Shown here in pieces: positions 1-44,746 of a stretch of DNA of 44,746 bases. Location: positions 1 to 44,746 of the forward strand of contig CACZAC010000020.1 in the NCBI GenBank assembly GCA_902779125.1. Reading direction: 5' to 3'. Origin of the DNA: an uncultured Bacteroidales bacterium. Lineage in GTDB: Bacteria > Bacteroidota > Bacteroidia > Bacteroidales > Muribaculaceae. The notes below the pieces were generated by a model. The model was not told where the DNA came from and made no database searches. It was given only the letters and a program-made list of their open reading frames with translations. How positions within the stretch are numbered: the first letter of the stretch is position 1; each line of letters begins with the position of its first letter. The position numbers and the translations under genes are program-made.

Positions 1-557
1 GGACGCAACAGGAAACTGCGCCAGTAAAGCCAATAAGCGTAGTCATAGATGCGCTGGGCATCCTGAGGATTATCCATATCCACTTCGCTCGCGATGCAGA
101 ACTGACGCGGCACAGGCGCCGCCTCATACTCCTCGTCCAGCAGCTTGTGGAACGCCATGGCCAGCGCTTCCTGTTCCTTGTCATGAGGATTGAGGGCGTC
201 ACTGCCGTTCTCACCGGCAATAACCCACCATATCACAAAACGCACATCCTCGACATTCAACTCATAGTCCACATAGTCCTCGCTACGGCCATAGTGCGGA
301 ACCGGAAAACCGTGCCTGTCGTTGTGCAGACGGGTAAATGACCGCCACAGGCCGCCATCGGCTACTATATCCTGGTAATAGCCTGTCACTGCAAGCACCA
401 CGTCGCGACGCACCTCATCATCCAGTCCCCGCAGCCACGGTGACTCATCCCACAACTTGGCCAGTCGCAGGGCAATCCACAAGTAGAACTGGTCGGTAGG
501 CTCCACCTTGTGATGCCCCGGCTGCCGTTCCATGTAATCCTTAACCTTAATGTCCAT
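1..557 (-). CDS. DUF3843-like hypothetical protein, 3' end cut by the window edge
   Basis: An open frame runs from an ATG at 557 to the window edge without a stop, giving 185 residues that begin MDIKVKDYMERQPG. The sequence is soluble-looking, rich in Trp, Tyr and acidic residues, with no signal peptide or membrane segment. The opening (short basic N terminus, then TDQFYLWIALRLAKLW) recalls the Bacteroidales DUF3843 family, which has no known function; this is from memory of the family and is tentative. A very strong Shine-Dalgarno (AGGAGGAGG) lies just upstream, supporting this start. It follows tRNA-Thr and its terminator on the same strand, so it probably has its own transcription start or receives read-through. 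Confidence 0.6.
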   Translation of the reverse strand, partial: MDIKVKDYMERQPGHHKVEPTDQFYLWIALRLAKLWDESPWLRGLDDEVRRDVVLAVTGYYQDIVADGGLWRSFTRLHNDRHGFPVPHYGRSEDYVDYELNVEDVRFVIWWVIAGENGSDALNPHDKEQEALAMAFHKLLDEEYEAAPVPRQFCIASEVDMDNPQDAQRIYDYAYWLYWRSFLLR

Positions 558-560
558 AAT

Positions 561-569
561 CCTCCTCCT
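561..569 (-). promoter_or_regulatory. Strong Shine-Dalgarno for the partial gene
   Basis: On the minus strand AGGAGGAGG ends three bases before the ATG at 557. Most genes in this window lack a recognisable Shine-Dalgarno, as is usual in Bacteroidetes, so this purine run is exceptional and helps fix the start. Confidence 0.55.
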
Positions 570-574
570 GAAAA

Positions 575-608
575 TCAAAAAAACGGGAAAACCTGATTGT
601 CTTCCCGT
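575..608 (-). terminator. Intrinsic terminator after tRNA-Thr
   Basis: Minus strand: ACGGGAA pairs with TTCCCGT (583-589 with 602-608) around a 12-nt loop, followed directly by a run of T. It lies 9 nt past the tRNA-Thr 3' end. Confidence 0.75.
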
Positions 609-616
609 CCTGTCGG

Positions 617-689
617 AGCCGCGAGCGGGACTCGAACCCGCGACCTTTTCGTTACGAATGAAATGCTCTACCGACTGAGCTATTGCGGC
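617..689 (-). tRNA. tRNA-Thr (anticodon CGT)
   Basis: A 73-nt cloverleaf is visible on the minus strand. D-stem is GCTC/GAGC, anticodon loop TTCGTAA (anticodon CGT, reads ACG), T-stem GCGGG/CCCGC with loop TTCGAGT, and the discriminator is T. No CCA is encoded. Two A-C mispairs are present: position 6:67 in the acceptor stem and 31:39 closing the anticodon stem. Its 5' ten nucleotides overlap the end of the upstream DUF4270 gene, and no separate promoter is obvious, so it may be processed from that mRNA. A good terminator follows. Confidence 0.9.
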
Positions 690-2110
690 TTGGTGCACTG
701 CGATGTTTTGCAACTGTACGTTATCCTTATCTTCGCCTTATCCAATAGCAAACGGACTACAGCTGGCCGCGATACCATCGGCGATATCTTGGTTACAATC
801 GAGGTGGGATTACTGTAATAGTAGCTATAGGACTGCGGATAGGTATAATTGGTCACGTCAACCGGGGTAATGGTGAAGTTGAAGTCATCCTCGGTGGCTA
901 TACCGCCTTGATTCTTAAGAATATTGAGGACAAACGCACGCATTCCCGAGAAGATATATTTCTTGCTGCTAGCATCATAAGTGGCATAGAATGAGTCCTT
1001 GTTGTTGACAAGGCTGTCGCCATTGATAAAGGCGTCCTTCTTGGAGGTCTTTACCATGAGCAGATAGGTGGGTGGCTGGATATTATACTGGGTGGGAGGA
1101 ACGCTCACCGGCAGTTCCAGCGACAAAGTGTTGATGACGGCCTGGTTGTTGCCCACGTTGGACTTGTACTTGTCGAGAATGTCCTGGATGGGGAAACGCA
1201 GCTGGACATCATAGCCCGCTGGCGCAGCGATAATCGCCTGACCGCTGTTGACCATCGCCGACAGTTCGTCATCGACATCAAAGTGGATAATGTTGTTGGA
1301 AACAACCTCGGGTGTAGATGCCAGGTAGGTCTGGCAAAGCGCTGAATCCACCTTGATGGTATCGGCCTGCACCGTCTGTTTCCTATAGTACACATCCAAC
1401 TCGGTTGCCTTGATGTTCATCACGTGGCCACTACCGTAGCTGTTGGTGATATAGATACCCGGAAAGATATCGGTAAATGTCTTGGGGCTAGCGAACTTGG
1501 CGGGGTCTTTCACATAGGCATTGTAAATCTCGCGACCAAGTTCCACCGGCATGGGCACTGAAATCACCTTAACGGTATCACGAACGAGGGTACCGGTAGC
1601 ATAGGACTCCGAAACCTCACGCCAACCCGATGACGGGGAATAGGGTTCCGATGCCAACAAGTCATCGGGATTAAAATAACCCGTGGGATTAAAGTCACTA
1701 TAGATGGGACTGGGCAACGCCTTGTTCAGACGATAGACGTCCAAGCGCATCGGCGCGAGCGAGTCACCCGTGAACCCGCTGCGATAGGGCAAGCGCAGCT
1801 TCAAGCGGCAAGAGTCTATCCATTCCGGCTTGACACCAGTGGTGTCGATATTCATCGATGGCATCCACATCGTCAAGGCTTCGGCAGTGACACTGCCAAA
1901 ACCGTCGGCAGTTATCATACCCAGCATCTTGGTGGTCGTCCTCATCTGTACCCTGTCGTTGCGAATCGACTTGCCAACGATGACAAATGACGAGTCCTCG
2001 ACAATTGACGAGACGCTATCGGTGATGGAAACGCCGATGGACTCATCGGTGCATGCCGATAGGCCAAGCAGCGCGGCCACTGCCAGTATCACATAAAAGA
2101 AATGCTTCAT
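680..2110 (-). CDS. DUF4270 domain outer-membrane lipoprotein
   Basis: 476 residues. The N terminus is a lipoprotein signal peptide with lipobox LSAC, placing the acylated Cys at residue 20. The rest is beta-rich with repeated strand-like segments and matches what I know of the Bacteroidetes DUF4270 family (function unknown, often beside the short glycogen-synthase-like gene, as here). It follows that gene by 71 nt on the same strand and probably shares its promoter. The family-typical terminal strand (AKIRITYS) is followed by ten extra residues, CKTSQCTKPQ, whose codons run into tRNA-Thr; the TAG stop at 682-680 is formed by tRNA nucleotides 8-10. This suggests loss of an original stop codon or later juxtaposition of the tRNA. 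Confidence 0.82.
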   Translation of the reverse strand: MKHFFYVILAVAALLGLSACTDESIGVSITDSVSSIVEDSSFVIVGKSIRNDRVQMRTTTKMLGMITADGFGSVTAEALTMWMPSMNIDTTGVKPEWIDSCRLKLRLPYRSGFTGDSLAPMRLDVYRLNKALPSPIYSDFNPTGYFNPDDLLASEPYSPSSGWREVSESYATGTLVRDTVKVISVPMPVELGREIYNAYVKDPAKFASPKTFTDIFPGIYITNSYGSGHVMNIKATELDVYYRKQTVQADTIKVDSALCQTYLASTPEVVSNNIIHFDVDDELSAMVNSGQAIIAAPAGYDVQLRFPIQDILDKYKSNVGNNQAVINTLSLELPVSVPPTQYNIQPPTYLLMVKTSKKDAFINGDSLVNNKDSFYATYDASSKKYIFSGMRAFVLNILKNQGGIATEDDFNFTITPVDVTNYTYPQSYSYYYSNPTSIVTKISPMVSRPAVVRLLLDKAKIRITYSCKTSQCTKPQ

Positions 2111-2181
2111 ATTCCCGAAATGATAATAAAACGATTTAAGAATAATGAAAAAGCTGTTTTTTCCTCAATCAGCCGGCTGTG

Positions 2182-2979
2182 TTACAGCGAGGCGTAGAAT
2201 TCCGTTACCTTGTTGACATCATCGTCATCGATAAACGACAGCATGGGCTTATCCTTGACAGCATCCAGCACCTGCTCACTCACGCCCTCCTCACACTGGA
2301 TGACGGCATCACTGTATTTCAGGGTATAGGCCAACAGGTCATCACAGGTCAGTTCCTTGCCGGCAATGGGCTTGAGAGCGCTCTTGGGGATGCCGTCCAT
2401 GTGCATCTTTTCACTCAAGCGGGCATCCAGCGGTGCAGCAATCTGCTCGTTGAATAATGCACTGACAATTTTGGCATCACGGAATGAGGGGTCATCGCCA
2501 TAGAGTGTGCGGATGTAAACTGGAGCCAGTGCCGAAATCCAACCCGTGCATTGGATAATGTCGGGTACCCAACGCATCTTGCGTATCGACTCAATGACGG
2601 CGCGCACATAGAACATGCTGCGCTCATCATTATCGGCAGGAGAGCAGTTCATCTCCAGCTCATCGATACGGTTGCTGGCAAAATAGTCCTCATTGTAGAT
2701 GAAATACACTTGAAAATGAGCCTGTTGCAGGGTTGCCACTTTGATAATCAGCGGGTGATCGGTATCATCGATAATCACATTCATGCCCGACAACCTGATC
2801 ATCTCGTGCAACTGGTTGCTGCGCTCGGCTATCATACCGTACTTGGGCATAAAGGTGCGCTCCTCAAGACCCTGCTCCTTAATACCTTGCGGAAAAATCC
2901 TGCCAATCTGCGACAAGCGACGCTCAGGCACATAGGGCGCTATCTCCTGCGATATAAATAAGACTTTCTTTACATCCAT
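2182..2979 (-). CDS. Short glycogen/starch synthase-like protein (GT5 N-terminal domain only)
   Basis: 265 residues beginning MDVKKVLFISQEIAPYVPE, which resembles the first beta-alpha unit of GT5 glycogen synthases (KxLFVSxExxP). The middle also follows the N-terminal Rossmann-like lobe, including VPDIIQCTGWISALAPVYI (compare the family's PDIVHxHDWHTA). The usual GT5 enzyme has about 480 residues with a second lobe that binds ADP-glucose; that lobe is absent here, and so is the KTGGL loop. Bacteroidales genomes commonly annotate such short versions as glycogen synthase. I infer a non-catalytic or regulatory role. The start is supported by a TATCTTTG box 25 nt upstream. Genomic neighbour: DUF4270 lipoprotein downstream. 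Confidence 0.78.
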   Translation of the reverse strand: MDVKKVLFISQEIAPYVPERRLSQIGRIFPQGIKEQGLEERTFMPKYGMIAERSNQLHEMIRLSGMNVIIDDTDHPLIIKVATLQQAHFQVYFIYNEDYFASNRIDELEMNCSPADNDERSMFYVRAVIESIRKMRWVPDIIQCTGWISALAPVYIRTLYGDDPSFRDAKIVSALFNEQIAAPLDARLSEKMHMDGIPKSALKPIAGKELTCDDLLAYTLKYSDAVIQCEEGVSEQVLDAVKDKPMLSFIDDDDVNKVTEFYASL

Positions 2980-3003
2980 GATGGTTTCTTCTTAATTTAA
3001 ATG

Positions 3004-3011
3004 CAAAGATA
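3004..3011 (-). promoter_or_regulatory. -7 box for the GT5-like/DUF4270 pair
   Basis: Minus strand TATCTTTG, a perfect TAnnTTTG. No clear TTTG -33 element was found 19-21 nt upstream. The predicted start of transcription near 2997 leaves a leader of about 20 nt. Confidence 0.55.
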
Positions 3012-3511
3012 GCAATTTTTTTTCATTTTCACCCCATTTTTTAGACCATGGTAGGGCTTTTTTAAGTAAAACCACCATCTTTTTAACATCTTCTAATCTT
3101 TTTAGAGCCCTAATAACCATTCACTAAACGCATCCCACATGATGTCACTGTACACCAAAAGAGCAATTTTGCGTATTCCAAGAATCGCACCAATAGGCTG
3201 AAAAAAGGAGGGTACTTCCTTCTATCAGGAAACGCCCTCCCACTTTCAAAACACACACACGATTAAATCTATTATCCACGTTTAGCAGACGCAATAGTCT
3301 GCGAACTTGATACAAAGTAACATAGAATAATTGAGATGAAAAAGAGGCGGCAACCCACTTCGTGACCAATCGCCCAATCTTAAGGACAAATGCCTCGATA
3401 TTCAAGACGAAACAACGGCAAGAATTGCGCTTTTACACGATGTCATGTCGAAATTGTTGTAAATAAATCAAAAAAAATGTAATAACGATATGCAACGTGA
3501 AAAAAACTGAG
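3012..3511. other. Non-coding gap between divergent genes, possibly holding a degenerate element
   Basis: About 570 bases lie between the GT5-like start and nagA. The left part is AT-rich with several T runs. TAGGGCT at 3052-3058 is mirrored by AGCCCTA at 3106-3112. From about 3138 to 3448 base composition is nearer to coding DNA, with open frames broken by stops. Related ends are visible: ACATGATGTCA at 3138 and ACACGATGTCA at 3435, plus inverted similarity between 3157-3172 and 3418-3434. No intact gene was recognised. It could be a decayed gene or small mobile element. Confidence 0.4.
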
Positions 3512-3519
3512 TATATTTG
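3512..3519 (+). promoter_or_regulatory. -7 box for nagA
   Basis: TATATTTG, a perfect match to TAnnTTTG, lies 29 nt before the chosen nagA start. No TTG at the expected -33 distance is evident. Confidence 0.6.
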
Positions 3520-3548
3520 CAATTCTATAAGGATAAAAAAGATTGGGA

Positions 3549-4739
3549 ATGTTGACTCAGATTTACAACGGCCAGGTGCTTACCCCCGAAGGGTGGATTA
3601 AGGGGGGCTCGATTATCATCGAGGACAGCCGCATCAAGGAGGTGACCAAGAGCAGCCGCCTGCTGGACGGCATGGACAAGGCCATTGACGCCCATGACAT
3701 GTACGTCGTTCCAGGCGGCATTGACCTGCATTGCCATGGCGGAGGTGGCTGTGACTTCCAAGAGTGCACGCGAGAAGCGTTTGAGACCGCAGCCCAGACC
3801 CACCTGAAACACGGCACGACGTCCATCTATGCCACGTTGTCCTCTTCTCCCCTTGACATGATTGAGCGTGCGTGCCAAACATGTGATGAACTCATGCGTG
3901 AGCCCCGTTCCACTATCATGGGCATGCATCTGGAAGGACCTTACTTCAACCCCAGCAAGGCTGGAGCCCAGATGCCCGAGGTCATCCGTATTCCCGACCC
4001 TAACGAGTATCGGCATATCGTCGAAGACTTTGACTGCATGAGGCGCTGGTCCAGTGCCCCCGAGTTGCCTGGAGCCGTTGAGATGGGCAAATATATCACC
4101 GACAAAGGCATCATCGCTGCCATCGGCCACACCGCAGCCGAGTATCCCGAGGTCAAGAAGGCATGGGATGCAGGCTACACGCTGGCAACCCATTTCTATA
4201 ATGGTATGCCTGGCTTCCACAACGTACGCGAATTCAAGCATGCCGGCACCGTCGAGAGTGTCTATCTGCTGGAAGAGATGTCTGTCGAGGTAATAGCCGA
4301 CGGCATCCATGTTCCCTCTACCCTGCTCAATCTGGTCTATCACATCAAGGGCGTGGAACACACCGCCCTATGCACCGATGCCCTCGCCGTCACCGACAGC
4401 GACAGCGAACACGCTTTCGACCCGCGCGTCATCATCGAGGATGGCGTGTGCAAATTGTCGGACCGCAGTGCCCTGGCAGGCAGCATCGCCACGATGGACC
4501 GCCTCATCAAGACGATGGCACGCGTGGTGAACGTGCCCCTGAACGATGCCGTGCGCATGGCGAGCGAAACACCTGCCAGAATCATGGGCATCTATGACCG
4601 CAAGGGCTCGCTGCAACGCGGCAAGGACGCCGACATTCTGCTGCTCGATGATGACATCAATCTGCGCGGCGTGTTCTCCCAGGGCGAGTTTGTCAAGGGA
4701 AGCGACCGCATTGCCCCCGCTATCATCGAAAAACGCTGA
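3549..4739 (+). CDS. nagA: N-acetylglucosamine-6-phosphate deacetylase
   Basis: 396 residues, the normal length for NagA of the amidohydrolase superfamily. The enzyme removes acetate from GlcNAc-6-phosphate in the cytoplasm, feeding amino-sugar catabolism or recycling of cell-wall sugars. Visible motifs: the HCH pair in LHCHGGGGCDF (residues 60-70), metal-binding Glu129 in HLEGPYFN, His194 in IGHTAA, His215 in THFYNGM, His254 in DGIHVP, and the catalytic Asp277 in CTDAL. All expected residues are present. The ATG at 3549 is preferred over a TTG two codons earlier. No nagB or transporter gene is adjacent, so the gene is monocistronic here, followed by the tRNA-His promoter. Confidence 0.95.
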   Translation: MLTQIYNGQVLTPEGWIKGGSIIIEDSRIKEVTKSSRLLDGMDKAIDAHDMYVVPGGIDLHCHGGGGCDFQECTREAFETAAQTHLKHGTTSIYATLSSSPLDMIERACQTCDELMREPRSTIMGMHLEGPYFNPSKAGAQMPEVIRIPDPNEYRHIVEDFDCMRRWSSAPELPGAVEMGKYITDKGIIAAIGHTAAEYPEVKKAWDAGYTLATHFYNGMPGFHNVREFKHAGTVESVYLLEEMSVEVIADGIHVPSTLLNLVYHIKGVEHTALCTDALAVTDSDSEHAFDPRVIIEDGVCKLSDRSALAGSIATMDRLIKTMARVVNVPLNDAVRMASETPARIMGIYDRKGSLQRGKDADILLLDDDINLRGVFSQGEFVKGSDRIAPAIIEKR

Positions 4740-4807
4740 ACAAGGGCAATCACGGGTACCTGCAACCAGTATTCAGGTGAAAAAATCAAGAATTTTTCGC
4801 TTAATTC

Positions 4808-4838
4808 TTGCACAGGAATAAAATTGGTATTATCTTTG
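4808..4838 (+). promoter_or_regulatory. Promoter of tRNA-His
   Basis: A TTG at 4808-4810 and TATCTTTG at 4831-4838 are separated by 20 nt, matching the Bacteroidetes -33/-7 pattern. The tRNA begins about 31 nt after the -7 box. An 8-bp inverted repeat (CAAGAATT 4787-4794 with AATTCTTG 4803-4810) ends exactly on the -33 element; it may be a weak nagA terminator or a binding site. Confidence 0.75.
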
Positions 4839-4869
4839 CACCCGCGTTTGAGAGAAAACGCTATATATG

Positions 4870-4943
<74 letters not shown>

Positions 4944-4955
4944 CCAAAGTGAATA

Positions 4956-4995
4956 AAAACCTGCATTGCAGATTGCAATGCAGGTTTTCTTTTTT
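4956..4995 (+). terminator. Intrinsic terminator after tRNA-His
   Basis: A perfect 15-bp stem (4956-4970 with 4974-4988) has a GAT loop, with an A run before and a T-rich tail after. The flanking A and T runs mean it can also act on the minus strand, for the ompH-like gene ending at 5009. Confidence 0.9.
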
Positions 4996-5008
4996 ACCTT
5001 AACTATTA

Positions 5009-5512
5009 TTACAGCCCTAACAGGACTTTGACAACCGGCATGAGGTCAACGGTTGCAGGTCCCGTATAGGCAACAGGAGTGACAGCAGTGTCGAGCACCA
5101 GGTCAAAGGCTCCCTGCTCTCCCGCGGTGCGTATGGCAGCCTGCACCTTGTCGGTAATGGGACGGGTAAGGGCTTCGCGTTTAGCAGCCAGGTCATCGGC
5201 GGCACGACGTTCAAACTCCCTGATTTTCTTGTCACCCTCCTGCAGTTCCTGCACGCGACGTTCCTTGATGGTCTCGGGGATAGACGGGTCAGCGGCTACA
5301 ATCTGGTAGTCGGCATACTTTTTGTCAAACTCACTCTGCAACAACTCATATTCGGCATGGAGCTTGTCGCTCATGCTCTTGAGCTGGGCCTCGGCGGCAA
5401 TCTTCTCGGGCATGAGGTCAAACAACTGCTGGGAATTGACAATGCCAATCCTGGCCTGCGCCATGAGCAACAGCGGCATCAGTGCCGCTACTATAATCAT
5501 CACTCGTTTCAT
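5009..5512 (-). CDS. OmpH/Skp-family periplasmic chaperone, third copy
   Basis: 167 residues. MKRVMIIVAALMPLLLMAQA is a signal peptide; the mature protein starts with the family-typical short strand RIGIVNSQQLFDLMPEK, followed by a long charged coiled-coil region (about residues 40-120), then a C-terminal beta segment (AFDLVLDT, PVAYTGPATVDL). Skp/OmpH proteins bind unfolded outer-membrane proteins in the periplasm and hand them to BamA. The start at 5512 is chosen because a promoter lies at 5553-5583; a longer upstream frame would begin before that promoter. It is separated from the two other ompH genes by a terminator, so it is expressed independently. The similar ending VAYTGPAT / IIYTGTNA points to duplication from the 5674-6186 copy. 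Confidence 0.88.
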   Translation of the reverse strand: MKRVMIIVAALMPLLLMAQARIGIVNSQQLFDLMPEKIAAEAQLKSMSDKLHAEYELLQSEFDKKYADYQIVAADPSIPETIKERRVQELQEGDKKIREFERRAADDLAAKREALTRPITDKVQAAIRTAGEQGAFDLVLDTAVTPVAYTGPATVDLMPVVKVLLGL

Positions 5513-5552
5513 TACTCTTCTGATATTTTTAATACATTGATATATAACGTGG

Positions 5553-5583
5553 CAAAGGTAGTCACTTTTTTTCATTTCCGCAA
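5553..5583 (-). promoter_or_regulatory. Promoter of the third ompH-like gene
   Basis: Minus strand TTG (5583-5581), a 20-nt spacer, then TACCTTTG (5560-5553). Transcription should start near 5546, giving a leader of about 34 nt before the ATG at 5512. Confidence 0.75.
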
Positions 5584-5600
5584 CAAGGGATGCAGAAAGT

Positions 5601-5639
5601 GAAAACCCCTCGCGGCAAACATGCCGCCAAGGGGCTTTC
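5601..5639 (-). terminator. Terminator closing the DUF6242-uppS-bamA-ompH cluster
   Basis: Minus strand hairpin: CCCCT and GCGGC pair with GCCGC and AGGGG across a small bulge, followed by TTTTC. It lies 35 nt after the 5674-6186 stop codon and before the next gene's promoter. Confidence 0.75.
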
Positions 5640-5673
5640 AGCATCTTAATATTATCGTGGTGTGTGCTTAGTC

Positions 5674-6186
5674 TTACTTAATGCCTAACTTGGCTTTCAC
5701 CTTGGCACTCACGTCCTCGGCATTGGTACCCGTATAGATGATGGCACCGGCTGCCTGGTCAAAGATGAAGGTGTAACCGCCCTCGGCACCAACGGCCTGA
5801 ATAGCGTTCTGGAGCTTCTGGGTGATTGGGGCAAGCAACGTATCCTGCTGACGCTGCAAATCCTGGGATGCCGTCTGCTGGAAGTTCTGTATCTTCATGT
5901 ATTCATCCTGCAACTCCTGGTTGTGACGGTCCTTGATGGCCTGAGGAGTGCTGGCATCCTTATCAGCGGCCTCATAGTCGGCCATCTTCTTCTGGAAAGC
6001 ATCCTGCAGGTTCTTGAATTCAGTCTCATACTTGTCACTAACCGACTTGAGGGTGTTCTCGGCGGTGGCCTTCTCGGGCATCACGTTGAAAATCTCACTG
6101 GTGTTGACATAACCGAACTTCTGAGCTTGTGCGGCAAAGCACATCATAGTAGCCGTAACGGCTAAGAGCATAAATCTTTTAAACAT
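5674..6186 (-). CDS. OmpH/Skp-family periplasmic chaperone, second copy
   Basis: 170 residues with a signal peptide (MFKRFMLLAVTATMMCFAAQ, cleavage after AQA). The mature start KFGYVNTSEIFNVMPEK is the conserved Skp strand, then a helical charged hairpin (about 45-125) rich in Gln, Lys and Glu, and a closing segment YTFIFDQAAGAIIYTG. Role by family: holding unfolded outer-membrane proteins for the Bam complex. It lies 71 nt after the first ompH copy on the same strand and ends the cluster before a hairpin terminator. It is closer in pattern to the third copy than to the first. Confidence 0.9.
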   Translation of the reverse strand: MFKRFMLLAVTATMMCFAAQAQKFGYVNTSEIFNVMPEKATAENTLKSVSDKYETEFKNLQDAFQKKMADYEAADKDASTPQAIKDRHNQELQDEYMKIQNFQQTASQDLQRQQDTLLAPITQKLQNAIQAVGAEGGYTFIFDQAAGAIIYTGTNAEDVSAKVKAKLGIK

Positions 6187-6257
6187 GTCTAAAAAATAAT
6201 TTTCTTGTTATTATATAAATGTTCTTTTTCTTAATAAAACACTGGTCAAAGCCTTGT

Positions 6258-6770
6258 TTATTTGTATCCCATCTTCTCGAGCACCTCGTTGCTGACATCG
6301 ATGCGCGGTGATGCAAAGATGATGCTTTGGCTGCTGGCACGGTCCATAATCATCTGGAAACCACGCTCCTCACACACCTTCTTGCACGCATTGTAAATAT
6401 CATCCTGGATGGGCTTGATGAGCGACTGACGCTTCTTGAACAGTTCACCCTGAGGGCCAAAGTACTTGTACTGCAACTGTTGGGCCTCTTTTTCCTTCTC
6501 GGTAATCTCGGCCTCTTTCTTCGTCTTCTGGTCATCGGTCAGGAAGACCATATCACTCTGGTAGTTCTTGTACATGGTGTCGGCTTCCTTCTTGAGCTCG
6601 TCCACCTCACGCTGCCAGCGTTGCGACACTTGGTTCAACTGCTCATTGGCCATCTCGTAGGCAGGAATGTTCTTCAGAATATATTCCATGTCCACGAGAG
6701 CAAACTTCTGCGCGTTGGCGGCCATGAAGCCGGCAACAAGCGCTACTGCGATTAAAACGATTCTCTTCAT
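6258..6770 (-). CDS. OmpH/Skp-family periplasmic chaperone, first copy
   Basis: 170 residues; signal peptide MKRIVLIAVALVAGFMAANA, then QKFALVDMEYILKNIPAYEMA, the standard Skp N-terminal strand and first helix. The middle is a strongly charged coiled coil (VDELKKEADTMYKNYQSD and EKEAQQLQYKYFG), and the C terminus has the second strand segment (FQMIMDRASSQSIIFASPRIDVS). It immediately follows bamA (78 nt), the classical arrangement for this chaperone, and is likely co-transcribed with it. Most divergent of the three copies, with the longest helical hairpin. Confidence 0.92.
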   Translation of the reverse strand: MKRIVLIAVALVAGFMAANAQKFALVDMEYILKNIPAYEMANEQLNQVSQRWQREVDELKKEADTMYKNYQSDMVFLTDDQKTKKEAEITEKEKEAQQLQYKYFGPQGELFKKRQSLIKPIQDDIYNACKKVCEERGFQMIMDRASSQSIIFASPRIDVSNEVLEKMGYK

Positions 6771-6848
6771 TTTTCTTATCTATTATGGTTAGTTTCGACT
6801 TTTAGACTCCGATTCAACTAAATCGTTTATTCTACCCACTGAATATCG

Positions 6849-9518
6849 TTAAAATTCCTGACCCAGTACGAAGTGGAAGTTGCTGCCACCCTTCTGGCCA
6901 TAGACGGTATCGAAACCATAGCCCCAGTCAATACCCATCATACCGATCATCGGCAGGAAGATGCGGGCACCCACACCGGCCGAACGCTTGATGTCAAACG
7001 GGTTGAAGTCCTTAATATTGGTCCAGGCATTACCACCCTCGATAAAGACAAGGGGATAGATGGTGGCACTCTGCGACAGCATCAGGGGGAAGTGCAGCTC
7101 CACTACAAAGCGGTCGTAAGCATAACCGTCGCTACGGGGAGTGAAGGCGCCATTCTCATAACCACGCAGGGCGATGGTCTCAGTCGCGTAGGTGTAAGAA
7201 CCCGACATACCGTCACCACCGACATAGAAGGTCTCGAACGGCGACTTGAGCCACTTGTTCCAACTGCCCAGCAGACCGAAGTCGGCACGGGTCATCAGTA
7301 CCAGCGTCCAGCGACCGTCGGGGTCGGTGAGCGGCGTGTAGGTACGGGCCTGGAACTTGAGTTTCCAGTACTCAATCCAGCGGTAGAGTTCCTTCTTGGA
7401 CTGCTCGGTATTGCTCTCGCTCAGCGCCTTCCAGTTCTTCTTACCAAACAGGCTGGCAGGCGGTGTGGCGTTGAAGCTCAGGGTAAAGCTGCTACCCCTG
7501 CGGGTATAGAGCGGGTTGTCGATACTGTTGCGAGACAGCGTCAGTCCGAGCACAAGCGAATTGGACACACCGTTCTGCATATAATAGAGGTACTCCCATT
7601 TCTTGAGGCTGTACCACTGGTAACTCAGGCTTGCCATGAAGGTGAAGTAGTCATCGGGCCACTTCAGACGCTTACCGAAGCCCACCGTCAAGCCCGCCAT
7701 CTGCAGGTACTTGTTGGGGTCGTAAGAGTTCTCATAGTAGTTATAGCCACTGTAACCGCCTAACATACTATTGGGGTACATACTGCTATAATACATCGAG
7801 TTGGCGTAGTTGTACATGTAATTCTGGTACTGCTGCTGGTAGTAAGACGAGTTGATACCCGTCTGGCGGCTGTAGAAGGCCGACACCGACAGCGAGTTGG
7901 GGCGCTTGCCGCCAAACCATGGGTCGAGGAACGACACACTGTAAGCCTGGTAGTACTTGGCATTGGTCTGGGCGCTGATGGTGAAGGTCTGGCCCTCGCC
8001 CTGAGGGATGATACCCTTATAGGACGACGGGTGCAGCAGATTCTGCATCGAGAAGTTGGTGAATTTCAACGATGCCTTGAGGATGACACCGGTCTGTCCC
8101 CAACCAGCACTCAGCTCGACTTGGTCGTTGGCCTTGCTCTCGAGGTTAAGGATGATATCCACAGTACCGTTGTCAGGATTGGGCTCGGGACGGACGTCCA
8201 TCTTCTCGGGGTCGAAATGGCCCGTCTGGGCGATTTCGCGCACCGAGCGCATGAGGTCCTCCTTGGAGAACAGGTCACCGGGGCGCACACGCAACTCGCG
8301 ACGTACCACTTTCTCATACAGGCGGTCGTTACCGTTGATGACCACCTTGTTGATGCGGGCCTGCTTGCCCTCATACATGCGCATCTCCAGCGAGATGCTG
8401 TCACCCTCGATTTTGCGCTCAACGGGGATGAGGTTATAGAAGAGGTAACCGTTGTTGAGATAGAGGTTGGCAACGGCGTCATCATCCTCCTGGGTACGCT
8501 TGTTGAGAAGTTTCTGGTTATAGACGTCACCCTTCTTGATACCCAGCACCTCACTCAACGTGGGAGACGGATAGACGGTATTGCCCACCCAGGTGATATC
8601 CGAGATATAGTAGCGTTTGCCCTCGCTGACCTTGAGGTAAACATCCACGCTCTTCTCATCAAAGGGCACAACGCTGTCGCTCAGGATAACGGCATCACGG
8701 TAACCCTTCTCGTTATACTTGTCGATAATGAGTTGCTTGTCGGCTTCATAATCGCTCATGACGAACTTCTTCTGAGAGAAGATTTTCCACAAGCTCTTCT
8801 TCTCATTGGTCTTCTTCATGGTGCGCTTGATCTTGTTGTCGCTCAGCACCTCGTTGCCGTCAATATAGATTTTGTGGACCTTGATTTTCTCGTGCTTGTC
8901 CACGTTGATGTTGACGATGACCTCGTTTTGTTTGCTCAAGTCGGGAATCTGGACAACTTCACATGTTGCCTGACCGAATCCCTTGGAAGCATAATACTTC
9001 TCAACGATGAGTTTGATGCGGTCGGCGATATTGGGCGACATCTGGCTACCAGCCTGTAAATTCAGTCGCTCGATGATGTCTTTCTTCTCACCGCCCTTCA
9101 TGCCGTTGTAGTTCACCTGAGACACGCGCGGCTGCTGGCGCAGATTAAACACCAGCCAAGCCTGGTCTTCATAGATTTTCTCGACCAGAATCTGGACCTT
9201 AGAGAACAGACCTTGACGCCAAAAACGCTTGGCAGCGGCCTTGATGTCTTCGCCAGGGATATCCACCCGCTGACCTACCGACAGACCCGAATAACCGATG
9301 ACCATATTCTCATCATAGTTATCGACGCCCTCGACGCGGATACCCGCAATCACATACTGGTTGGGAGCTGCCGTGAAAACGACTTTGGGATTATAGATGG
9401 TATCGTTGACCGTGCGTGTTTCCTGCGCTATGCCCATCGCCGGTGTGAACATGACCAGCGACAACACAGCCGTCAACAAGTGCTTGATATTCATAGATGA
9501 TGATTTCTTTCTCTTCAT
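6849..9518 (-). CDS. bamA: Outer-membrane protein assembly factor BamA
   Basis: 889 residues. After a basic N terminus and signal peptide come POTRA repeats (about 50-440; for example [49 protein letters not shown]) and a 16-strand Omp85 barrel ending in ...HFVLGQEF, a C-terminal aromatic signature. It inserts beta-barrel proteins into the outer membrane. The ATG overlaps the uppS stop (ATGA), suggesting translational coupling; an internal ATG at 9494 (MNIKHLL) would give a more ordinary signal peptide and is a real alternative. A barrel loop at about residues 555-605 is extremely rich in Tyr, Asn, Ser and Gln. Downstream are the ompH chaperones that deliver its clients. Confidence 0.95.
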
Positions 9519-10276
9519 TGTTCGTCATTAACCTGTTCGCTCGTTTTACCGTAACGGCGCTCTCGGGCCTGGTAGTCGGCTATTGCCTCAACAAAGTCTT
9601 CCTTGGTAAAATCGGGCCAATATTTGGAAGTGAAATAAAGCTCACTATAAGCGATCTGCCACAGCAGATAGTTGCTCACGCGCAGGTCTCCACCAGTGCG
9701 GATGAGCAGGTCGGGGTCAGGCATCTCACGGGTCGCCATACGGGCCGACAATGCCATGTCGTCAATGTCCTCGGCCTTCATTTGGCCGCTGGCGACCTCA
9801 CGGGCCAACTGGCGGCATGCCTCGACAATCTCCCAACGCGACGAATAGCTCAAGGCCAGGCACAACACCAGACCAGTGCAGTGGCTGGTGTCCTCCATGC
9901 ATTTGGCCAAGCGGCTCGCAGCAAACTCGGGCATACGGCTCATGTCGCCGATAGCGGTCAAGCGCACGTTGTTCTTGATCAGGTCGGGGGTCTGTTGCTC
10001 GATGCTCACCACGATGAGGTTCATCAGGGCGTCAACCTCCTCCTGAGGACGGTTCCAGTTCTCGGTCGAAAAGGTGTAAAGCGTCAAGTACTCCACGCCC
10101 ACCTCGCTGGCGATTTCCGTCACCTGGCGAACAGTGGACACGCCGTTCTCATGTCCGAAACTGCGTTCATGGCCATGCTGCTTGGCCCAACGACCATTGC
10201 CGTCCATAATAATGGCGACATGACGCGGAATGCGCGTCGGGTCCAACTGTTGTATTTTATCGCTTAATGATGCCAT
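9515..10276 (-). CDS. uppS: Undecaprenyl diphosphate synthase
   Basis: 253 residues, typical length for the cis-prenyltransferase family. It condenses isopentenyl diphosphate units onto farnesyl diphosphate to make the C55 lipid carrier used for peptidoglycan and surface glycans. Catalytic Asp25 sits in MDGNGRWA (residues 24-31). Other signatures are [11 protein letters not shown] and [20 protein letters not shown]. It starts 14 nt after the DUF6089 gene and its stop overlaps the bamA ATG by four bases, so lipid-carrier supply and outer-membrane assembly are transcriptionally linked here. Confidence 0.96.
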
Positions 10277-10290
10277 TGCGTCTCTTGTCT

Positions 10291-10959
10291 TTATTCAATG
10301 TAATTGCACTTGATACAGCGCTTGCCGAACTCGTAGGACACGGAGAAGGCTGCAAACGAGTACCAGTCGGTGTTCTTGCCGAAGGAGTGCTTGATGCCGA
10401 ACAAGTCACTCAGGCCGTCGATGCGGTCGCTGAACTCCTTGCGCATGGTGAATTCAAAGCCCAGGTTCAAGCGGTTTTTGAACTTGTATTTCACGCCGAT
10501 GCCCAAAGGGATGGTGAACGAGGCCTGGTTGTGTCCGTTACAGATGGCGAACACAAAACCCACACCTGCCACCATATAAGGCGAAATGGGCTTATATTTC
10601 TTGTAGGCGGGACCAAGGCCATAATTCAGGAAATTGAATTCGGCAGTCAGTCCCAAGTCAATCAAATTTGAGGTGAACTTGTAAGTAGCGCCATCGGGAT
10701 AAACAGTGTCATCGTTCTTGCTGTCGCCCTTGATGTTCGCATAGCTCAGGTTGGCCTTGAAAGCCCAACGGCTGTTGTGGATATAGCGGAACATGCCGCC
10801 ACCCGTGACACTCGGATGCTTGAACAGGTTGCCGCTATTACCCTCGCCCAGATAGCCGGTCATTCCGACCATAGGACCAGCCTCATACTTGTATTGCTGG
10901 CCCGTCACGGTCAACGCGACAGCCAACATGAACAATAATATGACCAGTGATTTCTTCAT
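10291..10959 (-). CDS. DUF6089 family outer-membrane beta-barrel protein
   Basis: 222 residues with a signal peptide ending near VTGQ, then alternating hydrophobic strand segments typical of small eight-to-ten-stranded barrels ([79 protein letters not shown]). Position upstream of uppS-bamA is characteristic of the Bacteroidetes DUF6089 family, whose function is unknown. Gap of 8 nt to the upstream gene and 14 nt to uppS shows a single operon. The protein ends [16 protein letters not shown], with two Cys after the last strand, slightly unusual for a barrel. Confidence 0.85.
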
Positions 10960-10967
10960 CGGGGAAC

Positions 10968-12467
10968 TTAATAAACGGGAGTATGTGTCAAGCGATTATA
11001 CACACCGCGCCACACCCAAGGCAGTAATTTGCCCTGTTCATCGTAGCCACCAAACAGGTAAATGTAGGGACAGTCCCAAGTGATGATAGACGATGCCACG
11101 CGTCGAGGTGCCGCGCCGATATTTGCCGTCATTGTCTCATTGCTCACAATGGCCTGGGCACCGTAAAAATCGGGCGTGCCATCGGGCTGGCTCAGAATCT
11201 CGCCACCCGACGTCCAGGTGATACCCTGGGTATTAGACACATAGATGGTGCTATTGAGACCACCGTCGGCAAATCGGCCACCCATCAAATACCAAGTCTG
11301 CTGCTTAGCGTAATGACGCACGCCAGGCAGAGACCTATAGGTGTAGTATGAAAACAGTGTAGCATCGGCAATAGCAGGCATTGTCTTGCTGTGGATGTTG
11401 TTGATTCTACCCCAAGTAGTGCCGTCATAGCCCCATACGTCACTCAACATATTGCCGTTACGGTCAATGCCACCGACAATCATCGCTTGTTGAGAGGATG
11501 TCCACTTATTGTCGGTTTCAATCATGTTGGAGGCATGAGCCACGGGGAAACCCTCTTCAACCTCGGTAACAACAAAGCCCTCGCTTCGGGGATACTGGTC
11601 ATGATAATACCCTTCCTCATCGTCGCCCATGATTCCTAACAGCTTGTCACCGAAAGCGCCCAACACACTGTGCCACATCACGCCACAGGACTCCCATTCC
11701 TCGCCATTGCTGGAGAAAAAGAGCGTGCCGTCAGCACTCAGGACGTAAAGAAGGTCTTGGACAGCAGTGAGCGACTGCACCTGAGGGATAAAGGGCAGGT
11801 TAATCGTCTTTTTGTCCCATGTGCCTTGATTGGGGCTGTCGGCTGCCAATACATTACATTCCACACCATTATAGGTCATGATGAAATAACTGCCGCCCAT
11901 CTGCACGGCTTTGTGACCCACGGTGTTATTCTGGTAGCCTGGCAGTTCACGGCGCCATGAATCGGGCCAGATGAGGGTATCAGGATTCTCCTTGTGCACC
12001 AGCACCTTGATGTTATATTCCTTGGTTTGGCTTTGGTCCGCCGAAGTGACCTTGAGTACGGTCTTGCCGGTGAAATCCAGCTTAGTATTCATCGCGGCGG
12101 TATATTCGATGGTGGTATCAGACCTCGTGGTAGCCCCTGTGATGGTAAGCATCGACGATGACACCGTGTTCAGGAATTTAATCGAACACTTGAGTCCTGT
12201 GATATTGGTTCCCTTAGGCAACGAGTCGGCGTTATAAATCACTCCATTGTCATAGTCAATCGTGAAATGAACTGAATCGAGATAAGCCAGAACTTCGGCA
12301 TCGGCCTGCAGGGAGAATCCTGTTACCAGAGTTGTTTGCCTGCTCGTGCTATAGGTGAATTCTTCTTCAGTATCCTTATTGTCTTTATTGCATGATATCA
12401 ACGCAGGAATTGACGACAACAGGACGGTCATCGTCAACACAAAATATAGCGGTTTTCTGTTTATCAT
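10968..12467 (-). CDS. DUF6242-like lipoprotein with Kelch/propeller-like repeats
   Basis: 499 residues from the ATG at 12467. The signal peptide ends in ALISCNKD, with the lipid-modified Cys near residue 26. An N-terminal Ig-like region (about 45-150, ending EYNIKVLVHKENPDTL) is followed by a repeat region with motifs such as NTVGHKAVQMGGSYFIMTYN, YVLSADGTLFFSSNGEEWE, AMIVGGIDRNGNMLSDVWGY and WYLMGGRFADGGLNST, pointing to a beta-propeller. I associate it with Bacteroidales DUF6242, function unknown. The start at 12467 is preferred because a -7 box at 12504-12511 would lie across an in-frame upstream ATG at 12506. First gene of the operon leading into DUF6089, uppS and bamA. Confidence 0.8.
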   Translation of the reverse strand: MINRKPLYFVLTMTVLLSSIPALISCNKDNKDTEEEFTYSTSRQTTLVTGFSLQADAEVLAYLDSVHFTIDYDNGVIYNADSLPKGTNITGLKCSIKFLNTVSSSMLTITGATTRSDTTIEYTAAMNTKLDFTGKTVLKVTSADQSQTKEYNIKVLVHKENPDTLIWPDSWRRELPGYQNNTVGHKAVQMGGSYFIMTYNGVECNVLAADSPNQGTWDKKTINLPFIPQVQSLTAVQDLLYVLSADGTLFFSSNGEEWESCGVMWHSVLGAFGDKLLGIMGDDEEGYYHDQYPRSEGFVVTEVEEGFPVAHASNMIETDNKWTSSQQAMIVGGIDRNGNMLSDVWGYDGTTWGRINNIHSKTMPAIADATLFSYYTYRSLPGVRHYAKQQTWYLMGGRFADGGLNSTIYVSNTQGITWTSGGEILSQPDGTPDFYGAQAIVSNETMTANIGAAPRRVASSIITWDCPYIYLFGGYDEQGKLLPWVWRGVYNRLTHTPVY

Positions 12468-12503
12468 TATCGTTTTTGGTTTCCTTTGCTTTTTTACAAA
12501 CGG

Positions 12504-12511
12504 CAAAATTA
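12504..12511 (-). promoter_or_regulatory. -7 box for the DUF6242-uppS-bamA operon
   Basis: Minus strand TAATTTTG fits TAnnTTTG and precedes the ATG at 12467 by 36 nt. No good -33 was found, so this is tentative. Confidence 0.45.
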
Positions 12512-12713
12512 CAAAAAAATTGGGTCTCTGAGCCGATTTTCTCTATAAATAATGAGAGAGACCGCCTTTTTGGGGGGTAAAGATACTACTTCAGGGGCAT
12601 TCGGGACCTACCCGTTAAAGATAATAAACGATAAAATGCGGTTTTTTACACCTTTTTAACGAACAAGGACAGAGAAAAAACCATTCTTTGGGGCATTATT
12701 GCTACAACGACTA

Positions 12714-13748
12714 CTATCGGCGGCTAATCCACTCGATGGTGTTGCCGTCAATCAGGTAGTGCTCGGTTGGTTCTACTCCAATTTCGGGGGCTTTCACGCC
12801 CTGCCCCACCCTGCGCGGACTGATTTCGACACGGGCTTCATCCCAGGCACCGGCGTCGATAAGCCCTTGCAGCACCTGTGTCCCGCCCTCGACCATGACA
12901 CTGGTCACTCCCCGACGATACAAATCTTCCAGCCATGCATCGGGCTTAGAGGTATCCAATTTGACATATTCCACAGCGCCGTCCACCTCGTTTTTCATGC
13001 TGTTATAGACGATGGTGGGCTGTCCATCATGAAGCAGATTCAGGTTTCCGCCAATTGACAACCGCTTCGACAACACCACGCGCAACGGCGAGCGTCCCGG
13101 CCACTGGCGGGTGGTCAGCGACGGGTTGTCGATGCGCGCCGTCGCGGCGCCCACGACGATGGCATCGCATAACGCCCGCTGACGGTGCATCAGCCGCATG
13201 GTGACGGGCGTGGACATGTGCAGGGGGTTCTCGCCCGCTTCTGGCGGCATCGCGATAAAGCCGTCGGCAGTCTGCGCCCACTTGAGCTGCACCCAGGGAC
13301 GGCCTGTCGTGTGGGCGGTGATGAAACGGCGGTTCAACTCACGGCATTCCGGCTCCAGTACACCGACCACGACCTCAACCCCAGCTTCGCGCAATTGTGC
13401 CACACCACGGCCAGCAACCTTGACAAACGGGTCCAAACATCCCACCACAACTCGGGGAATGCCACACTCGATAATCAGGCGGGCACATGGGGGCGTCTTG
13501 CCATAGTGTGAACACGGCTCCAAAGTAACATACAGTGTACTGTATTTCAACAGGTTGTCATCCTCTACAGTTGCAACGGCATTGACTTCGGCATGAGCCT
13601 CACCGCACTTGCGGTGCCAGCCCTCACCGATGATGGAGCCATCAGCACCGACAATCACCGCGCCCACCATGGGGTTAGGCGACGTGTGACCCGCACCAAG
13701 ACGAGCCAGTTGCAAAGCACGGCGCATATATTTCTCGTCAATTACCAT
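12714..13748 (-). CDS. ribD: Bifunctional riboflavin-specific deaminase/reductase
   Basis: 344 residues. The N-terminal deaminase domain carries the zinc site: His52 and Glu54 in AHAEVNAV, Cys79 and Cys88 in EPCSHYGKTPPC. The C-terminal reductase domain (about 150-344) includes GRPWVQLKWAQTADGFIA, VVGAATARIDNPSLT and MVEGGTQVLQGLI. The enzyme performs the second and third steps of riboflavin synthesis after GTP cyclohydrolase II. It lies 28 nt after prmC on the same strand. No other rib gene and no FMN riboswitch are seen nearby. Confidence 0.95.
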   Translation of the reverse strand: MVIDEKYMRRALQLARLGAGHTSPNPMVGAVIVGADGSIIGEGWHRKCGEAHAEVNAVATVEDDNLLKYSTLYVTLEPCSHYGKTPPCARLIIECGIPRVVVGCLDPFVKVAGRGVAQLREAGVEVVVGVLEPECRELNRRFITAHTTGRPWVQLKWAQTADGFIAMPPEAGENPLHMSTPVTMRLMHRQRALCDAIVVGAATARIDNPSLTTRQWPGRSPLRVVLSKRLSIGGNLNLLHDGQPTIVYNSMKNEVDGAVEYVKLDTSKPDAWLEDLYRRGVTSVMVEGGTQVLQGLIDAGAWDEARVEISPRRVGQGVKAPEIGVEPTEHYLIDGNTIEWISRR

Positions 13749-13776
13749 TCAAAAAAGGATACAATCTGCTGTTTGA

Positions 13777-14616
13777 TTATTTGACGGCAGCGGCAAAGCG
13801 CGTCTTGCCGTAACTGTCCTCGATGATGCGAACCTCGTCAAATCCGTGGTCTTCAAGCAGCCGCTTAATCTCGTTGCCGAAGCGCTGGTTGATTTCAAGA
13901 TACAGACGTCCGCCCCGCTCCAGCGATGCGGTGGCGTAAGCCGCAATCGCCTTGTAGAACAGCAACGGGTCATTGTCCGGGACAAACAGTGCCTGACCTG
14001 GTTCATAGTCCAGAACATTGCGCTCCATCGACTCGCGTTCGCTCCAGCACACATAGGGCGGATTGCTCACGATAATGTCATAATGGGCAGGAGGCTGCGG
14101 GGACAACATATCGCTCTCGAAAAAACGCACCTTGACCTTGAGCGCAGCGGCATTCTCCCGCGCCACAGCAAGGGCGTCGCGTGATACGTCAAGGGCATCG
14201 ACCTGTGCAAACTTCAATGCCCGAGCCAGCGAGATGGCGATGCAGCCGCTGCCAGTGCCCATGTCAAGCACCCGCAGGTCGCTGGCACTGTTCTCGTCTA
14301 CAATCATGTCTATAAGTTGCTCGGTCTCGGGACGCGGGATGAGCACGGCAGGGGTCACCTTGAAACGATGACCGTGAAACCGGGCACTGCCCACGATATA
14401 CTGCAACGGCTCGTGACGGCGCAGCCTTGCAATAATCTCGGTGACGCGCTCCTGAGCAAAATCGGGCAATTCGCTCTCTTGACGCAGGGCCACATCCACC
14501 TGATCATAATTAAAAATATCCTCACAGATGATGCGTATCATCGCCTGCACTTCCTGGGGCTCGGCAACACCGGCAAGCCCGCTCCTGAGTTGTTCTATAG
14601 CTTCCTTGAGTTTCAT
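13777..14616 (-). CDS. prmC: Peptide chain release factor N5-glutamine methyltransferase
   Basis: 279 residues, standard length for PrmC/HemK. It methylates the glutamine of the GGQ motif in release factors RF1 and RF2, increasing termination efficiency. Features: N-terminal helical domain (1-80); PRPETEQLI; SAM-binding DMGTGSGCIAISLA (118-131); catalytic NPPY at 185-188 in IIVSNPPYV; and a C-terminal YLEINQRFGNEI segment. A TAATTTTG box sits only four bases before the ATG, so the transcript may have almost no leader. Downstream ribD probably shares the transcript. Confidence 0.95.
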   Translation of the reverse strand: MKLKEAIEQLRSGLAGVAEPQEVQAMIRIICEDIFNYDQVDVALRQESELPDFAQERVTEIIARLRRHEPLQYIVGSARFHGHRFKVTPAVLIPRPETEQLIDMIVDENSASDLRVLDMGTGSGCIAISLARALKFAQVDALDVSRDALAVARENAAALKVKVRFFESDMLSPQPPAHYDIIVSNPPYVCWSERESMERNVLDYEPGQALFVPDNDPLLFYKAIAAYATASLERGGRLYLEINQRFGNEIKRLLEDHGFDEVRIIEDSYGKTRFAAAVK

Positions 14617-14620
14617 GCTA

Positions 14621-14628
14621 CAAAATTA
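14621..14628 (-). promoter_or_regulatory. -7 box abutting prmC
   Basis: Minus strand TAATTTTG followed by TAGC and the prmC ATG. If used, transcription would begin at or within a base or two of the start codon, giving a leaderless mRNA. Confidence 0.4.
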
Positions 14629-14825
14629 CTAAAAAAACACCACCTGCAAGCTATCAATCCAATAAAAGAAAACGTGCTGAAGCCAGCCACAACACAATAG
14701 AGCATATTACAAATACCACATAAATCACCAAAGAATCCGCAATATTAGAAACAGTAAAAAATGCGATATGAGAAGATTTTTTCAAAATTTTATTATAATT
14801 TGTCACTTATTTAAGAAATTAATAT
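14629..14825. other. AT-rich divergent intergenic spacer
   Basis: Between prmC and the Lrp-family gene (325 nt in all) the sequence is AT-rich with no open frame of note and no strong hairpin. A TTTG at 14799-14802 could be a -33 for the Lrp gene, although its 23-nt spacing to the -7 box is long. Confidence 0.5.
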
Positions 14826-14833
14826 TATATTTG
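14826..14833 (+). promoter_or_regulatory. -7 box for the Lrp-family regulator
   Basis: TATATTTG, perfect TAnnTTTG. The leader would be about 100 nt and holds GTTTAC (14851-14856) mirrored by GTAAAC (14880-14885), a spaced inverted repeat that could be an operator or an RNA stem. Confidence 0.6.
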
Positions 14834-14941
14834 TGGCGTCAATAATGGCCGTTTACCGTCAAATCGTAGTTTGTATTGTGTAAACGAGTGATTTAAGAAG
14901 AATAATTATTAACGATATAATCATTAAAAACTATAAATATT

Positions 14942-15424
14942 ATGGCTTCAAAACTTGATTCACTGGACTATAAAATCTTAAAAATGTTGTCCCTCAATGC
15001 CCGCAAGCCTTATTTGGAGATTGCACGCGCGTGCAATGTTTCGGGCGCAGCTATTCATCAGCGCATCCAGAAGTTGTACAACATGGGCGTCATCAAGGGG
15101 TCCATTTCGCTGATTGATCCCTCATCGGTCGGTTATCAAACGTGTGCCTACATCGGCTTCTTCTTGAACGACCCCTCCAAGTTTGACGAGGTGGTGGCAA
15201 GGCTCAAGACCGTTCCCGAAGTTGTGGAATGCTACTTCACCACAGGCAAATATGACCTGTTTATCAAGCTGTATGCACAGAACAACGACCACCTGCTGCA
15301 AGTGATCCACGACCGCTTCATGAAGATGGGTCTGGGACGCAGCGAGACGCTCATTACTTTCAAGGAAGTGTTTAAGCGCCAAATCCCCATAGCACCTGAC
15401 GGTGAAGAGGCAACAGTTGAGTAA
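14942..15424 (+). CDS. Lrp/AsnC-family transcriptional regulator
   Basis: 160 residues. An N-terminal winged helix-turn-helix (about 5-60) opens LDSLDYKILKMLSLNARKPY and continues IARACNVSGAAIHQRIQKL, then the RAM ligand-binding/oligomerisation domain (about 70-150; CAYIGFFLNDPSKFDEVVA, VVECYFTTGKYDLFIKLYA). Such proteins are feast/famine regulators that bind amino acids and usually control their own gene. A long leader with a spaced inverted repeat fits autoregulation, by inference. The downstream phosphatase gene begins 73 nt later on the same strand. The specific effector cannot be read from the sequence. Confidence 0.93.
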   Translation: MASKLDSLDYKILKMLSLNARKPYLEIARACNVSGAAIHQRIQKLYNMGVIKGSISLIDPSSVGYQTCAYIGFFLNDPSKFDEVVARLKTVPEVVECYFTTGKYDLFIKLYAQNNDHLLQVIHDRFMKMGLGRSETLITFKEVFKRQIPIAPDGEEATVE

Positions 15425-15497
15425 CGTAAAGTAAGGGGGCGAGACAATCGCTCCCTTTTTAATAAGTTTCAATTTAGGTAAAAAAGATTTCAGGTAT

Positions 15498-16292
15498 ATG
15501 GAAAACATGACAACAACATTCAGCCAGCAAGAGACACAATGGCTGGCGAGCGCAAGACAGATGGGCCGAGAGGCGGGCGAAGTGCTGAAAAAACACTTCC
15601 GCTGCCGCAATCTGGACATCGAGGACAAGGGCAACGCATTTGACATCGTCACTGAGGCCGACAAGGGCAGCGAGCGCATCATCCTGGACTTTATCCACAG
15701 CCATTTTCCCGGTCATGCCATTCTAAGCGAGGAGAGCGGGGATGACCATCGGCAAGCCCGCTTCCAGTGGGTCATCGACCCGCTGGACGGCACAGTGAAT
15801 TACAGCGCGGGCATTGCCACCCACTGTATATCCATCGGATTGAAAGTGGATGGAGAGACACGATTCGGTTATGTGTATGCTCCAAAACTCGACGAGGAGT
15901 TCTTTGCCATCAAGGGCAAGGGCGCCTATGGCCCTTATGGGCGCTTGCAGACCAAGACAACTACTGAGTTGCAGCGCGCCGTTATCTCCACAGGTTTCCC
16001 CTACGATAAGGCGACCAACTCCGACAACAACTTTGATACCTTGGGCCGTGTGATGCCTCGGGTGAGGGGAGTCAGGCGCCTGGGCTCAGCAGCCATGGAT
16101 ATGTGCTATGTCGCAGCGGGCTGGCTCGACGGTTACTGGGAGTTGAACCTCAAGGAGTGGGATGCCTGTGCCGGCGAACTCATCGCCCAGGAGGCTGGTG
16201 CCTTCGTCAAGCGTTACCGTGAGGACCACGGCATCTGCATCCTCGCGGCCTGTCCCGGCATCGCACAGCAACTGCTGGAGATGGTCGAGTAA
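15498..16292 (+). CDS. Inositol monophosphatase (SuhB)-family phosphatase
   Basis: 264 residues, typical for the Mg-dependent, lithium-sensitive phosphatase superfamily. Metal-binding motifs are complete: DIVTEADKGSE (first Asp), ILSEESGDD (Glu-Glu), WVIDPLDGTVNYSAG (DPxDGT) and a C-terminal WDACAGELIAQEAG (WDxxAG). The substrate may be inositol-1-phosphate or a related sugar phosphate; bacterial SuhB also affects rRNA transcription. No neighbour defines the pathway. It follows the Lrp-family gene by 73 nt and could be co-transcribed. Cytoplasmic, no signal peptide. Confidence 0.92.
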   Translation: MENMTTTFSQQETQWLASARQMGREAGEVLKKHFRCRNLDIEDKGNAFDIVTEADKGSERIILDFIHSHFPGHAILSEESGDDHRQARFQWVIDPLDGTVNYSAGIATHCISIGLKVDGETRFGYVYAPKLDEEFFAIKGKGAYGPYGRLQTKTTTELQRAVISTGFPYDKATNSDNNFDTLGRVMPRVRGVRRLGSAAMDMCYVAAGWLDGYWELNLKEWDACAGELIAQEAGAFVKRYREDHGICILAACPGIAQQLLEMVE

Positions 16293-16349
16293 ACGGCACT
16301 CCTCCATAGCAAATACACGGGCTTTAACGATGTTTAACAAATCCACTCG

Positions 16350-16379
16350 TTGTTGAACATTGGGCGCTGCATATCTTTG
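16350..16379 (+). promoter_or_regulatory. Promoter of the FKBP isomerase gene
   Basis: TTG at 16350-16352, a 19-nt spacer, then TATCTTTG at 16372-16379. The leader to the ATG at 16419 is about 33 nt. Confidence 0.75.
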
Positions 16380-16418
16380 TAGCATCAATCATCCAAATTT
16401 AAAAATATCCATAATACT

Positions 16419-17651
16419 ATGATGAAAAGACTCTTTTACTCTGTTGTGATGATCCTTGTGGCATTCACAGCCTTTGGCCACACCACTCAACAAATCACCC
16501 ATGACGAGAACCAAAATACTGAATACCAGTCCATTTCGCCCGAAGCAACCAGGGCCGCCGACTCGCTGAGTATTATTCTTGGCAACGTTAATGGTATCGT
16601 ATTAGGCCAGCAATTGCGCAGTATTCTAGATGCTGACTTCGATATCGCGCAAGTCACCAAAACCATCAACCAGATGTTCAATTGCCAAGAAGGCAAAGAT
16701 TTCATCACCGGAATGCAGTTCGGACTAATGGTAGCCCAAATAAATCAGGAGTTCAGGAATAACCATGGCTGCAATCTCAACAAACAACTGCTTTTAGAGC
16801 ATCTGAAGGCTGAATTATTGACCGAGAACCCCATTGACGACCACACAGCATACGCCATGGAAGTAAAAATGAATGATTTCTGGGAGCAAATCAATTCCAA
16901 CGGCGAGGACTCAAGCGACACTTTAATCGACTCGTTAAGCAGCACAATGGGCGCTGTGAATGGCTCCAAGATGCGCAACTACCTTAGGATGATAGACTCA
17001 GACTTTGAACAGATCTTCAAAGGCATTGAATACGGCTTTGAACAGGAAGTCGATAATATCTCCTTGGTCTGTGAACAAGCAGGAATCCAAATCGTTCAAT
17101 CATTTGATTCTTTCCAGGGGCAAGCACGCATGCCGCTTAACAAAGGCCTCTTTATGGAGCACTTGACCCGTGGACTGTGTGTTGAAACCTTTGACGAAGA
17201 AGAGTATCTAACACTGTATGAAAAAATTGACCCGTTGATCGAAAGGGTCGCTGGACTTTCTCCCGATGGTATCGCCAATAAAAAAGCCGGCGAGGCCTAT
17301 ATGGAACAATTACGCAAGGACAAGAGTTTCAAGTTCACCAAGAGCGGTCTGGCCTATAAAATGCTGAAGGAGGGCAAGGGCAAGATTTCTACCGAAGATG
17401 ATGTGGTAAACTATGTGGGCAAGCACCTTGACGGCACCGTGTTCGACTCGAGCGAAGGCGAACACATGCCCCTAACAATCGGAATTGGGATTGAAGGCGT
17501 TTCCGAAATGCTGCAACTCATGAAGCCCGGCGGCAAGGCAATCGTTGTCATCCCCAGCAATATGGCCTATGGTGCCATTCCTATCAACGACGCAATCGGC
17601 CCCAACGAAACCCTCATCTTCGAAATTGAAATCATCGACAGCCAGCAATAA
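16419..17651 (+). CDS. Secreted FKBP-type peptidyl-prolyl isomerase with duplicated N-terminal domain
   Basis: 410 residues, starting MMKR (the second ATG is equally possible). The signal peptide ends near AFTAFGH. Residues about 46-160 and 168-285 look like two copies of the FKBP_N dimerisation domain: both start DSLS..., continue with a GxVNG segment and end LNK(Q/G)L..EHL. The C-terminal FKBP domain (about 305-408) has DGTVFDSSEGE, LQLMKPGGKAIVVIPSNMAYG and GPNETLIFEIEI. The usual pocket-floor Trp (GW) is replaced at GIEGVSEM, and HYTG reads NYVG, so isomerase activity may be weak; a periplasmic chaperone role is possible. Own promoter, no operon partner. Confidence 0.88.
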   Translation: MMKRLFYSVVMILVAFTAFGHTTQQITHDENQNTEYQSISPEATRAADSLSIILGNVNGIVLGQQLRSILDADFDIAQVTKTINQMFNCQEGKDFITGMQFGLMVAQINQEFRNNHGCNLNKQLLLEHLKAELLTENPIDDHTAYAMEVKMNDFWEQINSNGEDSSDTLIDSLSSTMGAVNGSKMRNYLRMIDSDFEQIFKGIEYGFEQEVDNISLVCEQAGIQIVQSFDSFQGQARMPLNKGLFMEHLTRGLCVETFDEEEYLTLYEKIDPLIERVAGLSPDGIANKKAGEAYMEQLRKDKSFKFTKSGLAYKMLKEGKGKISTEDDVVNYVGKHLDGTVFDSSEGEHMPLTIGIGIEGVSEMLQLMKPGGKAIVVIPSNMAYGAIPINDAIGPNETLIFEIEIIDSQQ

Positions 17652-17712
17652 TTTGCTTCGGACTGCCTATAATTTAGGATAGCGTCAATAGAAAATCTCA
17701 TGCACTTATACA

Positions 17713-17741
17713 TTGTATTGACAATATTTGCATTACCTTTG
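17713..17741 (+). promoter_or_regulatory. Promoter of trpS
   Basis: TACCTTTG at 17734-17741 with TTG at 17713-17715, spacer 18 nt. A possible TTG start at 17728 lies inside this promoter, which supports the ATG at 17776 instead. Confidence 0.7.
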
Positions 17742-17775
17742 CAGTCTATTTATTGAAAATACAAGAAATCAGAAT

Positions 17776-18852
17776 ATGGATAACAAGAAGATTGTTTTAA
17801 GCGGAATCCGCCCCACGGGACAGTTGCACTTGGGTAACTACCTGGGCGCCTTGAGTAACTTTGTAAAGATGCAGAACGAGGGCAAGTATGACAGTTACTA
17901 TTTCATTGCCGACCTGCATGCCCTAACGACCAACCCCGACCCCAAGGAACTGCACACCAACGTGCGTCACATCCTGGCCGAGTACCTGGCAGCAGGATTG
18001 GACCCTGAGAAGTCCACCATCTTTGTGCAGAGCGACGTGCCCGAGGTGAGCGAGATGTACCTGCTGCTCAACATGCACGTGGGCATCGGCGAACTGATGC
18101 GCACCGCCGCCTTCAAGGACAAGGCCCGCAAGGCCCTGGGCATCACGGCTCCCACTCAGGGCGATGATGACGAGGACGTGGCTAAGGAAATCATCGGTGC
18201 CAGCACCAACAAGCGTGTCAATGCCGGTCTGTTGACCTATCCCACGCTGATGGCAGTGGATATCCTTATCCAGCGCGCCGACTTTGTGCCGGTGGGCAAG
18301 GACCAGGAGCAGCACCTCGAGTTGACCCGTAGGTTTGCCCGCCGCTTCAACTCGTTCTATAAGACAGAATACTTCAAGGAGCCGCAGAACTTCAACTTCG
18401 GCAGCGCACCCGTCAAGGTGCCCGGCCTGGACGGTAGCGGCAAGATGGGCAAGAGCGAGGGCAACTGCATCTACCTCGTTGACGAGGAGAAGGCCATCCG
18501 CAAGAAGGTGATGCGCGCCGTGACCGACGGCGGTCCCACCGAGCCCAATATGCCTATGGCTGAGCCTGTACAGAACCTGTTCACCATCCTCAAGCTCGTC
18601 GGCACCCCCGACAAGGTGGAGTACTTCACCGAGGCCTATAACAACTGCTCCATCCGCTACGGCGACCTCAAGAAGGAGATTGCCGAGGATATCGTGGCCC
18701 TGACCACGCCCATCCGCGAGCGCATCCTGGACATCGAGAACGACAACGCCTATCTGCACCGCGTCCTGGAGATGGGTGCCGAGCGTGCCCGCGCCCGTGC
18801 CAGCAAGACGCTTGCCGACGTGCGCGAAATCATGGGCATCACCAAGTTCTAA
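17776..18852 (+). CDS. trpS: Tryptophanyl-tRNA synthetase
   Basis: 358 residues. Class I aminoacyl-tRNA synthetase charging tRNA-Trp. The HIGH-type motif is HLGN at 18-21 within PTGQLHLGNYLGAL, and the KMSKS-type loop is KMGKS at 223-227 within GSGKMGKSEGN. NAGLLTYPTLMAVDIL and VGKDQEQHLELTR are family signatures. An acidic segment (GDDDEDVAKEIIGAS, about residue 132 on) precedes NAGLLTYP and looks like an insertion relative to the common bacterial enzyme. No trp leader or T-box was found. Followed after 17 nt by an inverted repeat that may terminate it. Confidence 0.96.
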   Translation: MDNKKIVLSGIRPTGQLHLGNYLGALSNFVKMQNEGKYDSYYFIADLHALTTNPDPKELHTNVRHILAEYLAAGLDPEKSTIFVQSDVPEVSEMYLLLNMHVGIGELMRTAAFKDKARKALGITAPTQGDDDEDVAKEIIGASTNKRVNAGLLTYPTLMAVDILIQRADFVPVGKDQEQHLELTRRFARRFNSFYKTEYFKEPQNFNFGSAPVKVPGLDGSGKMGKSEGNCIYLVDEEKAIRKKVMRAVTDGGPTEPNMPMAEPVQNLFTILKLVGTPDKVEYFTEAYNNCSIRYGDLKKEIAEDIVALTTPIRERILDIENDNAYLHRVLEMGAERARARASKTLADVREIMGITKF

Positions 18853-18869
18853 CACGACACATAGAAAAG

Positions 18870-18940
18870 GAAGACAATAAATACAATAAATACAATTCTT
18901 TGATTGCGAAGCCATTGTAATTATTGTATTTATTGTTTTC
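18870..18940 (+). repeat. AT-rich inverted repeat, copy 1 (between trpS and the metallopeptidase gene)
   Basis: Arms 18870-18897 and 18913-18940 match at 25 of 28 positions, with a 15-nt loop. The left arm contains a tandem of AAATACAAT-like units. The core is almost identical to copy 2 at 19671-19755, and TGATT occurs at the same loop position in both. It could act as a terminator for trpS, but the hairpin ends only 7 nt before the next gene's ATG and would cover its ribosome-binding region. Confidence 0.85.
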
Positions 18941-18947
18941 ATTTTGA

Positions 18948-19661
18948 ATGATGAAGGGGTATATCGAGGATAAGGAATTCGGAAAGATACATGTGGAACT
19001 GCGCCGGGGGATGACCTCGGTGCGGTTCACTTATCATACCGATGGTCTGCTGTTAATGCGGGCGCCCAAGGGCGTGTCGGTGGCCGACCTGCAACGCATG
19101 GTGGACATGAGCCGTGAGCAGTTGCGCACATTTCCTCGACCAGACTCGGTAGCTTTCCACTTGGGGCAAGTCATCGAGTGCTACAAGTGCCGAGTCATCA
19201 TTGAGTCACAGAGCCGCATGCCAGGCTATATACTCAACCACTGGGAAGGCGACACGTTGCACCTGCAAGTTCATGAAACGGCCCATCTTGACGACGACAA
19301 CGTCAAGCGCACCCTTTCCAGTGTGATTGGGCGTGCCATGGACGTTCAAGCCCATGCCGTCTTATTGCCGTTCGCCCAACGCGTGGCTGACGAGTTGGGA
19401 CTTAAGCCCGCTGGCTTGGAGGTAGGGCGCGGGATGCGCAAGTTGGGGCATTGCACCACCAAGAAGATCATCCAGCTATCCCGCAACCTCATGTTCCTGC
19501 CCGAATCGCTCATCCGTTACGTCATCTGCCACGAGCTTGCACATCTCACCCACATGAACCACTCCCCACAGTTCCACGCCCTGTGCAACCAATACTGCGA
19601 CGGCAAAGAAAAAGAACTGGAACGCCAACTGCACCAGTTCCGTTTCCCCATCCTCAAATAA
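18948..19661 (+). CDS. YgjP-like zinc metallopeptidase domain protein (DUF45/M48-like)
   Basis: 237 residues, no signal peptide. The C-terminal half carries ICHELAHLTHMNHSPQFHAL: the HELAH zinc/catalytic motif plus a third His-containing segment (MNHSPxFH), as in the YgjP/DUF45 family. The preceding GMRKLGHCTTKKIIQLSRNLMFLP matches the family pattern (xxWGSCSxxGxIxxNxxLxxxP), though WGSC is replaced by LGHC. Family members are predicted metal-dependent hydrolases of unknown physiological role. Two start codons in tandem (18948 and 18951). The gene is bracketed by two copies of the same inverted repeat. Confidence 0.88.
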   Translation: MMKGYIEDKEFGKIHVELRRGMTSVRFTYHTDGLLLMRAPKGVSVADLQRMVDMSREQLRTFPRPDSVAFHLGQVIECYKCRVIIESQSRMPGYILNHWEGDTLHLQVHETAHLDDDNVKRTLSSVIGRAMDVQAHAVLLPFAQRVADELGLKPAGLEVGRGMRKLGHCTTKKIIQLSRNLMFLPESLIRYVICHELAHLTHMNHSPQFHALCNQYCDGKEKELERQLHQFRFPILK

Positions 19662-19670
19662 CAAGCAGAC

Positions 19671-19755
19671 ATAAGGAAAACAACAAATACAATAAATACA
19701 ATTATCTGATTACCAATAATTTGTATTTATTGTACTTATTGTTTTTCCTTTTATT
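19671..19755 (+). repeat. AT-rich inverted repeat, copy 2 (after the metallopeptidase gene)
   Basis: Imperfect arms (about 19671-19705 and 19714-19755) around a short loop. The left arm core AACAAATACAATAAATACAA differs from copy 1 by one base over that stretch. It lies between convergent genes and has A-rich and T-rich flanks, so it could terminate from both sides. Two related copies 800 bp apart suggest a dispersed intergenic repeat. Confidence 0.8.
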
Positions 19756-19790
19756 ATTGTTGTACGAGTTGTTGTAGTTGTCCTTAAAAA

Positions 19791-20867
19791 TCAGTGGATA
19801 GTGATCTGGGTGGCGCCGAAGCCGTACTCGCGGAAGCTGGCGTCCTGGGCGGTGCAGCGCGGATAGCGGCGCTTGAGTTCGCTCAGCAGGTGCTGGCGCA
19901 GCTTGCCCTCACCCTTGCCGTGGATAAAGACGATGCGCTGGCCGTGCTTGTTGATGTTGGCATCCATCACCTCACGGAACTTGTCCATCTGGTACTCGAG
20001 GATGGCGCCGGGCGTCATGCCGTTGAGGTTGTCCATCAACGATGAAATGTGCAGGTCCTGCACGATGATACCGTTGTTATCGACTTTCTTCTGCACGGGC
20101 TTGCGCTGCGGACGGTCCATGCGCTTTTTCTCTTTCATGGCGCGTTCCAGCTCACCGCTGTCGATGTGCATCTGTCGAGCGGGACGGTCATTGGTAACGA
20201 TTTCCACAGCGATGACGGGCACGTCAAAATAGGGATTCTCGTGGAAACAGTGTACCTTGTAGAACTTGGTCACATCGAGGCGTTGCTCGACGAGGGCGGG
20301 ATTCTTCAGTTTAAAACCTTTGCCCTGCTTGAAGGCGACATACTGCACAGCGATGTGCGTCATATCGTTCAGGTCATCGTGACCGAACTCCTCGAGTTGC
20401 ACCTGGATGTTGGGCTCGACGATGCCGTGGTAGCGTGTCTGCCACTCCCCCTCGCCGTCGCCACGCGTCATGTAGGTGAAATAGAGGAAGTAGTTGGAGT
20501 CATTGACCAGCGAGGCATAGAATGTGGTCGTGTTCAAGTGCTTGATTTCGCGGGCCTCATAGCCCAGCACCACATTGAGCACCTCACCCTCGGGCGTCTC
20601 CTCGATGGGCAAGGTCACCTCTGGCTCCACTTTGGGCCTAGGTGCCGGCTTGTCGGGCTCTACCTGACGGGTGCGCACGTCCAACGGACGTTCGTAGGCT
20701 GATGCCTTGGTCCCCGCTTGTCCCACGACAACCAAGTCGCGTTCCAACGCCGGGCGCTCGAAGCCGTCCTCATCTTCCACATAGACGGTCTTACCGTCAA
20801 TTCTGGACACTCTGCCGCCTCCCACATCATTCAGGAAGCGCACGATATCGTTAATCTTTACATTCAT
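19791..20867 (-). CDS. DUF2027 and Smr domain protein
   Basis: 358 residues from ATG 20867. The N terminus (MNVKINDIVRFLNDVGGGRV, then VYVEDEDGFERPALERDLVVVG) is typical of Bacteroidetes DUF2027 proteins. A central beta-rich domain follows (NVVLGYEAREI, YFLYFTYMTRG). A charged linker precedes a C-terminal Smr domain with IVFIHGKGEGKLRQHLLSEL, which holds the HGxGxG signature. Smr domains in MutS2 cut branched or single-stranded nucleic acid and rescue stalled ribosomes; the role of this architecture is unknown. The start at 20867 is favoured because the TAACTTTG box at 20895-20902 overlaps the only longer start. Confidence 0.88.
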   Translation of the reverse strand: MNVKINDIVRFLNDVGGGRVSRIDGKTVYVEDEDGFERPALERDLVVVGQAGTKASAYERPLDVRTRQVEPDKPAPRPKVEPEVTLPIEETPEGEVLNVVLGYEAREIKHLNTTTFYASLVNDSNYFLYFTYMTRGDGEGEWQTRYHGIVEPNIQVQLEEFGHDDLNDMTHIAVQYVAFKQGKGFKLKNPALVEQRLDVTKFYKVHCFHENPYFDVPVIAVEIVTNDRPARQMHIDSGELERAMKEKKRMDRPQRKPVQKKVDNNGIIVQDLHISSLMDNLNGMTPGAILEYQMDKFREVMDANINKHGQRIVFIHGKGEGKLRQHLLSELKRRYPRCTAQDASFREYGFGATQITIH

Positions 20868-20894
20868 GATGATTTTGTCTTTTAATTTAGACCG

Positions 20895-20902
20895 CAAAGT
20901 TA
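20895..20902 (-). promoter_or_regulatory. -7 box for the DUF2027-Smr gene
   Basis: Minus strand TAACTTTG, a perfect TAnnTTTG, 27 nt before the ATG at 20867. No clear -33 element. Confidence 0.55.
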
Positions 20903-20978
20903 CAAAAAAATGCTGATTGATGTAATAATGAGAATGCGCTTAGCGTTTCATTCAGAAACTGAACATAATAAGATTGAG

Positions 20979-21446
20979 ATGAAGAAAGTTACTTTATTGT
21001 TAGTGTTGCTGGTAACAGCACTGATGGGTTATGCCCAGGATGCCATCGAGGTGGCTCCTGCACAGATTACTGAAGTTGAGGGATTTAACCCTGCTGCCAA
21101 GCGGGTGTATGCCCAGTTGTCGTGCGAGGGACAGTTATTCAGCACCAAGGTGAAGGTGTCGATTGACTTTGGCCAAAGCACATCGTGGCTGAGCTCCATG
21201 AGCGAGTCCAGGCTTGTAGATAAGGATGGCAAGGAAATCAAGTTCAACTCGATGATTGATGCCTTGAATTACCTGACCCAGTTCGGGTGGCGTTTCGCTC
21301 AGGCCTACGTCGTGCCCAACGGCAGTGGCGGCAGGGATAGCATGTCGATTGGTGGCACCACCTTCTGGATCCTCTACAAGGACGTGGACGACTATAGCCA
21401 AATCACCGAAGGCTTTACCACCAAGCGTCAGCAGCGCGGCAACTAA
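20979..21446 (+). CDS. Small secreted protein of unknown function
   Basis: 155 residues from ATG 20979, where MKKVTLLLVLLVTALMGYAQ forms a clean signal peptide. The mature part (about 135 residues) has alternating strands (RVYAQLSCEGQLFSTKVKVSIDFGQ, QAYVVPNGSGGRDSMSIGGT, TFWILYKDVDD) and no recognised domain. It is divergent from the DUF2027-Smr gene with only a short shared upstream region. Probably periplasmic or surface-exposed; no function can be assigned. Confidence 0.8.
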   Translation: MKKVTLLLVLLVTALMGYAQDAIEVAPAQITEVEGFNPAAKRVYAQLSCEGQLFSTKVKVSIDFGQSTSWLSSMSESRLVDKDGKEIKFNSMIDALNYLTQFGWRFAQAYVVPNGSGGRDSMSIGGTTFWILYKDVDDYSQITEGFTTKRQQRGN

Positions 21447-21501
21447 AAGACTTTCGCCTGAAACAAGAATCGGCCTAAAGGCCGAGAAATCAAACAAAAT
21501 G

Positions 21502-21537
21502 ATTAGTGGCATCCACCGAGCAGTGGGTGCCACTAAT
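21502..21537. terminator. Bidirectional hairpin between convergent genes
   Basis: A 15-bp stem (21502-21516 with 21523-21537, one G-T pair) and a 6-nt loop lie between the small secreted protein and cydB. On the minus strand the tail is moderately T-rich. A smaller GC palindrome (CGGCCT AA AGGCCG, 21471-21484) lies just left of it. Confidence 0.7.
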
Positions 21538-21559
21538 CTGATACCTAAAGCCTAAAACT

Positions 21560-22699
21560 TCAATACTTGTGGTCAGTAGAGTTGAGTTCGTCGCTGGTGA
21601 GTTTCTTGTGGTCCATCTTGTACCAGCAGTAAGCGATGTAAGCCAGCACGAAGGGTACGAGAATGCTCACAACGCTCATCACCGTAAGGGTAAACTCGCT
21701 CGACGAACTGTTGCGCAGCGTGAGTGAACTCTGCACGTCGAGCAGCGAGGGCAGATAGGCAGTGTTGTTGTAGCCCATGACCCAGAACAGTGTCATCACC
21801 ACCAGCACCGTGCCGATGCCTGCGGGCCAAATGCCGCTGCGGTAATCAGCCTTCCACAACGTCTTGCCGATGCCGAACAGCACCATAACAACACCCAGCA
21901 GCAGGATAACCAGTGCCCACCACATTGCCAGATAATTCTTAAGATACTTCAAGGGCACCCACTGCGCATTGCCGCTATCATCATAACCCACGCCCGATGC
22001 AGTGAGAATGACTGCCACAGTGGCAAGGAACAGCACGACAAACACGGCTGCATTGACCAGCAACAACTTGTGCTGACTCTTGTTGACCTCCTCATCGTCG
22101 ATGTTGTTGATGAAATATAGGGATGCCAGCGTGCGGGCCAGGAAGAACACCATGAAACCGAACAACAGGCACTTCCAGCAAGCGATAGCCTCCAGTCCAT
22201 GTCCTGGTCCCCACTGCGATATGGTCGCTGCCTGCACATTGAGGATGTTGCTCTTGGTCACAGTGAATTCGGCGCCGAAGAACATCGTTGCTACTGCCAC
22301 ACCCAGCAGGACGGGACCCACAATACCGTTAATCAGCAACAGTGTGTCATAGAAACGTGCCCCATAGATATTACCTGGTTTGGAACGGTATTCGTAGCTA
22401 ATTGCCTGAATCACAAAGCTGAACAGGATGAGCATCCACAGCCAATAGGCTCCGCCGAAACTGGTACTATAGAACAGCGGGAACGAAGCGAAGAAAGCGC
22501 CGCCAAAGGTCACCAGCGTCGTGTAAGTCAACTCCCACTTGCGGCCCATCGAGTTGATAAGCAACGCGCGTTTGTCAGGTTTGCCGTAATGAATGAGCAT
22601 TGATTGGCCGCCCTGCACCATGAGCAGGAACACCAGCAGTGCGCCCAGCACCGACATGATAAGCCACCAGTAATTCTGTAAAAGATTGTATGTAGTCAT
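21560..22699 (-). CDS. cydB: Cytochrome bd ubiquinol oxidase subunit II
   Basis: 379 residues with many hydrophobic helices, opening LLQNYWWLIMSVLGALLVFLLMVQGGQSML, which is the CydB start (WWxxxxxLxxxxFLxxxGG). Other family stretches: GRKWELTYTTLVTFGGAFFASFPLFYSTSFGGAYWLWML and EYRSKPGN. With CydA it forms the bd-type quinol oxidase of the inner membrane, which reduces oxygen to water with high affinity and lets gut anaerobes scavenge trace oxygen. It starts 17 nt after cydA and is the last gene of the operon; a hairpin follows. Confidence 0.95.
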   Translation of the reverse strand: MTTYNLLQNYWWLIMSVLGALLVFLLMVQGGQSMLIHYGKPDKRALLINSMGRKWELTYTTLVTFGGAFFASFPLFYSTSFGGAYWLWMLILFSFVIQAISYEYRSKPGNIYGARFYDTLLLINGIVGPVLLGVAVATMFFGAEFTVTKSNILNVQAATISQWGPGHGLEAIACWKCLLFGFMVFFLARTLASLYFINNIDDEEVNKSQHKLLLVNAAVFVVLFLATVAVILTASGVGYDDSGNAQWVPLKYLKNYLAMWWALVILLLGVVMVLFGIGKTLWKADYRSGIWPAGIGTVLVVMTLFWVMGYNNTAYLPSLLDVQSSLTLRNSSSSEFTLTVMSVVSILVPFVLAYIAYCWYKMDHKKLTSDELNSTDHKY

Positions 22700-22716
22700 G
22701 ACTTGTTCCTCCTTCC

Positions 22717-24294
22717 TTAATCGTTAACGGTGTCTAAATCGGTCTGTGACTTCTTGGAAATCTGCTTGCAGATGATGCCGATGTCAGCAATCAGCAGTGC
22801 AGTGAAAAGCACGGCAAAAATCCAGAATGTTGCCTGCACATAGCCGGCATTCAAATCACTGATGGCCACTTTGTTAGGCATCAAGTCCTGAATAGTCCAC
22901 GGCTGACGGCCCACCTCGGCAACAATCCAACCGCTGGCACTGCACAGGTAGGTCAAGGGAATAGTTATGATGGCCAGAATATGCCACCACTTGGCCCACT
23001 TCGCCTTATTGAGAATGTTAGGCCTGTAAACGAAGAACAGCGCCAACAACAGGAACAGCAGCAGGTAGCCACCCACGGTCACCATGAAGTGGAAGGTGTA
23101 GAACGTCAGGGGGACATTGGGAATCGCCTCTTCGGGCTTATCGAGATAGGCATAGCCGAAGTTCTTGAAATCGGCATTGATGGCGTTCTTGAGACTGTCC
23201 ACCATCACGCGGTTTTCGCTGCGCATGGCAGCGTCATACTGCGAAAGCATATCCTGCAGGCGTCGTCCTCGTTCCATGCGCTCAGCGTATGAAACCGTGT
23301 TGATTACATTCCCCTCGTTGTCATAGCTGACGCCATTGATAATATCCTCGATGCCAGGCACAAAGGCTTTGAAATCATGGGTGGCGAGGAATGACAGGCC
23401 ATAAGGGATACTGATGTCGAACAGGTAAGGGTCCTGGCCGTCAAAGGCTTGCTTTGATGGGTTCAAAATACCGAATGCTACGATCGCTTGCTCGTGGTTT
23501 CCCTTGTACAGGCCTTCCATCGCCGCCAGTTTCATGGGCTGGTACTTGGCAACGGTTACCGCACTGGTATCACCGGTTACCATCGTGAGCACGATGCCGA
23601 TAACGCCTACCCAGGCACCCACCTTGAGGCTGCGCTGGCAGTGGTCATAGTTGCGCTTCTTGAGCATCATCCAGCCGCACACGCCACACACAAACACGCC
23701 ACCCAGTGCCCAAGCACTCAGCACCGTGTGGAAAAACTTGCTCACCGCCATGGGCGAGAGTGCCACGGCAGCAAAACTCGTCATCTCGTTGCGCATGGTA
23801 GCGGGATTGAACTCGCAGCCCGTGGGATACTGCATCCATGCATTGGCCACAAGAATCCACAATGCCGACAGGCTGGCGCCAATAGCCGTCAGCCAGGTGG
23901 CAGCAAGGTGGAACTTGGGGCTCACCTTCTTCCAGCCGAAGAACATCACGGCGATAAAGGTCGACTCCATGAAGAAAGCCAGAATTCCCTCCACCGCCAG
24001 CGGTGCGCCGAAGATGTCACCCACAAACCAGCTGTAATTGGACCAGTTGGTGCCGAACTCAAACTCCAGGATGATACCAGTGGCGACGCCAATGGCGAAA
24101 TTCACGCCGAAGATGGTCATCCAGAACTTGGTTGTCGCGAGCCATTTCTCGCTCTTGGTCTTGAAATAAATCGTTTCCATCACGGCCACGATTATACCCA
24201 ATCCCAACGTTAACGGCACGAACAGCCAATGGTAGATTGCCGTGAGTGCAAACTGCGCCCGCGACCAGTCAACAACATTGATTAATTCTTCCAT
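22717..24294 (-). CDS. cydA: Cytochrome bd ubiquinol oxidase subunit I
   Basis: 525 residues from ATG 24294 (MEELINVVDWSRAQF, matching CydA N termini; a longer frame would overlap DUF4492). Heme ligands are visible: His22 in LTAIYHWLFVPLTLG, His in SKFFHTVLSAW, and Met in FHFMVTVGG. The quinol-binding loop retains Lys and Glu in KLAAMEGLY. FGTNWSNYSWFVGDIFGAPLAVEG is a strong family stretch. The Q loop is of moderate length. It catalyses quinol oxidation coupled to oxygen reduction, generating proton motive force. It lies 41 nt after DUF4492 and directly before cydB. Confidence 0.97.
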   Translation of the reverse strand: MEELINVVDWSRAQFALTAIYHWLFVPLTLGLGIIVAVMETIYFKTKSEKWLATTKFWMTIFGVNFAIGVATGIILEFEFGTNWSNYSWFVGDIFGAPLAVEGILAFFMESTFIAVMFFGWKKVSPKFHLAATWLTAIGASLSALWILVANAWMQYPTGCEFNPATMRNEMTSFAAVALSPMAVSKFFHTVLSAWALGGVFVCGVCGWMMLKKRNYDHCQRSLKVGAWVGVIGIVLTMVTGDTSAVTVAKYQPMKLAAMEGLYKGNHEQAIVAFGILNPSKQAFDGQDPYLFDISIPYGLSFLATHDFKAFVPGIEDIINGVSYDNEGNVINTVSYAERMERGRRLQDMLSQYDAAMRSENRVMVDSLKNAINADFKNFGYAYLDKPEEAIPNVPLTFYTFHFMVTVGGYLLLFLLLALFFVYRPNILNKAKWAKWWHILAIITIPLTYLCSASGWIVAEVGRQPWTIQDLMPNKVAISDLNAGYVQATFWIFAVLFTALLIADIGIICKQISKKSQTDLDTVND

Positions 24295-24335
24295 ATTATT
24301 ATCAGTTTTAAGTTTATAGTTATCTGTTTTAATTG

Positions 24336-24575
24336 TCAATTGTTGGTCGTCAATTGTTGACGGACGTACTCGGCCTTTTCCTGCTCCGTGTCACACTTGG
24401 AGTTCAAGAAGTTGGGGAAAAACAACAGTTTGAGGATGAAAAACATGATGAACAACTTAATGCCGATGATGAGCCACAGCGTCTTGCCCACGGTCATGCT
24501 GCGGAAGCCATCATAATACAGATGGAATACCCGCGACCAGAAGCCCTGACTATTTTCGGGAACATTACTACTCAT
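24336..24575 (-). CDS. DUF4492 small membrane protein of the cytochrome bd operon
   Basis: 79 residues. Central FRSMTVGKTLWLIIGIKLFIMFFILKLLFFPNFL includes one strong transmembrane helix; the ends are polar and charged. This family is, to my knowledge, regularly found just upstream of cydAB in Bacteroidetes. Its size and single helix recall the CydX/CydH small subunits of other bd oxidases, but sequence similarity to them is not evident, so a subunit or assembly role is inference. The strong promoter at 24608-24639 lies directly upstream, making this the first gene of the operon. Confidence 0.88.
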   Translation of the reverse strand: MSSNVPENSQGFWSRVFHLYYDGFRSMTVGKTLWLIIGIKLFIMFFILKLLFFPNFLNSKCDTEQEKAEYVRQQLTTNN

Positions 24576-24607
24576 AGGGAGTAAGGTTGCAACTTTTTAT
24601 CAAATGG

Positions 24608-24639
24608 CAAAGATAATGACAAAAAAAGCATTTTACAAA
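24608..24639 (-). promoter_or_regulatory. Promoter of the DUF4492-cydAB operon
   Basis: Minus strand TTTG (24639-24636), 20-nt spacer, TATCTTTG (24615-24608): a full match to the Bacteroidetes -33/-7 consensus. Leader about 25 nt. Confidence 0.85.
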
Positions 24640-24710
24640 TAAATGACCGTAATTTTTGCCATTCATTAAGGAAAAAGCCGAGAAATGCATGATTATATCA
24701 AGAAAAACAT

Positions 24711-24718
24711 TATATTTG
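24711..24718 (+). promoter_or_regulatory. -7 box for the dockerin-like protein gene
   Basis: TATATTTG, perfect TAnnTTTG, 51 nt before the ATG at 24770. No TTG at the expected -33 position. Confidence 0.55.
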
Positions 24719-24769
24719 CCATACCTTTCACTTTTGAATTTATATTATTAACACTTAAATGATATCACA

Positions 24770-25750
24770 ATGAACAGACAACTGATTTTCAGAATACTAA
24801 CTACAGTATTGGGGTGTTTCGCACTGATACCCTCGGTCAGTGCCCACATTGATGCACAGATTGGTGGAAAATACCAAAACATCACCGAAAACAATGTCCG
24901 CGGTGATGTGAACGGTGACGGTTCTGTTTCGATTGGTGACGTGACATCCCTCATCGACTACCTGCTAGGCAGTGAAGACAACATCACGACTAGTGCCGCT
25001 GATGTGAACCTCGATGATCATGTGAGCATCGCCGACGTGACCACGCTCATTGACTACCTCCTGAGCGGAGCATGGCCCGAACCGGCTCCTATCGACATGT
25101 GGTATCTGATTGGCGACCGCGTGGGCAGCAATCCTTGGGAGAACGACGGCACGAGCAGCATTGGCCGTGGATTGATTCCGCTATACCCCACTGGGGATTT
25201 TAACGGAAATGGCAAAGGGCAATTGATGTACATGGGCTTTTTTGGAGCCAATGACGCTGTCATGCTCATCCACCATCCTGGTAGCAGAGATGATTGCTGG
25301 GGCATGAAGCCCAACGGCATCTTTGCTCATGGCGGAGAAGAAATCGTCGCCATCGCTCCCGGACGTGATGGCTACTATAACATCATTCTAAACACCAAAA
25401 CCGACAGATTCTACTTCTATTCTGATTATAGCACCACCACCCATGACACCTTCAACACCATCAACATCGTTGGCGGCCATTGCGGCTGGGATGCCACCGA
25501 TCCGCTTTACAAAATGACCAAGTTGAATCCCGAGAAGGAGAATCACAATTGGATTTTCAGGAACTTCACAGTTACTGCCGACAATGAACTCAAGTTTGCT
25601 GCCGACAACGCATGGGATTACAATTGGGGTGCAAGTTCATTCCCCTATGGACGTGGTCAGCGCGAGGGCAACAATATTCCTGTCAAGAAGGGCACCTATG
25701 ACGTCTATTTCAATGACATCACGGGTGATTTCAACTTCATTGAGAAATAA
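24770..25750 (+). CDS. Secreted protein with N-terminal dockerin-like repeats and SusE/SusF-like C-terminal domain
   Basis: 326 residues. Signal peptide to about residue 25 (IPSVSAH). Residues 45-100 contain two dockerin-type calcium-binding repeats, DVNGDGSVSIGDVTSLIDYL and DVNLDDHVSIADVTTLIDYL, with loop acidic positions in place in the first; the second has Leu-Asp-Asp in place of Gly-Asp-Gly. From about 108 onward the pattern (aromatic-rich strands, WGMKPNG, ELKFAADNAWDYNWGAS, GTYDVYFNDITGDFNFIEK) resembles SusE/SusF starch-binding domains. I infer a secreted glycan-binding protein. No catalytic domain, no susC/D neighbours and no lipobox. A terminator follows, so it is monocistronic. Confidence 0.82.
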   Translation: MNRQLIFRILTTVLGCFALIPSVSAHIDAQIGGKYQNITENNVRGDVNGDGSVSIGDVTSLIDYLLGSEDNITTSAADVNLDDHVSIADVTTLIDYLLSGAWPEPAPIDMWYLIGDRVGSNPWENDGTSSIGRGLIPLYPTGDFNGNGKGQLMYMGFFGANDAVMLIHHPGSRDDCWGMKPNGIFAHGGEEIVAIAPGRDGYYNIILNTKTDRFYFYSDYSTTTHDTFNTINIVGGHCGWDATDPLYKMTKLNPEKENHNWIFRNFTVTADNELKFAADNAWDYNWGASSFPYGRGQREGNNIPVKKGTYDVYFNDITGDFNFIEK

Positions 25751-25780
25751 GGAGAATTTCGATTTCAACACATTTAATTT

Positions 25781-25816
25781 GAGGGCATTAGCATACTAAT
25801 GCCCTCGTTTCCCCTC
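25781..25816 (+). terminator. Intrinsic terminator after the dockerin-like gene
   Basis: A perfect 11-bp stem, GAGGGCATTAG with CTAATGCCCTC (25781-25791 and 25796-25806), CATA loop, then GTTTCCCC. Confidence 0.8.
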
Positions 25817-25881
25817 CTACTAGGGCAAACAGCTTTTTTAAATAATGTCATCAAATTAGGGTCATTATGCCAAAAAAAACT

Positions 25882-25889
25882 TATCTTTG
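25882..25889 (+). promoter_or_regulatory. -7 box for the GSCFA-murF/alr-ansA operon
   Basis: TATCTTTG, 30 nt before the ATG at 25920. A TTG at 25887, an alternative start in frame, lies within the box and is therefore unlikely. Confidence 0.6.
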
Positions 25890-25919
25890 CCAGTTAAAAC
25901 AACCATTATAAGTTTTACA

Positions 25920-26903
25920 ATGGAGTTCAGAACGACAGTGAAGACGGGCGAAAACCGTGGCTGGCTGCACCATAGCGACAGTGTGGTGCTGCTGGGCTCA
26001 TGCTTCAGCGACAACATCGGCGCCAAGCTGCATGGTGCGCTTATCCATGCCACAGTCAACCCGATGGGAACGCTCTACAACCCCATGAGCATCGCCAGTG
26101 GCGTGCGACGCCTCATCCAGTGCCGACCCATGGCAGGACAAGAACTGTTCATGCAGGGCGGCGTGTGGAACAGCTATGATTTCCATTCGCGCCATTCCAT
26201 GCCCGACAAGCAAGTGACACTTGACCGCATGAACGCCCGCATTGAGCTGGGCCACAATGCCCTGCAGACCGCACAATTGCTTACTGTGACACTGGGCACC
26301 GCGATTGTCTATCGACTGAAATCGACAGGCGAGGTCGTCGCCAATTGCCACAAGGTGCCTCAACATGAATTTGAACGCAAGATGGCATCAGTGCATGAGA
26401 TGGTCACCGAACTTGACACTATGCTCACACAACTGCATGAGTTCAATCCCGGGTTGCGCATCATCCTCACTGTGAGCCCCATACGCCATATTGCCGACGG
26501 ATTGGACACCAACTCGCTGAGCAAGGCGTCGCTGCGCGTCGCTATCCACGAGGCCATTACCCGCCACAGGGATTATTGCGACTATTTCCCCGCCTATGAA
26601 ATCATGCTCGACGACCTGCGCGACTACCGCTTCTACAGCAGTGACATGGTCCATCCCAGCGACGTGGCGGTGGAATACATCTGGCAGGCCTTCCAGGCCA
26701 CCTATCTCGATGACCACAGCGCACTCGCCGTAGCACGTTGTGAGCGCATCCACAAGCGCCTGCAGCATCGCCCCATGAGCACCAACCGCGAGACGGTGGA
26801 CCGCTTCAACAACGACACGGCAAGCGTGGTGCGCAACCTCATCAAGGAGTATCCCTATCTAGCTGACAACCCTGAACTTCAAAAAGCCCTTGACAGATCA
26901 TGA
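25920..26903 (+). CDS. GSCFA domain protein
   Basis: 327 residues from ATG 25920. The name-giving motif is present as VVLLGSCFSDNIG near residue 30. The C-terminal part has DYFPAYEIMLDDLRDYRFY and DMVHPSDVAVEYIWQAF; together with the GSCFS serine these resemble the Ser and Asp-x-x-His blocks of SGNH/GDSL hydrolases, which suggests an esterase-like fold. The true substrate is unknown. No signal peptide, so probably cytoplasmic. Its stop overlaps the murF-alr start (ATGA), an arrangement that suggests translational coupling and a link to cell-wall metabolism. Confidence 0.9.
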   Translation: MEFRTTVKTGENRGWLHHSDSVVLLGSCFSDNIGAKLHGALIHATVNPMGTLYNPMSIASGVRRLIQCRPMAGQELFMQGGVWNSYDFHSRHSMPDKQVTLDRMNARIELGHNALQTAQLLTVTLGTAIVYRLKSTGEVVANCHKVPQHEFERKMASVHEMVTELDTMLTQLHEFNPGLRIILTVSPIRHIADGLDTNSLSKASLRVAIHEAITRHRDYCDYFPAYEIMLDDLRDYRFYSSDMVHPSDVAVEYIWQAFQATYLDDHSALAVARCERIHKRLQHRPMSTNRETVDRFNNDTASVVRNLIKEYPYLADNPELQKALDRS

Positions 26904-29389
26904 ATTACTCAATCACCGAAATATACAACGTGCTGGAAGTGACCGGCGGACAAATCATCAACGAGGATTCCATCGTGAGCCAGTTGCTGACCGACTCCCG
27001 TTCTCTCACTCAGCCCGACGAGACCATATTCTTTGCCCTTCGCACCGAGGCTGGTGACGGTCACAATTTCATTCCCGAACTGTATGACAAGGGTGTGCGC
27101 AACTTTGTCGTTTCCAGCGACTACTATGCCTTGCCCGAGTGTGCAGGTGCCAACTACATCGCCGTGGAATCGCCACTCGATGCCTTACAGACGCTGGCGA
27201 CCTTCCACCGCAGGCGTTTCCGTGAGTTGCCTGTCATCGGCATTACGGGCAGCCGTGGCAAGACCACGGTCAAGGAATGGCTTTTCCAGCTGCTCAAGGA
27301 CGACTACCGTATCGTGCGCTCTCCACGCAGTTATAATTCACAGATAGGTGTCCCCCTATCTCTTTGGGACATCGACAACAACACCGACCTGGCCATCATC
27401 GAGGCTGGTATCTCAACGACTGGCGAGATGGATAACCTCCAGGCCATGATCAGACCCACCATCGGCATCATCACCAACCTGGGCAGCGAACACAACGACG
27501 GTTTCGCGTCAATGGAGCAGAAGGCACAGGAGAAGGCCAAGATTCTCTTCAACTGCGAGTGCATCGTCTATTGTGCCGACGACCCGCTGGTGACCCATAT
27601 TATCTCACCGCTTGTCGAGAGCGATGTCGCACTGGCCATGTCGTGGTCGCGCAACCACTGTGAAGCGCCCCTGCAAGTGGATAGTGCCGAACGCACTGAA
27701 AATGCCACGACACTGCATTATACCTACAATGACGAGTCCAGCACATTGACTATACCCTTTACTGCCGACCGCGATTTGGACAATGCCATCATCTGTCTAT
27801 CGGTTCTGTTGCATTTGAACTTGGACCGTGAGGTCATCGCTGAACGCATGGCGGCTCTTACCCCTGTCGGCACACGGCTCAACGTCATCGAGGGCGTAAA
27901 CAACTGCACCGTGATTGTAGACAGTTATACCAGCGACTACAACTCCCTCACCCCGGCACTCAACTTCATGACCCGTCGTGCGGGTAACCGCCCGTGTACG
28001 GTCATCCTGAGCGACCTGAGCAACGAAAGCTACAGCGATGACGAGCTCTACATCCGCGCGAGCGAACTGCTCAAGACCAAAAGGGTGAACCGCTTCATCG
28101 GCATCGGCAAATGCATGTGCCGTTACCAGCGCTACTTCGACGATATTCCCCACACCCATTTCTTTGACGACACCCAGGAATTCATCTCCAGCTGCGCCAA
28201 GGGTGACTTTGACGACGAGACCATCCTTATCAAGGGTGACCCGCGTTTCGGTTTCAGCCAGATTATCAACCTCCTAGAAGCCAAGCAGCACATCACTGTC
28301 ATGGAAGTGGACCTCAATGCGCTGGCCCACAACTTCAAGTTCTTCAAGTCCCTCATCAAGCCCGAAACCAAGACCATCGGAATGGTTAAGGCCAGTGGAT
28401 ATGGCGCAGGCAGTTACGAGATTGCCAAGACCTTGCAGGATTGCGGATGTGACTACCTCGCTGTCGCTGTACAGGACGAGGGCGTGGAATTGCGCAAGGC
28501 AAGCATCACCATGCCTGTCATTGTACTCAATCCTAACGGAGTAAACTACAAGGCTATGTTCCAGTATCGCTTGGAGCCGGAACTTTACAGCATGGAAATG
28601 GCGCGTGACCTCATCAAGGAGGGCAAGCGATATGCCGTACAGAGTTTCCCGATTCATATCAAGATTGACAGCGGCATGCACCGTTTGGGATTCACTCTGG
28701 AGCAGTTGCCCGGCCTTATCGACCTGCTCAAGGAACAAAATGTCGTCACACCCGCCTCAATATTCACCCACCTGAGCGTTGCCGATGTTCCCACTCAGGA
28801 CGAATACACTCTGGCACAGTTCGACTATTTTGACAAGTGCTATAACATGCTGCAGCAATCGTTTGACCACCACATCATGAAGCATGCACTCAACACGAGC
28901 GGAATCGTGCGCTTCCCTGAACATCAGTATGATATGGTGCGCATCGGCATTGGCCTCTATGGCATCCGCACCCTCTTTGATGGCAGCGAGGATGCACTCA
29001 TGCCCGTGTCGGCACTGCGGTCCATCATCATCAGCATCAAGGAATGGCCTGCCGGTACTACAGTGGGCTACAACCGTAACGGACTGCTGCAACGTGACAG
29101 CCGCATCGCAACCGTCAACATCGGTTATGCCGACGGCTTTGACCGCCACTTCGGTAACGGTCGCATGAGCATGTGGGTCAACGGCACGCTGTGTCCCACG
29201 GTGGGCAATGTGTGCATGGATGCCGTCATGATTGACGTGACCGACACTACTTGCAAGGTGGGAGACACGGTCGAAATTTTTGGCGAACACGTTCCTGTCG
29301 AAACGCTGAGCGAAGCCAGAGGCACCATCCCCTATGAGATTCTCACCAGTGTGTCTCCTCGTGTTAAACGCGTTTACTACCGAGAATAA
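26900..29389 (+). CDS. Bifunctional UDP-MurNAc-tripeptide:D-Ala-D-Ala ligase / alanine racemase
   Basis: 829 residues, a MurF-Alr fusion known in Bacteroidetes. MurF half (1-455): ATP loop GITGSRGKTT (114-123), EAGISTTGEM, TNLGSEHNDGF. Alr half (465-829): MEVDLNALAHNFKFF, the PLP lysine K497 in MVKASGYGAG, HLSVADVP, and the second active-site Tyr in TTVGYNRNG, ending with GNVCMDAVMIDVT and ISPRVKRVY-like sequence (VSPRVKRVYYRE). The protein makes D-alanine and ligates D-Ala-D-Ala to the peptidoglycan precursor in the cytoplasm. Minor oddities in the MurF half: DSYTSD where DxYNxx is usual and KGDPRF where KGSRx is usual. Tightly coupled to GSCFA upstream and 4 nt from the LRR gene. Confidence 0.95.
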   Translation: MNYSITEIYNVLEVTGGQIINEDSIVSQLLTDSRSLTQPDETIFFALRTEAGDGHNFIPELYDKGVRNFVVSSDYYALPECAGANYIAVESPLDALQTLATFHRRRFRELPVIGITGSRGKTTVKEWLFQLLKDDYRIVRSPRSYNSQIGVPLSLWDIDNNTDLAIIEAGISTTGEMDNLQAMIRPTIGIITNLGSEHNDGFASMEQKAQEKAKILFNCECIVYCADDPLVTHIISPLVESDVALAMSWSRNHCEAPLQVDSAERTENATTLHYTYNDESSTLTIPFTADRDLDNAIICLSVLLHLNLDREVIAERMAALTPVGTRLNVIEGVNNCTVIVDSYTSDYNSLTPALNFMTRRAGNRPCTVILSDLSNESYSDDELYIRASELLKTKRVNRFIGIGKCMCRYQRYFDDIPHTHFFDDTQEFISSCAKGDFDDETILIKGDPRFGFSQIINLLEAKQHITVMEVDLNALAHNFKFFKSLIKPETKTIGMVKASGYGAGSYEIAKTLQDCGCDYLAVAVQDEGVELRKASITMPVIVLNPNGVNYKAMFQYRLEPELYSMEMARDLIKEGKRYAVQSFPIHIKIDSGMHRLGFTLEQLPGLIDLLKEQNVVTPASIFTHLSVADVPTQDEYTLAQFDYFDKCYNMLQQSFDHHIMKHALNTSGIVRFPEHQYDMVRIGIGLYGIRTLFDGSEDALMPVSALRSIIISIKEWPAGTTVGYNRNGLLQRDSRIATVNIGYADGFDRHFGNGRMSMWVNGTLCPTVGNVCMDAVMIDVTDTTCKVGDTVEIFGEHVPVETLSEARGTIPYEILTSVSPRVKRVYYRE

Positions 29390-29393
29390 TGAA

Positions 29394-30563
29394 ATGAGAA
29401 AAATACTATCCGACATATTGCTATTGACAGTCTTGATAACCGGTTGCGCCTTGAACGGTAACAGCCAGGACATCGAGGCCAATGGTATCTTCTATAATAT
29501 CATCAACGATACACAAGTGGAAGTGGCACCAGCTTTCTACAATGGTGTGAATCATTATGAGGGCTGCATCATCCTGCCAGAGCGTGTATACTGCGACGGT
29601 GTGAACTATGAGGTGGCTGCCATTGCTCCGAGGGCTTTCTGGCAATCGGATATAACCCAGATACAGATACCTAACAGTATCACTAGAATCGGAGACGCTG
29701 CGTTTGCCGATGCCGAGAGTTTAACCGACATCACTCTACCGCTCGGTCTCACGGCCGTGAGCCGCTATATGCTCGCCGGCACTGCGGTGAGCAACGTGGT
29801 GTTGCCCGAGGGTGTGACCGTGATCAACCACAGCGCATTTGAGGATTGCTCCAACCTGCGCACGGTATTCCTGCCCGCATCCCTGCGTTCTATCGGTGAC
29901 AGGGCATTCGCCTACTGTTTCGGACTGAATGAAATCTATAGCGACGCTGCCAATCCTCCCCGATTGACGGGTTTCCCCTTTGAGGGCTGTACTGACATCA
30001 GCGTGATGCTCACCGATGAATTGACGGCCAACCGTTACCAGGATGACATCAACTGGGGCGATGACGACCTGTTCTCGATGTGGATTGACGAGGGTCTGGC
30101 CGTGGTGCCCACCATGCAACAGGAAATCGTGGGCGATTACTGGACAGCATTGACACTGGGCAACCATCTGGCTTACAAGATTTACGGTCCTGACGGCTAT
30201 CTGATGGCAATCACTGCCGCCGACCGTTATTACCTGCCTATTGGAGCCTTGAGTACCGAATATCTTGTTGTCCCCACCACATTGATGTATGACGATGAGG
30301 ACCTGCAAATGGTGGCTACATCATCGGCACCTGCCGCCATCGAGGAAGTGGAAAAAGAGCCCGCCAGCGACCTTACTATCACGGGCGTTGACGGCACTAT
30401 CCACATCAGTGGCGACACCCACGGGAAGTGGACTTTCATCTATGACGTGTACGGCAACCTGTGGTACGAACGGCCAGCCGTAAACAACAACATAAGTCTG
30501 CCCGGCCAGCGCATTTACATCGTGAAAGTGGGCGACATTGTCCGCAAATTATTCCTGAACTGA
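29394..30563 (+). CDS. BspA-like leucine-rich-repeat surface protein with probable type IX sorting domain
   Basis: 389 residues from ATG 29394. The N terminus is a signal peptide with ITGC at 15-18, which may be a lipobox, but cleavage near NSQ|DIEANGIFYNI is also plausible. Residues about 60-200 carry LRR_5 (BspA) repeats: ITRIGDAAFADAESLTDITL, VTVINHSAFEDCSNLRTVFL and LRSIGDRAFAYCFGLNEIYS. The C-terminal 60 residues (WTFIYDVYGNLWYE, then LPGQRIYIVKVGDIVRKLFL) resemble the type A C-terminal domain that directs export by the type IX system. Likely surface adhesin or ligand binder. It sits 4 nt after murF-alr and its stop overlaps tadA, an unusual place for a surface protein. Confidence 0.85.
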   Translation: MRKILSDILLLTVLITGCALNGNSQDIEANGIFYNIINDTQVEVAPAFYNGVNHYEGCIILPERVYCDGVNYEVAAIAPRAFWQSDITQIQIPNSITRIGDAAFADAESLTDITLPLGLTAVSRYMLAGTAVSNVVLPEGVTVINHSAFEDCSNLRTVFLPASLRSIGDRAFAYCFGLNEIYSDAANPPRLTGFPFEGCTDISVMLTDELTANRYQDDINWGDDDLFSMWIDEGLAVVPTMQQEIVGDYWTALTLGNHLAYKIYGPDGYLMAITAADRYYLPIGALSTEYLVVPTTLMYDDEDLQMVATSSAPAAIEEVEKEPASDLTITGVDGTIHISGDTHGKWTFIYDVYGNLWYERPAVNNNISLPGQRIYIVKVGDIVRKLFLN

Positions 30564-31027
30564 TGAACAACGAGGATATCGACATCAAATACATGCGCAT
30601 GGCTCTCGACGAGGCCCACAAGGCACTCGAGCGTGACGAGGTGCCCATCGGCGCCGTCATCGTGAGCAAGGGACGCGTTATCGGGCGCGGGCACAACCTG
30701 ACCGAAGCCTTGACCGACGTCACCGCCCATGCCGAGATGCAGGCCATCACTGCCGCTGCCTCGACGCTTGGCGGTAAGTATCTGACCGACTGTACATTGT
30801 ATGTCACCGTGGAGCCGTGCCTGATGTGCGCTGGAGCCTTGGCATGGAGTCAGATATCCCGCATCGTCTATGGTGCAGCCGACGACAAGCGCGGCTATCA
30901 CACCATGTGCGCCGCCCCCTTCCATCCCAAGACGATGGTCACCGCAGGCGTTCTTCAAGACGAGTGCGCCAAGTTGATGACCGACTTTTTCAAGAAAAAA
31001 CGACCGCTTAAAACCAAGGAGAAATGA
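30563..31027 (+). CDS. tadA: tRNA-specific adenosine deaminase
   Basis: 154 residues, normal for TadA. It converts A34 to inosine in tRNA-Arg(ACG), allowing wobble decoding. Zinc site: His56 and Glu58 in TAHAEMQA, Cys86 and Cys89 in EPCLMCAGA. The opening YMRMALDEAHKALERDEVPIGAV matches the family. The start is chosen as the ATG at 30563, overlapping the LRR stop as TGATG; an earlier in-frame ATG lies well within the LRR gene. Its own stop overlaps the esterase ATG (ATGA). Confidence 0.95.
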   Translation: MNNEDIDIKYMRMALDEAHKALERDEVPIGAVIVSKGRVIGRGHNLTEALTDVTAHAEMQAITAAASTLGGKYLTDCTLYVTVEPCLMCAGALAWSQISRIVYGAADDKRGYHTMCAAPFHPKTMVTAGVLQDECAKLMTDFFKKKRPLKTKEK

Positions 31028-31947
31028 GAATTACTTTCATGAAACCGATAGCACTGCTCGCGGCCATGATGCTGATGGCAACGACGGCATGCGCCCACAC
31101 TGCTACCTCCGAAAAAAAGGCAGCCGAAACCGAAGTCACTAATGACTACAACGCTTTCCCTGCCGACACCATCGAGGTGATGAGCCAGGCCATGGGCCGC
31201 ACCATCAAGAATGTCGTTGTCATGCCATCGACGTATTTCAGCCGTGACAATGACAGCATGCGCTATCCCGTGCTCTACCTGCTGCACGGCGCTTACGGCT
31301 GCTACAGCGATTGGTCCAAGAAGGCCGACTTGCACAGGCTAGCCAACCAATATGGCGTAATCATCGTGTGTCCTGACGGGCAGGACAGCTGGTACTTTGA
31401 CTCGCCTGTGGACCCCAAGATGCAGTTCGAGACCTACGTCAGCAAGGAACTGGTTGCCTATATCGACAGCCATTACCGCACCATTGCCAACCGCTACATG
31501 CGCGCCATCACGGGCCTGAGCATGGGCGGTCACGGAGCATTGTTCCTGGCTTTCCGTCACCCCGACGTATTCTGGTCGTGTGGCAGCATGAGCGGCAACA
31601 TGGACATCACCCAGTTCCCCGACAGCTGGCACATCAAGGACCGTCTGGGCAACTATGCCGGCAACGAGCAGCGCTGGCGCGACAAGGCCGTTTGCAACCT
31701 CGTTGACCAGGTGAAGGCCTGTCCCCTGCAGCCTGCCCAGAATATCATCATCGACGATGGTTTGAACGATATCTTCATCAAGAACAATATCGCCATGCAC
31801 GAGCAACTTGTCGAGAAGGGCATCGACCACGACTTCACTGTGCGTCCCGGTCGCCACAGTTGGGACTATTGGGTGAACTCGCTCGACTTCCACCTGATGT
31901 TCTTTGACAAGGCTTTTAAACGCGGCACCGAACTCATGAAACAATAA
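31024..31947 (+). CDS. Esterase-family alpha/beta hydrolase, probable lipoprotein
   Basis: 307 residues. Signal peptide with lipobox TTAC, Cys23 if counted from 31024; an ATG at 31039 gives a more usual signal peptide, but the ATGA overlap with tadA favours coupling. The fold is that of the esterase D/feruloyl-esterase group (PF00756): YPVLYLLHGAYGCYSDW (oxyanion region), Ser166 in GLSMGG, Asp in IDDGLNDIF and His278 in GRHSWDYW complete the triad. The substrate may be an acylated sugar or acetylated glycan, by family inference. It lies 19 nt before ansA. Confidence 0.88.
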   Translation: MRITFMKPIALLAAMMLMATTACAHTATSEKKAAETEVTNDYNAFPADTIEVMSQAMGRTIKNVVVMPSTYFSRDNDSMRYPVLYLLHGAYGCYSDWSKKADLHRLANQYGVIIVCPDGQDSWYFDSPVDPKMQFETYVSKELVAYIDSHYRTIANRYMRAITGLSMGGHGALFLAFRHPDVFWSCGSMSGNMDITQFPDSWHIKDRLGNYAGNEQRWRDKAVCNLVDQVKACPLQPAQNIIIDDGLNDIFIKNNIAMHEQLVEKGIDHDFTVRPGRHSWDYWVNSLDFHLMFFDKAFKRGTELMKQ

Positions 31948-31966
31948 CCAGTCAGATACCATTAAT

Positions 31967-33001
31967 ATGAAAAAAAGACCTAAAATATACATCATCTACA
32001 CTGGTGGCACCATCGGCATGATTGAGAATCCCGATACCCATGCCTTGCAGCCGTTTGACTTCTCCCACCTCATGGACAATGTGCCCAAGGTCAAGAAACT
32101 GGACTACGAAATCGATAATTTCCAGTTCGACCCGCCCATCGACAGCAGCAACATGGACCCGTCGCACTGGCGCGACATCGCACTGGTCATCGAGGAAAAG
32201 TATGACCTGTACGACGGCTTTGTCGTGCTACACGGCACCGACACGATGGCCTTTACCGCATCGGCGCTGAGTTTCATGCTCGAGAACCTGAGCAAACCCG
32301 TCATTATCACCGGGTCGCAACTGCCCATCGGCGAGGTGCGCACCGACGGCGAGGAGAACCTCATCACCGCGCTGCAGGTTGCTGCCGCCATCGATGAGAG
32401 AGGCAGACCCCGCATTCAGGAAGTCGCTATTCTGTTCGAGAACTACCTGTGGCGCGGCAACCGTGCCACTAAGATGAGCGCCGACAACTTCAATGCCTTC
32501 AATAGTTTCAACTATCCTGAGTTGGCCGAAATCGGTCTCGATATCGAATATAACACGCCCTACCTCAGGCAGATGCCGCCGCGTCCCCTCAAGGTGTGCA
32601 CCGACATGGACACCAACGTCATGTTCCTCGAACTCAATCCCGGCATGACCGAACAAACGCTCGACTATCTGCTGCACACGCCCGACATCAAGGGCATCGT
32701 CCTGAAGACTTACGGCGCAGGCAACACGCCGAGCCATCCCTGGTTCATCAAGCGCATCCGTGAGGCCGTGGATCGCGGCATTGTCATCGTCAACGTGACA
32801 CAGTGTGTCAGCGGTGGCGTGAACTGTTCCCTCTACGAGACCGGCAAGAGCCTGCTCGATGCCGGCGTCATCAGCGGCGCCGACATCACCAGCGAGGCCG
32901 CCCTCACCAAGCTGATGTTCCTCTTCGGCATGCGTTACTCACCCAGCATGGTCAAGAAATACATGGCAAGCGACCTCTGTGGGGAAGTTTCCATCCTTTG
33001 A
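31967..33001 (+). CDS. ansA: Type I L-asparaginase
   Basis: 344 residues, cytoplasmic (no signal peptide), so the low-affinity type I enzyme converting asparagine to aspartate and ammonia. Active-site blocks: IIYTGGTIGM (nucleophile Thr12) and VVLHGTDTMAFTASAL (Thr91-Asp92), with PVIITGSQLPIGEVRTDGEENL following. C-terminal VTQCVSGGVN is also typical. Last gene of the six-gene operon starting with GSCFA; a short AT-rich hairpin follows. Aspartate supply connects loosely to cell-wall and amino-acid metabolism, but that link is inference. Confidence 0.94.
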   Translation: MKKRPKIYIIYTGGTIGMIENPDTHALQPFDFSHLMDNVPKVKKLDYEIDNFQFDPPIDSSNMDPSHWRDIALVIEEKYDLYDGFVVLHGTDTMAFTASALSFMLENLSKPVIITGSQLPIGEVRTDGEENLITALQVAAAIDERGRPRIQEVAILFENYLWRGNRATKMSADNFNAFNSFNYPELAEIGLDIEYNTPYLRQMPPRPLKVCTDMDTNVMFLELNPGMTEQTLDYLLHTPDIKGIVLKTYGAGNTPSHPWFIKRIREAVDRGIVIVNVTQCVSGGVNCSLYETGKSLLDAGVISGADITSEAALTKLMFLFGMRYSPSMVKKYMASDLCGEVSIL

Positions 33002-33014
33002 ATGAGCCAACCCT

Positions 33015-33041
33015 AGCAAAAACAAAAAAACTTTTGCTTTT
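33015..33041 (+). terminator. Weak terminator after ansA
   Basis: AGCAAAA (33015-33021) pairs with TTTTGCT (33032-33038), followed by TTT. The stem is short and AT-rich, so efficiency is uncertain. Confidence 0.5.
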
Positions 33042-33066
33042 GTGTCCGACTTGCACTATTTTTATG

Positions 33067-33074
33067 TAATTTTG
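33067..33074 (+). promoter_or_regulatory. -7 box for the aminotransferase gene
   Basis: TAATTTTG matches TAnnTTTG and lies 58 nt before the ATG at 33133. The nearest TTG elements are not at the 19-20 nt spacing. Confidence 0.5.
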
Positions 33075-33132
33075 TCGGCTGAGAAATTAACGACTTCAAA
33101 TATCATTATCAAACTAATCAAGCAATTTAATT

Positions 33133-34326
33133 ATGCCTAAACTTTCAGAACGCAGCGTGAAGATGCCGGCATCGCCCATCCGAAAGCTTGCTCCGTTTGC
33201 CGCCGAAGCCAAGAAACGCGGTATCAAAGTGTATCACCTCAACATCGGACAGCCCGACATCCACACCCCCGAGGAAGGTCTTGAAGCAATCAAGCACGTG
33301 GACCGTAAGGTGTTGGAATACAGCCCCTCACAGGGCATCCCCAGCTATGTGGAGAAACTGGTAGGTTACTACAAGCGCTATAACATCGACCTGAGTGTGG
33401 ATGACATCATCGTGACCTGTGGTGGCAGTGAGGCCGTACAGATGGCCTTCATGGTGTGCCTCAATCCTGGTGACGAAGTCATTATTCCCGAGCCCGCTTA
33501 TGCCAATTACATGGGCTTTGCCTGTGAGACCGGTGCCGTGGTTCGCACCATCACCACCCACATCGAGGATGGTTTTGCCTTGCCTCCCGTTGAAGAGTTT
33601 GAGAAGGTCATCAACGAGCGCACCCGCGCCATCATGATCTGCAACCCCAACAACCCCACCGGTACCCTGTACAGCCGCGAGGAGCTGATGCGCCTGCGCG
33701 ACCTGGTGAAGAAATATGACCTCTTCCTGTTTGCCGATGAGGTTTACCGTGAATTCATCTACAGCGACGCTCCCTATACCAGCGCCATGCACCTCGAAGG
33801 AATCGAGAACAATGTCATCATGATTGACAGTGTATCGAAGCGCTATAGCGAGTGCGGTATCCGCATCGGTGCCTTCATCACCCGCAACAAGGAAGTGCGC
33901 GCTGCCGCTATGAAGCTGGCTCAGGCCCGTCTGAGTCCTCCCCTGCTCGGCCAACTCGTTGCCGAAGCATCGCTCGATGCTCCGCAGGCCTACCACAAGG
34001 GCGTCTATGACGAGTATATTGCCCGTCGCAACTGTCTGGTAGAGGGTCTGAACAAGATTCCCGGTGTTTTCTGCCCGATGCCCATGGGTGCATTCTACAC
34101 CGTTTCCCGTCTGCCTGTTGAAGACATTGACGACTTCTGCCGCTGGTGTCTTGAGGAGTTCAACTACGAGGGCGAGACCGTGATGGTGGCACCTGCCAGC
34201 GGTTTCTATGCTACCCCCGGTCTGGGCAAGAATGAGGTCCGCATGGCCTATGTGCTCAAGATTGAAGACCTGAAGCGTGCCCTGGTAGTGCTCGAGAAAG
34301 CACTCGAGGCCTACAACGCCCGCTAA
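33133..34326 (+). CDS. Class I/II PLP-dependent aminotransferase
   Basis: 397 residues. PLP-binding lysine K236 in IDSVSKRYSECGIRIG; other signatures are LNIGQPDIHTP, VTCGGSEAVQMAF, MICNPNNPTGTLYSREEL and FADEVYREFIYSD. The closing GMNEVRMAY-type segment (GLGKNEVRMAYVL) carries the substrate-carboxylate Arg. It belongs with the AspC/AlaT-like subgroup and likely makes or breaks down a common amino acid; the exact substrate cannot be read. It has its own promoter and a 13-bp hairpin after the stop, so it is monocistronic. Confidence 0.93.
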   Translation: MPKLSERSVKMPASPIRKLAPFAAEAKKRGIKVYHLNIGQPDIHTPEEGLEAIKHVDRKVLEYSPSQGIPSYVEKLVGYYKRYNIDLSVDDIIVTCGGSEAVQMAFMVCLNPGDEVIIPEPAYANYMGFACETGAVVRTITTHIEDGFALPPVEEFEKVINERTRAIMICNPNNPTGTLYSREELMRLRDLVKKYDLFLFADEVYREFIYSDAPYTSAMHLEGIENNVIMIDSVSKRYSECGIRIGAFITRNKEVRAAAMKLAQARLSPPLLGQLVAEASLDAPQAYHKGVYDEYIARRNCLVEGLNKIPGVFCPMPMGAFYTVSRLPVEDIDDFCRWCLEEFNYEGETVMVAPASGFYATPGLGKNEVRMAYVLKIEDLKRALVVLEKALEAYNAR

Positions 34327-34345
34327 CAGGAACATACAATAACAA

Positions 34346-34378
34346 GACAGCCGCCAGTGCGATGAACTGGCGGCTGTC
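34346..34378 (+). terminator. Hairpin after the aminotransferase gene
   Basis: A perfect 13-bp GC-rich stem (34346-34358 with 34366-34378) and 7-nt loop. The tail TCTTGTC is only weakly T-rich. A tandem array begins 16 nt later. Confidence 0.75.
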
Positions 34379-34393
34379 TCTTGTCAAAAGGAG

Positions 34394-34460
34394 GTCCGAC
34401 AGAAGTCGGACAAGGTCGGACAGTGTCAGACTTAGTCGGACATTGTCAGACAATGTCTGG
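34394..34460 (+). repeat. 10-bp-period tandem array of GTCxGAC units
   Basis: Seven GTC-led units start at 34394, 34405, 34415, 34425, 34435, 34445 and 34455; the first step is 11, the rest are exactly 10. The core is GTCGGAC or GTCAGAC, with three variable bases between. The first two units form an inverted repeat (GTCCGAC AGAA GTCGGAC), and 34441-34455 is a perfect palindrome around a single base. The array ends 9 nt before the -33 element of the next promoter. Confidence 0.9.
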
Positions 34461-34469
34461 TCATTCCTC

Positions 34470-34500
34470 TTGCAGGAGTGGTAAGAATTAAGTATTTTTG
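34470..34500 (+). promoter_or_regulatory. Promoter of the solute-binding-domain gene
   Basis: TTG at 34470-34472, spacer 20 nt, TATTTTTG at 34493-34500. The final G is the first base of an in-frame GTG that could be mistaken for a start; the first ATG is at 34524, giving a leader of about 17 nt. Confidence 0.72.
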
Positions 34501-34523
34501 TGGTCTTGAAAAACGCTGATCAG

Positions 34524-35366
34524 ATGATGAGACAACAACAGCCTGCCAAACGGGGACAGATGATTATTTATGTGATACTACTGGTTATCATTGTGGGTTT
34601 TATGATTGCTTTGAGTATGTGCGACAAACCTGTCGTGAATCCCGAATCCCGACCCAGTAGTGGTGACACGCTGGATATCGCCATCGAGTACTCGCCGGTG
34701 ACTTATTACACCTACGAGGACACGCTGGGCGGCTACAACTATGACCTGTTGCGCATGATGTCTGACAGCGCTGGCTGCCCCATGAAGTTTCATCCGGTAG
34801 TAACCCTGGAAAAAGCCATTGCCGGACTCGAGAACGGTCGCTATGACGTGGTGGTAGCGCAATTCCCCATGACAGCGGGCGACACCTCACGATTTGCCTT
34901 TACCGACCCCATCTACATTGACCAGCAAGTGCTGGTGCAGCGCCGTGGCAGCACCGCCATCCATTCACAGCTTGACCTGGCAGGCGACACGGTGTGGGTG
35001 GTCAAGGGTTCTCCCATGATTGAACGCATTGCCAGCCTGAGCCGCGAAATCGGCGACACCATCTATGTCCATGTTGATGAATTGTACGGTCCCGAACAAC
35101 TGATGATGATGGTGTCGGCGGGGGAAATACGCTACGCCGTGGTCAACCGTTCCATCGCTCGTGCCATGTCGTCACGACTGCCCAATCTGGACCGCTCGGT
35201 AGCCATCAGCCTGTCACAATTCCAGTCCTGGATGGTTGCCAAGAGTCGCAAGAGCCTGTGTGACAGCCTTAACCGTTGGCACAACCAGATAAAACTCGAC
35301 ACCGCAGCCTACGAGGGACTGCAACGACGCTACTTCGGTGGCACATTCCCCACATTGGCACGATAA
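34524..35366 (+). CDS. Membrane-anchored solute-binding (SBP_bac_3-like) domain protein
   Basis: 280 residues from ATG 34524 (tandem ATG at 34527). A single hydrophobic segment (MIIYVILLVIIVGFMIALSM, about residues 13-32) anchors it; the following Cys lacks a standard lipobox, as Met precedes it. The remainder follows family 3 periplasmic binding proteins: LDIAIEYSPVTYYTY, GYNYDLLRMMSDSAG, LENGRYDVVVAQFPMT, FAFTDPIYIDQQVLVQR, and lobe-2 segments. This is the arrangement of the N-terminal half of MltF without the lytic transglycosylase domain. No ABC permease or ATPase gene is near. Role unknown: perhaps a ligand sensor or partner of a cell-wall enzyme. Confidence 0.85.
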   Translation: MMRQQQPAKRGQMIIYVILLVIIVGFMIALSMCDKPVVNPESRPSSGDTLDIAIEYSPVTYYTYEDTLGGYNYDLLRMMSDSAGCPMKFHPVVTLEKAIAGLENGRYDVVVAQFPMTAGDTSRFAFTDPIYIDQQVLVQRRGSTAIHSQLDLAGDTVWVVKGSPMIERIASLSREIGDTIYVHVDELYGPEQLMMMVSAGEIRYAVVNRSIARAMSSRLPNLDRSVAISLSQFQSWMVAKSRKSLCDSLNRWHNQIKLDTAAYEGLQRRYFGGTFPTLAR

Positions 35367-35438
35367 TTGCAGTAATTTTATATATTTCACCCCTTAAAGA
35401 TAGTTTCAACAAATTAACGGATTAACACATCAAGCATT

Positions 35439-37106
35439 ATGTTTATCACTAAAAGGAAAAAATACTCGGCAAAATCAGCATTTGAGAAGTTCCTCAAAGA
35501 GTATAATTGTACTTATACTGTCCATGAGGAAGAAAGCACGACAATTTACAACTTTGAGTTCCAGGCAGGACATTTTGTCGCTGCCATCCGCAAGCAGGAT
35601 GATTGCATTGAAGTCACCTACCCGACCATTGACCAACAGCCCATCAGCCTGTTGCCGCTCATCAGGTCAAAGTGCAACGACCACAACTACAGCAACATCC
35701 TGTTCAAGTACACTTACTCCATCGACCACAAGGACGATCAAGTGAGCATCCACTTGTCATTCTTCAACAACCAGGTTAACAGCGACACCATGGTGCAGCA
35801 GCTCAAAGCCGCATTCCACTTCCAGCACGATTGGCAACGCGACCTCAACGAGGCGTCTTCTATCGCTAAGGATAACGAGAACAGCGATTTGGAAAGCACA
35901 CTTTATAAGCACCAGCGCGAGATGTTTCTCCTGCGACAGTTGGAACTGAGACATCAGTTCAACGGAGCGGCCACCGAACTGTCCAGCGGCATGGCTCCCC
36001 TCTCCCTGTGGCAGTTGCTCGAAACTGTAGCACCATTGCCTAACGCCAAACTGCTCTTCTTGACGGTTAACACGGTCAGCGGTCAGCAGCAGTTGAAGGA
36101 CGAGGATGACATCCGCGCATTTGACCTGCGCCACGCACTGGTCGAGGGAAACGGTAAGGACGCCCGACTGGCACGCGATTATGCCGTACTCGACCTGCAC
36201 TATAACCAGGGTGCCGACCTCATGCCGCGAGTAGCGACTATCACCATCACAGCCGAGGGCGAAGATGAACACGCCATCTACTCCCGCGTGACCGTCACCC
36301 TGCCGCCACGCAACATCAGCCGCACCAACTCATTGAGCAACGAGGCACGTCAACCCCTCACGGTCACCATGCTCATTGCACTTGACCGCAGCGACGACAA
36401 GAAGCATTATCAGGAGTTTGACTACATGTGGACCGACGCTTTGCTTAAGGCCAAGAACAACGAGCAAGACAGCATGAGCGAGGAGCAAGAGCTCTTGAGC
36501 CAGGTACATAACGCCGATGTAGCCTATAATCTCTACTGGGGTGAACAGTTGTTCAACAGCAACCGCTACTATGAGGCCATCCTGCATCTGGAGAATGTGT
36601 TCAACAGCTATCGCGAGACTTTCTTCGACATGAAAGCCGAGCAGAGGCATGTGTTCATGGAGGCGGCCTACAAACTGGGGTTCTGCTACAACGAGCTGGG
36701 ACTTTACAAGCAGGCGTTCTACTATCTTGACCTCATGGCCAACGACGGCAACATCCGCCACACCATGGAACTGGTCAATGCCATGGCTAACAGCAAGGAC
36801 ATGCGCCTGTTCAATTACACCGAGAGCATCATGGACGAGGTGAAGCGCAACTTTGACCTAGAGGATGAACTGCCCGATAATATCAAGGATTTCATCAATT
36901 TCCTGCGCCGACGCCGCGGTTATGCATACATCGACTTCAACCAGCTTGACCAAGCCGAAAAAATCTTCACCAAGATGCTGGACGAGGAAGAGAACGCCGA
37001 CTATGCCATCAACGAACTGGCATACATCAAGAAGTTGCGCCAGCAACGAGGTGAAAACATCGCACCCTCACCTCAAGCGCCGCCAAAGGGAGACTTACCC
37101 TTCTAA
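35439..37106 (+). CDS. Tetratricopeptide-repeat protein of unknown function
   Basis: 555 residues, no signal peptide. The N-terminal 120 residues (KSAFEKFLKEYNCTYTVHEEES, FEFQAGHFVAAIRKQDDCIEV) resemble a YbjN/T3S-chaperone-like alpha/beta module. The middle is mixed alpha/beta. The C-terminal third carries TPR-like helices: AYNLYWGEQLFNSNRYYEAI, AAYKLGFCYNELGLYKQAFY, AYIDFNQLDQAEKIFTKML. Likely a cytoplasmic scaffold or chaperone; I do not recognise a named family. It starts 72 nt after the solute-binding-domain gene and ends in a strong bidirectional terminator. Proline-rich C terminus (APSPQAPPKGDLPF). Confidence 0.85.
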   Translation: MFITKRKKYSAKSAFEKFLKEYNCTYTVHEEESTTIYNFEFQAGHFVAAIRKQDDCIEVTYPTIDQQPISLLPLIRSKCNDHNYSNILFKYTYSIDHKDDQVSIHLSFFNNQVNSDTMVQQLKAAFHFQHDWQRDLNEASSIAKDNENSDLESTLYKHQREMFLLRQLELRHQFNGAATELSSGMAPLSLWQLLETVAPLPNAKLLFLTVNTVSGQQQLKDEDDIRAFDLRHALVEGNGKDARLARDYAVLDLHYNQGADLMPRVATITITAEGEDEHAIYSRVTVTLPPRNISRTNSLSNEARQPLTVTMLIALDRSDDKKHYQEFDYMWTDALLKAKNNEQDSMSEEQELLSQVHNADVAYNLYWGEQLFNSNRYYEAILHLENVFNSYRETFFDMKAEQRHVFMEAAYKLGFCYNELGLYKQAFYYLDLMANDGNIRHTMELVNAMANSKDMRLFNYTESIMDEVKRNFDLEDELPDNIKDFINFLRRRRGYAYIDFNQLDQAEKIFTKMLDEEENADYAINELAYIKKLRQQRGENIAPSPQAPPKGDLPF

Positions 37107-37123
37107 CGGGAAGTATCTTTATC

Positions 37124-37172
37124 AAACAAGCCGCCAAGCCCGATTGATTGTCGTGGGCTTGGCGGCTTGTTT
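37124..37172. terminator. Bidirectional intrinsic terminator
   Basis: A perfect 18-bp stem (37124-37141 with 37155-37172) and 13-nt loop lie between convergent genes; a short T run follows on the plus strand. Confidence 0.88.
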
Positions 37173-37190
37173 TGGTCATCAGACCTGAAA

Positions 37191-37598
37191 TCAATAGGTC
37201 ATGCGAGCTTCCATTTCCTTGGCCTGGTCTATCATGCGCTGGATTTCACTCTCAACGGGAACACGGCCACACAGGTGACGTTCCTCGTTGATTTCGGCCA
37301 CCTTGGCAGCCAGGTTTGCTGCTACGCGGTGACGCAGCTCCTTAACCGTGTCAACTCCAGCAACCTCCAACAGCTCGGCGAATTGCGGACCGATGCCGTT
37401 GATGCGGAACAGGTCAGCGTGATTGGTCCACCTGAGAATCAGTTTCTCGCTGATGCCGGTCTTCTCGGCAAGTTCCTTGCGTCCTGCGGGAGCAGCGCAA
37501 CGATCGAGCAGTTGTTCTACAGTCTCAATACCCTCGGCTTGCAGTTTGGGGGCGTAAGCTTCGCCAATACCCTCAATGTCAATAATCTTGTAGCTCAT
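37191..37598 (-). CDS. DUF4332 (helix-hairpin-helix-like) protein
   Basis: 135 residues from ATG 37598, where MSYKIIDIEGIGEAYAPKLQAEGI is the family's start. A second GIG helix-hairpin-helix block, LFRINGIGPQFAELLEVAGV, follows near residue 65; both are DNA-binding-type HhH motifs (hxxhxGhGxxxAxxLxxxGh). Remaining C-terminal helix ends in a Glu/Met-rich tail. The DUF4332 family has no established function; nucleoid or nucleic-acid contact is inferred from the HhH motifs. A longer frame upstream is rejected since it begins with low-complexity, leader-like residues. Confidence 0.88.
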   Translation of the reverse strand: MSYKIIDIEGIGEAYAPKLQAEGIETVEQLLDRCAAPAGRKELAEKTGISEKLILRWTNHADLFRINGIGPQFAELLEVAGVDTVKELRHRVAANLAAKVAEINEERHLCGRVPVESEIQRMIDQAKEMEARMTY

Positions 37599-37728
37599 TT
37601 TGTGAAATAATTTATTGGATGAATAACTTGAATTATGAAAAGTCAAAAAACATCTGCGCTATAAAATTACAAATCTTATCTTAATCCGACAAATAATTCA
37701 CATTTTTTAATCATTGGAAGCGGTTTCT

Positions 37729-38904
37729 TTACCGTCGGCCCGTTAAAATACCGCAGAGCCTGGGCGCAAATTTCCTCAACAGCCAATAAGCCATGACACA
37801 TAATGCAATCAGCAGAAACGCCGCCAACAGGTACCTGAGTATCAACATCAGGACATTGCCGCTGCCTAACAGGGCCTTAAAAATGCCGTAACTGAATTCC
37901 AACAACAATGCATGGGCCACAAAGATGAAGAATGAGCTGTTGCTGAGCAACGCTGGAATGCGATGACCCTTTTTTAACGCCCAGACAGCCAGCGCCATTG
38001 CCGCCATACTGCCCGCCAACGTAAAGAAAGGGCAGACCCAGCTAATCTTGAGGTTATCTTGAGCATCAAAGCCAACTGTCATGATGGTAGCCACCAACAA
38101 GACAATGGCAACGAACCAAACCACATAACGGTACCGCCACGCCAATTGGGGCAAATTAATCTGATTCAGGTTCATGTATGCTCCAGCGCCGAAAAAGAAC
38201 AGCGATGTCATGGTGATGCCCAACACCAAGGGCACTGCCGAGACATAACAGAAGAGCAACAACAAGAGCCCCCACACCCTCAGATACCTGAACAGGCACC
38301 ACAGCAACGGAGACAGAACCATCACCACCATCAGATCCCTCAAGAACCACAACGGCTGCAAACAAGGGCTCATCATCACTTGAGTTACACCAAACCAACT
38401 GGGTGGCCCGGCCCATTCATGGGAACACCAATAGAGAGACCATAAATCATGGTTTAAGATATAGTCCTTGGCAGCCTGGAATCCCTCGTGTCGCATGAGG
38501 GCCAGTAATACAGTCAAAATAGCGATGGTATTCCACAACAGAAACGGCACCAGTAATGTCTTGCAACGCTTCTTCAGTTTGTCAAGATAGACGCTCCACT
38601 TCCAGTCATGCAGACGATTAAAGAACAAATAACCGGAAATGAAGAAGAACATAGGCACTGCAACCTGTGCCAAGGCAATGCTGATTGTTCGCCTGAGCAC
38701 ATCATACACTCCTATCCCCTCAAGACTGGAATTTAACATGACGCTAGGAGCCTTGACGTGAATAAACACGACCAAAACCATCAACGGGAACCTCAGCCAA
38801 TTGAAAACCTCATATTGCAGCTCCCGAGGATTCATTTGTATTCTTTCGTTGCCTGACGACATGTTCTTCAACTTCCTTGACGTGAATGGGAAGATTTCCA
38901 CCAT
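37729..38904 (-). CDS. Acyltransferase family 3 membrane protein
   Basis: 391 residues with about ten hydrophobic helices. The family signature is VFNWLRFPLMVLVVFIHVKAPS, holding the catalytic-type His, and later VPMFFFISGYLFF and WFLRDLMVVMVLSPLLWCL. Such enzymes O-acetylate surface polysaccharide, peptidoglycan or other sugars in the inner membrane. Start uncertain: ATG 38904 sits about 10 nt after the predicted transcription start, and 38862 (MSSGNERIQ) is a good alternative. No glycan-synthesis cluster is adjacent, so the acceptor is unknown. Confidence 0.87.
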   Translation of the reverse strand: MVEIFPFTSRKLKNMSSGNERIQMNPRELQYEVFNWLRFPLMVLVVFIHVKAPSVMLNSSLEGIGVYDVLRRTISIALAQVAVPMFFFISGYLFFNRLHDWKWSVYLDKLKKRCKTLLVPFLLWNTIAILTVLLALMRHEGFQAAKDYILNHDLWSLYWCSHEWAGPPSWFGVTQVMMSPCLQPLWFLRDLMVVMVLSPLLWCLFRYLRVWGLLLLLFCYVSAVPLVLGITMTSLFFFGAGAYMNLNQINLPQLAWRYRYVVWFVAIVLLVATIMTVGFDAQDNLKISWVCPFFTLAGSMAAMALAVWALKKGHRIPALLSNSSFFIFVAHALLLEFSYGIFKALLGSGNVLMLILRYLLAAFLLIALCVMAYWLLRKFAPRLCGILTGRR

Positions 38905-38920
38905 CAGCAGGATGCAAGTG

Positions 38921-38928
38921 CAAAGTTA
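38921..38928 (-). promoter_or_regulatory. -7 box for the acyltransferase gene
   Basis: Minus strand TAACTTTG, perfect TAnnTTTG, 16 nt before the upstream ATG and 58 nt before the alternative start. No -33 identified. Confidence 0.5.
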
Positions 38929-38970
38929 CAACATTTATTGTGACTTTCATCATATAGCCACATCTCTAAC

Positions 38971-39012
38971 AAAAAAAGAACCCCGGAAACGATGTTATCG
39001 GTTCCAGGGTTC
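38971..39012 (-). terminator. Intrinsic terminator of the aquaporin gene
   Basis: A 16-position stem (38978-38993 with 38997-39012; 14 pairs match) with a 3-nt loop, followed on the minus strand by seven T residues. Confidence 0.85.
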
Positions 39013-39035
39013 GTCTTTTACTCTACAAAAAAACA

Positions 39036-39725
39036 TTACTCAGCTTTCTTGGCGCAGTCACAATCGATGACCTTCCAGATGATGGCTGCCAATGCGCCAC
39101 CTACCAGCGGGCCAACGATGAAGATCCACAGGTTAGCGAGAGCTGTGCCACCCTGGAAAACGGCAGGAGCAATGGAGCGGGCGGGGTTCACCGAAGTGCC
39201 CGTGTAGCGGATGCACACCAGGTGAACGAGTACCAGCGACAAACCGATGGCAAGGCCAGCGAAGTTGTTGGTAGCGCCATTGGTCTTGGCAGTTGCACCC
39301 AGCACGACAAGCACAAACACACAGGTGAAAATAATCTCGGCCAGCAAGCCTCCCATCACCGAAACACCTTCCTGCAAGTCATTGGCACCAGTGCCCTCCA
39401 TACCCATCACATTGGTGGTGAGCAGATAAAGCAAAGCCGAACCGATGAAAGCACCGATGATTTGGAAAACAATGTACATTCCACAGTCCTTAGCGCTCAT
39501 GCGACCGCTCAGGAACACGCCCAGCGTGATGGCCGGATTGATATGGCAACCGCTGATGCCACCGATGGTGTAAGCCATGGCTACCACAGCAAGACCGAAG
39601 GCCAAAGCCGTACCGACAACTGCGGGAATGTTGGTAATGGGGTTGCAACCCAGACTAACGGCAACGCCACAGCCCATGAGAACCAGGACCATCGTGCCTA
39701 CCATTTCTGCTAAATACTTCTTCAT
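39036..39725 (-). CDS. aqpZ: MIP-family channel, aquaporin Z-like
   Basis: 229 residues, six transmembrane helices plus the two NPA half-helices: GCHINPAITLGVFLSGR and GTSVNPARSIAPAVFQGG. The Arg after the second NPA (selectivity filter) is present. The sequence pattern (AEMVGTMVLVLMGCGVAV; TFxxV segments) matches water-selective AqpZ rather than glycerol facilitators, whose second motif is NPARDxGPR. It equilibrates water across the inner membrane. It is monocistronic, with its own promoter (39809-39839) and terminator. The C terminus (DCDCAKKAE) has two Cys. Confidence 0.94.
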   Translation of the reverse strand: MKKYLAEMVGTMVLVLMGCGVAVSLGCNPITNIPAVVGTALAFGLAVVAMAYTIGGISGCHINPAITLGVFLSGRMSAKDCGMYIVFQIIGAFIGSALLYLLTTNVMGMEGTGANDLQEGVSVMGGLLAEIIFTCVFVLVVLGATAKTNGATNNFAGLAIGLSLVLVHLVCIRYTGTSVNPARSIAPAVFQGGTALANLWIFIVGPLVGGALAAIIWKVIDCDCAKKAE

Positions 39726-39808
39726 AATGCTAAAAATAATATTAGTTAAACATCTTGATTATCAATCACGAAAACTATCTATCTCCTTTGAGAAACAGTT
39801 GGAATGGG

Positions 39809-39839
39809 CAAACTTAGCATTTTTTAATTAAAAGTGCAA
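39809..39839 (-). promoter_or_regulatory. Promoter of the aquaporin gene
   Basis: Minus strand TTG (39839-39837), 20-nt spacer, TAAGTTTG (39816-39809). The leader to the ATG at 39725 is about 77 nt. Confidence 0.65.
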
Positions 39840-39860
39840 GAAAAAAAGATAAAAACTTCC

Positions 39861-39868
39861 TATATTTG
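39861..39868 (+). promoter_or_regulatory. -7 box for the UDP-glucose dehydrogenase homologue
   Basis: TATATTTG, perfect TAnnTTTG, 44 nt before the ATG at 39913. No TTG at -33 distance. Confidence 0.55.
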
Positions 39869-39912
39869 CAGATTAAAACACTTGATAACTTTATAACAAA
39901 GACTATAGCTCT

Positions 39913-41229
39913 ATGAACGTTTCAATAGTAGGAACAGGATATGTCGGTTTGGTGAGCGGCACATGCTTTGCCGACTTGGGTGTCAATGTGACCTGTGTAG
40001 ATAGTGACAGCCAAAAGATTAACCGTCTGGTGTATGGCGCAATCCCTATCTATGAGCCCGGACTGGACAATATGATCAACCGCAATGTCACCGACAAGCG
40101 GCTCATTTTCTCGAGCGACTACAAGCAGGGATTCATTGACCAGGACTTTGTGTTCTGTGCCATCGACACCACAGCCAGCGAGGACGGTTCCACCGATTTG
40201 ACTCCTATTCTGGACATCGCCAAGGACTTCGGCGAAAACATTACCCGCTACAGCGTTTTTGTCATTAAGTCTACCGTGCCTGTCGGTACTGCCCAGCATG
40301 TGACAAAGATTATTGCCGATACGCTAGAAGCCCGTGGAGCCAGCGACATCAAGTTTGACGTCGCCAGCAACCCCGACTTCCTTACCGAGGGCAATGGCAT
40401 CAAGGACTTCATGAAGCCTGACCGCATCGTCATCGGCACCGAGACACCCACGGCACGACAAGCCATGGAGCGCCTGTACCGTACCATCCTGATGCACAAC
40501 AACCGCACGGTCATCTACACCGACACACGCACTGCCGAGATGATTAAATATGCCGCCACCTCGATGCTCGCCACCCGTGTGAGCTTCATGAACGAGATTG
40601 CCAACCTGTGTGAGATTGTTGGAGCCGACGTCAATGTGGTGCGCCACGGCGTGGGCACTGACAGTCGCATCGGTCCCAAATATATCTTCCCGGGCTGCGG
40701 ATACGGCGGCACGCTGTTCCCTCAAGACATCAACGACTTGATTAAAATCGGCAACGAACACAACTTCGACATGGAGATTCTCAAGGCCGTGGAGAATGTC
40801 AACATCCGCCAGAAACGTATTCTCTTCAAGAAACTCAACAACCACTTCAAGGGCAACCTCGAGGGCAAGACCGTTGCCCTGTGGGGCCTGAGTTTCAAGC
40901 CTGAAACTGACGATATGACCGCCGCCCCCGCCATCGACACCATCAACCTGCTCATGGAGTCAGGGTGTCATGTCCGCGTCTATGACCCCGTGGCTATGAA
41001 TGCCACCAAGCGCCGCTGGAGCAACGTCTATTGCGGACTTGACATGTATGATGCTGTTAAGGGTGCTGACGCTGTACTGCTGCTCACCGAATGGCGCCAA
41101 TTCCGCATTCCTGCTTGGCAGACTGTCAAGAAACTGATGAAGACACCTCTCATCATTGACGGACGCAACGTGTATGACGGCAAAGAACTTGAGGAAATGG
41201 GCTTCACCTACTATTGCATCGGACGATAA
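39913..41229 (+). CDS. UDP-glucose/GDP-mannose dehydrogenase family protein lacking the catalytic cysteine
   Basis: 438 residues with the full family architecture: NAD-binding VGTGYVGLVSG (6-16), central domain and C-terminal UDP-binding domain (ALWGLSFKPETDDM, LLLTEWRQF, IIDGRNVYD). Family enzymes oxidise UDP-glucose to UDP-glucuronate in two steps using a Cys in GGSCFPKD. Here that block is PGCGYGGTLFPQD: Leu268 replaces Cys and Gln271 replaces Lys. Asn after KYAA is Thr216, and the Glu of NPEF is Asp155. Thr121, Glu159, Lys212 and Asp272 remain. Codon use and length look normal, so this is not obviously a pseudogene. It may perform only a partial oxidation, or a different reaction. Monocistronic, followed by a 9-bp tandem array. 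Confidence 0.88.
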   Translation: MNVSIVGTGYVGLVSGTCFADLGVNVTCVDSDSQKINRLVYGAIPIYEPGLDNMINRNVTDKRLIFSSDYKQGFIDQDFVFCAIDTTASEDGSTDLTPILDIAKDFGENITRYSVFVIKSTVPVGTAQHVTKIIADTLEARGASDIKFDVASNPDFLTEGNGIKDFMKPDRIVIGTETPTARQAMERLYRTILMHNNRTVIYTDTRTAEMIKYAATSMLATRVSFMNEIANLCEIVGADVNVVRHGVGTDSRIGPKYIFPGCGYGGTLFPQDINDLIKIGNEHNFDMEILKAVENVNIRQKRILFKKLNNHFKGNLEGKTVALWGLSFKPETDDMTAAPAIDTINLLMESGCHVRVYDPVAMNATKRRWSNVYCGLDMYDAVKGADAVLLLTEWRQFRIPAWQTVKKLMKTPLIIDGRNVYDGKELEEMGFTYYCIGR

Positions 41230-41283
41230 CTGGACATTCTGGATTGTCTAGACACTCTAGAGTTTCTAGATAATCTAGCTTTT
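41230..41283 (+). repeat. 9-bp-period tandem array of CTRGA units
   Basis: Six units of exactly nine bases begin at 41230, 41239, 41248, 41257, 41266 and 41275, each opening CTGGA or CTAGA/CTAGC. The array starts at the base after the TAA stop of the preceding gene. It contains the palindrome TGTCTAGACA at 41245-41254. It resembles the 34394-34460 array in style and shares the (C/T)(T/C)RGAC-type core, but has a different period. Confidence 0.9.
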
Positions 41284-41298
41284 TCGAATATTAACAGA

Positions 41299-41326
41299 AG
41301 AACCGCCTTGTGGGGCTGTTCTTTAC
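41299..41326. terminator. Probable hairpin terminator between convergent genes
   Basis: AGAAC and GCC (41299-41307) pair with GGC and GTTCT (41314-41322) around one mismatch and a 6-nt loop, followed by a short T run on the plus strand. Confidence 0.55.
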
Positions 41327-41330
41327 TGTT

Positions 41331-43328
41331 TTAATACTCGTAGGTGGTATCTATAACCTGGAACTCGGTTCGACGGTTGATTTGGTCGGCCGCCGCCTTG
41401 TCCTCCTTGCTCAAAGTCTTGATGTATTCCTCATTGAGCGTCACGCCTTCCTCAAACTGCGGATACTGGCTGTGGATACGCTTAGTGACGGTCTTGGGCC
41501 GTGTCTTGCCATAACCGGTGGGTTTTAATCGTTCACGCGGGATACCGTTCTCGACAAGGTAATCCACTACGCTCTGGGCGCGGCGCTGAGACAAGCCGTT
41601 GTTGTACTTGTCGCTACCGATGCGGTCGGTGTGGGCTGCCATTTCAATGACGATGTTGGGATGGTCCTTCAAGAGCATGACCATGCTGTCAAGTGCCAGT
41701 TTGGACTCGTCACGCAATACCGCCTTGTCAAAGTCATAGAAGATGTTCTCGACAACCTGTGCCTTGAATGTGGCGGCCAGGATAAAGTCCACGTTATACT
41801 CGGCATCTTCCTCGACTGTATCGCTCTCAAACTCTTGACGAGAGTTCAAGTAGCCATCGGCTCCCGCCAGCATAACATACTTGACACCACGTTGCAGGTC
41901 GAAGCGGAATGAGCCATCGGGTTTGGCGGCAGTTTTCTGGTTGCTGCCATCGTCACCCACAATGCGGATTACGGCATTGGGCACGGGTTCATCGTCCTTA
42001 TCCACCACATAGCCTGAAATCCACACCTGCAGGTCGGGCTTGACAAACTTGAAGATGTGGTCATAGCCACGGGCATCGCCACGGTTGCTGGAGAAGTAAC
42101 CGCTCTCACCCTTGCCGAAAGTAATGCCGAAGTCGTCTGCCGACGAGTTCATCGGCACACCCATGTTTTCAACGACCCAGCGGTCCATCGAAACCTTGTC
42201 ACCCTCCTCTCGAGGTTGCAAGGTAGCCATGAACAAGTCGAGACCGCCCATACCGGGATGACCATCGCTGGCAAAGTACATCACGCTATCGGTGCGCACA
42301 TTAGGAAAGCGGTCATTACCCTTGGTATTGATTTGCGGACCCAAATTCTCGAGGGTACCGTGTTTGTCCTTGAGATTGATGCGCCAAATGTCGATGCCAC
42401 CCTGACCGCCCGGCATATCACTGGCGAAGTAGAGCCAGTTGCCATCGGGACTGACAAAGGGGTCGGAGTAGTTGCTCAGAGTATCGGCAGTAATCTCGAA
42501 CTTCTGCGGGGCGGCCCACTTGGCTTCGCTACGGGTGCTGGTATAAATCTCGACCGTGGTGGGCCAATCCTGGCGGACAGCACGTGCCAGATACATCGTC
42601 GAGCCGTCGGGAGAAAAGGCTGCAGCACCTTCGTCGTGCTCAGTATTCAAGCCACCGTCAACGACCTCAGGGCGCGTCATGTTGCCTTTCTCATCAATCT
42701 TGGAGAAAAAGATGTCACCTTTCTTGGTGCCGCTAATCTCACTGCGCAGCTCGCCTGTGGATTTCTCATTTGTCGAGGTCAGATAGACATACTCCATATT
42801 CTTATCCAGGAACATGGGGCAGTAATCGGCACGGCGAGAATTTAACACCTTGTCCAGTTTGACAATATAACGGGAGCCTTCCTCTTTCCACTTGGGGGCC
42901 AACTGGCAACCACTGATTCCCACCTTTGCCTCCCAACTATTGGGGGCAATCTCCAGATACTGCTGATAGCTGCTGATGGCAGCAGCATACTGGCCCTCAC
43001 GTTGCTGGGCCTGTGCCAGACGCAACAGGAGCGTTGTGTCCTCATATTCATAGCGGATGGCATTCTGGAATGCTGCGGTAGCACGGCTGCCCTGATTGAG
43101 CTTCAGGTGGCACATGCCCAACTGGAAAGCCAGTTCGCCACGAATCCAGGCATCCTCCTTGCGGTTATAACGGTTGTACAGTTTGCGATATATTGTTGCG
43201 GCGTCGAAATACTCGCCGCGGTCATATGCCTCATCTGCCTCCTTGAGTTTTGGACCCTTGCAGGACGACAGTGACAGCGCCACCGATGCGAGCATAACGC
43301 CCACCATAATATAGAGTATCCGTTTCAT
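41331..43328 (-). CDS. PorE-like type IX secretion lipoprotein (TPR, beta-propeller, OmpA domain)
   Basis: 665 residues. Lipoprotein signal peptide with lipobox LSSC (Cys23). Domain order: TPR region (about 25-140: ADEAYDRGEYFDAATIYRKL, LAQAQQREGQYAAAISSYQQ), WD40/PD40-like beta-propeller (about 165-430: AAAFSPDGSTMYLAR, DPFVSPDGNWLYFASD, SVMYFASDGHPGMGGLDLF), a carboxypeptidase-regulatory-like domain (about 432-525) and a C-terminal OmpA peptidoglycan-binding domain (about 525-665: NIFYDFDKAVLRDES, AAHTDRIGSDKYN, LSQRRAQSVVDYL). This order and length match PorE of Porphyromonas gingivalis, which ties the type IX system to peptidoglycan. Several paralogues with this architecture exist in Bacteroidetes, so the exact assignment is inferred. 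Confidence 0.88.
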   Translation of the reverse strand: MKRILYIMVGVMLASVALSLSSCKGPKLKEADEAYDRGEYFDAATIYRKLYNRYNRKEDAWIRGELAFQLGMCHLKLNQGSRATAAFQNAIRYEYEDTTLLLRLAQAQQREGQYAAAISSYQQYLEIAPNSWEAKVGISGCQLAPKWKEEGSRYIVKLDKVLNSRRADYCPMFLDKNMEYVYLTSTNEKSTGELRSEISGTKKGDIFFSKIDEKGNMTRPEVVDGGLNTEHDEGAAAFSPDGSTMYLARAVRQDWPTTVEIYTSTRSEAKWAAPQKFEITADTLSNYSDPFVSPDGNWLYFASDMPGGQGGIDIWRINLKDKHGTLENLGPQINTKGNDRFPNVRTDSVMYFASDGHPGMGGLDLFMATLQPREEGDKVSMDRWVVENMGVPMNSSADDFGITFGKGESGYFSSNRGDARGYDHIFKFVKPDLQVWISGYVVDKDDEPVPNAVIRIVGDDGSNQKTAAKPDGSFRFDLQRGVKYVMLAGADGYLNSRQEFESDTVEEDAEYNVDFILAATFKAQVVENIFYDFDKAVLRDESKLALDSMVMLLKDHPNIVIEMAAHTDRIGSDKYNNGLSQRRAQSVVDYLVENGIPRERLKPTGYGKTRPKTVTKRIHSQYPQFEEGVTLNEEYIKTLSKEDKAAADQINRRTEFQVIDTTYEY

Positions 43329-43436
43329 GAAAATGAGTTGCTATAGCTTTATCTTAAAAAACGATAAAGCACCCCTTTTTATTGTATCACTCCTGGCTAA
43401 AGGCTACTTGTGGTCTCGGCACTCAACAGCACATCG

Positions 43437-44255
43437 TTATTCACTATAACTCCTTGTCACTGTCATCTGGTGTTTGCCATCAAGCGACACACTCACGCGG
43501 GTGTAACGACCGTGAGTGTCGATGTCATAGTCATACTTGCGCTCATGCACCACATCATTACCCTTCAATTCCTCAATGGAGATGAGGAATTTTTTGCCGG
43601 TAGCCGTGTCAAAGTCATAGTGGTAGCGGAATGCCTTGCCACCTGTTTCCTCACGCACTACATAGCCGCCCTGATAGAGCAAAATGCGTTTGTCACCCTT
43701 GGCAGAGGTGATGACGCGCTTGGTGATTTGACCTTTCTCATTGAAAGTGTAATCCTGACGGGTGCCGTTACTGCCCTTGATGCTCTCGCGTCGCCCGTGT
43801 TCGCCGTAAATGGGTGCATAGTTGATCGTGCGGTTCTTGCTTTTGCTCTGCTTGAGGGTGTAGCCTAACACTTCGTCATAGGAATAAGTATAATCTACTA
43901 CCGTCTTACTGCCTTTACTGCCCTGAATAGTGGATTGGGTGAGCAGGCCTTGCTCATTGAACAGAAACACGTTATCACGCCTAGTGCCGTCGGCCATGAC
44001 CACCTTCTCGTCAACACGGCCAGTGCAGCCGTTAAAGCCCAAATCCAGGTGCTCGATGCGGTAGCTATGGGTGGGATTATTCACCAGATTGGTATAGAAA
44101 AGCTTGACGGCAGCCTCAGGGTTGCGCATGGTGTCGATATAGGCAGCGAGTTCCTCAAGGGAGACGTGCTTACTTGTCAGCAAACCGTCCTGAGCACTTA
44201 TCGTCCCTATTGTCATGAGGGCCATCATGGCCAACAGTATCAATCTTGTTCTCAT
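43437..44255 (-). CDS. Secreted protein of unknown function with YD-like repeats
   Basis: 272 residues. Signal peptide MRTRLILLAMMALMTIGTIS, cleavage near SAQ. The mature part is made of repeated beta-hairpin-like units of the form nYxYD...G: DYTYSYDEVLGYTLKQSKSK, DYTFNEKGQITKRVI, RYHYDFDTATGKKFLISIEE and KYDYDIDTHGRYTRV. These recall the YD/RHS-type or Bacteroidetes DUF-type repeats that build an elongated beta sheet. No enzyme motif is present. Probably periplasmic or surface-exposed. It is separated from the PorE-like gene by 108 nt and has its own strong promoter. Confidence 0.82.
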   Translation of the reverse strand: MRTRLILLAMMALMTIGTISAQDGLLTSKHVSLEELAAYIDTMRNPEAAVKLFYTNLVNNPTHSYRIEHLDLGFNGCTGRVDEKVVMADGTRRDNVFLFNEQGLLTQSTIQGSKGSKTVVDYTYSYDEVLGYTLKQSKSKNRTINYAPIYGEHGRRESIKGSNGTRQDYTFNEKGQITKRVITSAKGDKRILLYQGGYVVREETGGKAFRYHYDFDTATGKKFLISIEELKGNDVVHERKYDYDIDTHGRYTRVSVSLDGKHQMTVTRSYSE

Positions 44256-44283
44256 CTCTTCATCAAGTTTATTGTTAAGGCTA

Positions 44284-44314
44284 CAAAGATAACTAAAATC
44301 TTCAATCTCACAAA
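44284..44314 (-). promoter_or_regulatory. Promoter of the secreted YD-like protein gene
   Basis: Minus strand TTTG (44314-44311), 19-nt spacer, TATCTTTG (44291-44284): full consensus. Leader about 22 nt before the ATG at 44255. Confidence 0.82.
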
Positions 44315-44494
44315 AAAACGCACATTTCCAGAGCTGAATGGTGCATGATTGTGGTTTTTTGCCTATCTTCGCAGTTTGAATTAATTAGCCTTTGCTTTAA
44401 CAAAACTCAAGTAAATTTGGTTTTGTTTCCGGCTTGAACTAATTATGTTAACCGTCTAAAACAACCTAATTATATCAACATCATCATTTTATTT

Positions 44495-44746
44495 ATGAAA
44501 GACGAAGAAATTATTGTTCAAGAACAGCAAGACGACATGTCGTTGCCCGAGAACGCCGCGCGCGAGCTCAAGCCCGGGGAGAAATATGTCCCCATCTTGA
44601 AGCCCGACAAGACGTATCCCGAGATTACGCCCTACAGCGTCTCGCTGGGTCTGATTATGGCGGTCATCTTCAGTGCCGCAGCAGCCTATCTGGGCCTCAA
44701 GGTGGGCCAGGTGTTTGAGGCTGCCATCCCCATCGCCATCATTGCC
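44495..44746 (+). CDS. OPT-family oligopeptide transporter, 3' part beyond the window
   Basis: 84 codons are visible from the ATG at 44495. A charged cytoplasmic N terminus (MKDEEIIVQEQQDD) leads into YVPILKPDKTYPEITPYSV and the first membrane helices, SLGLIMAVIFSAAAAYLGLKVGQ, then VFEAAIPIAIIA. YLGLKVGQVFEAAIPIA is a strong signature of bacterial OPT transporters, which import small peptides or peptide-like siderophores. The upstream 239-nt gap holds a TATCTTCG box (44364-44371) that could be its promoter, though it is one base off consensus and far from the start. Confidence 0.88.
   Translation, partial: MKDEEIIVQEQQDDMSLPENAARELKPGEKYVPILKPDKTYPEITPYSVSLGLIMAVIFSAAAAYLGLKVGQVFEAAIPIAIIA

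Follow-up and report, generated by a model that had tools for sequence, protein, structure and literature searches.

The closest described relatives of the gene reported here are the nucleotide-sugar dehydrogenases. Across 229 of these enzymes 18 residues are invariant, including the catalytic cysteine and the other two residues that are replaced here (PMC4794789; the four literature sources in this text are cited from excerpts). The first oxidation step is tied to Lys204 and Asn208, and the final thioester hydrolysis to Tyr10. The nicotinamide ribose of NAD is held by Thr83 and contacted by Lys263, and Arg327 forms a salt bridge to the pyrophosphate. Phe142, Glu145, Leu211, Arg244, Gly257 and Lys320 are linked to UDP-glucose (PMC4794789). 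In UDP-glucose dehydrogenase (UGD), the active water sits on Asp280, which is Asp272 in our protein, and Lys220 serves charge stabilization. A Cys-to-Ala mutant does not complete the reaction from UDP-glucose and oxidizes added aldehyde, and the structure of a Glu161 mutant traps the thiohemiacetal (PMC3184952; entry 3khu is Glu161Gln by its title and E161N in that paper). The gene described below seems to be an undescribed natural offshoot of the nucleotide-sugar dehydrogenases, in which invariant residues are lost and the gene is yet under selection in dozens of species. Among the matches listed from the open-access literature on Cys-less UGDs, UDP-6-aldehyde names and pseudoenzymes of this family, no paper reported a clade of this kind.

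The window gene and its active site

The window, a stretch of 44,746 nucleotides from an uncultured Bacteroidales bacterium, contains an intact open reading frame at 39913–41229 on the forward strand. It has no internal stops and encodes a UGD homologue of 438 amino acids, assigned to the family by its domain and profile matches as a paralogue without the catalytic cysteine. The protein scored 405.3 bits against the nucleotide sugar dehydrogenase profile TIGR03026 (curated cut-off 189.8), and the NAD-binding (PF03721), central (PF00984) and UDP-binding (PF03720) domains were all above their cut-offs. Against the TuaD equivalog NF047673 it reached 475.3 with a cut-off of 700, and the canonical paralogue of its own genome (545.6) likewise fell below. 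This paralogue, also a UGD of the long type, is encoded on a different contig; it is 54% identical to the window protein and reads GGSCFPKD, NPEF and KYAAN. The same motifs are present in the closest solved relative by sequence, P. gingivalis 3gg2 (508 bits). An AlphaFold model of the window protein (pLDDT 92, pTM 0.83) gave UGDs as top Foldseek matches, with a TM score of approximately 0.57 and an rmsd of 23 Å; the arrangement of its domains is therefore considered unreliable, and no conclusion is built on the model.

All features of the active site lie on the forward strand. Residues 265–272 read GGTLFPQD (40705–40728), where the canonical motif is GGSCFPKD. Within it, Leu268 (40714–40716) replaces the catalytic Cys260 and Gln271 (40723–40725) replaces Lys263, the nicotinamide-ribose contact. 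Asp155 of an NPDF motif (40375–40377) stands for the family-invariant Glu141 of S. pyogenes, and Thr216 (40558–40560) for the family-invariant Asn208. Human Glu161 is presumably the same position as Asp155; human residues were matched to the window protein by motif, and both this match and the human numbering are in part our assumption. Codons 82–95 (40156–40197) form the nicotinamide-ribose loop with Thr86 (Thr83), in which Gly85 is changed to Asp, and Thr336 (40918–40920) replaces Arg327, the salt-bridge partner of the NAD pyrophosphate (roles from PMC4794789). The window gene retains Thr alone of the three NAD contacts Thr83, Lys263 and Arg327. Of the 18 reported family invariants, it keeps 15 and departs at three, with Asp for Glu141, Thr for Asn208 and Leu for Cys260. 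The four replacements listed in the preliminary description (Leu268, Gln271, Thr216 and Asp155) were confirmed by reading the frame, as were the kept Lys212, Asp272 and UDP-binding domain.

Residue counts were taken from an alignment of 62 variant and 38 canonical genes, with 60 of the variants forming the Cys-less subset. Asp155 and Thr216 are present in 62/62 variants and Leu268 in 60/62, the remaining two having Cys; the canonical genes have Glu, Asn and Cys in 38/38. The invariant Lys204 and Asp264 (Lys212 and Asp272 in the window) and, at each position, the UDP-glucose contacts Phe142, Glu145, Leu211, Arg244 and Lys320 are kept in all 62 variants. In the Cys-less genes the full set of UDP-sugar contacts, Gly257 included (Phe156, Glu159, Leu219, Arg252, Gly265 and Lys329 in window numbering), is found in 60/60. 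The acid–base, water and hydrolysis residues are also retained there (Lys212 and Asp272 60/60, Thr121 and Tyr10 59/60 each), as are Asp30 (60/60) and the glycines of GxGxxG (at least 57/60). Slips at other invariants are few: Gly12 is kept in 57 of the 60, Ser117 in 54 and Thr118 in 59, and Gly9 is Ser in the two Cys-keeping variants. The NAD contacts are less well kept, with Thr83 in 53/60, Lys in 11/60 and Gln in 49/60 at position 271, and Arg in 18/60 and Ser or Thr in 42/60 at position 336. Asp155, Asp275 and Tyr257 are newly fixed, as is Thr158 within the Cys-less subset; position 85, which directly precedes Thr83, is acidic (Asp or Glu) throughout. The helix 207–224 is nearly invariant in the variants. 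The 11 genes with GGTLFPKD retain Lys271 and Thr86-Pro87 in 11/11 and Arg336 in 10/11, so that this branch, judged by its residues, has lost the covalent chemistry without losing its grip on NAD. Cys262, suggested earlier as a possible contributor to catalysis, is an ordinary family residue: it is found in 62/62 variants and also in 32/38 canonical enzymes. A role as substitute nucleophile, though conceivable, was dropped, as the shared residue gives no special sign of one.

Distribution, descent and genomic setting

We infer that the host genus is Sodaliphilus-like, within the Muribaculaceae. The same-genus sample consisted of 61 genomes (the window's own and 60 others), and a match at 62% identity or more was counted as the variant. 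It was found in 55/61 genomes, whole in 54 and split across two contigs in one. All 55 active sites were read: 40 have GGTLFPQD (39 whole genes and the split one), four GGTLFSQD, one GGNLFPQD, nine GGTLFPKD and one GGTCFPKD. No variant was found in six of the 61 genomes (G002, G004, G022, G031, G039 and G059), five of which are less than 90% complete. In a draw of 198 genomes from the family, searched at E ≤ 1e-140, 118 gave matches; 16 of these belong to the genus (best match at least 65% identical) and the 102 others reached at most 62%. The 17 genes read from 15 of those 102 genomes were all canonical. Across 40 genomes from other families of the order, full-length long-type matches reached 50–57% identity, and the five that were read were again canonical. 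When the GTDB genome collection was scanned, 592 loci were confirmed, and the best 80 of these comprised 62 canonical genes with Cys from many phyla and 18 variants. To judge by the record titles, all 18 come from Bacteroidales MAGs, and several duplicate other sampled records. As far as seen in these samples, the variant appears to be limited to one genus of rumen and gut bacteria, in which the gene, by its substitution pattern, is maintained under strong selection.

The UGD tree was built by a quick method, with the trait columns included, from the 62 variants together with 38 canonical genes selected among the available loci. Of the variants, 54 came from the 61 genomes, five from the family draw and three from named MAGs; the split gene and most of the named duplicates were left out. 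All 62 fell on one side of a single branch (SH-aLRT 100) with a long stem of 0.6 changes per column, and the position of this clade among the canonical UGDs of the family was weakly supported. The check proposed in the preliminary description, for a conserved GGTLFPQD clade accompanied by a canonical paralogue, thus had a positive outcome. Within the variants, the Cys-keeping pair (G037 and the yak rumen locus L124) forms one side (100), the 11 GGTLFPKD genes form a clade (99) and the 49 genes with Gln271 another (99). As the branch joining both Cys-less clades has a support of 73, a single loss of the cysteine is the simplest reading of the tree, and two losses are possible. The Cys-keeping GGTCFPKD gene of the yak rumen MAG (L124, 2406–3710) has an in-frame stop near residue 342, either an error or a real loss.

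An rpoB tree was built for 50 genomes (48 of the genus and two outgroups); an rpoB match was obtained in 54 of the 64 genomes searched, and four were unused. Genome G037 adjoins the outgroup (86), the seven GGTLFPKD species form one clade (99), and the six absences need four changes. On the simplest history compatible with these trees, all copies would descend vertically from a single ancestral gene, and the absences would be due to some losses or to assembly gaps. In the simplest order of change, Glu155Asp, Asn216Thr, Ser267Thr and the acidic residue 85 would have come first, Cys268Leu second and Lys271Gln third. In one MAG the rpoB match is in three pieces, one with a stop (G043, C53, 671–4334), which is probably an assembly error of that MAG.

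The variant gene stands alone. A Bacteroidota-type −7 promoter-like box, TATATTTG, lies at 39861–39868 on the forward strand, at −52 of the gene; it fits TAnnTTTG, which we take to be the −7 promoter motif of Bacteroidota. The same motif was found between −34 and −61 in 30/30 genes examined, the window's included (a raw count, unshuffled), and a promoter of its own is therefore probable for the variant gene. Upstream, an aquaporin Z-like gene is divergent at 39036–39725 on the reverse strand; its best match is aquaporin Z, below the cut-off of the model. A MIP channel or aquaporin Z-like gene adjoins the variant in 21/26 loci searched in the Gln271 branch, one further locus with half a gene (L082) being excluded. 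In the 90% tier, the loci with long flanks have aquaporin Z-like, DUF4332 and OmpA/PD40 neighbours in 7/7. In nine of the 11 GGTLFPKD loci (L046, 1879–4862; L047; L049–L053; L106; L108), the anaerobic glycerol-3-phosphate dehydrogenase genes glpA and glpB divergently adjoin the variant, in the place held by the aquaporin Z-like gene in the other branch; one representative of the glpAB clusters was named by annotation. A link to glycerol metabolism was considered from these two neighbours and dropped, the window's channel matching aquaporin Z best and below the cut-off. In genome G016 a calcium/sodium antiporter gene lies 3' of the variant. None of the 30 annotated nearby proteins is a sugar-nucleotide protein; seven of the 30 have no family match. 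In the window, a class I/II aminotransferase gene lies 5.6 kb from the variant.

Long-type canonical-like matches (52–55% identical) were present in 32/61 genomes, in G039 as fragments only; active-site readings cover 11 of these 32 genomes, and for the remaining 21 a canonical site was assumed from identity. In the window's own genome, the canonical paralogue sits downstream of a chain-length/tyrosine-kinase-like gene with a long Tyr-Gly-rich tail, named by eye (L002, 3–1478). A protein of this kind is typical of capsule loci. A short E. coli-type UGD was found in 23/61 genomes and was named by best match, since the best score against NF011631 was 587 bits with a cut-off of 757. The long and short types are almost mutually exclusive, both occurring together in two genomes. 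In eight of the 61 genomes neither type was detected. All eight have the variant; they are drafts of 72–99% completeness, G015 being 99% complete. The variant therefore probably does more than assist the canonical enzyme, and such a partnership is unlikely to be its sole function. A UDP-glucuronate-epimerase-like gene (query from L091) was present in 15/61 genomes, 14 of which have a long or short UGD; in the fifteenth, G029, a TviB-like dehydrogenase lies 1.6 kb from it. This co-occurrence test is weak, since several matches are near short UGD or TviB-like genes and the identity of the query comes from resemblance and from adjoining a canonical UGD. A single UDP-xylose-synthase query, of little weight, gave no match in the 61 genomes. 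With every epimerase-like gene accompanied by a UGD or a TviB-like dehydrogenase, a need for the variant as a source of UDP-glucuronate is not visible in any genome. Thus, the variant need not supply UDP-glucuronate, nor need it act via the canonical enzyme.

Constraint on the NAD side and the UDP-glucose side

For a comparison of positional entropy, the two sets were thinned to similar divergence, giving 14 variants (mean identity 0.70) and 19 canonical genes of the family (0.73). Positions 86, 271 and 336, on the nicotinamide and pyrophosphate side of NAD, had a mean entropy of 0.85 in the variants and 0.00 in the canonical genes, and the loop 82–95 had 1.04 versus 0.09. Residues 83–91 were the most relaxed of 430 nine-residue windows in the variants relative to the canonical genes. 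The UDP-sugar contacts (0.08 versus 0.00), the adenosine-side positions (0.09 versus 0.00) and the helix 207–224 (0.05 versus 0.10) were low in both sets. The initial reading that the NAD site is kept holds in part: Asp30 and the GxGxxG glycines are largely retained, but the nicotinamide and pyrophosphate side is remodelled, with Gly85 changed to Asp, Thr86 and Pro87 variable, Lys271 changed to Gln and Arg336 to Ser or Thr. This remodelling weakens a redox reading of the protein.

Values of dN/dS were calculated by the Nei–Gojobori method, and pairs with dS between 0.05 and 1.5 were retained. The 28 genes of the window's tier gave a median dN/dS of 0.058 (352/378 pairs; median dS 0.88). The median was 0.037 for ten GGTLFPKD genes (45/45 pairs) and 0.062 for ten canonical genes of the same genus (28/45 pairs), in both cases near saturation (median dS 1.38 and 1.87, respectively). 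These values point to purifying selection on the variant, with a constraint about equal to that of the working enzyme. Leu268, Thr216 and Asp155 stayed fixed after they were gained, which would hardly follow from drift alone.

Candidate functions and related systems

Read together, the residues suggest that the catalysis of UGD was dismantled stepwise while the UDP-glucose site was retained. The best explanation, to which we give about an even chance, is a pseudo-dehydrogenase that binds UDP-glucose. Such a protein would be a relative of UGD, present throughout the genus and apparently inherited vertically, which has abandoned the four-electron oxidation of UDP-glucose and has retained the dimer core and the UDP-glucose site. 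Its ligand would be UDP-glucose or a similar compound (UDP-xylose, for instance), and the ligand-bound form would itself be the signal or the function, for example in a UDP-glucose-responsive regulator analogous to OpgH and UgtP. This explanation draws on the loss of the nucleophilic Cys, of Asn near O6 and of the loop Glu, the loss of NAD contacts in most members, the strictness of the UDP-sugar contacts and the purifying selection. Several observations speak against a pure binder. Lys212, Asp272, Thr121 and Tyr10 are kept, although mere binding need not keep them, and the retained Asp30 and glycines suggest that a dinucleotide may still be bound. The GGTLFPKD branch, by its residues, keeps its grip on NAD, and in eight genomes no other UGD was detected that it could regulate. 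Neither a partner nor a regulon or phenotype came to light.

A more specific proposal, offered tentatively and with considerable doubt, is a non-catalytic UDP-glucose receptor that reads the level of UDP-glucose, is coupled to a core process such as growth, division or envelope supply, and is retained also in genomes without a detected catalytic UGD. OpgH of E. coli and UgtP of B. subtilis are division inhibitors for which UDP-glucose serves as a nutrient signal (PMC3723540). The cultured Sodaliphilus pleomorphus has very long, irregular cells (PMC7738495), which would make a link to division or shape testable if the receptor proposal is true.

An enzyme performing a single NAD-dependent two-electron step at C6 is possible, if doubtful: it would oxidize UDP-glucose to the 6-aldehyde, run this step backwards, or oxidize, epimerize at C5 and re-reduce its substrate, and would release the product. 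Lys212, Asp272 and Thr121 are kept while the cysteine that catalyses the second step covalently is missing, as this enzyme would lead one to expect; the GGTLFPKD branch also retains its NAD contacts. A Glu161 mutant traps the thiohemiacetal (3khu; PMC3184952), and the equivalent position is already changed in both Cys-keeping genes. However, the nicotinamide-side contacts are lost in most members (Lys271, Arg336 and the relaxed loop 82–95). Asn208, which belongs to the first oxidation, is lost and Tyr10, which belongs to thioester hydrolysis, is kept (PMC4794789), so that there is no clean loss of the second half. No user of an aldehyde adjoins the gene among the annotated neighbours, and the aminotransferase is 5.6 kb off, without a shown link. 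The earlier argument, by which an enzyme without the thiol should fail at the second oxidation, is an oversimplification, since the Cys-to-Ala enzyme stalls from UDP-glucose and yet oxidizes the aldehyde when it is added (PMC3184952). With NAD contacts lost in most members and UDP-glucose contacts essentially fixed, the pseudo-dehydrogenase is favoured over an oxidoreductase that releases the aldehyde. That the protein acts on another nucleotide sugar, or uses the retained Lys/Asp pair in a reaction without redox chemistry, is unlikely. Leu268 and Thr216 do take the place of residues at the C6 end of the pocket, and Asp155, Asp275, Tyr257, Thr158 (in the Cys-less genes) and the acidic residue 85 are newly fixed; yet the window gene retains the UDP-glucose residues Leu211, Phe142, Arg244, Gly255 and Tyr256 and lacks both the arginines for UDP-ManNAc (indices 259 and 359) and the histidine for GDP-mannose (359) given in the excerpts of PMC4794789.

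We regard it as quite improbable that UDP-glucuronate is still made with water attacking the aldehyde directly. The eight genomes with the variant and no long or short UGD detected, one of them 99% complete, would fit such an enzyme, as would the oxidation of aldehyde without the cysteine (PMC3184952), but Asn and Glu are gone besides Cys. These eight genomes also have no clear need for the product, an epimerase-like gene being found in one of the eight, near a TviB-like dehydrogenase, with the epimerase-like and UDP-xylose-synthase queries. Decay or a sequencing artefact, which the alteration of three family-invariant residues might suggest, is scarcely credible and is refuted by the comparative data: the gene is whole in 54/61 genomes and split in one more, dN/dS is 0.037 and 0.058 in two branches, the promoter-like box recurs in 30/30 genes and the changes are fixed in a single clade. 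The claim of the preliminary description that coordinated changes in an intact gene are neither decay nor error is thereby borne out. Its overall interpretation stands for the conserved clade, the paralogue and the intact gene, and gives way on the NAD site, the thiol argument and Cys262. The graded series in this clade (Cys kept; Cys lost and Lys kept; both lost) offers natural proteins for dissecting the roles of these residues in the two half reactions; in rumen bacteria, the clade might prove to include a sensor of UDP-sugars or an enzyme that produces an aldehyde.

OpgH and UgtP are glucosyltransferases with no known relation to the UGD family; their likeness to the variant, UDP-glucose as a signal, is an analogy for the proposed role only. 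The UDP-ManNAc dehydrogenases and the TviB-like UDP-GlcNAc dehydrogenases share TIGR03026 with the window protein; in the examples read, Cys and Asn are present and NPEF is absent. The short E. coli/streptococcal-type UGD (NF011631) belongs to the same superfamily as a separate, distant lineage, and the examples read have the cysteine (YGGYCLPKD) and Asn. The closest likeness is to the long-type UGDs (EC 1.1.1.22; the own-genome paralogue, 3gg2 and BceC), with which the window protein shares three domains, the UDP-glucose contacts, Lys212 and Asp272, at 54% identity to the paralogue and 51% to 3gg2. It differs from them in the changes of Cys to Leu, Asn to Thr and Glu to Asp, and in an altered NAD loop, Lys271 and Arg336.
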